From contig NZ_CP106855.1 in the NCBI RefSeq assembly GCF_002209355.2, positions 3,038,001 through 3,102,000 of the forward strand: DNA of 64,000 nucleotides, written 5' to 3'. Origin of the DNA: Bdellovibrio sp. SKB1291214. Its GTDB lineage: Bacteria > Bdellovibrionota > Bdellovibrionia > Bdellovibrionales > Bdellovibrionaceae. The position numbers and the translations under genes were made by a program. The notes under the pieces were generated by a model that saw only the letters and a program-made list of their open reading frames with translations, had not been told where the DNA came from and searched no databases. Shown one piece after another: positions 1 to 64,000 of the stretch; the stretch's first letter is position 1, and the number at the start of each line of letters is the position of its first letter.

Positions 1-159
1 CTCTGAAGAACTATTTTCGCTATTCAAAGATTCTTCCCCATGGATATCCGATGAATGGTCCATTTGCTTGTTATGGGAAGCTCGTCTTTGCTCCTTGAGA
101 TTTCCGTCATAGCGCTTACTCGTTTGGCTGAATCCTTTACCCTTATTATGGCGAGACAT
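1..159 (-). CDS. Hypothetical protein, N-terminal 53 residues (cut by window edge)
   Basis: An open frame starts with ATG at 159, behind an excellent ribosome binding site (AGGAGG about 5 bases upstream), and runs off the left edge. The visible 53 residues are hydrophilic and rich in Lys, Arg, Ser and Glu, starting MSRHNKGKGF, with no signal peptide or membrane segment. I do not recognise the family. It is divergent from the pilin-like operon to its right, separated by about 200 bases that must hold promoters for both. The strong ribosome binding site and uninterrupted frame are the reasons for calling it real. Confidence 0.6.
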   Translation of the reverse strand, partial: MSRHNKGKGFSQTSKRYDGNLKEQRRASHNKQMDHSSDIHGEESLNSENSSSE

Positions 160-319
160 AACAACCTCCTTTAGTTGGATTCCCTTTAGCTTACCGGAAA
201 TTTATGTTCCACGAACCGACCTCAGGGCGAGTAAGTGTATACGATTTAGCAATGCTCAACTGCCATATATCAGCTTTCGCGATATTATGTCTCATACCGG
301 GACTTTGTGAGTAATTTTT

Positions 320-325
320 TATAAT
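320..325 (+). promoter_or_regulatory. Candidate -10 box for the pilin-like operon
   Basis: A perfect TATAAT lies about 43 bases before the first gene of the operon. I see no convincing -35 hexamer at the usual spacing, so this is a weak call based on one element and its position in the only long gap upstream of the operon. Confidence 0.3.
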
Positions 326-367
326 CCACTTCCCTCACATAATGGAACATTTCTGCCGATATTAAGA

Positions 368-2899
368 ATGAACAAAGGGGATTGTTTGAACCATCAAAGA
401 ACGTTTCATCAGCGATTGTTAAAGTCGCAACGAGGCTCCGTGCTGCTCTTGTCTGTTTTGGCAGGCATAGTGATCAGTATTATGTTCTTTGCTTCGATCG
501 GCTATATTGAAACGCAAGCCAAGGTTATGGAAAAAGCCGCGGTCAAGTCAGACCGTCGCGTGGTGATGGACGGTCTTTATGCTTACACGGTAAACGCTAT
601 TAAACAGAGCTGGTGTTTAACCGAGACTTGGGTTGAGGATCAAAACTGTTCGTTAACTCACGACAGAAACACTGTCCGCTTGAGTTTATCTGATGAGGCT
701 CTATTATTTATCCGCAACTCTGGCACCCCAGCTGCAACTCCGATTACAGCAACACGCCTCTCTTCTATGGGAACAACTATTATTTTGAGTTCGTTGCCGC
801 CATCTCATCCGCTGTATTCTATCGTGTCTCCTTTGGCTGGAGATTACTCAACGCTGAAATTTACAATTGAACGCGACTCTTCGGCGATCTCCGCGGTTAG
901 GGGTCGCGAAGTTCCCATAAAGATTACAATCTTTCTACAACATAAATCCAATACAGAATTTGATCAGACTTTGGTTTCTCGAAACATCATATATCCACGC
1001 GAACTCAGTTATTTCGGACTGATCCTTCCAAACAATCTGAGTCTCGCTTCCGGAAGCGATAATCCGCAAAAAGGCGATGTTAATTTCCCAAATATTGATG
1101 TACCAGCTGGAAGCGGTCTGCGTTTTGAAAGTCCGGTCTTTATCAATGGGGATCTTCGTCTCCCAAATAGCTCTTTCACAACTCCGATGAACAACGTTAC
1201 ATTCGTCGATAAAATCTTTTTAGCTGGCGTCGTCAGAATGGATGGCATGCAAGACGAAAATAAGTACATGGTGAAAACCGCGGGCGGTAAAGGCTACATG
1301 TACAATTACGAAATGCCGAACTTTGCAGGGCTGATGAATGGCTTTGAGATCGATCCCGCTCCAGATAAAGGTTTAAAGTATTTATTTAATCTTGGAGTTA
1401 CAGGTGATTCAGGCTACGACGCTCTTGCGCAGTGCCGCGATCGTTTGATGGCATCCTATCAACTATCTATCACGGACGACGCTCAGCTCTGGATCAGACC
1501 TGTTAAAAAAGAATCAAATAAAGTATCCGTGCAACTGAACTTGGGAAATACCGACAATTTTGTCGAGCAAGATATCGATGGTTATAAGACCACGACCACG
1601 GTTCCAAATATAACTGGTCCCGCTGCGGTCCCATCGAATGTCGCGGGTCAACCTGTGATGAAAGTTCAGGCCTATTACAATGGCCTGCAGGCGCCGGGTA
1701 CGCCGACCCGTGGTTCTTATTCTTCAGAATTTTACGTTTACAGAACCGGAACGACGACCGTCTATCCGACCGGAAACTCCGGCGGTGGCTCCATTGTTTT
1801 CCAAGCGACACCAAATGAAATCGGCAGTCGCGTGCAATACAACCAAGTTAATTTGGATATAACTTTTAATTCTCTGAACCTTGGACCTTACATCGCAGAA
1901 AATGGAAACGTCCTGACCTATCCTTCAGTTAAGTTTGTGTTTGAAGCCTATGACTACGGCTACAATGCCGGTGTGAACTTACGTAAATCGACGGCAAAAT
2001 ATCCAAAGAAAGTGAACGGTCTGACATTTAATTTGTCTGGTAGCGCTTTGGTTCTTGATTCCAGTCAAGGCAACACTTTCAGTGTCCCGACGATATGGGC
2101 TAATAATTCTGGTTTAGCAGATGATCAGGAAAACTATGCTTGGCCGTCCTCAGATGACACTTACAAAAAGAGACACGGTGTATCTGATACAAATTGGTCA
2201 GATTTCGATCAAAAGTGTTTTGCCACACCTTCTCCATCAGATCCAAATCCAGATTTCGCATCCTTCCCTGCTGCAAAATGGGATACAGATTTTTCGACAC
2301 AAGCTCGAAACTCTTGGAGCTTTGATACGGAGTTTAACCTGGATCCAATTCCAGGTTATAGAAATTCGACGATCCTTTACGATAATCCCCTTGATAATAC
2401 GTTCCATATCGATTCGTTAGTGAATACATGTTCAATTGGTCCGAATATAGATATATGGGCAGGAATGGTTGCGTGTGAAAAATTCGAAATTCGCCAGAGA
2501 CAACGTCCATTAAGAATCATAGGTACCGTGATTACCAAGCAGGTCGCCATTCATCAGAGCGCTTACGAAAAAGGGATTCGTTGGAGTACAATTTATCATC
2601 CACAAGCAACACAAGAATTGATTAATGCTGGAATTCTTGGAAAAGGTAAAGCTACAAAAGAAACAGTCGCCTGTGGTTCCGCTGCGGCCCCGCTTTGGCA
2701 GTCTAATATTGGCATAAACGATCGTTATATTCATTGGAATTGTAATCCGGTTAGCTTAAGAACAGCGGATCCGTTCAAATGGTCAACTGTTGACCCTGAC
2801 TGTGGTCTTCAAGACATCAAAGGTTCAACTGCAATTAAATGTAAAAAGAAAACGACTCGTTTCTTGATCAAAGAAATTAGCCGCGGGAAGGGGTTGTAG
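368..2899 (+). CDS. PilX/GspK-like exported pilin-like protein
   Basis: Large (843 aa) protein with a type IV pilin-like N-terminus: a basic leader ending QRG, then a single hydrophobic helix (SVLLLSVLAGIVISIMFFAS). The Glu normally at position +5 after the prepilin cleavage glycine is absent, as in GspK and some PilX proteins, which sit at pilus or pseudopilus tips. The remaining ~770 residues are a Thr/Ser/Asn-rich extracytoplasmic region with scattered cysteines; I recognise no enzyme domain there. It is far longer than usual minor pilins. First gene of a tight operon; the next starts one base after its stop. The start is uncertain: ATG at 368 has no ribosome binding site, whereas TTG at 386 follows AAAGGGG. 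Likely an assembly-tip component; the exact role is unknown. Confidence 0.7.
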   Translation: MNKGDCLNHQRTFHQRLLKSQRGSVLLLSVLAGIVISIMFFASIGYIETQAKVMEKAAVKSDRRVVMDGLYAYTVNAIKQSWCLTETWVEDQNCSLTHDRNTVRLSLSDEALLFIRNSGTPAATPITATRLSSMGTTIILSSLPPSHPLYSIVSPLAGDYSTLKFTIERDSSAISAVRGREVPIKITIFLQHKSNTEFDQTLVSRNIIYPRELSYFGLILPNNLSLASGSDNPQKGDVNFPNIDVPAGSGLRFESPVFINGDLRLPNSSFTTPMNNVTFVDKIFLAGVVRMDGMQDENKYMVKTAGGKGYMYNYEMPNFAGLMNGFEIDPAPDKGLKYLFNLGVTGDSGYDALAQCRDRLMASYQLSITDDAQLWIRPVKKESNKVSVQLNLGNTDNFVEQDIDGYKTTTTVPNITGPAAVPSNVAGQPVMKVQAYYNGLQAPGTPTRGSYSSEFYVYRTGTTTVYPTGNSGGGSIVFQATPNEIGSRVQYNQVNLDITFNSLNLGPYIAENGNVLTYPSVKFVFEAYDYGYNAGVNLRKSTAKYPKKVNGLTFNLSGSALVLDSSQGNTFSVPTIWANNSGLADDQENYAWPSSDDTYKKRHGVSDTNWSDFDQKCFATPSPSDPNPDFASFPAAKWDTDFSTQARNSWSFDTEFNLDPIPGYRNSTILYDNPLDNTFHIDSLVNTCSIGPNIDIWAGMVACEKFEIRQRQRPLRIIGTVITKQVAIHQSAYEKGIRWSTIYHPQATQELINAGILGKGKATKETVACGSAAAPLWQSNIGINDRYIHWNCNPVSLRTADPFKWSTVDPDCGLQDIKGSTAIKCKKKTTRFLIKEISRGKGL

Positions 2900-2900
2900 T

Positions 2901-3374
2901 ATGAACTTACGAAATAACCGCGGTTACACCATGGTCGAAATTTTAGCAGCGACAGTGATTACGGCAATCGTAAGCTACTCGACTTACTCTTATATTTCCT
3001 ATTTAGCGCGAGTGAGTTTTCAATTGAAGCTCTCACGAGTCGCCAATGATAACGTGCAAGCCATTGTTGAAAGCATTCGGTTTAATTTATCTTTGTACCA
3101 AGTGTCATTCAATCAAAGCATCTCCAAAGAAGAGGCAGTTTTGAAAGCAGATGCACTGCCATGGGGGCTTTCAAAGGGCGAAATGATTCCACGATCAGAT
3201 TGCGCAACTAAAGGATGCCAGGCCTATTTCGGCTACGTTATCATCCCAAGTCTATTTGTAAAAAACCTATATCAAGTTGATTTGAAGGTTGCGACGGCAG
3301 CTCAAAATAATTCGGCCATGAAGTGGAAGGAGGATCAGTGGAAAAAGTACACCTACTACATCACCGTCAAATAA
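2901..3374 (+). CDS. Type IV pilin-like minor pilin
   Basis: 157 aa. The N-terminus is a canonical class III prepilin signal: a short basic leader NNRG, cleavage after Gly, then YTMVE with Glu at +5 and a hydrophobic helix (ILAATVITAIVSYSTYSYIS). Such proteins are cleaved and methylated by PilD and packed into pili or type II secretion pseudopili. The mature part is small and contains a CATKGC pair that may form a disulphide. AAGGGG about 7 bases upstream supports the ATG. It overlaps the next pilin-like gene by 37 bases, so translation is probably coupled. Comparable to PilV/PilW or GspI/GspJ; which of these cannot be decided by eye. Confidence 0.8.
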   Translation: MNLRNNRGYTMVEILAATVITAIVSYSTYSYISYLARVSFQLKLSRVANDNVQAIVESIRFNLSLYQVSFNQSISKEEAVLKADALPWGLSKGEMIPRSDCATKGCQAYFGYVIIPSLFVKNLYQVDLKVATAAQNNSAMKWKEDQWKKYTYYITVK

Positions 3375-4414
3375 AGCCATCGTCTTCCTTTGTTAGCAAC
3401 CGACGGGGTGTAACCGTTACTGAACTTTTGGTGGTATTGGGAATGATTGGCATTGTTGCTATAGGCAATGCCTCCTTCCTATTCGACTTCACTAATGAAA
3501 TGAAAAAAATCACTGCAAATTCAGAAGGCGAAAGCGAGCTTTCCACCCTGAATATCGCGGCGGTGAATATTCTTAAAAAATCATCGGTCAGTTTTAACAA
3601 ACTGTATGCCCTTGATGATGGAGACGCTACTCGGCAAAACAAGCAGAACTTTTATGATTACTACCCTGATGTACCTCATGCTGTTCTAACTAGGTCCACT
3701 ATTCGTGCAGACCGAACAATTACTCTTAGCCCCACTGACAGCAAATACTTCTATTTGATTCAGTCCGAAGAAGCAGATTTTGACTCTCTCATTTATGATC
3801 CTATGTATGCTTATACAGTCACTTCAACACCTTCAGACCAAATTGCCAGCGGTACAATCAGGTACGAAGGACTGAACTCTATTCCAAACCTCCAAGGCCC
3901 GGGTGGAACCCAGTCGGCTAAGGGAACAATGACTAAGGTATTTCAAACACGTTGGGCCGACGGGACTTACTTTATGTTAAGTTGTCCCACTTATCTTCGG
4001 GCTATAGATGCAAAAAACAATACGGTGAGCATTTTAACACCTCCCCGCTTCCCATCTTTTTTAGGAAAAGTGGCCTCCGGTGATCTGTTACCAGCAAATT
4101 CTTCGGAAGTGGGCATACAATTCTATAACTCGAATCCCTTAGTGCCAACAGCTTCCTACACAAGTGTTGATAACTTTTTCAGAGTCCTCCCTGCGATCGG
4201 TGGGGCCGCTCCCTTCGTCAAAGTCGAACCAGTGAAAATGGTTCGTTTTGAATTCCGCACCAATTCCACAACTCAAAAGAACGAACTGTGGTTACAGGAA
4301 TTCACACAAGGTAAATATAAAGACAAAACTAAATTGATCGAAGAAATAAAAAACGTTGTCTTTAAGCGTTCTTCGATTTCCTTGCCAATTATTAGCATGG
4401 AGGTGGAACGATGA
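3338..4414 (+). CDS. Type IV pilin-like minor pilin (PilW/GspJ type)
   Basis: 358 aa if translation starts at GTG 3338, which sits 4 bases after AGGAGG; a GTG at 3323 is also possible. After a longer leader (MEKVHLLHHRQ... NRRG) comes the prepilin motif G-VTVTE with Glu at +5 and a hydrophobic helix (LLVVLGMIGIVAIGNASFLF). The mature domain of ~320 residues is large for a minor pilin, as in PilW and GspJ. The start lies inside the end of the previous pilin gene, and its stop overlaps the next start as ATGA, so four genes in a row are coupled. Predicted to be processed by the prepilin peptidase and to join a pilus or pseudopilus. Confidence 0.78.
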   Translation: MEKVHLLHHRQIKPSSSFVSNRRGVTVTELLVVLGMIGIVAIGNASFLFDFTNEMKKITANSEGESELSTLNIAAVNILKKSSVSFNKLYALDDGDATRQNKQNFYDYYPDVPHAVLTRSTIRADRTITLSPTDSKYFYLIQSEEADFDSLIYDPMYAYTVTSTPSDQIASGTIRYEGLNSIPNLQGPGGTQSAKGTMTKVFQTRWADGTYFMLSCPTYLRAIDAKNNTVSILTPPRFPSFLGKVASGDLLPANSSEVGIQFYNSNPLVPTASYTSVDNFFRVLPAIGGAAPFVKVEPVKMVRFEFRTNSTTQKNELWLQEFTQGKYKDKTKLIEEIKNVVFKRSSISLPIISMEVER

Positions 4415-5640
4415 AATCATTCCCTCTAACAAACTTTGTTTTAACATCTCTGTTGGCTAGCGCACCGGCTGTGGCTCAAGAAGTTAAAGCCAAGGCAAAT
4501 CCGAAAGTATCGTCGACAAGTGTGATTCCCTTCACGGGACCTAATTTAAATGACGTGGCCTTGGACTCGCAATTACTTACAAACGGATCCAACTCGTCCA
4601 CAGCCATATTGGATATCTATGTGAATTGTTTCGGTACCAATTTGCGTGCCGTTCCAAACCCTATTGCAGAATCCTCTGATATTTTCGCTAAAATCACATA
4701 CCTAACAAGCACGGGAACGAAAACTTTCGAAGTCAAATTCCCTGCAAGGGCAACAATGAACTCTGCGGCTTCAACAGAAGAAGACCTTACCAGTCAAACC
4801 CGAGTTCTGATTCCAGCGACGAAAGAAACATTAACGGCGCGCCTGCGCGGTAACTTGATTCGTATCAAGCTGACCGAGTCAAGGACAATTCCTGTTGACG
4901 TCTTAGCCACTGGAACTGACTTCGCGAAACTAACAGAGCTGGCAGTAAAAACTGAATTTTTAACCAACATAAGCTTCCGACAAGAGGTTCCAGCAGTGCT
5001 TCCCGCCAATACCGAATTTATGGCGTACACAGGCCCCGTAACGGCCGCGAACAACTGGTATGCCTCTGAAAATGGAAAGTCGATTGTTATGCTAGCGTCC
5101 TTCCCTGGGGAAAACAGATTTTGCGGAGGCTACTTTTCTCCGTTGGCTTTTAAATTCGACGGAGATGATCTTCCGAAGGTAGATAAAACATCACACTTCC
5201 CATTGTTTAGAAGTAAACACAAAATTTCTTGGCCCTCCTTCAAAGAAGATATTTACTTCTTGGCAGTCGATAAAAATAAAAATGGAAAAGTTGATGATGG
5301 TGCTGAGCTTTTTGGTGACATCAACAACTATCAGGATGGATTTAAAAACCTGGCCGCATATGACAACAATGGTGATGGTGTTATTGATGAAAAAGATTCG
5401 ATTTTTAAACTCCTGCTTTTATGGAAAGACAAAAACCATGATGGAAAAAGCAGTAAAGATGAACTAAAAACCATGGAACAAATGGGCGTGACATCCATCT
5501 CTTTAACTTATGATGGGACAACACAATCTGCCGGTCCATTTGCGAAGTTGATAGGCCCTGGAGAATTCACCTATAAATTAAAATCAGGTGAGGTCAAGAA
5601 AGGGCGCGTTTGGGATATTTTTCTTAAAATTGTACCTTAA
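4411..5640 (+). CDS. Exported EF-hand (calcium-binding) protein
   Basis: 409 aa with a clear Sec signal peptide (MKSFPLTNFVLTSLLASAPAVAQ). The C-terminal third holds three acidic loops typical of EF-hand or dockerin-like calcium sites: DKNKNGKVDDGAE at about residue 288, DNNGDGVIDEKD at about 320 and DKNHDGKSSKDE at about 344. The N-terminal ~230 residues are Ser/Thr-rich and unrecognised. It starts within the stop of the upstream pilin gene (ATGA). In classical minor pilin operons this position is taken by PilY1, a calcium-dependent tip adhesin; this protein is not PilY1 by sequence, but a similar calcium-controlled role is a reasonable inference. Confidence 0.75.
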   Translation: MKSFPLTNFVLTSLLASAPAVAQEVKAKANPKVSSTSVIPFTGPNLNDVALDSQLLTNGSNSSTAILDIYVNCFGTNLRAVPNPIAESSDIFAKITYLTSTGTKTFEVKFPARATMNSAASTEEDLTSQTRVLIPATKETLTARLRGNLIRIKLTESRTIPVDVLATGTDFAKLTELAVKTEFLTNISFRQEVPAVLPANTEFMAYTGPVTAANNWYASENGKSIVMLASFPGENRFCGGYFSPLAFKFDGDDLPKVDKTSHFPLFRSKHKISWPSFKEDIYFLAVDKNKNGKVDDGAELFGDINNYQDGFKNLAAYDNNGDGVIDEKDSIFKLLLLWKDKNHDGKSSKDELKTMEQMGVTSISLTYDGTTQSAGPFAKLIGPGEFTYKLKSGEVKKGRVWDIFLKIVP

Positions 5641-5671
5641 TTGAGATAGCATTTTTTGATGGGAGGAATCC

Positions 5672-6538
5672 ATGAAAAAGCAAACTCAAATCAGATGGAC
5701 AACAGGCGTTTTGCTTCTATTTATAATAGCCGTGATTTCCGAAACCGGCTTTTCTGGCACGAATGACGAAGGCCGGGATTCGAATGATCGCTGGGAAAAG
5801 CGTTTCAAAAAGGATAAGCCGGTAGCAACGGTGCCTGAAACGAAAGTTGAAATCACCTCCGAAAAGGTAAAGTATGGGGATGGCACGGCAGACTGTCGTG
5901 ATGCTTTCCTTGTGTTACCAATGCACTATGATCGTCCCGGTGATACTGAGACTTCTCGTTATCCTATTCAAGCATTAGGACATCTTAAAACTCAGAACTT
6001 GGATTGTACTAAGGCTCATCCCCCTTTATATAACGACGATGGTTTTGTTGTTACTAGCGGAAACATCACGGTTCAATGTAAAAATGGATCGGTTTTCATT
6101 CTGAATTCCAACTGCAAAGGCAAAACGATGGCTGAGTATCGTGCTGAACAGGAAGCGATAAGAATAGCCGAAGAAAAACGTAAAGCAGCTGAGGCTGCAG
6201 AAGCAGCAAGAATTGCTGAAGAAAAACGCAAAGCAGAAGAAGCAAGAATTGCAGCTGAAAAAGCAGCGGCAGAAAAAGCGGCAGCGGAGGCAGCTGCGGC
6301 TGCAGCTGCAGCTGCGGGTGGAAACTCCAGCAACCTACAATGCACGGGTTGTTCTGCGACTCCGACGTGCACAAGAACCACTGAAACACAGCACTCTAAG
6401 AATTCCTTTTCGTACAAAACTGTATATTACTATGCGTGCGCAAACGGGAATAGCTTATACCGAAGCAGTGCTACTGGCTCACAATCATGTGTTAAGGGTT
6501 CAGTGACTTGTTCTTCTTCGTCGTATAACGGTAAATAA
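5672..6538 (+). CDS. Exported Ala/Glu coiled-coil protein with Cys-rich C-terminus
   Basis: 288 aa. An N-terminal hydrophobic segment (TTGVLLLFIIAVISETGF) acts as a signal or anchor. A central domain (residues ~65-150) has several cysteines. Residues ~155-215 are a charged, repetitive helix built on the AEEKRKAAEAA pattern and ending in a run of alanines. The last ~65 residues are Cys- and Ser-rich (CTGCSATPTC). This resembles a stalk joining two small globular domains. The start has a strong ribosome binding site (GGGAGG). Its stop overlaps the next ATG by one base (TAATG). Not recognised as a named family; tied to the pilin operon by position. Confidence 0.7.
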   Translation: MKKQTQIRWTTGVLLLFIIAVISETGFSGTNDEGRDSNDRWEKRFKKDKPVATVPETKVEITSEKVKYGDGTADCRDAFLVLPMHYDRPGDTETSRYPIQALGHLKTQNLDCTKAHPPLYNDDGFVVTSGNITVQCKNGSVFILNSNCKGKTMAEYRAEQEAIRIAEEKRKAAEAAEAARIAEEKRKAEEARIAAEKAAAEKAAAEAAAAAAAAAGGNSSNLQCTGCSATPTCTRTTETQHSKNSFSYKTVYYYACANGNSLYRSSATGSQSCVKGSVTCSSSSYNGK

Positions 6539-8715
6539 TGGTTTTAAGCTTGGTGGCCCTGGCTTCAGGGCTTCTTAACTTATCCTCACAGGTGCTTTAT
6601 CAAAAGATCGTCTCAATGACCTTGGGCGATCTTTATATCACCTTCCTTCTTGTCACTTTGACCTTTATATTCGGTACAGCCCTTGGAAGTCTGATTGGCT
6701 TTAAAGTGCGCCGTCTTTTACCTTGGGTTGAGATTCTGACGGGCTTTTATAATTTAGCTCTGTTTTTCTTACTCTCTACTGAATTTTATAAAATCCAGCC
6801 ACCCCAGTTCTTAGTGGTCATTGGATTACTCGTTCCCGCCGTCTCTCTCGGTGTTCAACTTCCCCTGTACAGCTATTACCTTCGTCGCATACGATTTAAT
6901 TTTATCTATGGGCTTTACCATGGCGGCGCAATCCTGGGACTGTTAGCATTTGAGGTTTACTTTACCCAAGGGCTGTCTGTGAAATATGCAACACTTACCC
7001 TCGCATTAGGACAGATTTCGTTGGGACTTATTTTAGGCTTTTTGTTAAAGCATGATATCTTTCAAATCTCTCAAAGTCCTCGCGGAGTTTGGAGAACATT
7101 ATTTAAGCGCGGTATCGTCGAAATTCCATTCTCGGTTTTTTTAATTTCATTGCTTAGCTCGTACCAAATATTTTGGGCTCTTAAAACGCAGATTTTTTTA
7201 ACGGAAGCCTTTCGCCTTCATGCCACCCTTATATCGGCTGCAGTTTTTTTCTGGATGACAGTTGCTGGACTTAGCGAAAAATACCTACATCAAATTTCAC
7301 GATCCATCTTGTATTTCGCTTGGGGTTTTATCATTCTAATCACGCAGATTGCTTTTGCAACCTGGCCCTCATTTGTAACGGACCAGTTCACTGGAGAACT
7401 TCCCAACTATTTTATCTGGTCATCTGTCCTAGCCCTCTCCCTCACCTTACCCGTTTTGATTTCCAGTTTAGTGTTTATTAAAAGCACTCAAGAATTAGCA
7501 CATAGCATTGCCATCGACCAATCCAGTGGATATTTGAATGCACTGGCATGCCTGGGAAATATTCTTGGAATGACCGCTGCTGCTTTGATGGCTCCCCTTT
7601 TGTGGAGTAATCTCTATTTCGCGTCGGCGCTGGCCCTGCTGATTGCGGGCATCGTAACCCTCACATATTTTAACAAAAGATACTCTGAAAGTTCATGGGG
7701 CTTCGGTCTTCTCGCCTTACTCGCTTTAATAGCTTTTCAACAAAATCCCACTGACAACCTTTTCAAAAATCGATTTGAAAAGAAAAACCGCGAAAATCCG
7801 ATCCATGCGCAAGTTTATTCCGAAGCCTTCTCGACAATTGCTGTTTTAGAAGATCCATTTACTCCAAATGGAAAACTGAGCCGTCATTATATCATCGATG
7901 GACACCGATCCCACGATCTTGAACGAGGTACCGAAAACTTAATTGGTCTTTTTCCAAGAAAATATTTTCCATCGACATTAAACAAATCAATGGTGATTGG
8001 CGTAGGTACTGGACAAACTTCCTGGGGAGTTTCTGCCATCAGCGAACATACAGACCTGATTGAGATCTCTCCGACTGTTTTAGATAATTTAAAACTGTTT
8101 AAAGAATATAATAACGATCTTGCGAACAGAAAGAACATCGCCATTCACCTGACGGATGGAATGACATTTTTAAAAAACTGTCCCGCGCACACCTATGATC
8201 TAATAGTCAACACCGCCACATATCCCGGTAATTTCAATGCCGCTAAACTATATACGACTGAATTCGTAGAACTTGCTGCCAGATGCCTGGGCGATACAGG
8301 TATTTATCAAACCTATTTTGATGACTCAACTGTGCAATCTTGGGAACAGCTAGCGAATTTCTTAGCTCCACTGCAGGCCCATTTTAAGCACATCGATATT
8401 ATCTCTGGGAACTATCCAATCGTGATGGCTTACAATACCGAACGATCGCTGAGCCAAGGCTCCTGGGAGGAATTTTTAACAGAGTTGGATTTAAAGTTCT
8501 ATAAAGAAAACTTACAAAGCAAAATAGTGTTTAATTTAGAGTGCAATGATATCCAACGCAACATCCCCATTTATCCCGATGGAGAAATGAACACGCTCGA
8601 TAAGTCTGTCCTGGAAGCGACCTCTATTCGCAACATTATCCGACAAACTTATCAACGTAAGTATTATCTATTTGCGGACTATGCAAAACTCCAAACCCCT
8701 GTCTCTTGTTTTTAG
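6538..8715 (+). CDS. Membrane protein fused to spermidine-synthase-like domain (copy 1)
   Basis: 725 aa. The first ~405 residues are a string of about ten hydrophobic segments. The last ~300 form a Rossmann-like methyltransferase/aminopropyltransferase fold: a nucleotide-binding glycine motif (VIGVGTGQTSWG) at about residue 484, an acidic strand end (LIEISPTVLD), and LTDGMTFL corresponding to the second binding strand. The catalytic region, normally DSTDP in spermidine synthase, reads NTATYP, so the catalytic Asp is missing and polyamine synthesis is unlikely. Its ATG overlaps the stop of the exported-protein gene before it, so it belongs to the pilin-like operon. Its 3' end overlaps the convergent copy 2. 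Automated annotation as spermidine synthase would overstate the function. Confidence 0.75.
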   Translation: MVLSLVALASGLLNLSSQVLYQKIVSMTLGDLYITFLLVTLTFIFGTALGSLIGFKVRRLLPWVEILTGFYNLALFFLLSTEFYKIQPPQFLVVIGLLVPAVSLGVQLPLYSYYLRRIRFNFIYGLYHGGAILGLLAFEVYFTQGLSVKYATLTLALGQISLGLILGFLLKHDIFQISQSPRGVWRTLFKRGIVEIPFSVFLISLLSSYQIFWALKTQIFLTEAFRLHATLISAAVFFWMTVAGLSEKYLHQISRSILYFAWGFIILITQIAFATWPSFVTDQFTGELPNYFIWSSVLALSLTLPVLISSLVFIKSTQELAHSIAIDQSSGYLNALACLGNILGMTAAALMAPLLWSNLYFASALALLIAGIVTLTYFNKRYSESSWGFGLLALLALIAFQQNPTDNLFKNRFEKKNRENPIHAQVYSEAFSTIAVLEDPFTPNGKLSRHYIIDGHRSHDLERGTENLIGLFPRKYFPSTLNKSMVIGVGTGQTSWGVSAISEHTDLIEISPTVLDNLKLFKEYNNDLANRKNIAIHLTDGMTFLKNCPAHTYDLIVNTATYPGNFNAAKLYTTEFVELAARCLGDTGIYQTYFDDSTVQSWEQLANFLAPLQAHFKHIDIISGNYPIVMAYNTERSLSQGSWEEFLTELDLKFYKENLQSKIVFNLECNDIQRNIPIYPDGEMNTLDKSVLEATSIRNIIRQTYQRKYYLFADYAKLQTPVSCF

Positions 8716-10988
8716 TAGTCCTTTGGATAAGTCAAAAACAAGTCCGTCGCATTTGTACGACTAGTCTCTACAAGTAGATTATCATCGGTTACAAACATGG
8801 GTGGACGAGGTGACTCAGCACGCACATAGTCCACCCAAGCTTTCGCGAGACCTTCAGCGCGACTGAAATCATCTGAGGAAGCTAACATCGCCCCCCTCCA
8901 AGTCACCGTCGGCAAAAGAGGCTTTACAACTTCCAGGGAAATCTCGGACCACTCGGGCAACGGATTTTTGCTACCAACAAAAATCACGCCGTCACTGGAG
9001 TATCCGGGCATAACGCGATAATAAGGAAATGACGAGACAGCCGTATGAACTAGCGCTGTCAAATCGCGAGGGGCACCAAACATCAGCTGAGCATAAATTC
9101 CACCAGGTTTTAAGTGCTCCTGTACCATTTTATAAAATTCTTTAGACATCAAATACGTCGTTCCAGGGCCATATGGATCGACGTTCACAGTAATGATATC
9201 CCATTTTTTATTAGATAGACCGATAAAGCTTCTTCCGTCATCGGCGACATTTTTTACGCGTGGATCGTTTAAATAGGAATTGTCTTTGAAGCGCAGTTCG
9301 CTTTGCGCCTTCATAACCAGAGGAAGGATATCAACACTGGTAATCTGTTTAATTTGAGGGATGCGGCTGAAGGCCTCTGTTGTAAGACCGTATCCCATCC
9401 CCACCACAAGGACTTCGTCCAAGTTTTTAGCAAATGCCGTTGGAAATAATGCCAAGCTTTTTTGTACAGTGGACGTTTCTCCGAATCCGTAAGGAGCCAC
9501 CAGCGAGGTGTAGTTATGAAACATCGCCCATCGATCCGCGGCGACGCCTTGCTGTTCATTAGATTTTAAAGGAATTACATTCAAGTATCCAAACTCATCT
9601 TCAGCCTCAAACAGGGCCGATCCCGCGGGGTTTAAACTCATGGATCGCGTTCCTATAAAGAGGATCAACAAACAGGAAACCACAACTGAAGAAATACGTG
9701 AGGCACCTCGTAAAAACAAAGCCGAACCAACAACACCCAATACAAGCAAAGACACATAAAGAAGCTTAAGACTTCCAACCGTACCCAACCATGAAAACAG
9801 CAAATAAGTCGTTAGCATACTTCCTAAAACAGAGGCAAACGTATTGATGTAAACAGAATATGAAAGGCTGCGCGTTTTCTGCAGCTGTGTACTCATTCCA
9901 GTTTGAATGACTTTCAGTGATAAAGGGAAGCAAAGCCCCAATAGCAGTCCTGGCAAAATCGCTATGAAAAGCAAAACGCCCCAGTAAATGAGTCTCATCG
10001 ACTTGGCATAGGGATGACTTAGATCCACACCAATGGCTACCGCAGAAGGAAGCAAAATAAATCCTATCGCAGCACAAAAACCCGTCATACGTAAAATAAA
10101 TAAAACCGCGGCCAATTGTTTATCAGTCGCCAGTTTTGACAGACGAGGGCTTAAAAATGCCCCAATTGCTAACGTTAAAAGCAAAACAGAAAGGACAACA
10201 GAATGGACGTAAACACGTCCACCTAAAAAGAGGTGACCCAGTCGAAACCAAATTTGCTCAAGACTTAAAACAAAGAATCCGCTTAAACCACTTAAACACA
10301 TCGCCCAAACTTTAATTTTTCCAGGGGAAAGCGCTTCTACAGAGGTCGAAGACTGACGGTCCTCTCCTGATGCCTCAGCTTTAGACGTGAAAACATATTT
10401 TTCTTTGTAAAATAGTGCCGCAGCCAACAGATTAAGAATAAATCCACAGATGAGCGCTCCGGAAAGCCCAAAATTGTAGATCAGGACCACATAAGAGCAA
10501 AGAGCGCCCAGCGCGCCGCCTAAGCAGTTGGCAGCGTAAAGCCACTGATGCTCTTTTGATGATGAGAACTTGTAACTCATGAAAGGATAAGAAAGCCCCA
10601 TCAAAAAGGTCGCCGGGAAAATAAATACGCCAGACATAATGAAATGACTTAAAAGTTTTGGCAGAGGGCTGTCTTTTAAAATTTGCGCCAGTTGCTGGTG
10701 GGCGCCGAAGAGGAAGATGGCCCCTAAGCCGATCACTAATACAATCGCTATTTCACAGATAGAATATAGAGGCAGTTGTTTTTTAGAATCGCGTTGCAAA
10801 AAGCGCGGAGCTGCTGCCGTCCCTAACCCCAGGCCCAACATAAAATGAGCGATCACACAGGAAATCGAAAGCGTTGTTCCACCCAATAAGGAAGAAAAAA
10901 GACGAATCCAAAGTACTTGATAAAGAAGTCCCGAAAAGCCAGTTAGGAACATGGCAATCATACCCAGTCTGAATATTTTTGTTTTCAG
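8712..10988 (-). CDS. Membrane protein fused to spermidine-synthase-like domain (copy 2)
   Basis: About 758 aa. Some twelve membrane segments (GFSGLLYQVLWIRLFSSLLGG near the start is typical of fused MFS/spermidine synthase proteins) are followed by a C-terminal synthase-like domain: VVGMGYGLTTEA glycine loop, VDILP acidic strand end, and VNVDPYGPG where spermidine synthases have DSTDPVGP. The first Asp is Asn here, but the following DP.GP is kept, so this copy is the closest to a true enzyme. Start: the first ATG (10961) has no ribosome binding site, but AAGGAGGAG lies just before in-frame ATT (10991) and CTG (10988); CTG gives the better spacing. It is divergent from a small membrane protein gene and convergent with copy 1. 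Confidence 0.75.
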   Translation of the reverse strand: MKTKIFRLGMIAMFLTGFSGLLYQVLWIRLFSSLLGGTTLSISCVIAHFMLGLGLGTAAAPRFLQRDSKKQLPLYSICEIAIVLVIGLGAIFLFGAHQQLAQILKDSPLPKLLSHFIMSGVFIFPATFLMGLSYPFMSYKFSSSKEHQWLYAANCLGGALGALCSYVVLIYNFGLSGALICGFILNLLAAALFYKEKYVFTSKAEASGEDRQSSTSVEALSPGKIKVWAMCLSGLSGFFVLSLEQIWFRLGHLFLGGRVYVHSVVLSVLLLTLAIGAFLSPRLSKLATDKQLAAVLFILRMTGFCAAIGFILLPSAVAIGVDLSHPYAKSMRLIYWGVLLFIAILPGLLLGLCFPLSLKVIQTGMSTQLQKTRSLSYSVYINTFASVLGSMLTTYLLFSWLGTVGSLKLLYVSLLVLGVVGSALFLRGASRISSVVVSCLLILFIGTRSMSLNPAGSALFEAEDEFGYLNVIPLKSNEQQGVAADRWAMFHNYTSLVAPYGFGETSTVQKSLALFPTAFAKNLDEVLVVGMGYGLTTEAFSRIPQIKQITSVDILPLVMKAQSELRFKDNSYLNDPRVKNVADDGRSFIGLSNKKWDIITVNVDPYGPGTTYLMSKEFYKMVQEHLKPGGIYAQLMFGAPRDLTALVHTAVSSFPYYRVMPGYSSDGVIFVGSKNPLPEWSEISLEVVKPLLPTVTWRGAMLASSDDFSRAEGLAKAWVDYVRAESPRPPMFVTDDNLLVETSRTNATDLFLTYPKDY

Positions 10989-11056
10989 AATCTCCTCCTT
11001 GTTTACTTGTCAAAGATGCTATCAATGGTCTAGCCTTATTTCTATGGAAATGTGCA

Positions 11057-11533
11057 ATGACTAAAAGAGCCGAACTCATTATTATTTTTTCTTGCGCACT
11101 TCTTTTTTTCATCTGCTTTTTTGTGCATCCCGTTTTTCCGGTGCAAAGATATCCTCTGTTCGCAGATGCGCCAAAATTTTATGATACCTATATTATCACC
11201 ACGCCGGAAGGTGTGGTGGTTTCGCCTTCCGAACTCAATTTACAGAATACCTACGATGGTGATCCCACGTACTTGGTGGGTCGCCTACCTACGACAGTCT
11301 ATAAATGGGGCCAGAGCTTGAGCTTCTCGGAACTTCAAAATCACTTCAAATCAGAAAAAGCAGGATTAACTTCGCAGTATCCAGTTCTGTGCTTGACTCG
11401 CACAACATGGGCAACACTTCCTGACAAGTCTTTTGGTGCACGGTCTTTCACAAGCTTCGCGTTGGTGAATCAAGAACTCACATCTGATAACAATGTCATT
11501 CAATCTGTCTGCAATCACCGAGGCCAGCAATGA
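11057..11533 (+). CDS. Small anchored periplasmic protein of unknown function
   Basis: 158 aa if it starts at ATG 11057 (GGAAA about 6 bases upstream). One N-terminal hydrophobic segment (LIIIFSCALLFFICFFVHPVF) should anchor it, with ~125 residues outside the membrane containing two cysteines near the C-terminus. No family recognised. It overlaps the next gene by ATGA, so it forms a three-gene operon with the HTTM-like protein and the third spermidine-synthase-like fusion. A partner role for the HTTM-like protein is suggested only by this coupling. Confidence 0.6.
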   Translation: MTKRAELIIIFSCALLFFICFFVHPVFPVQRYPLFADAPKFYDTYIITTPEGVVVSPSELNLQNTYDGDPTYLVGRLPTTVYKWGQSLSFSELQNHFKSEKAGLTSQYPVLCLTRTTWATLPDKSFGARSFTSFALVNQELTSDNNVIQSVCNHRGQQ

Positions 11534-12309
11534 AATGGCCAGTAAGTGAAAAGTATCTTGCAGGTTTCAAAGCGCTGACCCTGGCATCAGTGATCGCACT
11601 TCTGTTTGATCAATTGTTCATTCCATGGCGCACGGAAGGACAGATTCAAGTCGTTTCCCTCGCGGGGTGGCTTCCGGAAAATATCATGAGCTCATACCCT
11701 TTATTTCAAGCAGTGACAGTTGCGGGAATCGTCGGTGTCGGGTTGTGGTTATTTAACTTTTTTCCCAAGGTCACATCGATTCTTTCCGTTATTCTGTTCG
11801 TGTTGTCCACATCTCTTTATTTGCAGAATGAGCCCTTCGGAGATCATCGACAATCAGTCTTCTGTTTATTGATGATACTCCTGGCCGCACGTGAGTATCG
11901 CCTCGTACAGCATTATTTTTTCCAGGTCGCCGCGGGCATTGTGATTTCATTTTACTTTCTGGCAGGCTGGGAAAAAGTATTTTATTCGGGCTTAGCTTGG
12001 ATTAACGGAACAAGCCTTCAGATATTCGTGCATTACACAGGAAATGAGCGATCCGTTCTGCGCCGACTTATTCTACACAACGTGGATGTCGCTCGTGTTC
12101 TGCAGGCTGGAATTTTAATATTGGAATGCGGATCGTTTTTACTTTTTGGTTCCCGTGGACTTCGAAGACTGTGGCTGGTGGGTCTAGTGGGATTCCACGT
12201 CGGTATCGAAGAAATTTTCGGGTACCGCTACTTTTTGCACTTACTAGTCGTGCTGTATCTCTTTGCACTTCCGGATTGGATGGATAGGAAACATGACAAA
12301 ATTGCGTAG
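11530..12309 (+). CDS. HTTM-like (vitamin K carboxylase-related) membrane protein
   Basis: 259 aa with about six or seven hydrophobic helices. The middle YFLAGWEKVFYSGLAWINGTSL and the later GFHVGIEEIFGYRYF resemble HTTM family membrane domains, which are related to vitamin K-dependent gamma-carboxylase, where this sort of segment surrounds the active site. It lacks the C-terminal lumenal domain of the eukaryotic carboxylase, so carboxylation should not be assumed. It overlaps its upstream neighbour by ATGA and runs 17 bases into the downstream fusion gene. The family call is from pattern memory and moderately secure. Confidence 0.6.
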   Translation: MKWPVSEKYLAGFKALTLASVIALLFDQLFIPWRTEGQIQVVSLAGWLPENIMSSYPLFQAVTVAGIVGVGLWLFNFFPKVTSILSVILFVLSTSLYLQNEPFGDHRQSVFCLLMILLAAREYRLVQHYFFQVAAGIVISFYFLAGWEKVFYSGLAWINGTSLQIFVHYTGNERSVLRRLILHNVDVARVLQAGILILECGSFLLFGSRGLRRLWLVGLVGFHVGIEEIFGYRYFLHLLVVLYLFALPDWMDRKHDKIA

Positions 12310-14611
12310 TCCAAAAATAGAGTTTCTATATTTGATCTGGTTCGGCGTTCCTGTGTTGCTCTACCAAATTCTTATTTCGCGAATCTTGACGCAGGTTTTC
12401 GGCAGCCTATTCTTTATTCAATTGTTTCTAATTGCGGTTGCATACTTGGGAACAGCTTTGGGCTCCTATTGGAGTCTCCGTTTAAAACTAAATCTCGCAA
12501 AAAGCCATGGGGTTTTGTTTGCACTCATCTTGCTTCTGATCAGTTTCGATCAGTCAAGCTCTGAACTTTTGGCCTATCCGCTGATGAGTCTTGTCTTGGG
12601 ATTCATTTTATTTTTTGCGATCTCCTTCGTTTCCTCCGTTCTTTTGCCATTGTATTTTGAAGAACAACGTCAACGCGGACAGGACGAGGTTTCCGCCTTT
12701 AACAAAATCTATTTTTACTTTCACCTATTGGTCGTCGCTGGTTTAATTTTCATGGAGCTTGGCTTTTTGCACGTCCTAGGAATTAACAAAATCTTGCTAT
12801 TCCTTGGTGTTATGGAGTGGTTCTGGGCGATGTATTGGATGAAACATTCACGTGCAAAACAATTGAATCTGCCCCGTACATCTTTCAAGAAAGATCTGAC
12901 AGAATCCTCCTCGGTCATGATACCTCTATTTATATTTTCTGTTTTCAGCGGTATCATTCAATCAATTCTTTATCGCCAGATTCAAAATGTCTTAGCTCCA
13001 CTTGCATTCCACTACTCTCTTTACTTGGCAGCTTTGATTTTAAGTTGGTCACTATCAAGTCTGTGGTTTCGTGGAAAAAATGGTTACAAATGGCTTCCCT
13101 GGACAAGATTTAAACAGAACTCTGGTGTTTTAACCTTAGCGCTGCTTGTTTGGAGTCTTTCGTGGCCGGTATTTTGGTCAGCACTGATGGACTTTGTGCC
13201 GTGGCCCAACACTTCTCTGGCTACGTTTGTACAAAGAGCCCTTTTTTGCGTGGGCTTGATTCTGCCAACAGGATTTTTCTTCGGCAGTCTGTTACCCCTG
13301 GTTAAAAAAGAAAATGATAAGATCCCCGTGGGAACTTACCTTGCAATAAATAGCTGCGGAAATGCGACAGGCATCTTATTGTTTATTTCATTTTTATTCG
13401 AAGCGACTGGAATATTTCAGCTTTGGGCATTGCTTGGCATTCTTTGCCTCGTCTTTGCAAACAGGTCGATGAAATTTAGAGTGATGACTTCCGCCACCGT
13501 TATGGTCCTATGCACTTTGACTTATTTTCTTGTCACTGATTTTTCATGGGCGCTTGGCAGTTACTCTCACCGAAGTTTTGCCCGCTGGTATAAAGACAGC
13601 CAAAGCGTCACCGATAATAGAGTTTTTAAACACAACTCAAGCGAAGTGAATTTCGTCGAGCTCGATCATAGTCACAAATTTATGATTATGAATGGTCACC
13701 ATTCGATCAATCTGTATTCCGGAAAATCCTATTCTCCCACAGATACATTCATGGGTCTGACTCCCCTTTCTTACGTGAATAAATTCAACAATGCTTTGGT
13801 GATCGGCTTAGGGACTGGCGCCACAGTCATGGGCTCGGCAGATACATTCAAACACGTGGATGTCATAGATTTAGATCCCACGATGCTAAAGGTCTTGGAT
13901 TTCATGCCTTTGGTCGCTAAAAAAGTTAGATCTCCGAACGTGAAATTCACAGAAGCTGACGGCTTAACATTCCTACGCACGCAGAATCGCCGTTACGACT
14001 TGATTATAAACAACGTTCCCTCTCCGGTTTATTTTGCCGCTGCAAAACTTTGGAGCCGAGAAGCAATTGAAGCCGTTTATGAGTCTTTGGAAGAAGATGG
14101 TATTTTCGCGCAATGGTTAGATGGCGAGCTTAGTCTTGAGAACATCAATATTCAGTTACAGACCTCACAGGATCTCTTCAAACACTGTGACATGTTTTAT
14201 CTGCAGTTTAATTTTTATAGCTTAGTCTGCAGCAAGGGAGACCGAGCTCTGAGCTTACATAAACACCCAGAAGCAGCTGCGAACCTTATGCAGACGGATA
14301 CAGTAAGTTACTCCCAATTTTTTGAAGCTTTACGATTTCCGGCAGTTAACACGGCTCCGCAGAATTCCCTAGCACCTTCGAACACTCTTGATCAGCCGTA
14401 TATGGACGTCCTGGTGGCCCGAAATCCGCCAGGATGGGTAGGCAATGACTCACAAGACAACGTCGTCACCTACTTTAATTTGGCTCAGTATGTGAATCCT
14501 GATCTTGCCCTCAAATCCCCGGAAGTTGACAAAAGGTGCCGACTGTTCAACAGCTGGATTTTCCGCAAAGAGTTTAAGGACAACGGAGAGCTGTGCTCCC
14601 CCATCTTTTAA
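12293..14611 (+). CDS. Membrane protein fused to spermidine-synthase-like domain (copy 3)
   Basis: About 772 aa, starting at ATG 12293 (AGGA five bases upstream), inside the end of the HTTM-like gene. About twelve membrane segments fill the first ~420 residues. The C-terminal domain has the VIGLGTGATVMG glycine loop, VIDLDPTML acidic strand end and TEADGLTFL. The catalytic stretch reads NNVPSP rather than DSTDP, as in copy 1, so the catalytic Asp is absent. Copies 1 and 3 resemble each other more than copy 2 in this region (both have the AAKL pattern just downstream). The ~30-base gap before the kdsA upstream repeat suggests the operon ends here. Confidence 0.73.
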   Translation: MTKLRSPKIEFLYLIWFGVPVLLYQILISRILTQVFGSLFFIQLFLIAVAYLGTALGSYWSLRLKLNLAKSHGVLFALILLLISFDQSSSELLAYPLMSLVLGFILFFAISFVSSVLLPLYFEEQRQRGQDEVSAFNKIYFYFHLLVVAGLIFMELGFLHVLGINKILLFLGVMEWFWAMYWMKHSRAKQLNLPRTSFKKDLTESSSVMIPLFIFSVFSGIIQSILYRQIQNVLAPLAFHYSLYLAALILSWSLSSLWFRGKNGYKWLPWTRFKQNSGVLTLALLVWSLSWPVFWSALMDFVPWPNTSLATFVQRALFCVGLILPTGFFFGSLLPLVKKENDKIPVGTYLAINSCGNATGILLFISFLFEATGIFQLWALLGILCLVFANRSMKFRVMTSATVMVLCTLTYFLVTDFSWALGSYSHRSFARWYKDSQSVTDNRVFKHNSSEVNFVELDHSHKFMIMNGHHSINLYSGKSYSPTDTFMGLTPLSYVNKFNNALVIGLGTGATVMGSADTFKHVDVIDLDPTMLKVLDFMPLVAKKVRSPNVKFTEADGLTFLRTQNRRYDLIINNVPSPVYFAAAKLWSREAIEAVYESLEEDGIFAQWLDGELSLENINIQLQTSQDLFKHCDMFYLQFNFYSLVCSKGDRALSLHKHPEAAANLMQTDTVSYSQFFEALRFPAVNTAPQNSLAPSNTLDQPYMDVLVARNPPGWVGNDSQDNVVTYFNLAQYVNPDLALKSPEVDKRCRLFNSWIFRKEFKDNGELCSPIF

Positions 14612-15559
<948 letters not shown>

Positions 15560-15610
15560 GGATTCCGCGAGCTTAAAAAAAATTATTACCAGTGTTTAAT
15601 TTTCTTGCAA

Positions 15611-15649
15611 AAGTGTGGGGGTTCTATAAAAGGACCCCCACACTTTTTT
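15611..15649 (+). terminator. Rho-independent terminator after kdsA
   Basis: A 14-base stem (AAGTGTGGGGGTTC paired with GGACCCCCACACTT, one G-T pair), an eight-base loop and a run of six T. It also shows that the next gene cannot start upstream of it. Confidence 0.93.
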
Positions 15650-15666
15650 ATTGCGAGGACATTGAG

Positions 15667-16587
15667 TTGAAATTACTAAGCGCTTTGATTTTGGCAGCTT
15701 CTTTTATCACTATCGGTTGCGGATCTTCCGTCAGTACGAACACTGTTTCTAATAAAAACACAGGTGCCATTATCGGCGGCCAATTGGTTAAAGAGGGCAC
15801 GGCCCTAGCTCAAAGCGTGGTCGGTATTTATGACGACAACGAAGGCTTCACTTGCACGGGTTCACTTTTGCCTAACAATTTGGTTTTAACGGCTGCCCAT
15901 TGCATCGGAAAAAATCCATCTGGCGCTTACATTGTTTTTGCTCCTGATATGGAAGCGATCCTAAATCTAGGCAATAATTTCAAAAACTCTCCGAAGGTTC
16001 GTCGTGTTGTTGCGATGAAAGCTCATAGCGATTTCAACCAAGGCGAAGAGAATTCCGCAATTCCAGGAAACGACGTTGGCTTGATGATGTACGATGGCCA
16101 AACTCCAGAGGGCTATAAAACTGCAAAAGTTTTAACAGATGCCACCGCGTTGAAAACGGGTGCTTTGACAATTCTAGCAGGCTACGGCGTTGATTCTGAT
16201 GAAGTGATAGTCGTGGACCCTAAAAAGACAAAAAACCTTCAACAAATGATTAACAACGGTGAGGTCTTCTGCGACAGCGACGACGCTCGCAAAGCCACTT
16301 CATGCATCCGCGAGGAGCTAAGTGGCCCCGCAATTTTAAAAGCCGTGACAGTCAAAGTTAAATACAGCCCAAATGACGGCGAAGTGATTTTGGACCAAAG
16401 AGGTGGCAAAGCAGCCTGCTCTGGCGATTCCGGGGGCCCTGCTTACATCCAAGTTGGCGAAGAGTTCCAACTTTGGGGTGTTACGAGCCGCAGTGGCATC
16501 GGCTGCAACAATGACATCATCTATATGAACATCCTGCACTACGCGACGTGGATCAAAGACACGGCGAAATCTTTCGGCGTTAAATAA
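15667..16587 (+). CDS. Trypsin-like serine protease, lipoprotein
   Basis: 306 aa from TTG 15667 (GAGG eight bases upstream). An upstream in-frame start would have to read through the kdsA terminator, so TTG is preferred. A lipoprotein signal peptide ends in the lipobox ITIGC (Cys18). The S1 domain begins at IIGG (~35), with catalytic His in LTAAHC (~78), Asp in GNDVGLM (~136) and Ser in CSGDSGGPAY (~255). The residue before IIGG is Ala, not Arg/Lys, so activation would not be by trypsin-like cleavage. An insertion around residues 180-225 is shared with the second protease at 17271. Likely attached to a membrane and acting on periplasmic or prey proteins; the target is unknown. Confidence 0.9.
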   Translation: MKLLSALILAASFITIGCGSSVSTNTVSNKNTGAIIGGQLVKEGTALAQSVVGIYDDNEGFTCTGSLLPNNLVLTAAHCIGKNPSGAYIVFAPDMEAILNLGNNFKNSPKVRRVVAMKAHSDFNQGEENSAIPGNDVGLMMYDGQTPEGYKTAKVLTDATALKTGALTILAGYGVDSDEVIVVDPKKTKNLQQMINNGEVFCDSDDARKATSCIREELSGPAILKAVTVKVKYSPNDGEVILDQRGGKAACSGDSGGPAYIQVGEEFQLWGVTSRSGIGCNNDIIYMNILHYATWIKDTAKSFGVK

Positions 16588-16610
16588 GGAACCGACTGCA
16601 GATCAGTCGA

Positions 16611-16640
16611 AAAAAAGGCGGCCCAGAAGCCGCCTTTTTT
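16611..16640. terminator. Bidirectional terminator
   Basis: AAAAAAGGCGGC and GCCGCCTTTTTT form a perfect 12-base stem with a six-base loop between the convergent protease gene and the small secreted protein gene; A/T runs on both sides let it work in both directions. Confidence 0.93.
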
Positions 16641-16650
16641 TTATTCTCGA

Positions 16651-17022
16651 TTAAGGCTTTAACAAAAAAAGTTCTGACTCTCTGGTTTCTTTGTCATGAA
16701 CCTTGATTTTTACATCTTTCTTGGGAGCCAGCTGTTCTTTAAACTGATATCCGCTTGCGGTGGAAACCAAATCCAACTGGCGAGCAAGCCCTTTGGCGTC
16801 TGTCGTTTCAGCGGTGACGGAATATCTTGAGGAGCTGATTCCCTTCATGGTTTTCCCTACCACCGACACCCGCACGGTGCGAGAACCCGCATCAAAATCA
16901 ATCGCAAACAAACGTCCCTTGCGAGGCACGATGGTGTTCTCAAAGTAAGGCCCCTCTTCCTGCGCCCTGCCCAGGCTCCCCAAAATTAGGACTGCAAAGA
17001 GACCGGAAATCAGCTTTTTCAT
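16651..17022 (-). CDS. Small secreted protein of unknown function
   Basis: 123 aa with a Sec signal peptide (MKKLISGLFAVLILGSLGRAQ). The mature ~100 residues are Lys-, Thr- and Val-rich and probably beta-sheet, without cysteines or a recognised motif. It is a single gene on the opposite strand between two paralogous protease genes, sharing a bidirectional terminator with the first. The position suggests an inhibitor or substrate of the proteases as one possibility, but nothing in the sequence shows this. Confidence 0.65.
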   Translation of the reverse strand: MKKLISGLFAVLILGSLGRAQEEGPYFENTIVPRKGRLFAIDFDAGSRTVRVSVVGKTMKGISSSRYSVTAETTDAKGLARQLDLVSTASGYQFKEQLAPKKDVKIKVHDKETRESELFLLKP

Positions 17023-17270
17023 AGGTATCTCCCCTCAATACCCGATTTTCGAACTGCTATAGAGGCCAGGGCAAATGCTTTGTCCTATTCCTGTCTAATC
17101 CCACTCTAACTAGCAGTTTTAACGGGACTTTTTCCTCCTGGATCAAGACCATAAGTGAGATGCTTGTAGAGATTTTCGACAAAATTGAGCCGGCCTTAGA
17201 AAACTTTATGTGGGGCTGGTAAACCTCTGATTACAGGCTAAAATACGGACTTTATTGAAGGACGTTTCTT

Positions 17271-18197
17271 ATGAAGCTTTATGGAATTTTGGCGCTCGCT
17301 GTTTTGCTGACTTCTGTCGCATGTTCTCAATCTGAAAAGCGAGGGCTGACTGCGAAAGGCAATCCATCCATCATCGGTGGTGCCATCGTTAAAAAAGATT
17401 CGTTCTTAGCCAGAAGCACAGTTGGTATTTTCGACGCCCAATCGACCATGGTTTGCACCGGCGTACTTCTGGAGAACAATCTCATTCTCACTGCCGCTCA
17501 TTGCGTGGTGGAAGATTTGAGCGAGCTGTTCATCGTGTTTTCCCCCGACATGGAATCCTTGCTAAAAAATTCTGACATGTTAAAAAAATCCCCTCTGACT
17601 CGTCGAGTTTCTAAAGCTGTGGCCCATCCTGATTTTAACCAAACGATTCTTGCAGAGAGTCCCGCACCTTCATTGAACGACATCGGTTTGATGAAATTTA
17701 ATGGCACAACACCTAAAGGTTATTTGCCTGCCAAAATTTTGCCAAACATGAAACTGCTAATACCTGGCAGTGAAACATTGATAGCAGGCTATGGAGTGGA
17801 AACTGACAACGTCGTCGAAGTTGACGTCAAAGACACTGAAAATCTTAAAGAGCTTGAAGACATGGGTTTAGTGGTCTGCGAAATCGATGCTAAAGACAAC
17901 AGCAAGCATTGCTTCGCTGAAGAAATGGATGGTCCCGCCATCTTAAAATCCACATCAGTTGTTATCGAAAATCTTCCAAACACTCATGAAGTGATCGTCC
18001 GTCATGATAACCAGCATGGTCCATGCTCAGGCGATTCTGGTGGACCCGCTTATCTGAAAATGGGCAATGATTATTACGTGTGGGGAATTGTGAGCCGCAG
18101 TCTTTTGGGTTGTTCTACAACGACGACGTATACAAATGTTTTGTCGTTTAATAGTTGGATTAAACAACAAAGTGCTGTCCTTTTAAAATCCAAATAG
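17271..18197 (+). CDS. Trypsin-like serine protease, lipoprotein (paralogue)
   Basis: 308 aa. Lipoprotein signal with lipobox TSVAC (Cys18), then an S1 domain starting IIGG (~34), catalytic His in LTAAHC, Asp in LNDIGLM and Ser in CSGDSGGPAY. It is collinear with the protease at 15667, including the acidic insertion (VEVDVKDTENLKELEDMG here, VVDPKKTKNLQQMINNG there), so the two arose by local duplication. The residue before IIGG is Ser, so activation is again atypical. AAGGA eight bases before the ATG supports the start. A 248-base upstream gap should hold its own promoter. Confidence 0.9.
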   Translation: MKLYGILALAVLLTSVACSQSEKRGLTAKGNPSIIGGAIVKKDSFLARSTVGIFDAQSTMVCTGVLLENNLILTAAHCVVEDLSELFIVFSPDMESLLKNSDMLKKSPLTRRVSKAVAHPDFNQTILAESPAPSLNDIGLMKFNGTTPKGYLPAKILPNMKLLIPGSETLIAGYGVETDNVVEVDVKDTENLKELEDMGLVVCEIDAKDNSKHCFAEEMDGPAILKSTSVVIENLPNTHEVIVRHDNQHGPCSGDSGGPAYLKMGNDYYVWGIVSRSLLGCSTTTTYTNVLSFNSWIKQQSAVLLKSK

Positions 18198-18310
18198 ATG
18201 ACTTCATTTGCTCCATTGGGTTCCATGAGTAATGGCAATAAAGGGCTACCAAAGTCTTGATCTTGACTCGATTGTTTGCGGCGAGGGCCGTTGATGTTCA
18301 AGAATGAGCT

Positions 18311-18910
18311 ATGAAAAGAAATATCATAGCCACAATATTTTTATCCGTTCTTCTAACAACATCTGCTAGCTTTGCGGCGTTCACTCCCCTGTCAGTCAAT
18401 ATCGTGCCTCCGGTGCAATTCCCTCCACAGGATTTTTCTGTGACAGGTCTGCGTGCAAGTCTCCTCTATGGACATCAACGTGATATGTATGGTTTTGATT
18501 TTGGCGTGCTGGGTAACATCACGGATCAGGATTTTGTCGGAGTCGCTGTATCTGGTATTTTCAACGCGACTTACGGAACAACTCGTGTAATCGGTTTACA
18601 ACTCGCTGGTTTCGGAAATTACAATCAACAAAAAACTTCGGTCGTCGGTGTTCAAGCAGCGCTGGCTATGAACTATAACGTCGCTGAAAGCAGTATCTAT
18701 GGTTTGCAGCTTGCGATGGCAAACATCAACCCTGCCGCTTCGATTTACGGGTTACAGCTTGGCGTTTACAACAGAGCCCGTGTGGTTTATGGCATTCAGT
18801 TAGGACTCGTAAACATTGCTGATAACCTACACGGTATCCAGATCGGTCTGGCTAACTTTAATAACTCGGGACCGTTCAAAATCTCTCCTATCCTGAACGT
18901 AGGATTCTAA
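18311..18910 (+). CDS. Surface repeat protein, LA_2272-like
   Basis: 199 aa with a signal peptide (IIATIFLSVLLTTSASFA). From about residue 60 to the end it is built of short repeats of the form (Y/H)G(L/I)Q(L/I)(G/A)xxN, for example IYGLQLGVYNRA, VYGIQLGLVNIA, LHGIQIGLANFN. Such repeats suggest a beta-solenoid or beta-barrel at the cell surface; LA_2272-type repeat proteins look like this. No enzymatic motif. The ribosome binding site is weak. Function unknown. Confidence 0.68.
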   Translation: MKRNIIATIFLSVLLTTSASFAAFTPLSVNIVPPVQFPPQDFSVTGLRASLLYGHQRDMYGFDFGVLGNITDQDFVGVAVSGIFNATYGTTRVIGLQLAGFGNYNQQKTSVVGVQAALAMNYNVAESSIYGLQLAMANINPAASIYGLQLGVYNRARVVYGIQLGLVNIADNLHGIQIGLANFNNSGPFKISPILNVGF

Positions 18911-19038
18911 CCTTAGCTCCTCTAACAGTTTATTTCCTCCTGCCGTTCGGTTTTCATCTCGACCAATGGCAGTGAGGTGTTTCTATTTCCCCTATGCTTT
19001 GCTATGCTTCTCCCATATATCCGGAGCGTATCGGCAGT

Positions 19039-19689
19039 ATGAGATCAATCACCTTCACCCTGACATTCTTTTTTTTCGGTTCCCTGCTTGTCTTGGGGGC
19101 CTTGGGACTTTTCGGTCTTTCTGAATATGTTCGCGTGGGCAAAAGTGTGGACCGAGCAATGGTGTTTAAACCCCATCCTTATGTGGCATATGCGCAGTTG
19201 CCCCCGGCATTGATTAAAATATTCAACGAAGTCGAGTATCCTCAATCTGCTATGTGCAATGAATGGTCGGGGCTTGAGAAGACTTTTTCAGACACACCGT
19301 CTCTGCATCCTGACTGCAATCTTACCTGGGAACTGATCAAAATTTTGATGCCGACGGCGACTCAAGGAAGTTTTATAAAAGAATATGAAGACCACATGAC
19401 GTTTTTTCGCCTGCATGTGAAATATGGATACAATGAAATCCTGGAGCAAGTGATCAATCGCTTTCCGTTTGGAAAAGTGGAAGACCGCGAGTTAAATGGA
19501 TTTCAAAACGCCAGTGTATACTATTTTAAAAAGAGTTTAAACGAACTCAGCCTTGAGCAGCTGGCGGGCCTTGTGGTTATCAGCAGAAATCCTGCTTACT
19601 TTTATCCTTTTGAAGATAACAAAATGTACCTGCGTAACAGGACATTTTTATTAAATCTGATTCGTCCTTCGGGAACCCCTGCTTACTAA
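19039..19689 (+). CDS. Divergent GT51-like (peptidoglycan glycosyltransferase) protein
   Basis: 216 aa from ATG 19039, with one N-terminal membrane anchor (SITFTLTFFFFGSLLVLGAL). The rest follows the order of GT51 transglycosylase domains: LPPALIKIFNEVEYPQ resembles the IPxxLxxAxxAxED motif, LTWELIKILMP the TITQQLxKNL motif, EILEQVINRFPFG the EILELYLNxxYFG motif, and the C-terminal YYFKKSLNELSLEQLAGL with NPAYFYP matches the usual YFGKxxxxLTLAEAALLAG...P.YNP. The second Glu (ILEQ) is kept, the first motif is altered (EY for ED). Enzymatic activity is therefore doubtful. It might make or sense glycan strands in the periplasm. Confidence 0.62.
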   Translation: MRSITFTLTFFFFGSLLVLGALGLFGLSEYVRVGKSVDRAMVFKPHPYVAYAQLPPALIKIFNEVEYPQSAMCNEWSGLEKTFSDTPSLHPDCNLTWELIKILMPTATQGSFIKEYEDHMTFFRLHVKYGYNEILEQVINRFPFGKVEDRELNGFQNASVYYFKKSLNELSLEQLAGLVVISRNPAYFYPFEDNKMYLRNRTFLLNLIRPSGTPAY

Positions 19690-19697
19690 GGGTTCCC
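19671..19697 (+). terminator. Hairpin at the end of the GT51-like gene
   Basis: GGGAACCC at 19671 and GGGTTCCC at 19690 form a perfect 8-base stem straddling the stop codon. A T run is lacking, so termination is only a possibility. Confidence 0.3.
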
Positions 19698-19726
19698 CCT
19701 CTCTAAAAAGACGACCTGACACAGCC

Positions 19727-19996
19727 CTAGTTGCTGCGATTTTTATCAATCACGGCAATAATAATTAACAGAAACGCCAATAGCCTCATAGAAAATATCC
19801 ACGAGTTTTCTTCGTCTGAATTAGGCAGGAAAATAAAAAACCATCGTTCTGCCGCCAACATAAAAAATGCGCAAGCGAACATCGCAAAGAATCGATCATA
19901 GGTTTTACGCCAAAATCTCAAAAAGAATATTCCTGACGTCAACGATGCCATCATCACAGCCCCATAGATAAACTGCTTTAAAACTTCAGAACCCAT
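19727..19996 (-). CDS. Small three-helix membrane protein, DUF5985-like
   Basis: 89 aa with three hydrophobic segments. FLRFWRKTYDRFFAMFACAFFMLAAERW, read as a pattern, matches what I recall of DUF5985 proteins, which occur as adjacent pairs. Its ATG follows the stop of the other small membrane protein by one base, so the two are made together. Last gene of the signalling operon. No catalytic residues; a membrane subunit of a sensor is the natural guess. Confidence 0.62.
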   Translation of the reverse strand: MGSEVLKQFIYGAVMMASLTSGIFFLRFWRKTYDRFFAMFACAFFMLAAERWFFIFLPNSDEENSWIFSMRLLAFLLIIIAVIDKNRSN

Positions 19997-19997
19997 G

Positions 19998-20255
19998 TTA
20001 CACCGTATCCCAGATCAAACCATAAACCATCGCAACCATACCGACTAAAATGATCCAAGCGCGAACCATCGACAAATCGTATTCAGGGCCCAGCATAAAA
20101 TCCACCGAGAGCAAAATATTATTCAAGGCCACTCCGATGAAACAGATACTGCTCCAAAACAGCAGCCTCGTTTTGTTTCTAAAATAGGCCTTTCCCAAAA
20201 ACAGGGCGCAACCGAAGCTCGTTACAGAACAAAGCAAATAAACACAAAACGCCAC
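19998..20255 (-). CDS. Small three-helix membrane protein, DUF5985-like (partner)
   Basis: About 85 aa, three hydrophobic helices, with YFRNKTRLLFWSSICF as the counterpart of the neighbour's FWRKTYDRFF segment. GTG at 20255 is six bases after AAAGGA and is preferred over TTG 20261, which has no spacing. It starts within a few bases of the stop of the winged-helix-like gene. Like its neighbour it probably sits in the inner membrane; the pair could form a heterodimer. Function unknown. Confidence 0.62.
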   Translation of the reverse strand: MAFCVYLLCSVTSFGCALFLGKAYFRNKTRLLFWSSICFIGVALNNILLSVDFMLGPEYDLSMVRAWIILVGMVAMVYGLIWDTV

Positions 20256-20257
20256 AT

Positions 20258-20638
20258 TCAATCCTTTTTGATCTTAAATGCATTCGCAAAATCGCGGATG
20301 CTGTCAATGGGTTGCGAGTAAATATAATTCGTCAGCATCGAGCGACGCGAATGATACAAAACTTCCAATTTATCGATCAAAGGACTGTGTTCGCTCGAGC
20401 GGTAACGATAGCGATTTGCTTCGCGCGCAACCACACCAATGCTTACTAGGTCCTCTAACTGAGAACGAGCGAAGCCTGGATTTGAGCGCATTTCCAAACT
20501 GATCTCTTCAGGAGTCCAACCTCTCAGGTCATGTTTCTTTAAATGGAAAAGTACATCTAACAATGTGATCGAGTGTATTTGACGTCGGATAAAGCTTTTG
20601 AGCTCTGCCGAAATATCACCAGAGTCATCAAATGGCAC
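20258..20638 (-). CDS. Small winged-helix-like protein
   Basis: 126 aa from GTG 20638, six bases after GGGAGG, so it overlaps the end of the upstream kinase gene by 11 bases. The pattern HSITLLDVLFHLKKHDLRGWTPEEIS... SQLEDLVSIGVVAREANRYRY looks like a winged helix: a helix, a turn and a final hairpin. No signal peptide. In this operon it may be a DNA-binding output or an adaptor for the hybrid kinases, which otherwise lack a DNA-binding output domain here. The fold call is by eye. Confidence 0.6.
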   Translation of the reverse strand: MPFDDSGDISAELKSFIRRQIHSITLLDVLFHLKKHDLRGWTPEEISLEMRSNPGFARSQLEDLVSIGVVAREANRYRYRSSEHSPLIDKLEVLYHSRRSMLTNYIYSQPIDSIRDFANAFKIKKD

Positions 20639-22682
20639 AATGATCCTCCCGGTGTTTTTTGTCCCGGAAGATACCAGTCAATACTTCAATTAACTGATTA
20701 AAATTCACTGGCTTTGCCAAGTGATGTGTACAACCCGCGTTCATACTTTTCACTGTCTCCTCCTTAAGTGCATGGGCTGTGAGCGCAATGATCGGCGTCT
20801 CGTAACCCTGCGCACGCAATCTTCGCGTGGCTTCATAACCATCCATAATGGGCATTTGTATATCCATCAAGACAGCATCATATTCTTTGTTTAAGGCAGC
20901 CTCGACTCCTTCACGGCCGTTATCAGCAAAATCCACTTCAGCACCAACAGCACCCAGAAAATGTGAAATCAGGGCTTTATTGTCCTGAACATCCTCAACC
21001 AGCAGGATTTTCATTCCCTCTAATTTTTTAGTGCCCTTATGGTTCAAATCTCGTTCATTTGAAGGCACATGAAAGTTCAAGGCTTCAATAAAGTGAGTTC
21101 CCTCGACAGGATCTGCGTTCACCTCTACCAGGAACGTACTGCCTTGACCTGGCACACTATCTACCAAAGTCACATCTCCGCCCATGGCTCTGGCAAGCTG
21201 TCTGGAAAGTGCCAAACCCAATCCCGTACCACCAAAGTTGCGGGTGGTTGCACTGTCCTCCTGCATAAAGGGCTGGAACAGATGATTAGCGTGAGCCGGA
21301 TTAATACCGACGCCAGAATCGCTGATATAAAAGCGAATCTTACTGTGCTGATCGGCGTTGTTGCGCGCCACCCATTCGACATCCACATGGACGTGCCCGT
21401 GGCTGGTAAACTTAATAGCATTGCCAATTAAGTTTAATAAAATCTGACGAAGACGGGTTTGATCCGATGAAATCATCTTCGGAATGCTGGAATCCAGATC
21501 AATTCTAAAATCCAAGCCCTTATCCAAGGCTTGCAGTCTTAGCAAAGAACGAATGTCCTCCAGAACACTTTCTACATCGACGTCGACTTTTTCAATTTGC
21601 AGGCGACCAGATTCAACTTTTGAAATATCCAAGATTTCATCTATGATTTTCAAAAGCTGGTCGCCGTTTCGTTGAACGGTATGAATCCATTGGTTGCGCT
21701 CCTCGACAGTCTGATCTTCATCAAGCATCAGTTCTGTGAATCCCAAAATCGCATTCATGGGAGTGCGGATTTCATGACTCATATTTGCCAAGAAGTTTGT
21801 TTTTGAAACACTGGCAGCGTTGGCTTGTTTTTCTGCCTCGATTAATTTCATCTCGATGTTTTTGCGATCATGAATATCCGTACAAGTACCAATCCATGCC
21901 ACCACTTGACCTGTGAAGTTTGTTTCAGAGGCGGCGCGAATCCAAAACCATCGTTCCTCGCCCTCTTTATTGATCAGGCGAACTTCCGTTTCAAAAGAGC
22001 GACCATCTTGCATGGCCATCATCCAGGTTTTTAAAAAATCCCGCAAGTCATCCTCGACGACCACACTCTGCCATCCACTTCCCAAGCTTTGCTCGATGGA
22101 AAGGCCTGTATAATCAGTCCAGCCTTTATTGAAATAATCCAAAGTCCCGTCAGATTTCGCTCGCCAAATAATATGAGGAATTGCATCAGCCAGACTGCGG
22201 TAACGGCGAAGATTTTCGACTTCTAGTTCTGCCAAACGCAAATAACGCTCTCGCGATTCGCTTTCGCGAATCAACTCGGCTTGTTCTTCGAGCTGTTTTG
22301 ATTTTAAAAACAACTCGACAAAAATGCTCACCTTGGCGCGCACGATTCCGGGCTCAAACGGCTTAAAAATATAATCAACCGCTCCAGCTTCGTAACCGCG
22401 ATAAATGTATTGATCGTCCTTATTGATTGCCGTCACAAAAATGATGGGTGTCTGACGATGTTTAGGATGCAGGCGAATATGTCGAGCCGTTTCAAAGCCA
22501 TCCATTCCCGGCATTTGCACATCCAACAAGATCACAGCAAACTCACGATTTTCTAAAAGACCCAAGGCCTCCGGACCGGACTGTGCTTGAACCAAATTTA
22601 CGCCTGGCAGGTTTAAGACCGCTTGCAAAGCAAGCAGCCCATCCAGACGGTCATCGACGATAAGAACATCCACTGTTTTCAT
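20628..22682 (-). CDS. Hybrid sensor histidine kinase: REC-PAS-HisKA-HATPase-REC
   Basis: 684 aa, soluble. Order: N-terminal receiver (phospho-acceptor Asp54 in LLDVQMPGMDG), PAS domain (~160-275), HisKA with phospho-accepting His303 in ANMSHEIRTPMN, catalytic ATPase with N box (LNLIGNAIKF), G1 (SDSGVGI) and G2 (GGTGLGL), and a C-terminal receiver (Asp607 in LMDIQMPIMDG). No membrane segment, so it senses cytoplasmic signals or takes phosphate from another kinase through the first receiver. It starts nine bases after the stop of the poly-HAMP kinase, with AGGA seven bases before ATG. The two kinases likely act in one relay. Confidence 0.93.
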   Translation of the reverse strand: MKTVDVLIVDDRLDGLLALQAVLNLPGVNLVQAQSGPEALGLLENREFAVILLDVQMPGMDGFETARHIRLHPKHRQTPIIFVTAINKDDQYIYRGYEAGAVDYIFKPFEPGIVRAKVSIFVELFLKSKQLEEQAELIRESESRERYLRLAELEVENLRRYRSLADAIPHIIWRAKSDGTLDYFNKGWTDYTGLSIEQSLGSGWQSVVVEDDLRDFLKTWMMAMQDGRSFETEVRLINKEGEERWFWIRAASETNFTGQVVAWIGTCTDIHDRKNIEMKLIEAEKQANAASVSKTNFLANMSHEIRTPMNAILGFTELMLDEDQTVEERNQWIHTVQRNGDQLLKIIDEILDISKVESGRLQIEKVDVDVESVLEDIRSLLRLQALDKGLDFRIDLDSSIPKMISSDQTRLRQILLNLIGNAIKFTSHGHVHVDVEWVARNNADQHSKIRFYISDSGVGINPAHANHLFQPFMQEDSATTRNFGGTGLGLALSRQLARAMGGDVTLVDSVPGQGSTFLVEVNADPVEGTHFIEALNFHVPSNERDLNHKGTKKLEGMKILLVEDVQDNKALISHFLGAVGAEVDFADNGREGVEAALNKEYDAVLMDIQMPIMDGYEATRRLRAQGYETPIIALTAHALKEETVKSMNAGCTHHLAKPVNFNQLIEVLTGIFRDKKHREDHCAI

Positions 22683-22691
22683 TGTCTTTTC

Positions 22692-25600
22692 CTATACCGA
22701 TGCAGAAACTGTTTTCGGCAACCAAGAATACATCACGGACAGCAAGTGAGCCTCATCCACTGGTTTCGTCACGTAATCTGACGCCCCTGCAGATAAACAC
22801 TTCTCGCGGTCACCCTTCATTGCTTTTGCCGTTAATGAAATAATCGGCAAAGACACGAACTGCTCCAGCGCACGGATTTCATGAATGGCCTCAAGACCAT
22901 CCATTTCTGGCATCATCGTATCCATCAACACAAGGTCCGTATCTGGATTTTCCATCAAAGTTTTAATACCTTGGCGGCCGTTTTCAGCAAAGATCACATT
23001 CATACCGCGCATTTTCAGAACGCTGCTCAATGCAAATACATTTCTAACGTCATCATCAACGATCAAAATTTTCTTACCCGTAAAGTCGGCATCGCTTGGC
23101 AAAGGTGTCACTTCAGAGATTTCATCTGCAGGGCTTACCAAGGTTCCTTCAGGCAGCGAATACTTCACCGGCAACGTCAGGATAAAGCTACTGCCTTGCC
23201 CTGGTGCACTTTCAACGGTGATCAGGCCGCCTAACAGGCGTGCGATCTCGCGGCTGATCGTTAATCCCAAGCCCGTGCCACCGTATTTTCGGCTTGTCGT
23301 TCCGTCCGCTTGTTGGAAGGCTTCAAAGATCAGTTTTTGCTTGTCTGCAGGAATGCCAATACCGGTATCTGTTACGCGGTAAACAATAGAACCCGCTTCT
23401 GCTTTCACATCCATTGTCACGCGGCCTTTGTCGGTGAATTTAAATGCATTCGACAGTAGGTTTTTCAAAATTTGATGCAGACGATTTTCATCTGTCACCA
23501 TGGTCATCGGTAAGTCGTGACTTGTTGTCACCGTAAATTCTAGACCTTTATGTTCTGCCACGGGGCGGAACGTTTGCTCTAGATATTCTTTCACTTCTGC
23601 GATCTCGACGATTTTAGGTGATACTGGCATTTTGCCAGCTTCCACTTTCGAAAGGTCTAAGATCTCGTTGATCAAGGCCAACAAATCTTGGCCCGCAGAG
23701 TGCACTGTGCTTGCGAATTTGACTTGTTCACTGCTTAAGTTCTTTTCGCGGTTGTCCGCCAAAGTTTTTGAAAGAATCAGTAAGCTATTGAGCGGAGTTC
23801 TTAACTCATGCGACATGTTGGCCAAGAATTCCGATTTGTACTTGGAAATCAAGGACAGCTGTTCTGCTTTTTCTTCCAAAGATCGGCTGGCAAGTTCGAC
23901 CTCTTGGTTTTTCACTTCCAAAAGACCCGCTTTGTCTTCGAGCTCTTTGGCTTGAGCTTCCAGCTCGACGTTTGAACGTTTCAACTCTTGCAGAAGTTCT
24001 TCTGTTCTCATACTTGATGAGATCATATTTAAGATAACTCCGACGGAATCCATCAACTGATCCAAGAAGTTGATATAGTTCTGAGTAAATGGTGTCAAAG
24101 ACGCAAGCTCAATCACCGCTTTTAGCTCGCCTTCAAATAACACCGGTAGAACGATGATATTGCGAGGCCTTTCTTCAACGATGCTGGAACTGATCATCAC
24201 GTAGTCTTCAGGCGGATTCGTCAACAGGATGCGTTTTTTCTCAAACGCACACTGACCGATCAAACCTTCTTTCAGTCTGTATTTATTCGAAACTGTACGA
24301 CGTTCTGTAAAGGCATAGCTTGCAATCAAATTCAAAGTCGCTTCATTACCCTCGTTTTCAAGCATAAAGAAGGTCCCTTGACGAGCGTCTACCAGCGGAG
24401 TCAATTCGGACATAATTAACTGAGCCACTGCGGTGATACTTCTTTGACCTTGCATCATCCCCGAGAATTTCGCGAGATTGGTTTTTAACCAGTCCTGCTC
24501 GTTATTTTTCTCGGTCGTATCTTTTAAGTTCGAGATCATCTGATTGATATTTTCAGAAAGTGCGGCAACTTCGCCTTGTGCTTCCACCGAGATGGAACGT
24601 GTTAAGTCACCTTTTGTTACTGCCGTCGATACCTCGGCGATGGCACGAACCTGCGCCGTTAAGTTTCCGGCAAGCTGATTCACGTTATCCGTTAAGTCTT
24701 TCCATGTACCAGAGGCACCCGGAACGCTGGCCTGACCACCCAGTTTACCTTCGATACCCACCTCGCGGGCAACAGTAGTTACCTGATCCGAGAATGTTCT
24801 CAAGGTATCCGTCATCGAGTTGATGGTTTCCGCTAAGGCCGCAACTTCCCCTTTGGCTTCAAGGACGAATTTTTGTTTCAAATCCCCGTTGGCAACAGCC
24901 GTTACGACTTTCACGATACCACGTACCTGCATGGTCAAATTTGAGGCCATGAAATTTACGTTATCTGTTAAGTCTTTCCATGTTCCCGCAACACCAGGAA
25001 CGCGAGCTTGTGCACCCAGTTTTCCTTCGATACCCACCTCGCGGGCAACGGTTGTTACCTGATCGGCGAATGTTCTTAGGGTATCGGTCATAGAGTTAAT
25101 TGTTTCAGCAAGAGCCGCAACCTCTCCTTTGGCTTCAAGAACGAATTTTTGTTCCAAGTCACCATTGGCAACGGCAGTTACGACTTTGACGATACCACGA
25201 ACTTGAGTGGTCAAATTCGAAGCCATGAAATTTACGTTATCTGTTAAGTCCTTCCATGTTCCAGAGACACCACGCACTTCCGCTTGGCCCCCGAGCTTTC
25301 CTTCCGTACCCACTTCCTTGGCAACACGGGTTACCTCGGCAGCGAACGAGTTCAGCTGATCCACCATGACGTTGATAGTATTTTTTAGTTCTAGAATTTC
25401 GCCTTTGGCATCAACAGTAATTTTCTGAGACAAGTCCCCTTTGGCAACTGCAGTTGTTACTTTGGCGATATTACGAACCTGCGCTGTAAGATTTCCGGCA
25501 AGACCATTTACGTTATCCGTTAAGTCTTTCCACGTACCGGAGACACCTTTTACCTCGGCCTGACCGCCCAGCTTTCCTTCAGTACCCACCTCTTTGGCAA

Positions 25601-28160
25601 CACGGGTTACCTCGGCAGCAAACGAGTTCAGCTGATCCACCATGACGTTGATCGTATTTTTTAGCTCAAAGATTTCGCCCTTGGCATCAACGGTGATTTT
25701 TTGTGACAAGTCACCTTTGGCAACCGCCGTTGTTACTTTCGCGATATTACGAACCTGATCGGTCAAGTTTCCGGCCAAACTATTTACGTTATCTGTTAAG
25801 TCTTTCCATGTACCGGACACACCTTTTACGTCGGCCTGACCGCCAAGTTTTCCTTCAGTACCCACCTCTTTCGCAACACGAGTTACCTCGGCAGCAAACG
25901 AGTTCAGCTGATCCACCATGACGTTGATGGTATTTTTTAGTTCAAAGATTTCACCTTTTGCATCAACGGTGATTTTTTGTGACAAGTCACCTTTGGCAAC
26001 CGCTGTTGTTACTTTCGCAATATTACGAACCTGCGCTGTCAGATTTCCCGCAAGACCATTTACGTTATCTGTTAAGTCTTTCCAAGTTCCAGAAACACCT
26101 TCAACTTCGGCCTGACCGCCAAGTTTTCCTTCAGTACCCACCTCTTTCGCAACACGAGTCACCTCGGCAGCAAAGGAGTTCAGCTGATCCACCATGACGT
26201 TGATGGTATTTTTTAATTCAAAGATTTCGCCTTTGGCATCAACCGTGATTTTTTGTGACAAGTCACCCTTGGCAACGGCGGTGGTCACTTTAGCGATGTT
26301 ACGTACCTGCGCTGTCAGATTTCCTGCAAGACCATTTACGTTATCCGTAAGATCTTTCCATGTACCAGACACACCTTTTACGTCAGCCTGGCCTCCCAGA
26401 CGACCTTCCGTACCCACCTCTTTGGCAACACGAGTTACCTCGGCCGCGAAAGAGTTCAGCTGATCCACCATGACGTTGATCGTATTTTTTAATTCAAAGA
26501 TTTCACCGCGAGCATCAACTGTGATTTTTTGTGACAAGTCGCCATTGGCAACCGCAGTTGTTACTTTGGCGATATTACGTACCTGGGCAGTTAAGTTATT
26601 CGCAAGACCATTTACGTTGTCTGTCAAATCCTTCCACGTTCCAGATACACCTTTTACGTCGGCCTGACCGCCCAGCTTCCCTTCCGTACCAACTTCCTTG
26701 GCAACACGGGTTACTTCTGCGGCGAAGGAGCGAAGAGTATCAACCATCGTATTGATAGTATCTTTAAGTTCTAAGATCTCGCCCTTGGCATCAACCGTGA
26801 TTTTTTGCGACAAGTCCCCTGTGGCAACGGCCGTCGTTACCTTTGCGATATTACGAACCTGCGCGGTCAAGTTATTCGCAAGACCATTTACGTTGTCCGT
26901 TAGATCTTTCCATGTACCAGACACACCTTTTACGTCCGCCTGACCGCCTAGTTTCCCTTCAGTACCCACGTCTTTCGCAACGCGGGTAACTTCGGCTGCG
27001 AACGAGCGCAGCTGATCCACCATGACGTTGATGGTATTTTTTAATTCAAAGATTTCACCGCGAGCATCAACTGTGATTTTTTGTGACAAGTCGCCATTGG
27101 CAACCGCAGTTGTTACTTTGGCGATATTACGTACCTGTGCAGTTAAGTTATTCGCAAGACCATTTACGTTATCTGTTAAGTCTTTCCATGTACCGGAAAC
27201 ACCTTTTACATCGGCCTGACCACCCAGCTTCCCTTCCGTACCTACTTCCTTGGCAACACGAGTTACCTCCGCAGCAAACGAAGAAAGCTGATCCACCATG
27301 ACGTTGATCGTATTTTTTAGCTCAAAGATTTCGCCCTTGGCATCAACCGTAATTTTTTGTGACAAGTCACCTTTGGCAACGGCTGTTGTTACCTTTGCGA
27401 TGTTACGTACCTGATCGGTCAAATTTCCGGCCAAACTATTTACGTTATCGGTTAGATCTTTCCAAATCCCCGAAGCTCCCCGAACGTCAGCTTGTCCGCC
27501 CAGCTTCCCTTCAGTACCCACCTCTTTAGCCACACGAGTTACCTCGGAGGCGAAAGAGTTTAGCTGATCCACCATCGAGTTCACAGTTGTACCGATGCGG
27601 AAAAACTCCCCCTTCACCGGTCGACCATCGATTTCCAAAGACATCTTTTGAGACAAGTCACCCTTGGCCACAGAGGTGATGACACGCGCGACTTCCTGAG
27701 TTGGCTGAACCAGATCACCGATTAGTAAATTGACTGAATCGACGTTCGTTGCCCACGCGCCCTTTACAGAGCCCATCGACACACGCTCATTCATTTTACC
27801 TTCCTGACCGACGATGGCACGAACCCGCACAAATTCATCAGCCATGGCTTCGTTCAACTCAATAATATCATTTAAAACTTCACCAATTTCGGCGATAATG
27901 CCCTCTTGATGGATCGGCATTCTGACCGCAAAATCTCCGCGACGCACAGCTTTCACTGTAAAAAGTAACTGGCGCAATTGCTCTTTGGCATTGTTGTCAA
28001 AACCCAATCCTCGTGGCGAAAAATCCAGGTCAGGATCAGAAATATTTTTTGCTCGTTTTTCAGAAAGTGCTTTTTTTCCCTCTGAAAAAGGCTTCAACTT
28101 TGTAGCGATTTTTTTCGCAGACTTAGATTTCGGTTCAACAGCAGAATCGACTTTTGCCAC
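22692..28160 (-). CDS. Giant poly-HAMP hybrid histidine kinase
   Basis: 1822 aa with no membrane segment. After ~60 charged residues there are 13 HAMP-type units: one divergent (~65-160), one of 96 aa (162-257), ten of exactly 92 aa (258-1177) and a final one (1178-~1225). Then come a GAF domain (~1230-1380), a coiled coil (~1385-1440), HisKA with His1451 in [12 protein letters not shown], the ATPase domain ([20 protein letters not shown]) and a receiver with Asp1747 in [11 protein letters not shown]. The layout matches cytosolic group III (Nik1-type) kinases, which read osmotic or envelope stress through HAMP arrays, but with about twice as many units as I would expect. First gene of a five-gene operon. 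The phosphate target is not in view. Confidence 0.95.
24630..27389. repeat. Ten tandem 276-base units encoding HAMP modules
   Basis: Ten consecutive in-frame units of exactly 276 bases lie inside the poly-HAMP kinase gene; an eleventh, longer and more diverged, extends to about 27677. Units in the middle are nearly identical in protein (differences such as D/E or N/G at a few sites), while the two units nearest the kinase end ([10 protein letters not shown]...) form a separate subtype. The array is a natural substrate for slippage or recombination and hard to assemble from short reads. Confidence 0.95.
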
Positions 28161-28490
28161 AGAGGCCCCCTCATTTTTCGATTCCTTAAATTAACCTTAG
28201 GCCATTTTGAAATTGTAACTAAAACGAAATTATTGCAGGGACTTAATTGATTTTGACCACACTCGGTCAATTACAAAAGAGTAAATTGTATGATCGTGTA
28301 CCTTGAATTTTAATGTTAATCCGCAAAACCAAGTTGTGAAGAAATCACAACATCTTTCAATCACACCCCGAAGAAAAACTATGCCGGATACTATTCAAGT
28401 TAAGCATAATAACTTGATAAGTGCCCATTTCACTTTAGGCAATTGTCCGACTAAAAGCGGCTCATTCAAACAAACACACAAGGATTATGA
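28161..28490. other. Intergenic region between divergent genes
   Basis: 330 bases between the kinase operon and a small secreted protein gene. It must contain promoters for both directions. I could not identify convincing paired hexamers. A short frame at 28303-28494 exists, but it has no ribosome binding site or recognisable content and is not called. Confidence 0.5.
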
Positions 28491-28910
28491 ATGAAAACTC
28501 TTCTATCTACATTTGCCATCATTTTGTCTCTCGCATCTTTTGCTGAGGCAAAAAGTCTTTCTTGCCGCTCAGTCGATATCATCGAAGGTTGGACGGGCTT
28601 CACGACTCGCGACCACGTGACATTCACAGCGGTGATTCAATCCGATGAATTGCTAGCAGGCGCTCGCATGCGTGGTGCGCTTATAGCCTCTGCAGGCGCT
28701 TTAGTAGCTGATCAAAGCTATGCATCCAAAAACCCTCGTTATGTTCACTACACGCGCTTTAGCGGTCTTGAAGATGCTTGGTGCTGGTACACTCCCTTTC
28801 TTCCAAAAGACATGGCAAATACCACAAATTCCGAGTTCACAGGATTCATGGGCAGAACATGTGAAAATGGTTCAACAGCTAACATCGCTTTGAAATGTGT
28901 AATTAAATAG
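28491..28910 (+). CDS. Small secreted protein of unknown function
   Basis: 139 aa with a clear signal peptide (MKTLLSTFAIILSLASFAEA). The mature ~119 residues contain four cysteines (SCRS, WCWY, RTCE, KCVI) that could form two disulphides and a WT/TR-rich middle. The segment AVIQSDELLAGARMRG and the regular beta-like pattern suggest a small all-beta fold. AAGG lies eight bases before the ATG. No family recognised. Confidence 0.65.
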   Translation: MKTLLSTFAIILSLASFAEAKSLSCRSVDIIEGWTGFTTRDHVTFTAVIQSDELLAGARMRGALIASAGALVADQSYASKNPRYVHYTRFSGLEDAWCWYTPFLPKDMANTTNSEFTGFMGRTCENGSTANIALKCVIK

Positions 28911-28963
28911 CCGCCCTTGCTGACTCCGGGAGGTTTCATCAAAATGGAGCTGAAGGAGTCTGC

Positions 28964-29278
28964 ATGTCGATAGCTCGCGTGAATCACTTTGTCGCACAGC
29001 CAGACAAAATCGAGGACCTGCACGAGTTCTTGGCAGAAATTTGCTATGAAATACGCAGTGCTCCTGGGAATCTTTCTGCCGACCTTTTACAAAAAGAAGA
29101 CGTTCCCACTGAGTTTTTAGTGATCGAACGCTGGATCAGTAAAGAAGCTCATGCAAATTCCGCCAGGGCCATTCCAGAAGATAAACTGCAAAAGGCCAAG
29201 TCTCTTCTTGCCACGACACCCGATGGATCTTTTTATAACGATTTTAATTTAGATCTATCGGAACAAGACTATCTTTAA
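28964..29278 (+). CDS. Antibiotic biosynthesis monooxygenase-fold (ABM) protein
   Basis: 104 aa, the usual size of single ABM domains (dimeric alpha-beta barrels). Typical features are the first strand ARVNHFVAQPDKIEDLHEFL, the PGNLSADLLQ strand and FLVIERWISKEAHANSA, the motif with aromatic-Glu-x-Trp. Members oxidise quinols or aromatic compounds without cofactor or help degrade haem; many have unknown substrates. AAGGAG five bases before ATG supports the start. Its end overlaps the convergent DUF1275 gene by four bases. Confidence 0.8.
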   Translation: MSIARVNHFVAQPDKIEDLHEFLAEICYEIRSAPGNLSADLLQKEDVPTEFLVIERWISKEAHANSARAIPEDKLQKAKSLLATTPDGSFYNDFNLDLSEQDYL

Positions 29279-30042
29279 GAGGCCGCTATGTGGCGCGGCT
29301 TGATGATTTGGAAGTAAATCATCGACACCAATAAAATCCCCGTCGTGAATGCAGGAACTAAAAACCCACCAAATCCCACCAGCGGATACAGGAACCCTGC
29401 GAACACCGATCCCATAACAAACATGGCTATGATACCCAGACGCATAAACGTTGCTTTATGTTCACTGTCTAAAAGTTCTTTGTGCTCAGCAGGCAAAATT
29501 CTTTTATTCAACAAACGAACCAAGCCGATACCTAAATCCGTCGTGATCCCCGTCAAATGCGTGGTGCGAACCACAGATTTGGAAACACTGGTAATCGTTC
29601 CGTTCTGAACACCGCAAGTAAAACAAAGCAGAATCAGCAGAAGATATCCGTTTTGAGATTGTTCAAGAGAGGCGCCAAATGGTCCAAACCATCCCATCCA
29701 TCCACCCAGGGTCGCGATCAGAATAAGAACCAACATGACGGCATAGGCGATGTAGTATTTAGGTTTTTTTCTTAGCTTCAAACGAATATCAACCAGATAT
29801 GCACTGACCATCGCACCGAAAAGAAAGAACAGCGGAACGATGAGCATTCCCCAAGCATGACTGCGATCTTTTTGCGAGAATTCGTAACCAAAGAACGTCG
29901 CAAAGCCCGTCACATGGGACACGAAACGATGGCATGCTAGGAAACCACCCATGTTAAGGACACCCGCTTGGAAGGCCATAAGCATCCATATGGTGATATT
30001 GCTGCGCGAATAATGAGAGATGGATTCGTTACCGTAAAGCAC
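29275..30042 (-). CDS. YoaK/DUF1275 family membrane protein
   Basis: 255 aa with about six membrane segments. The signature stretch GVLNMGGFLACHRFVSHVTGFATFFG followed later by CFTCGVQNGTITSVSKSVVRTTHLTG is typical of DUF1275 proteins (GNxT-type helices and RTTHLTG). Function unknown; transport has been suggested for the family. The start is uncertain: GTG at 30042 has little ribosome binding site. Convergent with the ABM gene. Confidence 0.82.
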   Translation of the reverse strand: MLYGNESISHYSRSNITIWMLMAFQAGVLNMGGFLACHRFVSHVTGFATFFGYEFSQKDRSHAWGMLIVPLFFLFGAMVSAYLVDIRLKLRKKPKYYIAYAVMLVLILIATLGGWMGWFGPFGASLEQSQNGYLLLILLCFTCGVQNGTITSVSKSVVRTTHLTGITTDLGIGLVRLLNKRILPAEHKELLDSEHKATFMRLGIIAMFVMGSVFAGFLYPLVGFGGFLVPAFTTGILLVSMIYFQIIKPRHIAAS

Positions 30043-30081
30043 CTCTAGATTATTGGCCCAGAGATGCTCGAAGTCTATCCC

Positions 30082-30795
30082 TTAGTGAAATAATACGTCA
30101 GAAGGGACGACCGTCCAACCGCCTGTGGAATTGCAAGGCTTGTTATGCATCGAAGCGGGTCGCCAAAAAACTTGCAAAGCGATATAATAACGAGGTCCTT
30201 GGTAATAGCGAACTTGGATTGAATGCTTGGAGCCCTCTGTGAGTTGAACAGATTTCCCCGAGCAAGCCCAAGTCACACTGTGAGTGCCATCGTTATTAAC
30301 AACCTCTTGGCCGTCGATATTCAATATGGAACCATCATCTGAAGCGATTGCAAACTCATACTGACCACTTGAGTACTTGGAGTTCAACATTAAATAGCCT
30401 TTTAAATTCAAAGCAAAATACTCGTTCAGATCAGTGCCATCCGACTGTTTCAACTGAGTACCATCCGGACCTGGAAAGCCATCCAACCAAGAGCGCAGTG
30501 GAATATCCAAATTCGACATCTGAACATAGATCGGCAACAGAGTGCCCTTGTCGATATAATTTTGAACACCAACGCCTTTAAGATAGTAATAAACATTTCC
30601 TAAAAGGCCTTCGCCTTCAGAACAATCCGATGATGAATGGGAGTCAGAAAAAGGATCACAAACCGTCTGCGCGCCGTCTCCGGCATCAACGACTCCTGCA
30701 GCCTCTGCTGTGACTTGCGAAAACCCCTGTTTTGCACAATTTTGAAAACCAAGGACAAGGAATGCGCTTAAAATGATATATTTGGCTTTTTGCAT
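30082..30795 (-). CDS. PA14-domain lipoprotein
   Basis: 237 aa. The lipoprotein signal ends at the lipobox LGFQNC (Cys20), followed by a short linker and a PA14-like beta-sandwich over residues ~65-215: YKL...GYLML-type strands, FAIASDDGSILNIDG (the conserved SDDGS..IDG motif), VQLTEGSKHSIQVRYYQG and FWRPAS. PA14 domains bind sugars or are found in adhesins and toxins. GGGGG before the ATG serves as ribosome binding site. Probably an outer-membrane-attached carbohydrate-binding protein. It stands alone. Confidence 0.82.
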   Translation of the reverse strand: MQKAKYIILSAFLVLGFQNCAKQGFSQVTAEAAGVVDAGDGAQTVCDPFSDSHSSSDCSEGEGLLGNVYYYLKGVGVQNYIDKGTLLPIYVQMSNLDIPLRSWLDGFPGPDGTQLKQSDGTDLNEYFALNLKGYLMLNSKYSSGQYEFAIASDDGSILNIDGQEVVNNDGTHSVTWACSGKSVQLTEGSKHSIQVRYYQGPRYYIALQVFWRPASMHNKPCNSTGGWTVVPSDVLFH

Positions 30796-31008
30796 TTCAC
30801 ACCCCCAGCACAGACTATGAAAGCAATTTTGAAGCCATCCAGGAGCCGCTACCCCGCATTTGAAACAGCCACGGTGAGAAACACTTTGTCTATTTTATGA
30901 CGGCATAAAGAGGTAAGTCGCTAAGACCACAGATGAAAATGCTATTCGCTCACTCTGTGAACGATGCACTTAATTTAGACGTCTTATAACGAAACAAATC
31001 GGCAGGCA

Positions 31009-31323
31009 TCAACCCTTGATGGCTTTAAGTTTGCGCAGAGGATGTCCATTCGGAGCGTGAAGCTTGATGCCCTTAGAGATGTTGTCCCAGGAAGCACCCG
31101 TCAAAGGGATGTACCAATTATTCCACCACATCCAAGCGTTCTTTTTATAAAGACACAAAAACGTGGTTCCTAGACGTTTCTTGATTTGCGCGGATTCAAT
31201 TTTGTTCCAAGGAAGTACTTTTACTTTTGTTCCAAAGATAAAGGTTTTCGTGCTCAAAAGGGAAATTCCCTCTTGAGATATCTTGATATTAAATGTTGGC
31301 GCTCCAAGCTTATCGATATTCAC
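31009..31323 (-). CDS. Small PH-like domain protein of unknown function
   Basis: About 104 aa from GTG 31323, seven bases after AAAAGG; the earlier TTG at 31350 abuts the merR terminator and is less likely. The pattern of short beta-strands ending in KVLPWNKIESAQIKKRLG and FLCLYKKN resembles bacterial PH-like domains (STM3941/DUF-type), where the strand-turn PW..I is common. No signal peptide. It is downstream of the merR terminator and so probably has its own promoter. Low confidence in any function. Confidence 0.55.
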   Translation of the reverse strand: MNIDKLGAPTFNIKISQEGISLLSTKTFIFGTKVKVLPWNKIESAQIKKRLGTTFLCLYKKNAWMWWNNWYIPLTGASWDNISKGIKLHAPNGHPLRKLKAIKG

Positions 31324-31354
31324 AAGAAACCTTTTTACTATCTTGAACAAGAAA

Positions 31355-31380
31355 AAAGGGCTTCGTTTCCGAAGCCCTTT
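31355..31380 (-). terminator. Terminator after the pheST-ihfA-merR operon
   Basis: AAAGGGCTTCG and CGAAGCCCTTT pair perfectly (11 bases) around a four-base loop, followed on the minus strand by a T run. It lies five bases after the merR stop. Confidence 0.93.
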
Positions 31381-31384
31381 AGAT

Positions 31385-31990
31385 TTACATAAACATTCCG
31401 CGAAGTTTGCGGATATCTGTCAACAAACCCTCGACCATCTCATTGACGTTATCGAGTTTGTGATAGACCTGACTCATGTCTTTTTCTTTACGAACATGAG
31501 CTTTCAATTCCTTCATCGCATTTCTTGCGCCTTCGATCGAGAAACGATCACGGTGCAAAAGCTTACGAATGAGTAGCGCATTCTCAACGTCTTTGCGAGT
31601 GTACATACGTTGATTATTAGAAGCTTTTTTAGGTTTTAGAACATCAAACTCAGTTTCCCAATAACGAAGAACGTATTGTTTGATTCCCAAAATCTCAGCC
31701 ACATCGCCGATTTTAAAAGCCATTTTATTAGGAATCGCTTTAATCTCATCCATCAACTTATCATCACAAAGCATCGCAGGGATTGAGATTTGTTGAGCTT
31801 GCACTGCTTCTTGAGGAACTCCTGCAGATTCAGCCTCTATAAATTCCAAATGTTGATCACCCAACGCCAACGAGTCTTCAAAACTTAATTGATTCTCGTC
31901 AACAGACTGATCAACAATCGGAGTCATCGGATACTCGGTACGCTCGCTTGTAGACGCCGTAGCAGTATCCGTTACTTCAGCACTATTCAT
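31385..31990 (-). CDS. MerR-family transcriptional regulator
   Basis: 201 aa from ATG 31990, which overlaps the ihfA stop by 8 bases; a longer start would lie inside ihfA. The first ~75 residues are Thr/Ser/Glu-rich and disordered. The MerR helix-turn-helix follows: FKIGDVAEILGIKQYVLRYWETEFDVLKPKK, then the wing and NQRMYTRKDVENALLIRKLLHRDRFSIEGA. No cysteine-rich effector domain is seen, so it is not a metal sensor of the classical kind. MerR genes directly after ihfA are common in many proteobacteria, with unknown regulon. Confidence 0.85.
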   Translation of the reverse strand: MNSAEVTDTATASTSERTEYPMTPIVDQSVDENQLSFEDSLALGDQHLEFIEAESAGVPQEAVQAQQISIPAMLCDDKLMDEIKAIPNKMAFKIGDVAEILGIKQYVLRYWETEFDVLKPKKASNNQRMYTRKDVENALLIRKLLHRDRFSIEGARNAMKELKAHVRKEKDMSQVYHKLDNVNEMVEGLLTDIRKLRGMFM

Positions 31991-32348
31991 CGTCGCCGTA
32001 GTCGTCATCATCATCGTCGTCATCCTTGAGATGTTCGTACTCCTCGCCATTCAACATCGCCTTCAACACTTGTGAAGGACGGAATGTAAGAACGCGACGA
32101 GCAGAGATTTTGATTTGTTCGCCAGTTTGCGGGTTACGACCAATACGCTCGTTTTTCCCACGCACAACGAAATTTCCAAATCCAGAAATCTTAACTTTAT
32201 CGCCATTTTGCAAAACATGCTTCAAGGTATCAAAGCACAGTTCAACCAGCTCAGAGGCTTCTTTTTTAGAGAAGCCGATTTTCTGATAAACGTTTTCGAC
32301 GATATCGGCCTTCGTCACAGTTGATTTACCCAAGTTTTGGCCAGCCAT
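31983..32348 (-). CDS. ihfA: Integration host factor alpha-type HU/IHF protein
   Basis: 121 aa. The HU/IHF fold is clear: VTKADIVENVYQKIGFSKKEASELVE, VKISGFGNFVVRGKNERIGRNPQTGEQIKISARRVLTF, with the DNA-intercalating Pro in RNPQTG. It bends DNA for nucleoid structure, recombination and transcription. Unusual is a C-terminal tail of eight consecutive Asp followed by YGDDE, not seen in E. coli IhfA. AAGGA six bases before ATG. It is third in pheS-pheT-ihfA-merR, the classical neighbourhood, which favours IhfA over HU; the exact paralogue is inferred from context. Confidence 0.9.
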   Translation of the reverse strand: MAGQNLGKSTVTKADIVENVYQKIGFSKKEASELVELCFDTLKHVLQNGDKVKISGFGNFVVRGKNERIGRNPQTGEQIKISARRVLTFRPSQVLKAMLNGEEYEHLKDDDDDDDDYGDDE

Positions 32349-32433
32349 TGTGATCCTTCACTTTTCCTACCACGTAATAACTCGTGGGATTAATTAACTA
32401 AAGCGTAACAAGCTCCTGAAAACAATCAAGAAT

Positions 32434-34872
32434 TTATCTCACAGAAAGATCAAAATTCTTCTTCAAAGACTCTAGGACCTTCGTTGTCACTCCTGAGATC
32501 TGCTCTTCTTGCAGTGTGCCATTCTTATCTTGCAGCCACAAACGGATCGCCACGGACTTCTTACCTGCTTCCATTTTGTCGCCTTCGTACAAGTCAAACA
32601 CGTCAACGTTCACAAGCAACGCCCCCGCCGCTTTACGGATGTCTTTCAGAACATCGCCCACCTTCAATGCTTTTGGCATTACAAAGGCAAAGTCACGTTC
32701 AACAACTTGGAACTTAGAAACACTTTGAATACGGAATGGACGAGGCTGACCTTTGTACAATTGCTCTAAATCAAACTCACCCACCGCTGCTGGTACACGG
32801 ATCTTAGCATCATCCAACAAAACGGGATGAAGAGTCCCGATGAAACCAACCTTCTTACCCTCGACAAGCAACTGTGCATATTGGCCCGTGTGCATGAAAG
32901 CCGGGACTTCCGACTTATTAGCAGGAGTAACCCAAGTGTAAGAATTGATATTCAAAGATTTCAAAAGCGTCTCTACAGTCGCTTTCAACTCAAACACGAT
33001 GGGATAATCCAAAGATTTATTCCAAAGGTTTTCATTGCGGCCCCACAAAGCAAAACCCAGACGCGGGTTTTCGCCGTAAGAACCATTGTCGCCCGTATAG
33101 AATGTGCCGCCGATTTCAAACAAACGCCCCATCATGTTGCCATAATGGAAGTTCGTCGTCAGATTTCTAAATAAGCCAAAGCTCAATGAAGATCTCATCA
33201 CATCCATCTCCTCATTCAAGGGATTCATGATGCGAATTTCTTTAGTCGTAGCATTCAAACCAGCTGCTTTCAAAGTTGACACGTCACCCAAGAAAGCTTT
33301 CTCGGCCTTGGAACCAACGAAAGCAAAGTTGAAGGCTTGTTGGAATCCATCAGCACGCACAAGCTCACTCACTGCTTTATTCAGCAAAAAACCTTTATCG
33401 TGATGGGCTGGTGGATTTGTGAACACTGGCAACGCTTCAGGAATATGGTCGTAACCATTCAAGCGCGCGTATTCTTCAACCAAGTCCATGTCTTGCTCTA
33501 AGTCGAAGCGGAATGTTGGCGGCAAGACTTTGAAAGTCTCGCCATTTTTTTCAATACCGCAACCCAGTCGTTTCATATAATCCACGAACTGAGCCTCAAC
33601 TGCAGTGTAACCCAAACGATCCGACACAGTTTTCACAGTGATAGTGATTTGATTTTTCTTAACTGGATTTGGATAGAAATCATGATGATCAGCATACGCT
33701 TCACCACCAGCCACTTCCAAAATCAAAGCTGTCGCACGGTTCAAGCCACGCAAAGCCCCATCTGGATCCACACCGCGAGAAAAGCGGTAAGCAGAATCTG
33801 TATCCACACCGTGAGTACGAGACGTTTTACGAGCACTCATTGGAACAAAGTAAGCAGATTCCAAGAAAACGTCTGTGGTCGCCTCGTTCACTCCTGAATT
33901 TTTTCCACCGATAACCCCAGCTAAACACATTGGATGAGAAGAATCACGAATCGTGAGTTCTTCTCCTGTCAATGTTTTCTCTGTTCCATCTAAAGTGACA
34001 AATTTTTCACCTGCGGTCGCGCGATCCACGACCACTTTTCGGCCACCGATAAATTGCGCATCGAAAGCATGAAGCGGTTGCCCTAACTCCATCATCACAA
34101 AGTTTGTCACGTCGACGATGTTATTAATCGAGTTCATCCCCACAGATTCCAAACGGTGTTTCAACCATTCTGGAGATGGGCCAACTTTGACACCTTTGAT
34201 GACCCGAGCCGTGTAACGAGGGCAAAGATCAAAAGCTTTCACTTCCAAAGCGATTTCACTCTTAGAAGATTTAGCACCCAATTTTGGCTCTGCCTTTGGT
34301 GCTTTCAATTCTTTAGACAGCAAGCACGCCACTTCACGAGCCAGACCGAAGTGACTTAAGCAGTCTGCGCGGTTCGGAGTTACTTTCAATTCAAAAGTGA
34401 TGTCGTCATAACCACCGTACTCAGCGTATGACTTACCAATTGGAGCATCCGCAGGAAGAATCGCGATACCGTCTGATTCTTTCGCTAGACCCAACTCTTT
34501 CAAAGAGCAGAGCATTCCGGCAGAATCAACACTGCGAACCGCAGATTTTTTGATGGCGAAGTTTCCTGGCAAAACAGCGCCTGGCAAAGCCACAATCACA
34601 CGGTCGCCCGCTTTGTGGTTTTGTGCACCACAAACGATTTGATGAACAACGTCGCCTGTGGATACACGGCACACAGAAAGTTTATCCGCATTAGGATGTT
34701 TATCTTTTTCAAGGATGTGACCAATCACCACATGATTGAAATCTTTAGCAAGGTTTGTGATCTCTTCAACCTCAAGACCTGCACGAGTCAGTGTTTCAGC
34801 AAGTTCTTCTGGCTTAGCGAAGAACTCTTTCACATCTACATATTCTTGGAGCCATTTTAAACTGATCTTCAT
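32434..34872 (-). CDS. pheT: Phenylalanine-tRNA ligase beta subunit
   Basis: 812 aa, close to the usual ~795-805. With PheS it forms the alpha2-beta2 enzyme that charges tRNA-Phe; the beta subunit binds tRNA and edits Tyr-tRNA. Recognisable parts: N-terminal [13 protein letters not shown], the tRNA-binding-type domain ([21 protein letters not shown]), the B3/B4 editing region with [21 protein letters not shown], the B5 region and the C-terminal anticodon-binding domain ([17 protein letters not shown]). Starts inside the pheS stop (ATGA). Confidence 0.97.
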
Positions 34873-35894
34873 TTTACAAACTGCCTTAAGAAACGAACGT
34901 CATTTTCAGGGAACAAACGAATGTCTTCGATGCCGTATTTGATGATAGCCATACGCTCGACACCAAATCCAAAAGCGAAACCTTGATATTTTGGATATTC
35001 AATTTTTGCCATTTGAAAAACTTTAGGATTCACAAGACCACAACCGCCGATTTCGATCCAACCTGTTTGCTTACACAAACTGCAACCTTTGCCCTTACAA
35101 ATTGGGCACGAGCAATCAACTTCCGCAGACGGTTCAGTGAATGGGAAAAAGCTTGGACGGAAACGAGTTTTCAAACCTGGACCGAAGTATTCACGAACAA
35201 AGAAACTGATCGTGCCTTTAAGGTCCGCCATAGAAACTTTTTCATCCACACACAATGCTTCGATTTGATGAAAGTTTGGCAAATGGGAAATATCGCTGTC
35301 GCAGCGGAACACAGGGCCCGTACCAATCACACGCAGTGGAAGTTTTTCTTCTTCCATGGTGTGAATTTGGATGGGTGACGTGTGCGTTCTTAGCACGTGA
35401 GTTTTATCGATGAAGAAAGTATCTTGCATATCGCGAGCTGGGTGATCTGCAGGAATATTTAAAGCTTCAAAGTTGTAGTAATCTTTTTCAATCACCGGGC
35501 CTGTGCGCACAGAGTATCCCAAACGCGACATGATCGTAAAGATTTCCTCGATCACCATGTTCACCGGATGTTGCGAGCCCTTCGCGCGAGAAGCACTTGG
35601 CAAAGTCAGATCCAGCTCTTCAGCCGCCATCTTTGCACCGATTTCAGATTTTTTGAGGGCTTCTTCGGCTTCTGTGTAAGCGGCTTCAAGCACAGCTTTC
35701 ACTTCGTTGACCTTTTTACCAAACAGAGGCTTTTCCTCTTTCGGCAAAGTAGCCATCTCTTTCATAATTTCAGTCAATGAACCACTTTTCCCAAGATACT
35801 GAACCTTGAGATCATATAGTTCCTTCGAGCCTGGTGCCGCTTTGAAGGCCGCCAGTGCTGCTTCTTTAATGGAGTCGAGTTTGCTTGTGCTCAT
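34869..35894 (-). CDS. pheS: Phenylalanine-tRNA ligase alpha subunit
   Basis: About 341 aa. Class II synthetase motifs: [11 protein letters not shown], the motif 2 loop [36 protein letters not shown] and motif 3 [18 protein letters not shown]. Between the last two lies a [19 protein letters not shown] insertion with four or more cysteines, a likely zinc knuckle present in only part of the PheS family. ATG 35894 is chosen: it has no ribosome binding site, but TTGAAT and GATATT with 17-base spacing end 8 bases before it, pointing to a nearly leaderless transcript. TTG 35903 is an alternative. Confidence 0.96.
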
Positions 35895-35902
35895 AGGGAC
35901 CA

Positions 35903-35931
35903 AATATCCCGCTAAAACCCTCTATATTCAA
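35903..35931 (-). promoter_or_regulatory. Candidate promoter of the pheST operon
   Basis: On the minus strand, TTGAAT (35931-35926), a 17-base spacer and GATATT (35908-35903) lie directly before the pheS ATG. The predicted start site falls on or next to the ATG. No Phe-rich leader peptide or attenuator is visible upstream. Confidence 0.45.
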
Positions 35932-35983
35932 GGATTTGGCCCGCTTAGCTCACGGCAGCACGAGTATCTTGCTGCGTATTTAA

Positions 35984-36046
35984 GCAAAATCTCCCAAACA
36001 TCCGCTGTGAGGCCCCTTTTCGGGTCGTACCAAATCGAGATTTTGC
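35984..36046. repeat. Spaced inverted repeat upstream of pheS
   Basis: GCAAAATCTC at 35984-35993 and GAGATTTTGC at 36037-36046 are perfect inverted copies 43 bases apart, between the divergent pheS and coiled-coil genes. They could be a pair of half-sites or the base of a long hairpin. No known factor assigned. Confidence 0.4.
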
Positions 36047-36104
36047 CTCTCTAGACGTTCAGTCACACCCTGACATCGCCGATATAAAACTTATGGGAGT
36101 TCTT

Positions 36105-36737
36105 ATGAAGTACTGGATGATCGCACTTGCGATGATGACATATTCGCACCAAACATTTGCGCAAATCGAAGCAGATATCGAAGCGGAAATGAACATGGGC
36201 CAATCGGAAGAAGCAAAAATCGACGCTGCAGAACAAAAAAAATTCTTAGAGCGCGAGAAAATCCGTAAGGAAGCCATGAAACAAGCGGCGTTGAAATCAG
36301 CTCAAGAGGCGAAAAATCTAGCTGCTGCTGCTGACCGCGAGGCGCAGCGCACCCGTCTTGAAAAGGCCCGTCTGACTTCAGAAGTCGCGGGCTATCAACG
36401 TCAAATCAAATTGAACGAAGGTCTTAAAGCTAAAGCTCAAAAAGAAATCGAATTCCAAAAAGCTGAAGCAGAACGCTACAAAAAGTTCGCTCAAGAATAC
36501 AAAGATAAAATGGTCGCTACTCAAAAAGAATTGGACCGTTTAAACGAAGAAAAGCGCAACATCGCTAAGTGGACTCAGGAAGCCAAAGAACAAGCTTTAA
36601 AAAACCAAAGAAACGCTGCCTACGCGGCTGCCAAAGCGAAACAACAGCAGTCGTACAACGACAAGGCCCGTGAAGACGGGGGGCGTATTCACCGCGCTGT
36701 CAGCTCCGAAGGCGGAGCCACTCCTTACGGAAAATAA
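36105..36737 (+). CDS. Exported coiled-coil protein
   Basis: 210 aa from ATG 36105, five bases after GGGAG; an ATG 12 bases earlier has no such site. A signal peptide (MKYWMIALAMMTYSHQTFAQ) is followed by a long, highly charged helix rich in Ala, Lys, Glu and Gln from ~25 to ~190, with heptad-like spacing (EKARLTSEVAGYQRQIKLNEGLKAKAQKEIEF), i.e. a periplasmic coiled coil of some 20 nm if continuous. The tail is Gly/Ser-rich. TATAAA at 36083 could be its -10 box, and a strong terminator follows. A structural role in the periplasm is likely; no homologue recognised. Confidence 0.72.
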   Translation: MKYWMIALAMMTYSHQTFAQIEADIEAEMNMGQSEEAKIDAAEQKKFLEREKIRKEAMKQAALKSAQEAKNLAAAADREAQRTRLEKARLTSEVAGYQRQIKLNEGLKAKAQKEIEFQKAEAERYKKFAQEYKDKMVATQKELDRLNEEKRNIAKWTQEAKEQALKNQRNAAYAAAKAKQQQSYNDKAREDGGRIHRAVSSEGGATPYGK

Positions 36738-36742
36738 CAGAG

Positions 36743-36766
36743 GGCCGCTCACAAGCGGCCTTTTTT
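36743..36766 (+). terminator. Terminator after the coiled-coil gene
   Basis: GGCCGCT-CACA-AGCGGCC stem-loop followed by six T, starting five bases after the stop codon. Confidence 0.9.
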
Positions 36767-36938
36767 CATTTAGGCCCCACCACTCTCCCCAACAGGCAGC
36801 GGCGCTGTCCAAAAAGCTGACGATTGGCCCCGCTGCCAGGGGCTTTTTACAGGGGGATTTTAGGTTCCTCCATGATTTGCGGACTAAATTAGCTAAACCC
36901 TTCTATCTTCAAGGAAAAACAGCTATAAAGACCCACTC

Positions 36939-37814
36939 ATGGCACATAAGAACAAAACAAATTACAGTCCCTATAAAGCCCGTCAAGAAGCCCGCGCCCA
37001 AGCGATCGGTGCGAAGTTTGCCGCTGCTGCCCCTGCTGAGCAAAAGGGACGACATAAAAAGCCTGAATCGATTTTCGAGTTGAATGAAGCCAACGATCGC
37101 TTGGCAGATATTTTCCGCAACCATGATTTTGATTTAGTAAATCACCAACAACGTATGCAGCTGGCGCACTTTTATCGCCTGCTGATGTTGAATCAAGAAA
37201 AAGAAAACTTCACGCGTCTTTTAAAATTGAAAGACATCGCCATTAAGCACTTTATTGATTCGATCATTATCATGAAACACACGAAGCTGATGTTTCCTTT
37301 ATTGGACGTCGGCACGGGACCAGGCTTCCCGGGTATTCCGCTTAAAATCATGTACCCGCAGGAACAAATTCTTTTGGGCGAAGGCGTGCAACGTCGGGTG
37401 GAGTTTTTAAAACACGTGCGCTCGGAAATGAAATTGCAAAACTTGGATATTCTAGGTCGCAATATCAATAAACACTGTGTGTACCCAATCAATGGTGCAA
37501 TCACTCGTGCCGTTGAAGACATTGGCAATACCTTAGGAAACGTGATGAGCGGCCTTAACATTGGTGGCCGTGTGTATTTCATGAAAGGCCCTGGTGTAGA
37601 TCCTGAAATCAAAATGGCTCAGGAAAAATGGTCTGAATTCTATAAGCTGGTTGAAGACACGGCCTATTCCTTGCCTCACACTCCCCATGACCGCCGCATG
37701 GTGGTTTATGAAAAAATCAAACACGCTCCCTTGCCCGAGGAAGACGAAGGCGAAGAGTTGCTATTTGATGAACTATCGAATGAAGAAAAAAGACGCTGGG
37801 CGGTTTACAAATGA
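36939..37814 (+). CDS. rsmG: 16S rRNA (guanine-N7) methyltransferase, RsmG-like
   Basis: 291 aa, longer than the ~210 of E. coli RsmG because of ~70 extra N-terminal residues (Lys/Ala/Glu-rich) and an acidic C-terminal extension (LPEEDEGEE). The core has NFTRLLKLKDIAIKHFIDSI, the SAM-binding LLDVGTGPGFPGIPLKI and RVEFLKHVRSEM, as in GidB/RsmG, which methylates G527 of 16S rRNA. No Shine-Dalgarno site; TATAAA lies nine bases before ATG, consistent with a very short leader. Overlaps the SpoU methyltransferase by ATGA: two rRNA/tRNA modifiers in one operon. Confidence 0.83.
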   Translation: MAHKNKTNYSPYKARQEARAQAIGAKFAAAAPAEQKGRHKKPESIFELNEANDRLADIFRNHDFDLVNHQQRMQLAHFYRLLMLNQEKENFTRLLKLKDIAIKHFIDSIIIMKHTKLMFPLLDVGTGPGFPGIPLKIMYPQEQILLGEGVQRRVEFLKHVRSEMKLQNLDILGRNINKHCVYPINGAITRAVEDIGNTLGNVMSGLNIGGRVYFMKGPGVDPEIKMAQEKWSEFYKLVEDTAYSLPHTPHDRRMVVYEKIKHAPLPEEDEGEELLFDELSNEEKRRWAVYK

Positions 37815-38569
37815 TCGAGATCTCCTCTAAAACCAATGATCACTTCCGTCGCTGGATCGAACTTGCTTCCTCGCGGGGGATCAAAAAGCACGGTGAATTC
37901 ATTTTGATGGGCGAAAAGCTTATTCAAGAGTTCTTGGAAAATCCCAACTACAAAATCAAGGGCGAGATTGTTCACGAGGATTTGAAATCCCTGACCTTGA
38001 CTCACCCCGTATCAAAGAACCAACGCATTCCTATCTATAAACTTCCTAAAGCGATGTTTAACGAAGTGGACGTTGTGGGTACTCACTACAACCTTTTAGT
38101 GCTAGAACCGAAACCGATTGAAACGTTGGACTCCACTGCCAAAGCAGTGGGTTTAGAAGTGATTGCTCCGCTAGGAGATCCCTCCAATCTGGGGGCTTTG
38201 GTTCGCTCTGCCTTGGCTTTTAAAGTCAGCAAAATAATTCTGACAGAGGAAAGCTCATCCCCTTATCATCCCAAGGCCATCAAAGCTTCTGCCGGCGCCT
38301 TGCTCAAGTTACCATTGCTGAAAACGGGAAAGTTTTTAGATTTTATTCAGACCAACAATGATGTCTATGCCTTGGATATGAAGGGCGAAAATGTCGCAAA
38401 GTTTAACTGGCCAAAAAATCTTCGTCTTGTGATCGGCGAAGAAGGCCCTGGTTTTAGCGGCATCAAAGGTCTAAACCGTCTTTCCGTTCCGACGGATGGA
38501 GTTGAATCTTTGAATGCCACTGTGGCAGCGTCTATTGCGTTATTTAGTTACGCACAAAAGCACTCATAA
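37811..38569 (+). CDS. SpoU/TrmH-family RNA 2'-O-methyltransferase
   Basis: 252 aa. The N-terminal substrate-binding part (SRGIKKHGEFILMGEKLIQEFL) is followed by a SPOUT domain with the three knot motifs: PLGDPSNLGALVRSALAFKV, LVIGEEGPGFSGI and LSVPTDGVESLNATVAASIALF. It transfers methyl from SAM to ribose in rRNA or tRNA; the exact target (RlmB-like or TrmH-like) cannot be read. It starts in the stop of rsmG and converges on the phosphoesterase with a 6-base overlap. Confidence 0.9.
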   Translation: MIEISSKTNDHFRRWIELASSRGIKKHGEFILMGEKLIQEFLENPNYKIKGEIVHEDLKSLTLTHPVSKNQRIPIYKLPKAMFNEVDVVGTHYNLLVLEPKPIETLDSTAKAVGLEVIAPLGDPSNLGALVRSALAFKVSKIILTEESSSPYHPKAIKASAGALLKLPLLKTGKFLDFIQTNNDVYALDMKGENVAKFNWPKNLRLVIGEEGPGFSGIKGLNRLSVPTDGVESLNATVAASIALFSYAQKHS

Positions 38570-39361
38570 TCTGGCTTCGCCATCAGAATAAAACTGAATG
38601 ACTTTGGCAGCTTGGTCTTCACGGGCGATAAATCCATTATCGCCCAAAAAATAAGTTTCAACTTTGACTTTATTTTCAGAAACTTCCAACACGTGAAAAT
38701 TATTAACTTCACCACGCAGGCGATTCGACGTCGCACTGCCCGCTGAAATATGCAAGACTTCCTGAGGGGTTCCTGGATTCACAAGCTCTATCCAATTCAA
38801 ATGCGAGTGACCACTTAAGATCACGTGAGGTCGCAGATCTAACATTCTTTGGATTAAAGCTTTCGGACGAATCTGTGACATTAATTCTGGAACGAAAATG
38901 GGATGGTGACAGGCAATAATTCGCAAAGCCTTGGGATTTGCCTGCTTAAAAAAGCTCTCGGCTCGCAAAATATCTTTCTCTAAGATTCTTCCCTCAACGG
39001 TGCGTATGGCGCTGGCGGTTCGAAACCCAATCGCTGCAATTTCTGAATCTTGAAAGCTGTCTTTAGTAACTTTTCTTATAAATTTGTTATAATTCGCTAA
39101 GGGCTGTACAAGCCTGGCCACAAAATTATACAAAGGGATATCGTGATTACCAGGAATGGTAAGGACTGGTACGGGCATTTTTTTTACAAATTCCTGTGCT
39201 TCTTTATACTGACCTCGTCGAGCACGTTGTGTCCAGTCACCCGTCATGATGATGAGGTCAAGTTTCAAGGAGTCATTTTGAAGAAACTGTTCCAGGGATT
39301 TAATCGCAGGCGGATTGATCCTGCCAAAGTGTAGATCTGAAATGTGTAAAACTCTCTTCAT
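38564..39361 (-). CDS. Calcineurin-like metallophosphoesterase
   Basis: 265 aa. Metal-binding motifs in order: HISDLHFGR (DxH), IIMTGDWT (GD), TIPGNHDIP (GNHD), IACHHP and LSGHSHLNW (GHxH). The closest types are CpdA-like and Icc-like phosphodiesterases, but the substrate is not apparent. No ribosome binding site; TTGACG (39396) and CATAAC (39373) with 17-base spacing place the start site at the ATG, so it is probably leaderless. Only nine bases separate its start from the divergent lipid kinase. Confidence 0.9.
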   Translation of the reverse strand: MKRVLHISDLHFGRINPPAIKSLEQFLQNDSLKLDLIIMTGDWTQRARRGQYKEAQEFVKKMPVPVLTIPGNHDIPLYNFVARLVQPLANYNKFIRKVTKDSFQDSEIAAIGFRTASAIRTVEGRILEKDILRAESFFKQANPKALRIIACHHPIFVPELMSQIRPKALIQRMLDLRPHVILSGHSHLNWIELVNPGTPQEVLHISAGSATSNRLRGEVNNFHVLEVSENKVKVETYFLGDNGFIAREDQAAKVIQFYSDGEARL

Positions 39362-39367
39362 TCTATT

Positions 39368-39396
39368 GTTATGAAAAATATCTTAGTATTCGTCAA
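39368..39396 (-). promoter_or_regulatory. Candidate leaderless promoter of the phosphoesterase
   Basis: TTGACG and CATAAC, 17 bases apart, on the minus strand; six bases then separate the -10 box from ATG. The promoter lies within the start of the divergent lipid kinase gene. Confidence 0.5.
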
Positions 39397-40240
39397 CCCT
39401 CGTGCGCGCCAGGGTAATCAGCTAGAGTCCGACATTAAGAATTGGTTGAAAGACCAAGGTTTTACTGTGTTAAATGCCAACTTCGATCCCAACAAAGATA
39501 AGTTGTTGGATACCATCGAAAAGTATCATCGTGAAAAGCCCATCGTCTTAATTGGTGGTGGCGATGGTTCCGTGAATGAAGCTTTACCGGCTTTGGTAAA
39601 ACACCAACTACCACTCCTAGTAATTCCACTGGGAACTGCCAACAATCTGGCTCGCTCTCTGGAAATTCCGACTGACTTCAAAAAATCGTTGGAGCTTCTA
39701 AATCAAGGTAGCATTAAACGAATTGACGTGGGTCTTGCAAATGGCGTTCATTTTGTAAATGTCATCGGAATTGGATTAAGCACTCAGGTGAATCGTTTGG
39801 TCCGCTCTGAACTCAAGCGCTGGCTCGGTGTGTTTGCCTTTGTCCTAACTGCTTTAAAAGTCGTATGGCGAATGAACCCGATTCGAGTCCGTATTGAATG
39901 TGACGGCAAAAGCCACGTCGCCTACAGCTGGCAAATTTCAGTATGCAATGGTCGAAACTATGGCAATGGTTTGGTTATTCACGAAGACGCGACCCTCGTC
40001 GATCAAACCCTTCATGCCCTTAGCACTGAAGTCGAAAAATGGTGGCAGGGATTTATGCTGATTCCCTCTCTTTTGACCGGCAGATTCCGCAAACACCATC
40101 CTGTGACTGTTTTAAGTGGAAAGTCGATTTCTATTCACACTCCACGCCCCATGCAAGTCGACGTCGACGGTGACATTAAAGCTAAAACGCCCTTAAAATT
40201 AGAGGTCTTACCTGAGGCGTTATCAATCTTTGCACCCTAA
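39371..40240 (+). CDS. Diacylglycerol kinase-family lipid kinase
   Basis: 289 aa. Begins with NILVFVNPRARQG, then LIGGGDGSVNEALPAL (nucleotide-binding GGDG), IPLGTANNLARSL (GTxN) and DVGLANGVHFVNVIGIGLS; these are the hallmarks of the DagK/YegS family, which phosphorylates diacylglycerol or related lipids. The C-terminal half has the second beta-sandwich with the VDVDGDI motif. No ribosome binding site at the ATG, which is nine bases from the divergent gene, so the transcript may also be leaderless. Confidence 0.92.
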   Translation: MKNILVFVNPRARQGNQLESDIKNWLKDQGFTVLNANFDPNKDKLLDTIEKYHREKPIVLIGGGDGSVNEALPALVKHQLPLLVIPLGTANNLARSLEIPTDFKKSLELLNQGSIKRIDVGLANGVHFVNVIGIGLSTQVNRLVRSELKRWLGVFAFVLTALKVVWRMNPIRVRIECDGKSHVAYSWQISVCNGRNYGNGLVIHEDATLVDQTLHALSTEVEKWWQGFMLIPSLLTGRFRKHHPVTVLSGKSISIHTPRPMQVDVDGDIKAKTPLKLEVLPEALSIFAP

Positions 40241-40346
40241 TCAAATTCTTTCACAAGAGCCGGTAATTTAACGCAATTTGTTGCCTTTACCGGCCTCGCC
40301 GCTGTATATCGGATCTCACCAAACTTAGAGATCACAGGGTAAAATC

Positions 40347-42299
40347 GTGCTTAAAACCGGATATAGAAAAGACATAGATGGATTGCGGGCCATCGCTGTT
40401 TTAAGCGTCGTGATTTTTCATATTTATCACAGTCTGTTGCCAGGGGGATTCTTAGGGGTCGACGTCTTTTTTGTGATCTCAGGTTTTCTGATCACTTCCA
40501 CAATCTATAAAGAAATCGATCGTGGCGAGTTTTCCTTTGCAACATTTTACGTAAGACGAATCAAAAGAATTTTGCCCGCATTCTATGTACTTTGTGCGGC
40601 CGTTATTATTGCGGGCTACCTGTTTTTCATCCCTGGTGATTTTGTCGCTCTGTTAGAGTCCGTGAAAGCGTGCTTCTTATTCGTAGCGAACTTTTTCTTT
40701 GCGTCTCGTTATGACTATTTCGCTTCGAATATTAACGAGATTCCACTGCTGCATGCTTGGTCCCTGGCCGTCGAGGAACAGTTTTATTTTATCTGGCCAG
40801 TTGTTTTGATTTTACTAAAACCCATCAAAATTAAATCCAAAGCATCCACATGCTTTATGATCTTATTGCTGTTGGCATCTTTTATTTTCGCTGAGTTCTG
40901 TGTTCGCATGGAAATCTGGGAAAAGGCCGCTTACTATTTGCTGCCAACGCGCGCCGGGGAACTTTTAGTCGGTGCTCTGCTCGCCATCTATTGGGAGCAG
41001 ATCGTTGAAAAAGTGGACGCCTATGCGGGCCAACTTGCAACCCTCGGAATCGTGGTTTTATTCGCCTGCTTTTTCTTGATTGACGAATTGATGCCATTCC
41101 CTGGCTTCAACGCTTTGTGGCCTTGTTTGGCAACGGCTTGTATTTTGATCGGCGCTCGTAAGTCTGATACGTGGGTTTATAAGTGGCTCACATCTGCTCC
41201 GATGGTTTACGTAGGTTTGATTTCTTATTCTTTGTATTTATGGCACTGGCCGGTTCTAGCGGTGGGTCGATATCTGTTCTTTTCGGAGCCCATCAGCATT
41301 TTGCAAGCTGCGTTCTCGATCGCGATGATGTGGCTCTTAGCGCATCTTTCTTGGAAATACATAGAAACTCCCACTCGACACGTGAAATGGAATTTTGCCA
41401 AAGTCTCCACAGCATTTTGGATTATTCCTACAGCCTTGGCGCTGTCAATTTGGTTTGTTGTGACAGAGACGGAGGGCCTGCCTCACCGTTATGGGGAACG
41501 CGCCTCTTTCATCGAGCAGGATACCACTTTCCTAAGCCCTGGGTACTGCCATGAAAATGCAGAGGGCGACTGCTTAATTGGAAGTGGCGATGATCCAGCA
41601 AAAGTTCTTTTGTGGGGCGACTCGAATGCGGGTCACTATATGCCTTTCTGGGATAAGCTCGCTGAAAAACTGGGGATCGTGATTTTCGCTCAAAGTGCCG
41701 ACCTATGCACACCTGTTCTGGACGTGAATGGGTTTAAACCCTCCGAGGAAAAACATTTTAGTCCTCACTGCGAAGGGCTTATCAAAGATATCACGGAAAC
41801 AGTTGGCGACTATCAAGTCGTAATCATGGCGGGAGCTTGGAGTGAACGCTTAAAGGGACTAAAAGCGGATCGTGACCTATTTTTAAAACAGTTCGAAGCG
41901 ACTTTAAAATTTCTGAGTGAGAATAATAAAAAGGTCATCGTCATGGAGCAGATCCCAATTTACTCCCATCAAGCCTATTACCAATTTATGCGCATGAACT
42001 ATGACTTTGGCGAATCCAGTAGTTTAGTTGGAACATTTAAAAACAAATTCCTCGAATCAAAAGCAGCGAAAATTCAAAAATACAATGCTGTGATCGAAAA
42101 GATCTCTAAGAACTATAAACACGTGCATTTCTATCGTCCGATTTCACAATCGAAGAAACTGAAAGATCAGATGCCATTTTATCAAGGGCATCTGATGTAT
42201 AAGGATGGAACTCATTTAAACGAATTCGGCAGCAAACACTTGGGCGAGATCTCTTTTGAGACTTTGCCCAAGGAGATCAAGGCGTCTTTTAAGTTTTAA
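40347..42299 (+). CDS. OatA-like acyltransferase 3 / SGNH fusion
   Basis: 650 aa. The N-terminal part (~1-370) is acyltransferase 3 with ten or so membrane helices: YRKDIDGLRAIAVLSVVIFH (catalytic His at the end), GGFLGVDVFFVISGFLIT, RRIKRILPAF and HAWSLAVEEQFYFIWP. The periplasmic C-terminal part is an SGNH domain: LLWGDSNAGHYMPF (nucleophile Ser), a middle Asn/Gly and DGTHLNEFGSKHL (Asp-His). It O-acetylates cell-surface glycan such as LPS O-antigen or peptidoglycan. GTG start is supported by AGGG seven bases upstream. It converges on the Cys-rich gene with overlapping stops. Confidence 0.92.
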   Translation: MLKTGYRKDIDGLRAIAVLSVVIFHIYHSLLPGGFLGVDVFFVISGFLITSTIYKEIDRGEFSFATFYVRRIKRILPAFYVLCAAVIIAGYLFFIPGDFVALLESVKACFLFVANFFFASRYDYFASNINEIPLLHAWSLAVEEQFYFIWPVVLILLKPIKIKSKASTCFMILLLLASFIFAEFCVRMEIWEKAAYYLLPTRAGELLVGALLAIYWEQIVEKVDAYAGQLATLGIVVLFACFFLIDELMPFPGFNALWPCLATACILIGARKSDTWVYKWLTSAPMVYVGLISYSLYLWHWPVLAVGRYLFFSEPISILQAAFSIAMMWLLAHLSWKYIETPTRHVKWNFAKVSTAFWIIPTALALSIWFVVTETEGLPHRYGERASFIEQDTTFLSPGYCHENAEGDCLIGSGDDPAKVLLWGDSNAGHYMPFWDKLAEKLGIVIFAQSADLCTPVLDVNGFKPSEEKHFSPHCEGLIKDITETVGDYQVVIMAGAWSERLKGLKADRDLFLKQFEATLKFLSENNKKVIVMEQIPIYSHQAYYQFMRMNYDFGESSSLVGTFKNKFLESKAAKIQKYNAVIEKISKNYKHVHFYRPISQSKKLKDQMPFYQGHLMYKDGTHLNEFGSKHLGEISFETLPKEIKASFKF

Positions 42300-42667
42300 C
42301 CACGCCCTGGGTTGCTTCCGTGGCGACCGCCGCCAGAGCCCGGGTTCCCGCAAGTTTTATCACCGTGAGGCCCCCATTTACATTCTTGCAAAATGTTACA
42401 AGCGTATCCACAGTGATAGAAACCTTTTCTCCAACCGCCCCAGCAGTATTTTCTAGAGTATGTATAGTGCGCAGGACACTTCTTACCTGTAGGACGGCAA
42501 GATGTAGGAGGATCCTCTTGATCTGCAATATCGGGCGTACACTTCACCGCTAAAGGCTTAATAACTACGGAACCGTCTGCAGCAAAATGCATCGTTCCTT
42601 CGAAAGCCTGTGCTGAAGATCCTAAAAATGCGAAAATAAGAATTAATGTCGACAAGAATTTCATCAT
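42296..42667 (-). CDS. Cys-rich secreted protein, one module
   Basis: 123 aa. A signal peptide (LSTLILIFAFLGSSAQA) is followed by FEGTMHFAADGSVVIKPLA, a short strand repeat, and one Cys-rich module: CRPTGKKC, RKYCWGGWRKGFYHCGYAC and CKWGPHGDKTCG, ending in a Gly/Ser/His/Arg tail. The same module occurs twice in each of the next two genes. With ~10 cysteines, it is probably a disulphide-rich exported protein. It overlaps the stop of the convergent acyltransferase gene. Confidence 0.72.
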   Translation of the reverse strand: MMKFLSTLILIFAFLGSSAQAFEGTMHFAADGSVVIKPLAVKCTPDIADQEDPPTSCRPTGKKCPAHYTYSRKYCWGGWRKGFYHCGYACNILQECKWGPHGDKTCGNPGSGGGRHGSNPGRG

Positions 42668-42810
42668 GACCCCTCTTTACTTTTTAAAGTGAACAGAGCA
42701 TAAAATGAATCCCACCCACCTTGTCACGGATGAACCATGTAATGCTGCGAGGAAAGTGTTCACCCACTGAATACAGGGAAACAGAACAAGGAACGACAAA
42801 GGAGTGAAAA

Positions 42811-42933
42811 ATGACGAATGAACAACCCCATGAAAATCAGGATGCACAAGGGCGTAAGACTCTGATCGTCCTCGGAGTCACGTTTATCATTCCGATTATC
42901 ATCACACTGATCGCCGTCACCGTAATGATGTAA
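42811..42933 (+). CDS. 40-residue single-pass membrane protein
   Basis: Too short for ordinary gene finding, but with AAGGAG six bases before ATG, a coding frame of 40 aa and a terminator right at its stop. The first 16 residues are hydrophilic (MTNEQPHENQDAQGRK), then a single membrane segment (TLIVLGVTFIIPIIITLIAV) reaches almost to the end. It lies between two minus-strand Cys-rich genes on the opposite strand. Many such small proteins modulate larger membrane complexes; nothing identifies a partner here. Confidence 0.65.
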   Translation: MTNEQPHENQDAQGRKTLIVLGVTFIIPIIITLIAVTVMM

Positions 42934-42970
42934 AAAAAAAGCCTGTCCATCACTGAACAGGCTTTTTTTT
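42933..42970. terminator. Bidirectional terminator
   Basis: Eight A, GCCTGT, ten-base loop, ACAGGC and eight T. It can end both the small membrane protein (plus) and the Cys-rich gene at 42990 (minus). Confidence 0.9.
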
Positions 42971-42989
42971 AACTCAAGATCTTTTGATC

Positions 42990-43577
42990 CTAGTTTTGAG
43001 TCGGCTGACGTGGCACTGAGCACACGATACCGCATTTGTACAAAGGCTTTTTCCAGCCACCAAAGCAGTACTTAGCCATGCGTTTGTAAGGAGCATAACA
43101 AGTGTTGCCGTCAGCTGGAGCACAAGTTTGACCTTCGTAAGCTTGGCTTGGATCTAGGTCTTCACAAGTTTTTTTAGCAGCTTGAATTTTGATATCGCCA
43201 TTAGCAGTCAATTGCATAACACCGGAGATGTTTGAGTTTGCTACGTAATGGTGACCTCTGTGACCACAAGTCCAGTCACCGCGTGGGTTCCAACCGCATT
43301 GCTCTTTAGGTTTACAAGATATCCCACATTTATAGAAGCCCTTCTTCAATCCACCCCAGCAAAGCTTCGCGAATTGGTCGTATCCAGCACCGCAAGTTTT
43401 ACCAGTTGGTTGGCAGTAGTTACCGTTTGGTACCGGAGTCACTGGGCATGTAGGTCTGCCTTTAAGTGCGTGAACTTCCGCGCCACCATCAAGTGTTGGT
43501 ACGAATGCACCTTCGAATGCCATCGCCGTAGAACCTGCGAAGCTCAATGCCAAAAGCATCATCATCATTTTTTTCAT
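42990..43577 (-). CDS. Cys-rich secreted protein, two modules
   Basis: 195 aa. A signal peptide (MKKMMMMLLALSFAGSTAMA) precedes two copies of the module seen in its neighbours. Each starts with a short strand repeat ending in Ala-x-Lys (FEGAFVPTLDGGAEVHALKG; MQLTANGDIKIQAAK), then CxP.G.TC, then the core K(L/Y)C(W/F)GG(L/W)KK.(F/L)YKCG..C. The first module ends with CGWNPRGDWTCG; the second is truncated after the core. Paralogous to the adjacent gene at 43604; probably a local duplication. Expected in the periplasm or outside the cell with disulphides. Confidence 0.75.
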   Translation of the reverse strand: MKKMMMMLLALSFAGSTAMAFEGAFVPTLDGGAEVHALKGRPTCPVTPVPNGNYCQPTGKTCGAGYDQFAKLCWGGLKKGFYKCGISCKPKEQCGWNPRGDWTCGHRGHHYVANSNISGVMQLTANGDIKIQAAKKTCEDLDPSQAYEGQTCAPADGNTCYAPYKRMAKYCFGGWKKPLYKCGIVCSVPRQPTQN

Positions 43578-43603
43578 CTTTATTCTCCCGTAAACAATGG
43601 CTC

Positions 43604-44251
43604 CTACATTAGGAGCCTTTCCTTTAAAACAAATTTGTTAATTCCGCCGCCGTTGCCGTCATCGTTAGCATTGCGTGGTTTCTCACAAACATATCCGCAA
43701 CGGTAAAGGCCTTTTTTGAAGCCACCCCAGCAGTATTTGTGCATACGTTTGTAACCTGCCGCACAGTTTGCACCATCAGCTGGACGGCACACTGTCCATT
43801 GCTCGTTGTCACCTGCAGAAAAACCTTGGTCTTCACAGATGTTTTTAGCAGCAAGAACTTGAACATCACCTGTCGCCGTAAGTTTCAATGCACCTGAAAT
43901 GGAGGAGAATGATTTTGTGCCATTGCCATCTTCAAAACGACGATCACAACGGTAGTCGCCTGTGTGATTCCAAGCGCATTGTTCAATTGGCTTACAAGTT
44001 ACGCCGCATTTATAGAAACCCTTTTTCAATCCACCCCAGCAAAGCTTCGCAAATTGATCATAGCCAACACCACAAGAAGAACCTTTCGGTGTGCAGTAGT
44101 TCCCGTTTCGAACTGGTTTATCTGGGCAGGCACCCTTTAGTGCGTGGATCTTTGCTCCACCATCAAGTGTTGGAACGAACGCGCCTTCGAACGCCACTGC
44201 TGTCGCGCCAAAGAAGCTCAAAGACAAAAGCATCATCATAAACTTTTTCAT
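43604..44251 (-). CDS. Cys-rich secreted protein, two modules (paralogue)
   Basis: 215 aa from ATG 44251 (GGGG upstream), where a signal peptide (MKKFMMMLLSLSFFGATAVA) starts; an earlier in-frame start would put ~33 residues before it. The same two-module layout as the gene at 42990, with cores KLCWGGLKKGFYKCGVTC and KYCWGGFKKGLYRCGYVC, and CAWNHTGDYRC after the first. It ends in a short basic/hydrophobic tail (GGGINKFVLKERLLM). The first modules of the two proteins are nearly identical (PTLDGGA.IHALKG), the second less so. No homologue recognised. Confidence 0.75.
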   Translation of the reverse strand: MKKFMMMLLSLSFFGATAVAFEGAFVPTLDGGAKIHALKGACPDKPVRNGNYCTPKGSSCGVGYDQFAKLCWGGLKKGFYKCGVTCKPIEQCAWNHTGDYRCDRRFEDGNGTKSFSSISGALKLTATGDVQVLAAKNICEDQGFSAGDNEQWTVCRPADGANCAAGYKRMHKYCWGGFKKGLYRCGYVCEKPRNANDDGNGGGINKFVLKERLLM

Positions 44252-44393
44252 CCGGATCCCCTGTGTTTTGTTTGACTTCAAATATGTTAATTGAATAGGT
44301 GCGCATCCTAATGAACACAACGGGAGATCGCAAGCGTTGTCGACTATCAAAATGCTATCGACGCACCTAATAATCGGATATCCTCATCAAACC

Positions 44394-45086
44394 ATGACAA
44401 TTCAAGCTGAGATTAAAAAACTGCAAAGCAAAAGTCGCTCTACCACCCTGCAAAAGTTCTTTAAAACGGGCCCCGGGGAATACGCAGAAGGCGATATCTT
44501 TTTAGGCCTCACCGTAGGCCAAAGCCGTGGGATCGCAAAGAAATTCAAGGATTTGACGTTAAAAGTTCTGGCGCCTTTAATGACTTCAAAAATTCACGAA
44601 GAGAGACTGATAGCCTTGGTTATCTTATGTGAGCGGTTTCCCAAGGCTCCAGAAACCGAAAAATCCAAGATCTTTAACTTTCTGATTAAATATCGCAAAG
44701 GAATCAACAACTGGGATCTGGTGGACACCGTAGCACCCGCAGTATTTGGACCGTATCTGTTTCAGCGGGATCGCCAGATCCTTTTCAAGTACGCCAAATC
44801 TGAAAAGTTATGGGAGAAGAGAATCGCCATCATGTCGACGTTTTATTTTCTGCGCCAACATGACTTCACCGACACTTTGAAGATCGCCACGCTCCTTATG
44901 CATGACGAGCATGATCTGATTCATAAAGCCGTGGGATGGATGTTGCGAGAAGTGGGCAAACGCGACATCAACATTGAAAAGAAATTTTTAAACAAATATG
45001 CGACACAGATGCCGCGCACGATGCTTCGTTATGCTATCGAGAAATTTCCCGAGACAGAACGCAAAGCTTACCTTGCTAAGAAATAG
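44394..45086 (+). CDS. AlkD-like DNA alkylation repair HEAT-repeat protein
   Basis: 230 aa from ATG 44394, all helical. GEYAEGDIFLGLTVGQSRGIAKKF, HEERLIALVIL, NNWDLVDTVAPAVFGPYL and WEKRIAIMSTFYFLR follow the AlkD family, in which HEAT-like repeats cup alkylated DNA and the Trp/Asp of the WDLVD motif act on 3-methyladenine or 7-methylguanine. Final segment HKAVGWMLREVGKRD is also typical. The ribosome binding site is poor and an upstream start at 44337 cannot be excluded. Confidence 0.85.
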   Translation: MTIQAEIKKLQSKSRSTTLQKFFKTGPGEYAEGDIFLGLTVGQSRGIAKKFKDLTLKVLAPLMTSKIHEERLIALVILCERFPKAPETEKSKIFNFLIKYRKGINNWDLVDTVAPAVFGPYLFQRDRQILFKYAKSEKLWEKRIAIMSTFYFLRQHDFTDTLKIATLLMHDEHDLIHKAVGWMLREVGKRDINIEKKFLNKYATQMPRTMLRYAIEKFPETERKAYLAKK

Positions 45087-45134
45087 ACAGCTTTTGGGGT
45101 TTGCAATTCAAAATCGAGCTGTTAGCATTCTTTC

Positions 45135-45740
45135 ATGGAGCTTTGTCTAAAAAATATCACCACGCCGTTTTTCAAAATCAAAGACCTGCAGATTTCCTCC
45201 GGCGAACGCGTGTTGATTAAAGGACAAAGTGGAACTGGTAAAACTACATTGCTCCATCTTTTAGCGGGACTCTACCCCCCTCATTCTGGAGAGGTTCTTT
45301 GGGCCGGCACTCCTATTTCCGGTTGCAACGAAAATGAAATCAGTCACCGTCGCAAAAATGCAATGGCTTTGGTGTTTCAGAATCTCAACCTACTACCCTA
45401 TCTGACGGCTCTGGAAAATTTGCAACTTGTCGGCTTGGATTCCCGTCTGTCTCAAGAAATGCTGAAGCTTGTAGGACTAGAAAATAAAGCACTGTTACGT
45501 ACACAAAGCTTAAGCCTGGGAGAACAACAACGAATCGCAGTGGCCCGAGTTTTAGGACAAAAGCCCTCTGTCATCTTGGCCGATGAACCCACTTCAAGTC
45601 TTGATGATCACAACTCAGAACAGATCATGAAACTTTTGATGGATCAACAAAGCAGCCCTTCCATCATTATGGTGAGCCACGACCACCGCGTAGAAAAATA
45701 CTTTACCCGTGTTTTAGATATGAAGGAGATTACTCAATGA
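45135..45740 (+). CDS. ABC transporter ATP-binding protein (LolD/MacB type)
   Basis: 201 aa, compact. Walker [11 protein letters not shown]-loop [19 protein letters not shown], signature [15 protein letters not shown], Walker [13 protein letters not shown] and switch His in VSHDH. The [10 protein letters not shown] after the Q-loop is typical of the LolD/MacB/FtsE group. It overlaps the permease gene by ATGA, so they form one exporter. No ribosome binding site: TTGCAA and TAGCAT lie before the ATG with six bases after the -10, suggesting a leaderless mRNA. Confidence 0.93.
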
Positions 45741-46978
45741 GTCTGCTTCATCTTTCTTATATCTATTTAAAACGTCATCTGTTCACAACCGTGAGTACGA
45801 TTTTTTCTTTAAGTATCGCCATTGCGGCAGTGACAGTGCTGTTAAAATTAGAAGTCCTGTCACACTCTCGCTTTGACACCCTAGCAGACCAGGGTAACGC
45901 CATCGTCGGCGCCAAATCGGGCGGAATCGATATTTTATTAGGCGCATTGAACTTTGAAGGAGACGTTCCTAACTATATACCGCAAAATCTGTACGAAACA
46001 TTGCGTGCTCGCAAAGACATCTCCTTTGAGGATCAATCCCAATTTAAAGACTCTTTCAAAGTTAATCACATCACGCCTTTGTTGTTTTTTGGTATGCACC
46101 CAGGAGGGATCTTAGTCGGCACTGATGAATCCCTGCTGACTTTATATCCTGAGGCAACAGCTCCCCGCCTGCAATCCGGAACCTTTCCCCAAAATCCCGG
46201 GGAAGTTTTAGTCGGAGCTGATTACGCCCAAAAGGGAAATGTACAACTGGGACAATCCATTTTTACTCATGCAGAGATATATGGATCTAAGATTGCAAGT
46301 TCACCTTTTTCGTTAAAAGTAGTTGGAATTTTAAAACCCACAGGAAAATCCTGGGACAAAGGCCTTTACACGAATCTGCAGACGGCTCAGTCCGCAGTAG
46401 CCGCAACACCAGGCTATAACAGTATCTGGGGCCCGAAAGTTTTAAGTTACTTTTTGATGGATATCCAAGATGGTGGTCAAGAATCGCTGGCCTCTTTAAT
46501 CAACCAAAGAACGGTCGCACAAATTGCTTTTACAGCGAAAGAAAAAACCAAACTGGCAAACATAACGGGCTCCAATCAGACATTGCAGCTTTTAGTCGTG
46601 GGAATATTGCTTTTAGTTTCTACTTTGACAGTTTTGGCTGTTTTCTTTACGCGCATCGAAGGCCGCACCGTGGAACTTGCCATCCTTCGCGCCCTTGGTC
46701 GCAGCCGGCAGGAACTGACCGGACTTTTAATTCTAGAAGGACTCATTATGGGCGTGATATCTGTCGCCCTCGCTGCAGTTTTGGAGCTTATTTTAAATCC
46801 TGTTATTCTTTCCACAGCCGGAAGCACTCTGCCAGAAATTAACGCCAGCAATTGGCCATGGTGGATGATTTTGTTAACGGGTGGTTTATCTTTGATGGCA
46901 GTGATGTTTGCAAGCCTTCCCCCCGTTTGGAAATTGTATCGCCAAGACGTGCATACGACGCTTAGAAACATTCACTAG
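45737..46978 (+). CDS. ABC transporter permease, FtsX/MacB type
   Basis: 413 aa. One N-terminal membrane helix (FTTVSTIFSLSIAIAAVTVLL), a periplasmic domain of ~230 residues, then three C-terminal helices with the FtsX-type ARIEGRTVELAILRALGRSR-like cytoplasmic coupling segment (IEGRTVELAILRALGRSRQEL). This is the type VII ABC permease layout used for lipoprotein release, macrolide/toxin export or regulating hydrolases. The substrate is unknown; the adjacent lipoprotein gene is separated by a gap with its own start, so a link is speculative. Confidence 0.9.
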   Translation: MSLLHLSYIYLKRHLFTTVSTIFSLSIAIAAVTVLLKLEVLSHSRFDTLADQGNAIVGAKSGGIDILLGALNFEGDVPNYIPQNLYETLRARKDISFEDQSQFKDSFKVNHITPLLFFGMHPGGILVGTDESLLTLYPEATAPRLQSGTFPQNPGEVLVGADYAQKGNVQLGQSIFTHAEIYGSKIASSPFSLKVVGILKPTGKSWDKGLYTNLQTAQSAVAATPGYNSIWGPKVLSYFLMDIQDGGQESLASLINQRTVAQIAFTAKEKTKLANITGSNQTLQLLVVGILLLVSTLTVLAVFFTRIEGRTVELAILRALGRSRQELTGLLILEGLIMGVISVALAAVLELILNPVILSTAGSTLPEINASNWPWWMILLTGGLSLMAVMFASLPPVWKLYRQDVHTTLRNIH

Positions 46979-47122
46979 GCTAATCACCGCAAGTCCGCGC
47001 CCAGAGCGGATTCGCCAGACTATCGTACAAATCTTTGACTCAACTGCGACACATTGCCCTTCACATTTTAATCAGTTTCAGCAACTGTAAAGGTTTTCTG
47101 GGCCACGACCGATGTGCTTGTC

Positions 47123-47884
47123 ATGGCAAGACTCAATCTAAAAAACACACTTTTTATTTTGATCTCGGGATTTCTGGTAGCTGCTTGCGGTAACAATGGT
47201 TCGCTCAGCTCCAGTCAACTTTCCAGCACAACCGGTGATAACGCGTCATCTGGTATTCAGACCCCTGATCCGACACCAACCCCTTCTCCATCACCGTCAC
47301 CTACGGCGAGTCCTTCTCCATCACCGACTCCTGAGGCAGCACTGGCAGTGGCTCCTATTTGGGAAGCTGCAAAAGCTGACGGTAAGTTATGGACGGCCCA
47401 CGTGATGACTCAGCTTGAAGTTTTAGGCGATGACCTTTTGGACGTCATCCCTGCTGACGGCGCGACATTCTGCCCTAAATACAACAGTCTGACTCGCGAC
47501 CAACGCAAGAATTTCTGGGTGTACTTGATGTCACAAATGGCAAAGTATGAATCAAGCTTCAATACGAACTTGAATTATACGGAGGACTTTGATGACAGCT
47601 CAGGAAATTCGGTGATCAGCGCTGGACTTTTACAGCTGTCGGTCGAGAGTGGAAATGCTTACGGTTGTGGTCTGAAATCCACTTCGGACCTCCACGACCC
47701 TTACAAGAATCTGAGCTGCGGCATTCGCATCTTAAATCGCTGGATGGGCCGAGATGCACGCATTGCAGGCCAAGTCAGCGGCAGCTGGAAAGGTGGAGCA
47801 CGTTATTGGGCAGTCCTTCGCTCGACAAACTCCCCTTACGCGAAAATCGTCGCGGCAACAAAAGCTATCTCGATCTGCAAATAA
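47123..47884 (+). CDS. Lysozyme-like (SLT-fold) lipoprotein
   Basis: About 253 aa from ATG 47123 (GTG 47114 possible). A lipoprotein signal ends at LVAAC (Cys ~19). A Pro/Ser/Thr linker (TPTPSPSPSPTASPSPSPTP) of ~40 residues reaches across the envelope to a C-terminal domain of ~170 residues. There KYESSFNTNLNYTED resembles the catalytic Glu-Ser motif of soluble lytic transglycosylases, GLLQLSVESGNAYGC the GLMQI turn, and NLSCGIRILNRWM the last helix. It may cleave peptidoglycan, of self or prey. A strong terminator follows. Confidence 0.72.
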   Translation: MARLNLKNTLFILISGFLVAACGNNGSLSSSQLSSTTGDNASSGIQTPDPTPTPSPSPSPTASPSPSPTPEAALAVAPIWEAAKADGKLWTAHVMTQLEVLGDDLLDVIPADGATFCPKYNSLTRDQRKNFWVYLMSQMAKYESSFNTNLNYTEDFDDSSGNSVISAGLLQLSVESGNAYGCGLKSTSDLHDPYKNLSCGIRILNRWMGRDARIAGQVSGSWKGGARYWAVLRSTNSPYAKIVAATKAISICK

Positions 47885-47906
47885 ACTTTTAACAGGACTA
47901 AAAACG

Positions 47907-47939
47907 AAAAAAGCCTCTCGGAAAATGAGAGGCTTTTTT
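47907..47939. terminator. Bidirectional terminator
   Basis: AAAAAAGCCTCTC and GAGAGGCTTTTTT form a 13-base stem with a seven-base loop between the lysozyme-like gene and the end of the mevalonate operon. Confidence 0.94.
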
Positions 47940-47942
47940 ACC

Positions 47943-48830
47943 CTAACAAGGGATGAGCTCTTTGAGAGCCTCTTCAGAAGGTTCTTTATCCCACAGAGAG
48001 ATCACGTAACCCCCACCACCGGAGCCCGTCGGTTTCACTGCAATCGCGCCCTGACTACGAAGCCAAGCAATATGATTCGCTGGAGCCCCGTCATTTAAGC
48101 CCCATTTATCAAAACAATCAGCTCCCATTTCAATAGCCTCGACCAAGAACTTACGTCCTTGCTCTTCATCCATCGCCAATGCTTGCTGAGCTGTTTCGAC
48201 GGCTTTTGCCATGTTCATATCAATTTGCTGTCCCACTGGCGGCTGCTTAGCCAAAAGATCTTTCACCTTGTTCACTGCATCCACAGTTACGCCACGCTTG
48301 CCAGAATAAGAAATATACCAACGAGGTTTCCATTTGGGAGTGATCTGTTTGCGCTCACCATTGCGCACGAATCGCAAACCCTCCCCCGATAAGGCCACGG
48401 CGATATCAATCCCGCTGCTCTCACCGTGGAAAAGATCTTCTAGATTTCTGGCGAAATCAAAGTATTCAGATTCTTGAACAAAGCCTAAGTGCCCTAACCA
48501 ACGAGTCAGCGCTACGCAAAGTGCCGCAGAAGCACCCATTCCGGCTCCCACAGGCAGCGAGGAATCCAGATGCAAAGTCCCCGTCAAATTCTGGCGTGAA
48601 ATGCCTTTTAACTGAAAGGCTCTTTCTAAGACTCCCCAGATCAACAGCTGAAGTTCTTGTCCATGATCACCATGCAGATCCAGTGACAAAGGATGATCGC
48701 CCGGAGTGTATTTTAATTCCAAAGTTCTGGAAGGAATAGGAAACACTAATGACGGATATCCACGAATCACCGAGTGTTCGCCGACCAAGATCCATTTTCC
48801 GTAAGCTGTGCATTGAAAGCTAGTGGACAT
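47943..48830 (-). CDS. mvk: Mevalonate kinase
   Basis: 295 aa GHMP kinase. Motifs: GKWILVGEHSVIRGYPSLVFPI at the N-terminus, the phosphate loop LPVGAGMGASAALCVAL, SSGIDIAV with the catalytic Asp, and KPTGSGGGGYVISLW near the C-terminus. It phosphorylates mevalonate with ATP. The assignment to mevalonate, not phosphomevalonate, rests on EHSVIRGYP and on its place with the other pathway genes; last of the operon, overlapping mvaD by 11 bases. Confidence 0.88.
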   Translation of the reverse strand: MSTSFQCTAYGKWILVGEHSVIRGYPSLVFPIPSRTLELKYTPGDHPLSLDLHGDHGQELQLLIWGVLERAFQLKGISRQNLTGTLHLDSSLPVGAGMGASAALCVALTRWLGHLGFVQESEYFDFARNLEDLFHGESSGIDIAVALSGEGLRFVRNGERKQITPKWKPRWYISYSGKRGVTVDAVNKVKDLLAKQPPVGQQIDMNMAKAVETAQQALAMDEEQGRKFLVEAIEMGADCFDKWGLNDGAPANHIAWLRSQGAIAVKPTGSGGGGYVISLWDKEPSEEALKELIPC

Positions 48831-49800
48831 CGGGTTTTACGCCTTCAAACGCCAAGATTTTAAATTTCTCACCAAAAAACTCACGATATTCTTTAAAGCG
48901 CTTCAATTGATCGTGACGGAATAACATATGAACATTGGCGCCGGCGTCCATTGTCACCAAAGGACCATCTTGCCAACGATTCCAAAGTTTTTGGCATTCT
49001 TCCAAAACTTGTTTGGAAGCCTCCGTCATATAGCTAAATGCTGGTGTGCTTGTTTCAAACAGACGGTGCATGTCAATGAACTCGTCCCAAACAATTTGAC
49101 GAGCCATATGCCAATCCGTCGATTGCAGTGCCTGACTTAAATCGGCCAGACGAAGTTCCGCTCGCTCAACTCGCCCGGTGAAACGAGGACTTGTTGTCAC
49201 AAGTTTATGGGCTTCTGACGAAGAGACTTCTTTTTTAGAGGCTTCCACAACAACACAGATGTGGTGCATATTTGTCAAAGGCAAGTTCATTGGTTGAGCA
49301 TACTCTTGCTGCCACAAAGCCCACGGTGTGAACAATGAACGGCAGGAAGATCCTGAACCTTGACGAGATAGTTCTGACAACGTTTTCTTGTCGGTGCCCC
49401 AAGGTTGCGGATTCAATTTTTGAAACATTTCTGCTGCCGCTAAAGTCAAAGCTGCAAAGCTTGAAGCGGAACTAGCAAGGCCGCAGTCAGAGGGAAAGTT
49501 ATTCGCTGATTCCACCAGGAAGTTTTTTGTGACTCCCCATTTGTCTTTCAAATTTGCTAAGTGTTTTAAGAATCGCTGTTGGCCTTTTTCAGACAAATCA
49601 ATTTTCTCAAGATCTTCACGTACAAGTGGTTTCCAAAGATCCGCACCACCATCAATTTCTGTCAAACGCACAAACGTGCGTAAGTTTTCAAGGGTGTAGG
49701 ACAAAGAAGCATTCGTGGGCTTATTGCCAGAACCTTCGATCTTTCCCATGTACTTGATCAACGCAATATTCGATGGAGCTGAAACCAACACTTGATTCAT
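48820..49800 (-). CDS. mvaD: Diphosphomevalonate decarboxylase
   Basis: 326 aa. Conserved SAPSNIALIKYMGK (KYWGK in most), SDCGLASSASSFAALTLAA phosphate loop, LSRQGSGSSCRSLF (usually SGSACRS) and VTMDAGANVHML with the catalytic Asp. It converts diphosphomevalonate to isopentenyl diphosphate with loss of CO2 and ATP hydrolysis. The small changes (W to M in the KYMGK, A to S in SGSSCRS) are worth noting but are not at catalytic residues. Starts 12 bases after the pmk stop. Confidence 0.93.
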   Translation of the reverse strand: MNQVLVSAPSNIALIKYMGKIEGSGNKPTNASLSYTLENLRTFVRLTEIDGGADLWKPLVREDLEKIDLSEKGQQRFLKHLANLKDKWGVTKNFLVESANNFPSDCGLASSASSFAALTLAAAEMFQKLNPQPWGTDKKTLSELSRQGSGSSCRSLFTPWALWQQEYAQPMNLPLTNMHHICVVVEASKKEVSSSEAHKLVTTSPRFTGRVERAELRLADLSQALQSTDWHMARQIVWDEFIDMHRLFETSTPAFSYMTEASKQVLEECQKLWNRWQDGPLVTMDAGANVHMLFRHDQLKRFKEYREFFGEKFKILAFEGVKPDVH

Positions 49801-49812
49801 AAACCTAATTTC

Positions 49813-50739
49813 CTAAACGGCCTCGACCTGCAAACCTGTTGCGATCGTTTTATTAGAAGCCACTAATTTCACATTTACCGTCTGACAGTATTTTTCAAGT
49901 TCTGCAGAATGATTTTTCGCAGTCACCACGAACAACACGTCAGCACCCAAAGCACCGCAACCTTTAGCCGCTTTCACGAATGAAAGTCCTCTCAGGCCTT
50001 CCAAAAGTTTCAGCGTCGGTTCGCAGGTAAAGTTTAAATCTTTCAACGCTTTGGCATAATCTTGAACACCCGCGATCAACTCGTCAGGATTCGCCGATGC
50101 AAAAGACTCTTGCACTCGATACGCAGCTTTCTCTAAACCCAAGGAATCAAAATCCTTCAAGGTTTTCAAATGCTCATGAGTCGCAACTTTATTGCCCGTG
50201 TGAATCAAATAAAAATCCAATTCCTCAAACGGCCAATTCGTCACCGACACGATCCCTTTACGCTTTTCAAAGAAAGTCATACTTCCCTTAAACTGCGCAA
50301 TCAGATCCGCCCCGCTTGGCGGAGTTCCTTCACCGTTCCAAGCATATTGCTGGTATTCGGCAAGAAGATGCCTGAAATCAAACTGAGCTTCCATTCCAAT
50401 TGAGTGAGCTTCGCGGTACATCCATAAGGCATAAGCCCCTAAAAACTGAGCTGTTGATGCACCAAAGCCACCCATTCCTTTGTAAGGATCAGAAAAACTA
50501 AGATCGATATTTTTAAAGTAATCAGAATGAGCTGAGATGAACTTCCCTGCTGGTGAATCCGGATGAATCCCACCCCAGCGGGCTTGCCCTCCGGCATCCC
50601 CAGAGTAACTTCCGTTTCCAGGTTTTGACGTCATTTCAAAGCAAGGCTTCGACAGGACTGACAAAGTCGGTCCCCCATGCAGGGCCAAGTATTCGCCCAC
50701 CAAAAAAGTCTTACCAGGAATCGTGCACGTCAACGCCAA
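49813..50739 (-). CDS. Phosphomevalonate kinase (GHMP type)
   Basis: 308 aa. TTG start with AGGAGG six bases upstream. GHMP motifs: GKTFLVGEYLALHGGPTLSV, GMGGFGASTAQFLGA phosphate loop, TPPSGADLIAQF and AKGCGALGADVLFVV. Given mevalonate kinase and the decarboxylase as neighbours, phosphomevalonate kinase is the missing activity; it would make diphosphomevalonate. It is shorter than well-known bacterial Pmk proteins (~360 aa), so the call is by context as much as sequence. Confidence 0.82.
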   Translation of the reverse strand: MALTCTIPGKTFLVGEYLALHGGPTLSVLSKPCFEMTSKPGNGSYSGDAGGQARWGGIHPDSPAGKFISAHSDYFKNIDLSFSDPYKGMGGFGASTAQFLGAYALWMYREAHSIGMEAQFDFRHLLAEYQQYAWNGEGTPPSGADLIAQFKGSMTFFEKRKGIVSVTNWPFEELDFYLIHTGNKVATHEHLKTLKDFDSLGLEKAAYRVQESFASANPDELIAGVQDYAKALKDLNFTCEPTLKLLEGLRGLSFVKAAKGCGALGADVLFVVTAKNHSAELEKYCQTVNVKLVASNKTIATGLQVEAV

Positions 50740-50751
50740 AGCGGACCTCCT

Positions 50752-52062
50752 CTAGTGAGGATGCTGAGTCGGGCTTGAAGCCTGACCGGCACGAAGTTCT
50801 TTAAGAACCTCAATCGCGTTGCTTAAAGAGATGCGTTTACGGATCGTCAAAATCTCTTCAAGTTTCTTTTGCACAGCTGGGATCTCGCGCTCTTCAGCGC
50901 CAGCACCCAATGCCAGATTTTTAGTATGAAGCTTCATGTGACCTTCGATGATACCCACTGTTGTAAGTGCCTTCAAAGCGCCCAAGTTCTGCACCAGGCC
51001 CACAGCTGCAATCACGCGCGAAAGCTCATTCGCAGACTGAGTCCCCAACATCTTCATGCACATCATCGCTGTTGGATGAAGAGTCGTTACCCCACCCACA
51101 GTGCCCACAACCAGTGGAGCTTCGAACACACCTGTCAGGCCACCGTTTTCACGGAACCATTTCGTGATTGAACGATACTGACCATCACGGCAAGCGTAAG
51201 CATGAATACCCGCTTCAACCGCACGCCAGTCGTTACCCGTGGCAACCAACACGGGGTCAATACCATTCAGCACGCCCTTGTTGTTCGTCGCTGCACGGTA
51301 GGGATCCATTTGTGCAAACAAAGAAGCTTCTTCAATTTTTTCTGCCAATGCAGGATCAATGTCTTTGATATGAACCACAGCGCGAGTGATTTTAGTGTCC
51401 ACCAAGTTAGACAGGATACACATCGTCACTTTTTCGCCTGTGAATTGCTCAATCGGCTCTTTCAAGTATTCGCACACTTGATTCATGATGTTCGCGCCCA
51501 TGGCATCGCACGGGTCCATCAAAACGTGAACCACAGCCATGTCAGTGCCATCACCACGAGTTACGCGGCGAACTTGAATATCACGAACACCACCACCACG
51601 ACGAACAAGCCCGAAAGCCACTTCGCGGTTAGATATTTCGATCATGTAGTTTTTTTGAGCGAGCAATTGTTTTTCGAAAATCGCAAAGTCTTTAACTTTC
51701 GCGATTTGAATTTGACCGATGATCTCTGCACCCACAACTTCCGTTGTGATAGAACCAGATTCACGGATCCACTTCGCGGATTTACAAACAGCTGCAACGA
51801 TAGATGTCTCTTCGACAGCCATTGGAATCACAAAGTCTTTGCCATCGATACGGAAGTTTGTTGCAACTCCCAATGGCATTTGGAAATAACCAATCACGTT
51901 TTCGATGAATTTTTCACCAAGAGTCGTATCACGAAGACCGCCCTTAGAAATATAATCAACGTCTGCTTGTTGCAAAGCACCTACTTCAACCAAAGAATCT
52001 AAACGTTCTTGGCGAGTTAGTTTTGAGAAGCCTTTAAAGATTTCTTGCAGTTGCTTTTTCAT
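50752..52062 (-). CDS. mvaA: Hydroxymethylglutaryl-CoA reductase, class II
   Basis: 436 aa. Key residues: Glu in PMAVEETSIVAA, Lys in NKGVLNGIDP, Asp in MDPCDAMGANIMNQV and His in IEGHMKLHTKNLA, the order typical of class II enzymes. It reduces HMG-CoA to mevalonate with NAD(P)H, the committed step. No HMG-CoA synthase is in the window. Starts inside the fni stop (ATGA). Confidence 0.96.
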   Translation of the reverse strand: MKKQLQEIFKGFSKLTRQERLDSLVEVGALQQADVDYISKGGLRDTTLGEKFIENVIGYFQMPLGVATNFRIDGKDFVIPMAVEETSIVAAVCKSAKWIRESGSITTEVVGAEIIGQIQIAKVKDFAIFEKQLLAQKNYMIEISNREVAFGLVRRGGGVRDIQVRRVTRGDGTDMAVVHVLMDPCDAMGANIMNQVCEYLKEPIEQFTGEKVTMCILSNLVDTKITRAVVHIKDIDPALAEKIEEASLFAQMDPYRAATNNKGVLNGIDPVLVATGNDWRAVEAGIHAYACRDGQYRSITKWFRENGGLTGVFEAPLVVGTVGGVTTLHPTAMMCMKMLGTQSANELSRVIAAVGLVQNLGALKALTTVGIIEGHMKLHTKNLALGAGAEEREIPAVQKKLEEILTIRKRISLSNAIEVLKELRAGQASSPTQHPH

Positions 52063-53102
52063 CGAATCACCTTCTTCGTTGCCAGCTCAGCGATTGTTTT
52101 GCTGCCTGTACAAAATAGCGCGATCTTAAGTTCAGTTTCCAAACGGTTCAGCAAATTCTCCAGGGCCATGTCACCGGTCAAAGCCGCTTCCAGAAACGGT
52201 TTGGCGATTCCAACTTTCTTGGCACCCAACGCGCACAGTTTAGCGACATCGAGGCCCGAGCGCACGCCGCCCGATGCCCAAACTTCATAACTAACACGGG
52301 CCTGCTCAGCATTAAGTAAAGACTCTACTGTGCTGATGCCCCAGTTGGCGTATGTTTGCGCGACTTGGTAAAGCATTTCACTCTCTTCAGAGCGGTAACC
52401 TTCCACGCGTCCCCAGTGTGTTCCACCCTTCCCCGCGACATCCACGGCAAAGATGCCCGTGTCGTTTAAGCGCTTCAGAGTACTCACAGAAAAGCCACAT
52501 CCAACTTCCTTCACTATGACTGGAACCTGGGCGAATTTCACGAGGTTTTCAATAGCTTGCAAAGAGTTCTTGAAGTCGGAAGTTCCTTCGGGTTGAAGGA
52601 CTTCTTGCAGAGGATTTACGTGGACAAAAAGGGCCACGGCCTCCGTTGCCTCGATCAAACGGCGGATGCCATCCAAGGGAGTCTTGATCAATTGGGCAAT
52701 TCCAATATTTCCAAGCAATCGGGCCTTGGGCGCTTGTTTGCGCACTTGGGACCATTCCTCAGCTGCATTGGAATCACTCAATTCTCGACGTTGTGAACCG
52801 ACACCCATTAAAATCTGACGACGATCGCTCAGACGAGCCAACGCCATATTGATTTCGCGACCATGTTCATGGCCAGCAGTCATGGATGAAATAAAAATGG
52901 GAGATGAAAGACCGATGTTGGTCTTTAAAAAAGAAAAAGAGGTCGAAATATCGACCTCTTTAAAATTCAAATCAGGCAGAGCCTCATGAATTAATTCGAT
53001 CGAATCCAATCCCGTTTGCCCTTCAGTCTGAGACCTTGGGTCCAGCGCGATTCTAATATGATCGCGCTTTCTATTTTCAAACTGAGTATTGGATTCGCTC
53101 AT
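52059..53102 (-). CDS. fni: Isopentenyl-diphosphate isomerase, type 2 (FMN)
   Basis: 347 aa. FMN/NADPH-dependent isomerase of IPP and DMAPP. Motifs: RKRDHIRIALD at the N-terminus, FISSMTAGHEHGREINMALA, MGVGSQRREL, KEVGCGFS, DVAGKGGTHWGRVE and WASGGVRSGLDVAKL. Unrelated to type 1 Idi and typical partner of mevalonate operons. Good ribosome binding site (AAGGAG, eight bases). It begins 27 bases after the rplT stop on the same strand, so the pathway genes appear to be co-transcribed with rpmI-rplT. Confidence 0.95.
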   Translation of the reverse strand: MSESNTQFENRKRDHIRIALDPRSQTEGQTGLDSIELIHEALPDLNFKEVDISTSFSFLKTNIGLSSPIFISSMTAGHEHGREINMALARLSDRRQILMGVGSQRRELSDSNAAEEWSQVRKQAPKARLLGNIGIAQLIKTPLDGIRRLIEATEAVALFVHVNPLQEVLQPEGTSDFKNSLQAIENLVKFAQVPVIVKEVGCGFSVSTLKRLNDTGIFAVDVAGKGGTHWGRVEGYRSEESEMLYQVAQTYANWGISTVESLLNAEQARVSYEVWASGGVRSGLDVAKLCALGAKKVGIAKPFLEAALTGDMALENLLNRLETELKIALFCTGSKTIAELATKKVIR

Positions 53103-53129
53103 TGCCGGTGCTCCTTAGAGGAGATCAGC

Positions 53130-53477
53130 TTACGCCAAAGCGTGTTTGCAAAGTGCTGCGAAACCTGCTGCGTCAGTGATAGCCAAGTTAGCCAAAACTT
53201 TACGGTCAACTTGGATGCCAGCTTTAATCAAGCCACCGATCAAGCGAGAGTACGTAGTACCGTTCGCGCGAGCAGCTGCATTGATACGTTGGTTCCACAA
53301 AGTGCGGAAGTTACGTTTGTTAACTTTACGGTCGCGGTAAGCGAAAGCCATACCACGGTCATTTTTTTCTACCGCGTGGATGTATGCGCGAGAACCAGCG
53401 CTGTAGTAACCTTTTGCTCTTTTAAGAACTTTTTTGTGACGAGCACGATTTGTTTTACCAGATTTTACACGAGCCAT
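53130..53477 (-). CDS. rplT: 50S ribosomal protein L20
   Basis: 115 aa. ARVKSGKTNRARHKKVLKRAKGYYSAGSRAYIHAVEKNDRGMAFAYRDRKVNKRNFRTLWNQRINA is textbook L20 (quoted in part as matching RHKK..K.AKGY and RDR+.KR.FR.LWI.RI). A core assembly protein of the large subunit and, in many bacteria, repressor of the rpmI-rplT mRNA. GAGG precedes the ATG. A 7-base hairpin lies just upstream in the rpmI-rplT spacer. Confidence 0.98.
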   Translation of the reverse strand: MARVKSGKTNRARHKKVLKRAKGYYSAGSRAYIHAVEKNDRGMAFAYRDRKVNKRNFRTLWNQRINAAARANGTTYSRLIGGLIKAGIQVDRKVLANLAITDAAGFAALCKHALA

Positions 53478-53500
53478 TTTGAACCTCTATGTTTTATTCC

Positions 53501-53517
53501 CTCCGACTTCGTCGGAG
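53501..53517 (-). promoter_or_regulatory. Hairpin in the rpmI-rplT spacer
   Basis: CTCCGAC-GAA-GTCGGAG on the minus strand, a perfect 7-base stem with a three-base loop, ~24 bases before the rplT start. It could be an L20 binding element or an RNA processing site. Confidence 0.45.
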
Positions 53518-53583
53518 AAGTATCTCTACTGCCAATTTGTTACGGCTTAAGAGAGAAAAATTTAAATTAAACTAAAAACGAAA

Positions 53584-53775
53584 TTAGAATACTAGGCAGC
53601 GACGTGCTTGAAGCATGTTCGCGTCTTCTACGTAAGATGTTTTACCAAGTTGTCTTTTTGTTTTTGAGCTCATGTGAGAGTTCAAGTGACGCATGCGAGT
53701 GCTTTTTTTCTTAACTTTGCCGCTCGCTGTAACTTTCATGCGTTTTTTAGCGCCTGAGTGAGTACGCATTTTCAT
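53584..53775 (-). CDS. rpmI: 50S ribosomal protein L35
   Basis: 63 aa, very basic. KMRTHSGAKKRMKVTASGKVKKKS and RHLNSHMSSKTKRQL are typical L35 (KTHSGAAKRF..TGSGK..R). First gene of the rpmI-rplT unit; AGGGA seven bases before ATG. In E. coli infC precedes it; here infC is 7.6 kb away and rpmI must have its own promoter in the ~140 bases upstream. Confidence 0.97.
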   Translation of the reverse strand: MKMRTHSGAKKRMKVTASGKVKKKSTRMRHLNSHMSSKTKRQLGKTSYVEDANMLQARRCLVF

Positions 53776-53914
53776 AGGTATTCCCTTGTCTCCGATAAGG
53801 CGTTCCTCCCGATGGGGAAGACTCTTAGTAGTGCCCTAGTCAGTCATAAATACGGACTCATGGTTTTAGGTCGAATACTGACGAAAAGCAAGCATTTTAA
53901 GGGCCCTTCAAAAT

Positions 53915-53940
53915 GAAAAAAGGACGCCCGAGCGTCCTTT
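53915..53940 (-). terminator. Terminator after the DUF3443 gene
   Basis: AAAGGACGC and GCGTCCTTT pair perfectly (nine bases) with a four-base loop; on the minus strand a T run follows. It protects rpmI from read-through. Confidence 0.9.
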
Positions 53941-53964
53941 CAAATCCTATTTAAAATCAATAAC

Positions 53965-55254
53965 TTAGAACGCCCAATGGGGTCCCGAGACGGTTTGGCC
54001 GTTGATCGTAGCCGAAGTTCCTTTGATGCCCACATAAACCGAGCGCCCCAAGAAGAAAGGCAATCCCCAGTCAAAGGGGACGTCCGCGTCTGAAGGGCTA
54101 CCGGTTTCACCCATGTCCGCCGTATTGAAAGCGATATTGCTATAAACCATGCTATATGGGGTCGCCGAAGCCAAAGTAATCATGTTACCGACTTTAAATG
54201 ACACCGCTTGAGTTACGGAGCCTGACTTCATCGTCGCAGTTATTGTTGTTTCCGTAGCCGGGCAGAAAAAATCTGTACTTCCGGAACAAAGCGCTGGGTT
54301 GCCGCCAACACGTGGGAAACCATTAAAGTTTGTTCCACTGTCGATGAATGCGTACTCATAGTCTCTGTTATTAAAGCGAGTTACAAACGTAGCATCGTTT
54401 TCGACGGGGAATACTGTAACTCCTGTCGGAGAATTGTATGCGTCAGTGCCGATTCCTAAAATCATATAACCATAAGCTGCCCCCGCACCTGTCGAACTGA
54501 CCGATGGAAGTTTCAGCACCAAACCGTTGTCATAACCCGTTGGCATTTTTGCTACGGGATTTGCGATCTGGTCTGCAGCAGCAACAGTCGTCATACTGCA
54601 ACTAACAGCTGTACATTTCCAATATTTACGGGTCGCCGTTAAAGTACAGCCGTTGGCACCGGCATAGCCGACACTGCAGTCCTCAACAAATGAACCTACA
54701 CCAATGATACCATTGAAACCTGCCTCAGACGGATCCTTATCAGGACTAGAGCTGCATCCGCTTGCGTTTGAATATTTTGAATCCAAAGTCACAATAGAAA
54801 TACCAGATGGATTATTCGTAGCCGTGCTCAGATTACCAAGTTTAACATCGGCCTTTACAACTTGCCCCCAGTGACCAGATCCATCCAGATATCCAGTGCA
54901 GCTAGCAAGTCCATATCCATTACCCATATCAACTTGGGTCAATGGCACTGAAATGAGGGATTTAAAAATTTTCAAACCATAGCTACCGGTATCAACCAGA
55001 ATATTGTCGATGGTCTGACAGTTCGACGTCCCGGGGGTACAAATCGTCACGCTAATGCAAGGTTCGTTTGCATAACCATCGACTCCGCAGGCTCCGACTG
55101 ACATGGGAATGACGTTATCACCCGATAAAGCTGTCGGGTAATAAACAGAAGCAGCGAGAGTTTTAGAACCCACAGTGCTGCCGTTACAGCCCACTTGATT
55201 CACACCAACAATTAAAATACCTAAAAGAATTAAAATCGATTTGATGCTATTCAT
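53965..55254 (-). CDS. DUF3443 lipoprotein with aspartyl-protease-like motifs
   Basis: 429 aa. Signal peptide with lipobox VGC (Cys ~23). PCISVTICTPGTSNCQTIDNILVDTGSYGLKI and, later, YEYAFIDSGTNFNGFP: a DTGS and a DSGT, in the right order and with hydrophobic flanks, as in pepsin-like aspartic proteases. Several Cys pairs suggest disulphides. It overlaps the DUF2844 gene by 8 bases; this pair is known from other proteobacteria (Burkholderia and relatives, from memory). The name DUF3443 is from pattern recognition. Proteolytic activity is inferred, not established. Confidence 0.75.
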   Translation of the reverse strand: MNSIKSILILLGILIVGVNQVGCNGSTVGSKTLAASVYYPTALSGDNVIPMSVGACGVDGYANEPCISVTICTPGTSNCQTIDNILVDTGSYGLKIFKSLISVPLTQVDMGNGYGLASCTGYLDGSGHWGQVVKADVKLGNLSTATNNPSGISIVTLDSKYSNASGCSSSPDKDPSEAGFNGIIGVGSFVEDCSVGYAGANGCTLTATRKYWKCTAVSCSMTTVAAADQIANPVAKMPTGYDNGLVLKLPSVSSTGAGAAYGYMILGIGTDAYNSPTGVTVFPVENDATFVTRFNNRDYEYAFIDSGTNFNGFPRVGGNPALCSGSTDFFCPATETTITATMKSGSVTQAVSFKVGNMITLASATPYSMVYSNIAFNTADMGETGSPSDADVPFDWGLPFFLGRSVYVGIKGTSATINGQTVSGPHWAF

Positions 55255-55720
55255 TGAAGTTTATTTCCTTTAGATCAAAACCTAGCGGCAGGCTTGCCGG
55301 AATGTAGGCACGGCCCCTTTGATCCGTTTGACGACTTGAGCCTTCAACGACAATATTGTCCGTGGAAATTTTCAAAGTTCTGCGACCGAATTGACGGCCA
55401 CGTGCTTTCACAGCAGATTTATATTCAGGCAGATAAATGCCTAGTAACGTATCTAGCGGCGGAAGGTCCACTCCCTTCCAGGAAATACCAAAAACTCTGC
55501 CCTGCGAGTTCACAAACTGGCGAATGGCCACGCCATCGATGGTGCTCTCAGAAACAGAATAGGTAGAGCCTGATGCTGTGACTGAAGTTGCTTGACGGGA
55601 GTTGGAAGTTGAGTTTGCAGAAGATGAGGTGACCAATTGATCGCCTAAGGCTGCGTGGGTGGAGATCACAAACAATGTTGAACAGGCCGCTAGGAACGGG
55701 CCCCAAATCTGAAGTTTCAT
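55247..55720 (-). CDS. DUF2844 family secreted protein
   Basis: 157 aa with a signal peptide (GPFLAACSTLFVISTHA). Conserved features: SESTIDGVAIRQFVNSQGRVFGISWKGVDLPPLDTLLGIYLPEYKSA, typical of DUF2844, whose members precede DUF3443. The DG..VRQFV..G.VFGVSW.GP..PDL..LLG.YF pattern is recalled from the family. Function unknown. The pair could be a protease and its partner, or jointly anchored in the outer membrane. Confidence 0.78.
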   Translation of the reverse strand: MKLQIWGPFLAACSTLFVISTHAALGDQLVTSSSANSTSNSRQATSVTASGSTYSVSESTIDGVAIRQFVNSQGRVFGISWKGVDLPPLDTLLGIYLPEYKSAVKARGRQFGRRTLKISTDNIVVEGSSRQTDQRGRAYIPASLPLGFDLKEINFNE

Positions 55721-55888
55721 ATAGGCTCCAAGTCTTTATATTTTCGGCCTTTTTAGACCTTTTCGTAAGACCCTTGATGAAGATTTAACACTTAAGTCCC
55801 ACATGGTTACGTTCCATTCTGTGAATGAGATTTTGGAGCTCTGCATTTGCTCGGGACGCGCCCATGAAGTCTTGCTAACATTCTCAAT

Positions 55889-56917
55889 ATGAAACATTTC
55901 GAAACACTGACTAACTATCGCGCCTATGAGATTCAAAACTTCCGCATCGAGACATTGCAGATCAACAGTCAATGCTTGAAAGACAATCCTCTTAAAGATT
56001 CATCGGTTCGCTTCAACCCCCTGTTGCTTCCAAAAACAGAAGGTCCTTGGCCCGTGGTTATGGTGTTGGGTGGATTCAGTGGGAATGCTCCTTTTTATTT
56101 CAATCCAAAATTCAATGAGCAAAATACAATTCAAGTCATCGATAAACTTTTTGAAAGTGGCGAAGCTCCTGAAGCCTTGTATGTGTTCGTGGATGCCTTA
56201 AGCACCTGGGGTGGATCGCAGTTTTTAAATTCTGCAGCGATTGGAAACTATCAAGACTATATCATGACCGAGATCGTCACCGCTTTGTCGCACTACCCGA
56301 TTTCAAAAAATCCCAAAGACTGGTGTGTGATGGGAGGCTCCAGCGGCGGATACGGAGCCTTACAGTTAGCAACTCAGTTTCCAGAAACCTTTGGTTTGTG
56401 TGCGGCTATCGCTCCGGATTCATTTTTCGATGCCAGTATCATCAATGATCTTTACCAGGCACTTCCTGTCTGGGAAAAATACGGGCAATCAGGTTTGAGA
56501 GTTTTAGAAGAACTTCGTAGCGGAAAGCTTACCAAGTTTCGTAACTGGCATTCACTGCTCAACGCATTTGGAATGTCTGCGTGCTACTCTCCAAAAGGAT
56601 CAGCGGGTGATTTTCATTTTCCTTTGGATCCTCGCACCGGAAATAAAATCGTTGAGATCTGGCAGCAGTGGCTGGAAAAAGATCCTGTCCATTTTTTACC
56701 AAAACGCTTGAACTCCCTTCGAAAACTTGAAGGGATTTATTTAGACGTCGGAACGAAAGACAATTTCCATCTGCAGTATGGGGCTCGTCAAATTTCGCAC
56801 CTGCTTAAGGAAAATAATGTGTCCCATGATTATGTCGAATTCGATGGAAACCACTTCGACATCGGGGATCGTCGTCCTGAAGTTTGGAAGTGGCTAACGA
56901 CTTACTGGCGTAAATAG
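55889..56917 (+). CDS. Esterase-D-like alpha/beta hydrolase
   Basis: 342 aa. An N-terminal beta region (RAYEIQNFRIETLQINSQCLKDNPLKD) and a catalytic alpha/beta domain: VVMVLGGFSGN oxyanion strand, nucleophile Ser in GGSSGGYGALQLA, Asp in DVGTKDNFHLQYG and His in FDGNHFDIGDR. Similar to putative esterases of the esterase D/enterochelin esterase group. No ribosome binding site; TAACAT seven bases upstream suggests a short or absent leader. Substrate unknown. Confidence 0.85.
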   Translation: MKHFETLTNYRAYEIQNFRIETLQINSQCLKDNPLKDSSVRFNPLLLPKTEGPWPVVMVLGGFSGNAPFYFNPKFNEQNTIQVIDKLFESGEAPEALYVFVDALSTWGGSQFLNSAAIGNYQDYIMTEIVTALSHYPISKNPKDWCVMGGSSGGYGALQLATQFPETFGLCAAIAPDSFFDASIINDLYQALPVWEKYGQSGLRVLEELRSGKLTKFRNWHSLLNAFGMSACYSPKGSAGDFHFPLDPRTGNKIVEIWQQWLEKDPVHFLPKRLNSLRKLEGIYLDVGTKDNFHLQYGARQISHLLKENNVSHDYVEFDGNHFDIGDRRPEVWKWLTTYWRK

Positions 56918-56921
56918 AGTT

Positions 56922-57848
56922 TTAAGGATTGCAGAGCTCTTCGCGTATTTTAAAGAAAAGCTCTGGATAGTCCGTGATAATTCCATCAGCCCCTGATTCG
57001 ATGACCTTTCGAATCTCACTTTCCTGATTTGGCGTCCAGACGATGGCTTTGATTCCTTTTTTATGAAGATTCAAAATCAGTTCTGGCGTCACTTGCCAGA
57101 AACCGGGCGTGACAGTGGTGGCTCCCGTATCTTTTGCTGCTTTTTCAGCAGCTCTCGCGTCTCCGATTAAGGGGACAACTTGAATGTCGGGGGCTTTTTC
57201 TTTGAACTTTTTTAGGAACTCTTGGTTAAAGCTTTGAACGAAAAAGCGATCATTCGACCAGCCACCTTCACGAATCACTTTAATGATCATTTCGATATAT
57301 TCCGCTTGAGGTGGATAGAACTGTTGTTGATCTAAAAAGTACTTAACTTCGATATTAAGACCCACAGGCTTTCCGGATTTAGCTTTACGGTCTTTAAAAA
57401 CAGCAAAAACTTCTTTCAGCTCCGGAATGGGCTCTAGCTTAGATTCGTCAAATTTCTTAATGCCGCAACGAACTTCTTTTTCTTGTTCATAAGTCATGTC
57501 GAAAAGAGCCGCCTTTAACAAAGACTTCCCCTTCACTCCACAACGTTCCACATTCACATTCGGAATGGCGTCATGAGCAACCACGATGTGATTATCGCTG
57601 GTTACTTGCAAATCCAACTCTGCCCAATCCACCCCGACATCATAGGCAGCTTTAAAGGAGGCAATGGTGTTATCCGGATATCCATTCATTCCACGATGAC
57701 CGTGAACGACCATCTGTGAAGCCGTAATACAGGGCGTGATATTGAGTCCCGCACTGGCCAAACTACGGGACACTTGGGGTGTCGCCTGAGCCATAGGTGT
57801 CAGTGGCAGCAAAGCCAACGAGAAAATCAGAATGGAATTTAACTGCAT
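56922..57848 (-). CDS. Glycerophosphodiester phosphodiesterase, exported
   Basis: 308 aa with a signal peptide (SILIFSLALLPLTPMAQA). GDPD TIM-barrel motifs: HGHRGMNGYPDNTIASFKAAYDVG (HRG..PDN), WAELDLQVTSDNHIVVAHD, NIEVKY and IVWTPNQESEIRKVIESGADGIITDYPE. It hydrolyses glycerophosphodiesters to glycerol-3-phosphate and an alcohol, periplasmic here. Ca-dependence would be usual. Confidence 0.93.
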   Translation of the reverse strand: MQLNSILIFSLALLPLTPMAQATPQVSRSLASAGLNITPCITASQMVVHGHRGMNGYPDNTIASFKAAYDVGVDWAELDLQVTSDNHIVVAHDAIPNVNVERCGVKGKSLLKAALFDMTYEQEKEVRCGIKKFDESKLEPIPELKEVFAVFKDRKAKSGKPVGLNIEVKYFLDQQQFYPPQAEYIEMIIKVIREGGWSNDRFFVQSFNQEFLKKFKEKAPDIQVVPLIGDARAAEKAAKDTGATTVTPGFWQVTPELILNLHKKGIKAIVWTPNQESEIRKVIESGADGIITDYPELFFKIREELCNP

Positions 57849-57902
57849 ACCTTAAGGATGACCTGGCCTTCAGCCAAATTCCATAGAATTTCCGAAAAAA
57901 AC

Positions 57903-58229
57903 CTATTCTACGAACTTAAGGCCAATGATGCCGACAATGATCATCCCTAAAAACGCCAGCTTTAAAAGCGAAAGAGGTTCTTTGAAGATCAAAGTACCCA
58001 TCACCACCGCGCCAACGGCGCCAATACCAGTCCAGACGGTGTAAGACACCCCTACCGGTAGCACCCGCATCGCAAGTGACAAAAGATAGAAACTAATACC
58101 CATCGTCACCAATGTGAAAATGGACGGCACTAATTTCGTAAAACCTTCAGAATACTTAAGGCCCGATGCCCAAATAAACTCCAAGACACCTGCAATAACC
58201 AAAACGATCCAAGCTGTTGTCGTTGTCAC
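57903..58229 (-). CDS. SMR-family transporter, SugE/Gdx-like
   Basis: 108 aa with four membrane helices. GVLEFIWASGLKYSEGFTKL carries the essential membrane Glu and the WASGLKYS..FT pattern that separates SugE/Gdx (guanidinium exporters) from EmrE-type drug exporters. GTG start, six bases after AAGGGA. No guanidine riboswitch is visible upstream. No second SMR gene adjoins, so a homodimer is expected. Confidence 0.88.
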   Translation of the reverse strand: MTTTTAWIVLVIAGVLEFIWASGLKYSEGFTKLVPSIFTLVTMGISFYLLSLAMRVLPVGVSYTVWTGIGAVGAVVMGTLIFKEPLSLLKLAFLGMIIVGIIGLKFVE

Positions 58230-58427
58230 AACTTTTCCCTTCGAAGTTTCTTAAACTTCACTCTTCAATTTTTTCTGCAAGTCGTTTGTAAAGGAGGGAG
58301 ACTTTCATATCCCGAGCAAGCACCAAAGATTTTAATGCTTAGATAAATCAACCATCGCATAATTTGTCATTTGAGAAAAGCCTAAAATTTCTTGCGACTC
58401 AAAACACAAAGGAACAGACTGTCGAAT

Positions 58428-59387
58428 ATGAAACACTCCATCCTTCTGCCGTATCTGGCTCCGCAAAACGTAGTAATTCTAGCCAATCAAAAATTCGAAG
58501 CCGTTGTTGCTGATCGCGAATTAACGACTGATGAAATCATCCAGCTCAGTCACGACAATAAATCTCAAGGCATCGTGGTTGTTCCAAAACAAAAAATTAC
58601 GAAGGATGTGATTGCGCAACTTCCCGATTCTGTGAAAATCATCGCGACCAGCAGTGTGGGTTTTGATCATCTGGATATCCATGCTGCGAAAGAGCGTGGA
58701 ATTTACCTTACCAATACGCCTGATGTTTTAACAGAATGCACAGCAGATATTGCCATGCTGTTATTGCTCAACGCCTGTCGCAGAGGCCGCGAGTATTTGG
58801 AAATCATGGAATCCGGTTGGAGAAAAACCTATAGCCAATCTGAGATGCTGGGAATAAAAGTCAGTGGAAAAACACTGGGTATTTACGGCATGGGCCGCAT
58901 TGGACAAGCCGTTGCCGATCGCGCCCGCGGCTTTGGGATGAAGATTGTGTATTGTAATCGAAAAAGACTGCCGCCCGACCTGGAAAAAGGAGCAACTTAC
59001 TATTCTGATTTTCACCAGATGCTTCCTTTTTGCGAAATCCTATCACTCAATGCTCCCGGCACGGCAGAAACCAAACACATCATCAACGATGAGACTTTCG
59101 CTTTGATGCCAAATCGCTCGGTATTAATCAACGTGGCTCGCGGCAGCCTGGTCGACGAAGAGGCCTTAATACGTGCGCTGCAATCTGGAAAATTATTTGC
59201 AGCAGGCTTAGATGTTTTCGACAAGGAGCCTGATTACAATTTAAAGCTTAAAGACTTTCATAATGTTTTCCTGACTCCTCACATGGGCAGCGCGACTCAG
59301 GAAACCCGCGATGCTATGGGTTACCGGGCACTGGAAAATATTGGTCAAGTTTTAAAAGGACAAAAGCCCCAAGATAGCCTGTGGTAG
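58428..59387 (+). CDS. D-2-hydroxyacid dehydrogenase (glyoxylate/hydroxypyruvate type)
   Basis: 319 aa from ATG 58428 (AAAGGA about 11 bases upstream). Rossmann nucleotide motif GIYGMGRIGQAVADRARGFGMKI and substrate motifs LINVARGSLVDEEALIRAL (Arg), DVFDKEP (Glu) and LTPHMGSAT (His), as in GRHPR and related NAD(P)H-dependent reductases. CNRKR after the second strand could favour NADPH. It reduces a 2-keto acid such as glyoxylate or hydroxypyruvate; which one is not fixed by sequence. Confidence 0.93.
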   Translation: MKHSILLPYLAPQNVVILANQKFEAVVADRELTTDEIIQLSHDNKSQGIVVVPKQKITKDVIAQLPDSVKIIATSSVGFDHLDIHAAKERGIYLTNTPDVLTECTADIAMLLLLNACRRGREYLEIMESGWRKTYSQSEMLGIKVSGKTLGIYGMGRIGQAVADRARGFGMKIVYCNRKRLPPDLEKGATYYSDFHQMLPFCEILSLNAPGTAETKHIINDETFALMPNRSVLINVARGSLVDEEALIRALQSGKLFAAGLDVFDKEPDYNLKLKDFHNVFLTPHMGSATQETRDAMGYRALENIGQVLKGQKPQDSLW

Positions 59388-59464
59388 TGTCTTTTCACAT
59401 TCCTGCCACTTCCCTCTCCATGGAAAGAGGCAAGCGCGGCACTCTGTTTTTTGGGGGGCTCCAA

Positions 59465-60742
59465 GTGAAAAAAGTCATTATCATTGGCGCTGGTGTTGCG
59501 GGTTTAAATTGTGCAAAAATACTAACAAAGGCAGGTGTTCACTGCACTTTGATTGAAGCCCGGAATCGGATCGGAGGGCGCGCCTTCAGTGTTCCTGGAA
59601 CATTTCCTGCCATCGAGTTGGGTCCAGAGTTTATTCATGGAGCAGAAAAGCCGATGATGAACTTTATTTCCGAACGACAAATTCCTTTTACAGATCTTTG
59701 TGACAATCATCTTTATTTTCAACGGGGCAAATTGCACGAGTCCCGGGATTTTTGGGAAAAAATCGAAAGAATTAGCAGCCGACTTAAAAGTGACAGACCC
59801 AAAGACCGATCTTTGAATGATTTTTTAAAAACGCATCAGCGCAGTATTCCAAAACAAGATATTGGAATTTATAAATCTTTTATCGAAGGATTCGATGCGG
59901 CTGACCTAAAGCTCGCCGGAGAAAAAGGTTTGGCAGAGGCCGAAGGTTCCGAGGAACCAGAAATTAATGGCCAAAGTCAGTTCCGCCCAGGCAAGGGGTA
60001 TTCCCATTTTGTCGATGAACTTTTTAAATCATCTGTATTAAAAAAATCAGACATTCGCTTGCAGCACGAGGTGACCTCTATTGAATGGGAACAAAAGTTG
60101 GTCCGCATCTTTTGCAAAGGAAAAAGAATCCCATACACTGCCGATTTCGTCGTAGTCACTCTGCCCATCGGAGTTTTGAAATCAAAGAATTACTTCCACC
60201 CAGAAATTCCAAAAATATCGCAGGCCCTGGAGTCCATTCATATGGGAAATGTTTTACGCATCTCCTTTGAATTTACTCATCGATTTTGGGAAAACCTTTC
60301 CAAGCGCCCTGTCTCTTTTTTACATGCGGGACCAGACATGTACTTCCCTACCTGGTGGACGCAAGCTCCCCATCGTTCTAACTTTTTAACTGCCTGGCAA
60401 GGCGGCCCCAAAGCGCTTGAACTTTCATCGATGACGACCCAGGAAAAAAATCAAGCCGCCTTTAAAACTTTAAGCATCCTGACTGGAAGATCTCTGGCGT
60501 TTATCAAAAAGAACTATGTAAGACATCATTTTCACGATTGGAACAAAGACCCTTATACAAGGGGCGCTTACTCCTATATGGGGATTCAACATGATCATGA
60601 AAACGAGGATCTTCGCAAAGTTCACCAAGGAAAAATCATCCTTGCCGGAGAAGGCACCACCACCGGAGCCAACATGGGAACCATCCAGGGCGCCCTGATG
60701 TCAGGTCAGCGCGCCGCCTCTCAAATTTTACGTGCGAGATAA
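59465..60742 (+). CDS. FAD-dependent amine oxidase (monoamine oxidase/LSD1-like)
   Basis: About 425 aa from GTG 59465; an ATG at 59420 is possible. FAD-binding KVIIIGAGVAGLNCAKILTKAGV and EARNRIGGRAFSV, then IELGPEFIHG, and C-terminal KIILAGEGTTTGANMGTIQGALMSGQRAASQI. The family oxidises primary or polyamines, including polyamine oxidases. The C-terminal EGTTT takes the place of the usual GE.T/H. No signal peptide; cytoplasmic. Overlaps the coding end of the dehydrogenase if the early start is used. Confidence 0.88.
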   Translation: MKKVIIIGAGVAGLNCAKILTKAGVHCTLIEARNRIGGRAFSVPGTFPAIELGPEFIHGAEKPMMNFISERQIPFTDLCDNHLYFQRGKLHESRDFWEKIERISSRLKSDRPKDRSLNDFLKTHQRSIPKQDIGIYKSFIEGFDAADLKLAGEKGLAEAEGSEEPEINGQSQFRPGKGYSHFVDELFKSSVLKKSDIRLQHEVTSIEWEQKLVRIFCKGKRIPYTADFVVVTLPIGVLKSKNYFHPEIPKISQALESIHMGNVLRISFEFTHRFWENLSKRPVSFLHAGPDMYFPTWWTQAPHRSNFLTAWQGGPKALELSSMTTQEKNQAAFKTLSILTGRSLAFIKKNYVRHHFHDWNKDPYTRGAYSYMGIQHDHENEDLRKVHQGKIILAGEGTTTGANMGTIQGALMSGQRAASQILRAR

Positions 60743-60765
60743 AATCCCACAGCCGCACTAAAACG

Positions 60766-60792
60766 AAAAAAGGAGCCTTTAGGGCTGCTTTT
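60766..60792. terminator. Terminator between convergent genes
   Basis: AAAAAAGGAGCC and GGGCTGCTTTT pair with one mismatch and flank the stop of the membrane protein gene; usable for the amine oxidase gene (plus). Confidence 0.6.
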
Positions 60793-61360
60793 CAATATCG
60801 ATCACGATGCCTCGGTCTTTCCATTTTCTGTAAAGAGCCGGTATCGAAATCATCAAAACCATGATGACTACCGCGGCCCAAGTTCCATCTCCTAAGATAT
60901 TATTCAAGAATAACGTCGACGCCATCACCACCCAGAAAAAAAGCATATCGCCTGCAATGGCGATTGCCCAACCCGTTAAAAAACTGTGACCTTGGGAAAG
61001 AGCAGCGGCCCTTCCCGTCATTGGATCCACACCGAATGCGATCATGATTAAAACGACAGGCCCCGGCTTGGTCCCATATCGAGCAATTGTTTTGGCCGTG
61101 ATCTCGCGCGAAATTTTCAAGGTGTTCGCCAGAATAGGAATATGCCTTGCAAGCCATAAAACGACCATCATCATCGGCTCAAATACAAACGCCAGCAAAA
61201 CATCTGAACAGAAATATAAGGCACTCATCGCCAGCCAACCCATTCCGCGACTGTTAGCCAAAATCACACCTGCGGGAATTCCTCCACCGACGGGAACAGT
61301 AAATAAAACAAAGACGTCCCAAAAATTTTTAAATGAATGAACTGAATGAACTGGAGCCAT
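60779..61360 (-). CDS. Small four- to five-helix membrane protein
   Basis: 193 aa with about five hydrophobic helices. FTVPVGGGIPAGVILANSRGMGW near the start and FVFEPMMMVVLWL resemble small multidrug-export family (PF06695) proteins, but I am not sure of the match. AAGG before ATG. It sits between the infC terminator and the amine oxidase gene, apparently as a single gene. Function unknown. Confidence 0.6.
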   Translation of the reverse strand: MAPVHSVHSFKNFWDVFVLFTVPVGGGIPAGVILANSRGMGWLAMSALYFCSDVLLAFVFEPMMMVVLWLARHIPILANTLKISREITAKTIARYGTKPGPVVLIMIAFGVDPMTGRAAALSQGHSFLTGWAIAIAGDMLFFWVVMASTLFLNNILGDGTWAAVVIMVLMISIPALYRKWKDRGIVIDIEKQP

Positions 61361-61384
61361 TTAACCTTCACTCCTTGCAAACAA

Positions 61385-61410
61385 AAAAGGCAGCCTTATG
61401 GCTGCCTTTT
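61385..61410 (-). terminator. Terminator after infC
   Basis: AAAAGGCAGCC and GGCTGCCTTTT form a perfect 11-base stem with a four-base loop and a T run on the minus strand, 11 bases past the infC stop. Confidence 0.93.
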
Positions 61411-61421
61411 GAAACGAAGAT

Positions 61422-62096
61422 CTAGTCCTCGTCATCTCCGTGCTCTTCGTTTTTAAGTTCGTCGAGCTCTTTCGTGTCTTGTTTAGACTTGTTCGGATGT
61501 GCTTTTTGGTATTCTTTGATTTTCAAAGGATCTGGAGCAAGCATCAAGAACATTTGCTTACCTTCCATTTTAGGTTGAGATTCAACCAATGCAAGGTCGT
61601 CAACGAAAGCGATCGCTTTCTTCATAACGTCCAAACCCACCTCTTGATGGGCCAATTCACGACCCATAAAGCGCAATGAAACTTTCACTTTATCGCCATC
61701 CAAAAGGAAGCGACGAGCGTGATTCATCTTAGTTTCGAAGTCATGTTGATCTGTACGAGGGCGCAATTGCACCTCTTTGATCGTCACAACAGTTTGCTTT
61801 TTACGAGCAGCTGTTGCTTGTTTCTTTTTCTCGTACTTCCACTTGCCGTAATCCATGATTTTACAAGTAGGAGGAGTTGCTGTTGGAGCAATCTCCAGAA
61901 GATCCAATCCACGATCTTCAGCAATGCGAATCGCCTCAGGTACAGTCATAACACCCAACATGTTACCTTCGTCGTCGATAACACGAATTTGTTGGGCGCG
62001 AATTTCGCGATTCACTCTCAAAGAGTCTTTAGAGTCTTTCTTGTTGCGATCAAAGCGACCGCCACCGCCTCCAAAATTTCCTGAAAACTTGCTAAT
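61422..62096 (-). CDS. infC: Translation initiation factor IF-3
   Basis: 224 aa starting at ATT 62096, six bases after GGAGG. This frame is open and gives a Gly-rich, charged N-terminal extension (SKFSGNFGGGGGRFDRNKK) before the standard RVNREIRAQQIRVIDDEGNMLGVM. The core is complete: LLEIAPTATPPTCKIMDYGKWKYE and KVSLRFMGRELAHQEVG. The C-terminal tail is rich in Glu/Asp. IF-3 proofreads start codons, and in E. coli its own AUU start makes synthesis self-limiting; the same device seems present here. Later candidate starts such as TTG 62021 lack a ribosome binding site. It begins 50 bases after thrS. Confidence 0.93.
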   Translation of the reverse strand: MSKFSGNFGGGGGRFDRNKKDSKDSLRVNREIRAQQIRVIDDEGNMLGVMTVPEAIRIAEDRGLDLLEIAPTATPPTCKIMDYGKWKYEKKKQATAARKKQTVVTIKEVQLRPRTDQHDFETKMNHARRFLLDGDKVKVSLRFMGRELAHQEVGLDVMKKAIAFVDDLALVESQPKMEGKQMFLMLAPDPLKIKEYQKAHPNKSKQDTKELDELKNEEHGDDED

Positions 62097-62146
62097 GGTA
62101 AACCTCCGGGGTTTAGTTAAATACTAGCGTCACCTAAGTGCGACGA

Positions 62147-64000
62147 CTAGTTTACAGTTGCAGACTTCGCAAGAGAGCTCTGCAAACTTCTTGTGTTAAT
62201 ATCTGTCGTAATCAAATTCATTACCTGATCCACAGTCATCCCTTTATGTTCAGACCCGTCTCTCAAACGCAATGAAACCGTTCTGGATTCTGCCTCTTTA
62301 TCCCCTACGATAATCATGTATGGAATTTTTTGAAGCTGAGCCTCACGGATTTTATAATTCAACTTTTCGTTACGGCGGTCAAATTCCACGCGAACTTTTT
62401 GATCTTTGAGGGACTTCATCAGTTCCTCACAGAACGTGTTCACACGGTCCGTAACATTCAAGATTGAAACCTGGACCGGCATCATCCACGGTGGCAAATG
62501 GCCTGCCGTGTGCTCTAAATAAACGCCGATAAAACGCTCTAAAGAGCCCAAGATCGCACGATGTAGCATCACCGGGCGATGTTCCTTGTTATCCTCGCCT
62601 GTGTACTTCAAATCAAACGCTGTAGGAAGATTCGGGTCCACTTGAAGTGTTCCCAATTGCCATGGACGATTCAAAGCATCCACGAACATGATATCTAACT
62701 TTGGTCCATAGAAAGCACCATCGCCAGGGTTCAATTCAAACGGCAAATTCAAAGATTTTAAGGCTTCGGCCAAAGCACCTTCGGCCATATCCCAGTACTC
62801 TTCACTGCCCATGCGGTTGTCTGGACGAGTGGAAAGGAAGATCTTGTAGTTGCTCATACCAAGCTTATCGTAAACACGATTTAGCAAGCCCATGAATTTC
62901 GCGATCTCTTCCTGCAACTGATCCATGCGGCAGAAGATGTGCGCGTCGTCCTGACAGAACGTACGAACACGAGTCAAACCGTGCATGGCGCCTGATTTTT
63001 CATAGCGATGCAAACGACCGAAGTCTGCCATTTTGATTGGCAAATCACGGTAAGAATATTTCTCAGAGTTATAAAGCAAACAGTGAGAAGGACAGTTCAT
63101 TGGTTTCGAAGCGAAATCACGCTCGTCCACTTTCGTGAAGAACATGTTTTCTTTGTAGTTCTGATAGTGACCCGAAGTATGGAACAAGTTCACATCGAAG
63201 ATTTGCGGCGTGATGACTTCTTGGTAACCAGTCTCGAAATACAATTCGCGAAGGTAGGTTTGCAAAGAGTTGTAAACCGTTGCGCCCTTACCAGTAAAGA
63301 ATGGAGATCCTGGAGCTAGTTCGTTGAAGTAGAACATGCCAAGCTCTTTACCTAGCTTACGATGATCGCGCTTCTTCGCTTCCTCGATGTTGTGTAAGTA
63401 AAGATCCAGGTCTTTCTTGTCGTTGAACGCTGTCGCGTACACGCGTTGAAGCATGGCGTTTTTCTCGTCGCCTCTCCAATATGCACCGGCTACGGACAAC
63501 AATTTGAAGGCTTTGATTTGACCCGTTGATTGAATGTGTGGACCACGGCAAAGGTCAAACCAGTTCGTACCATTGAAATAGATACCAACAGTCGTCTCGC
63601 CTTTTTTCGCAAGGTCTTCAATCAACTCAACTTTGAATCGTTCATTCATCCCTTTGAATGTTTCAATCGCTTTCGCAATTGGCCAGTCCTCACGATGAAT
63701 TGGAAGATCTTTAGAAACGATCTCAGTCATTTTCTTTTCGATTTTTTCGAAATGCTCTTCAGTAAAAGCAAACGGAGAATCGAAGTCATAATAGAAACCG
63801 TTATCGATCACAGGACCGATCGTCACTTTTACTTCTGGCCAGATATCTTGAATCGCTTGCGCCATGATGTGCGCAGCCGAGTGACGAACCACTTCAACTG
63901 ATTCAGGAGATTTGGTGGTGACAAGAGCCACTTTCGTTTGATCTTTCAAAACAGTGCGAAGATCAGAAATTTCAGTTGAACCATTTAGTTTTGCACCAAG
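62147..64000 (-). CDS. thrS: Threonine-tRNA ligase (5' end beyond the window)
   Basis: 617 residues visible; the frame stays open to the edge, and codons upstream of the first possible start (TTG 63949) encode the end of a TGS domain (LGAKLNGSTEISDLRTVLKD), so only a short N-terminal part is missing. Editing domain with RHSAAHIMAQA, then class II core: MNCPSHCLLYN (zinc Cys; G to S after P), GLTRVRTFCQDDAHIFC and VMLHRAILGSLERF (zinc His), and an HGTP anticodon-binding domain. Charges tRNA-Thr. Upstream of infC, as in many bacteria. Confidence 0.96.
   Translation of the reverse strand, partial: LGAKLNGSTEISDLRTVLKDQTKVALVTTKSPESVEVVRHSAAHIMAQAIQDIWPEVKVTIGPVIDNGFYYDFDSPFAFTEEHFEKIEKKMTEIVSKDLPIHREDWPIAKAIETFKGMNERFKVELIEDLAKKGETTVGIYFNGTNWFDLCRGPHIQSTGQIKAFKLLSVAGAYWRGDEKNAMLQRVYATAFNDKKDLDLYLHNIEEAKKRDHRKLGKELGMFYFNELAPGSPFFTGKGATVYNSLQTYLRELYFETGYQEVITPQIFDVNLFHTSGHYQNYKENMFFTKVDERDFASKPMNCPSHCLLYNSEKYSYRDLPIKMADFGRLHRYEKSGAMHGLTRVRTFCQDDAHIFCRMDQLQEEIAKFMGLLNRVYDKLGMSNYKIFLSTRPDNRMGSEEYWDMAEGALAEALKSLNLPFELNPGDGAFYGPKLDIMFVDALNRPWQLGTLQVDPNLPTAFDLKYTGEDNKEHRPVMLHRAILGSLERFIGVYLEHTAGHLPPWMMPVQVSILNVTDRVNTFCEELMKSLKDQKVRVEFDRRNEKLNYKIREAQLQKIPYMIIVGDKEAESRTVSLRLRDGSEHKGMTVDQVMNLITTDINTRSLQSSLAKSATVN

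Follow-up and report, generated by a model that had tools for sequence, protein, structure and literature searches.

The question raised by this locus is which protein occupies the position of PilY1 at the end of a minor-pilin operon in Bdellovibrio sp. SKB1291214, and what the whole gene set could do for its host. All five open reading frames proposed in the earlier note were confirmed at their positions in the window, that is, the whole analyzed stretch of 64,000 nucleotides, and all lie on one strand (+). They encode pX (368..2899, 843 aa), pV (2901..3374, 157 aa), pW (3338..4414), a putative exported calcium protein of 409 aa similar to the self-processing module (SPM) of the Neisseria protein FrpC (4411..5640), and a stalk-like protein of 288 aa (5672..6538). 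The genes are tightly packed: pX and pV are 1 bp apart, the starts of pW and of the SPM gene overlap the preceding genes, and a 31-bp gap separates the SPM gene from the last one. The start of pW is most likely the GTG at 3338, downstream of AAGGAGG at 3327-3333, which gives a leader ending in SNRRG/VTVTE (the slash marks the cleavage site). Promoter and terminator scans gave no better signal than shuffled sequence.

The three coupled pilin-like genes were found as the note had described them. Both pV (G/YTMVE) and pW (RRG/VTVTE) carry class III prepilin signals; the N_methyl family PF07963 matches pV above the Pfam cut-off (E 4.9e-5) and pW below it. In the family alignments, Gly-1, Glu+5, and two cysteines are invariant in pV, as are Gly-1 (Gly24) and Glu+5 (Glu29) in pW. 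The large protein pX stands in the PilX/GspK position and has the two features of a tip-type pilin, namely, no Glu+5 in the cleavage region (G/SVLLLS) and a long hydrophobic N-terminal pilin helix (residues 22-79 of the AF2 model). Its homologs, of approximately 830-1060 aa, are located upstream of pV, pW, and the SPM gene in 57 loci. No Pfam family matches pX of the window, only chance coiled-coil matches were obtained for 26 family members, and the GspK domain PF03934 matches none of these 26. Since the pX model also has no Foldseek match among solved structures, its pilin nature is deduced from the N-terminus and the gene context. A fourth minor pilin of the FimU/GspH type is not present in the cassette.

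The 409-aa protein consists of a signal peptide, a unique beta domain (approximately residues 60-240), and an FrpC-type SPM domain (244-405). The Sec signal peptide, identified by inspection, and the three EF-hand-like loops agree with the previous description; the loops are D287-E299 (5269..5307, corresponding to FrpC D462-E474), D318-D329 (5362..5397), and D340-E351 (5428..5463), all on the + strand. Though Pfam yields only weak EF-hand matches, a phmmer search against the sequences of solved structures aligns residues 244-388 with the FrpC self-processing module (PDB 6sjw, E 2.1e-19). The AF2 model, built from a 36-member alignment (mean pLDDT 78, pTM 0.63), leads to the same fold: the SPM structures 6sjw and 6sjx, with their EF-hand-like loops, are the sole Foldseek matches better than 0.001 (E approximately 4e-11, 3.8e-11 for 6sjw; TMt 0.75). 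The N-terminal domain has no neighbor among solved structures. The note had not recognized the FrpC SPM fold of the EF-hand region. The two cysteines of the window protein, C73 and C238, are invariant in the family and probably form a disulfide, which would connect the N-terminal domain with the residues immediately ahead of the Ser243-Pro244 site (codons at 5137..5142, +).

The combination of these genes is not limited to the window. Among 67 SPM-like open reading frames examined across Bdellovibrionota, 57 sit in complete cassettes with the order pX-pV-pW-SPM, where the gap between pW and the SPM gene is mostly -3 to 39 bp; in three further loci (L063, L096, and L100) the SPM gene comes first. 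Between them, the complete and SPM-first cassettes that were read represent nine families of the phylum, and named hosts include Bdellovibrio, Pseudobdellovibrio, and a MAG labeled Bacteriovorax stolpii. The family profile matches 85 of 291 phylum genomes at E 1e-10, a count that includes stand-alone SPM domains. The recurrence of this gene order in 57 loci, together with the match to the calcium-binding FrpC module in both sequence and fold, shows that the EF-hand loops are not a chance resemblance.

A genome can contain more than one cassette. In the genome of the window a second one (L003) lies approximately 27 kb upstream of the first; two loci were found in B. bacteriovorus strain kdesi and two cassettes in the genome G006. 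The tree of the 57 SPM proteins has three supported clades within Bdellovibrio, here called A (including the window), B, and C. At L048, L049, and L050 the whole four-gene cassette is tandemly duplicated, with two subtype-B copies head to tail. A complete cassette at L098 has as its immediate neighbor a gene (L098:10182-12413, -) whose 743-aa product combines an SPM domain with an N-terminus resembling that of a lipoprotein. Two more unassigned minor-pilin-like clusters, L132:6995-10268 and L137:3113-5666, share one genome.

The co-inheritance of the four genes was assessed by comparing distances between SPM proteins with those between pX, pV, or pW proteins in genomes with at least two cassettes, the null model being 1000 runs with partners shuffled within each genome. 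The observed correlations are 0.96-0.97 for all three pairs; the shuffled ones average approximately 0.31 and peak at 0.79, and the observed value was attained in none of the 1000 runs. The four genes therefore travel together and their products are inherited as a unit, which also suggests partner specificity between the pilins and the SPM protein. The gene set is old, occurs across the phylum, and has paralogous copies.

Two identities with known systems were considered and rejected. The 409-aa protein is not PilY1, as the beta-propeller domain PF05567 does not match it; the gene order and this result agree with the proposal of a minor-pilin operon having a calcium protein other than PilY1 in the PilY1 position. 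The genome and phylum searches with PF05567 gave zero matches, but the control genomes likewise gave none above the cut-off, which makes this zero a weak indication that PilY1 is absent from the genome. Neither is the cassette the type II secretion system (T2SS), which is complete, has its own five pseudopilins GspG-K, and is encoded by a separate gspD-N locus; PF03934 has three genomic matches, none of them in the cassettes. The reading of the operon as distinct from type II secretion is supported.

Nevertheless, the three pilins could form a dedicated pseudopilus of the T2SS type that pushes the SPM protein out or binds it as a secretion substrate, with the SPM protein acting after release. 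The absence of Glu+5 in pX, as in GspK, the full T2SS of the genome, which could supply the machine, and the ordinary signal peptide of the SPM protein would all suit such a role. We consider it unlikely, because the T2SS locus already has GspG-K, the cassette contains no ATPase, platform, secretin, or other pilus assembly gene, and strict one-to-one co-inheritance is more readily explained by a structural partner than by a substrate in transit. Less probable still is a domesticated set with no role in a pilus, for instance, a calcium-binding complex of the cell surface or an envelope-stress complex. Several stand-alone SPM-like proteins of the phylum do lack pilin neighbors, but the invariant Gly-1 and Glu+5 of the canonical prepilin signals in pV and pW and the ordered three-pilin set in 57 loci speak against it.

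In the 57 cassette SPM proteins, numbered by FrpC position, loop 2 has Asp at D499 and D510 in all 57 and Asn501 and Asp503 in 56; loop 3 has Asp at D521, an acidic residue at E532, and the adjacent W519, each in 57/57. With almost no variation in loops 2 and 3 or at W519, calcium binding has very probably been retained. The site for a fourth calcium ion (D419, D421, D423, and D456) is incomplete, with Phe at 419 in 51/57 and Gly at 456 in 45/57, though the equivalents of 421 and 423 are still mostly acidic in what is a loosely aligned stretch. In FrpC, the Asp414-Pro415 bond comes under strain as the module folds with calcium, and the carbonyl of Asp414 is attacked by the carboxylate of the same residue; the reaction passes via a cyclic imide and an anhydride, the latter linking to lysine, and requires this carboxylate (PMC7078468). 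Pro415 is retained in all 57 cassette proteins, whereas the Asp414 site is occupied by Ser in 56 of them. Given this replacement of the scissile Asp-Pro by Ser-Pro, the clip function has very probably been lost, and the protein is to be regarded as an SPM-fold homolog outside the active self-processing class: the domain would be a calcium-dependent structural or adhesive module and not a clip-and-link enzyme. The single exception with Asp-Pro is encoded by L071:3585-4832 (-).

That the domain is still a clip-and-link enzyme, in which calcium would break the bond before Pro244 (or Ser243) and link the tip to another protein, is very improbable. In its favor are the invariant Pro with an almost constant Ser before it, a conservation unusual in an inactive site, the fold retained according to Foldseek, and Asp-Pro in L071; against it, the required Asp carboxylate is missing in 56/57, and D419 and D456 of the fourth calcium site are lost as well. 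A related speculation, to which we assign even less credence, is that the conserved Ser-Pro at the strained turn is itself reactive, so that external calcium would make a peptide bond rearrange or break at the tip of the pilus; this would be calcium-triggered, possibly covalent tip chemistry in predators, different from the Asp-Pro clip-and-link reaction.

The window cassette belongs to subtype A, a rarer subtype, whose unit extends to position 8715. The stalk-like protein, previously listed as the fifth gene of the operon, is a real open reading frame but an accessory of this subtype rather than a general cassette member. It has a signal or transmembrane segment, a Cys-rich module, an Ala/Glu/Lys-rich linker, and a Cys-rich C-terminus; the flanking Cys modules are conserved in the alignment and the middle is variable. 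Its stop codon overlaps the start of a second accessory gene (6538..8715, +), encoding a 725-aa membrane protein with a spermidine-synthase-like domain (PF01564, E 1.5e-9). All five A loci with enough flanking sequence (L037-L041) carry homologs of both, the membrane proteins being 724-745 aa long, and neither was found in any other cassette locus examined. This gene of the window is convergent with another one encoding a membrane protein with a spermidine-synthase-like domain (8712-10961, -). A further minor-pilin cluster (L133:2194-9129) encodes prepilins of 1010 and 341 aa and a 254-aa protein, followed by multi-pass proteins of 231 and 547 aa that resemble by eye the spermidine-synthase-like membrane proteins; phmmer with the two window proteins gave no match in this region.

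Sequence and context taken together, we think that the cassette probably encodes a priming and tip complex of a type IV pilus, stabilized by calcium and exchangeable between paralogous cassettes. The proteins pX, pV, and pW would form a minor-pilin trimer with pX outermost, and the exported SPM-like protein would bind pX and cap the tip in the place of PilY1. Extracytoplasmic calcium could make the SPM domain fold around three calcium ions, thus fixing the shape of the tip protein, while the unique domain at its N-terminus, together with the variable domains of pX, would be exposed. Subtype A adds the stalk-like protein and the spermidine-synthase-like membrane protein. What the analysis establishes is gene content, homology, conservation, and co-inheritance; complex formation, the position at the tip, a functional dependence on calcium, and any part in prey contact are all predictions. 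The genome has a PilA-type major pilin and, above cut-off, a PilT-family ATPase. The cassette itself lacks pilus assembly genes, and the assignment to a type IVa pilus rather than another machine is an inference. The simplest reading is that paralogous cassettes, two or three to a genome, supply this pilus with alternative tips. The type IVa pilus is needed for prey entry in strain HD100 (PMC3818213). A role of the cassette in prey attachment is plausible.

In the literature searched, with subscription papers mostly outside its scope, we found no description of SPM domains in a pilus system and no account of pilus tip composition in Bdellovibrionota; the passages covered of the Bdellovibrio literature on EF-hand proteins, PilY1, minor pilins, and pseudopilins do not describe these genes. 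What is new here is that, in a predicted tip operon of minor pilins, the place of PilY1 is taken by a calcium protein with the SPM fold. This provides the phylum with a conserved, paralogous pilus-tip candidate, found in a named strain with a complete genome, and a case of the FrpC SPM fold used in a pilus-type operon with the cleavage residue replaced.

Several known systems share features with the cassette. The SPMs of the RTX proteins FrpC and ApxIVA (6sjw, 6sjx) have the same fold, three EF-hand-like loops, W519, and the invariant Pro415, but the cassette protein differs in the replaced Asp414 and the lost fourth calcium site, and it has a Sec signal peptide and a pilin operon instead of an RTX protein and type I secretion. 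The GspK-GspI-GspJ set of the T2SS also comprises three pilins with a large member devoid of Glu+5; however, pX has no PF03934 domain and the genome has its separate, complete T2SS with GspK. A parallel in gene order is the PilX-PilV-PilW(-FimU)-PilY1 operon of type IVa pili, whose last gene likewise encodes an exported non-pilin protein that binds calcium, though here this protein is SPM-like, approximately 400 aa long, and has no PF05567 match, pX is a protein of approximately 830-1060 aa with no Pfam match, and the pilins are three, not four. Paralogous clusters within one genome are common to these cassettes and to the minor-pilin/PilY1 clusters that form tips in Myxococcus xanthus (PMC13190605). 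Finally, the four exchangeable Kil tips of Myxococcus (PMC12075869) are likewise paralogous tip complexes of a predator, but they belong to a Tad (Flp) pilus, whereas the cassettes described here combine GFxxxE-type prepilins with an SPM protein.
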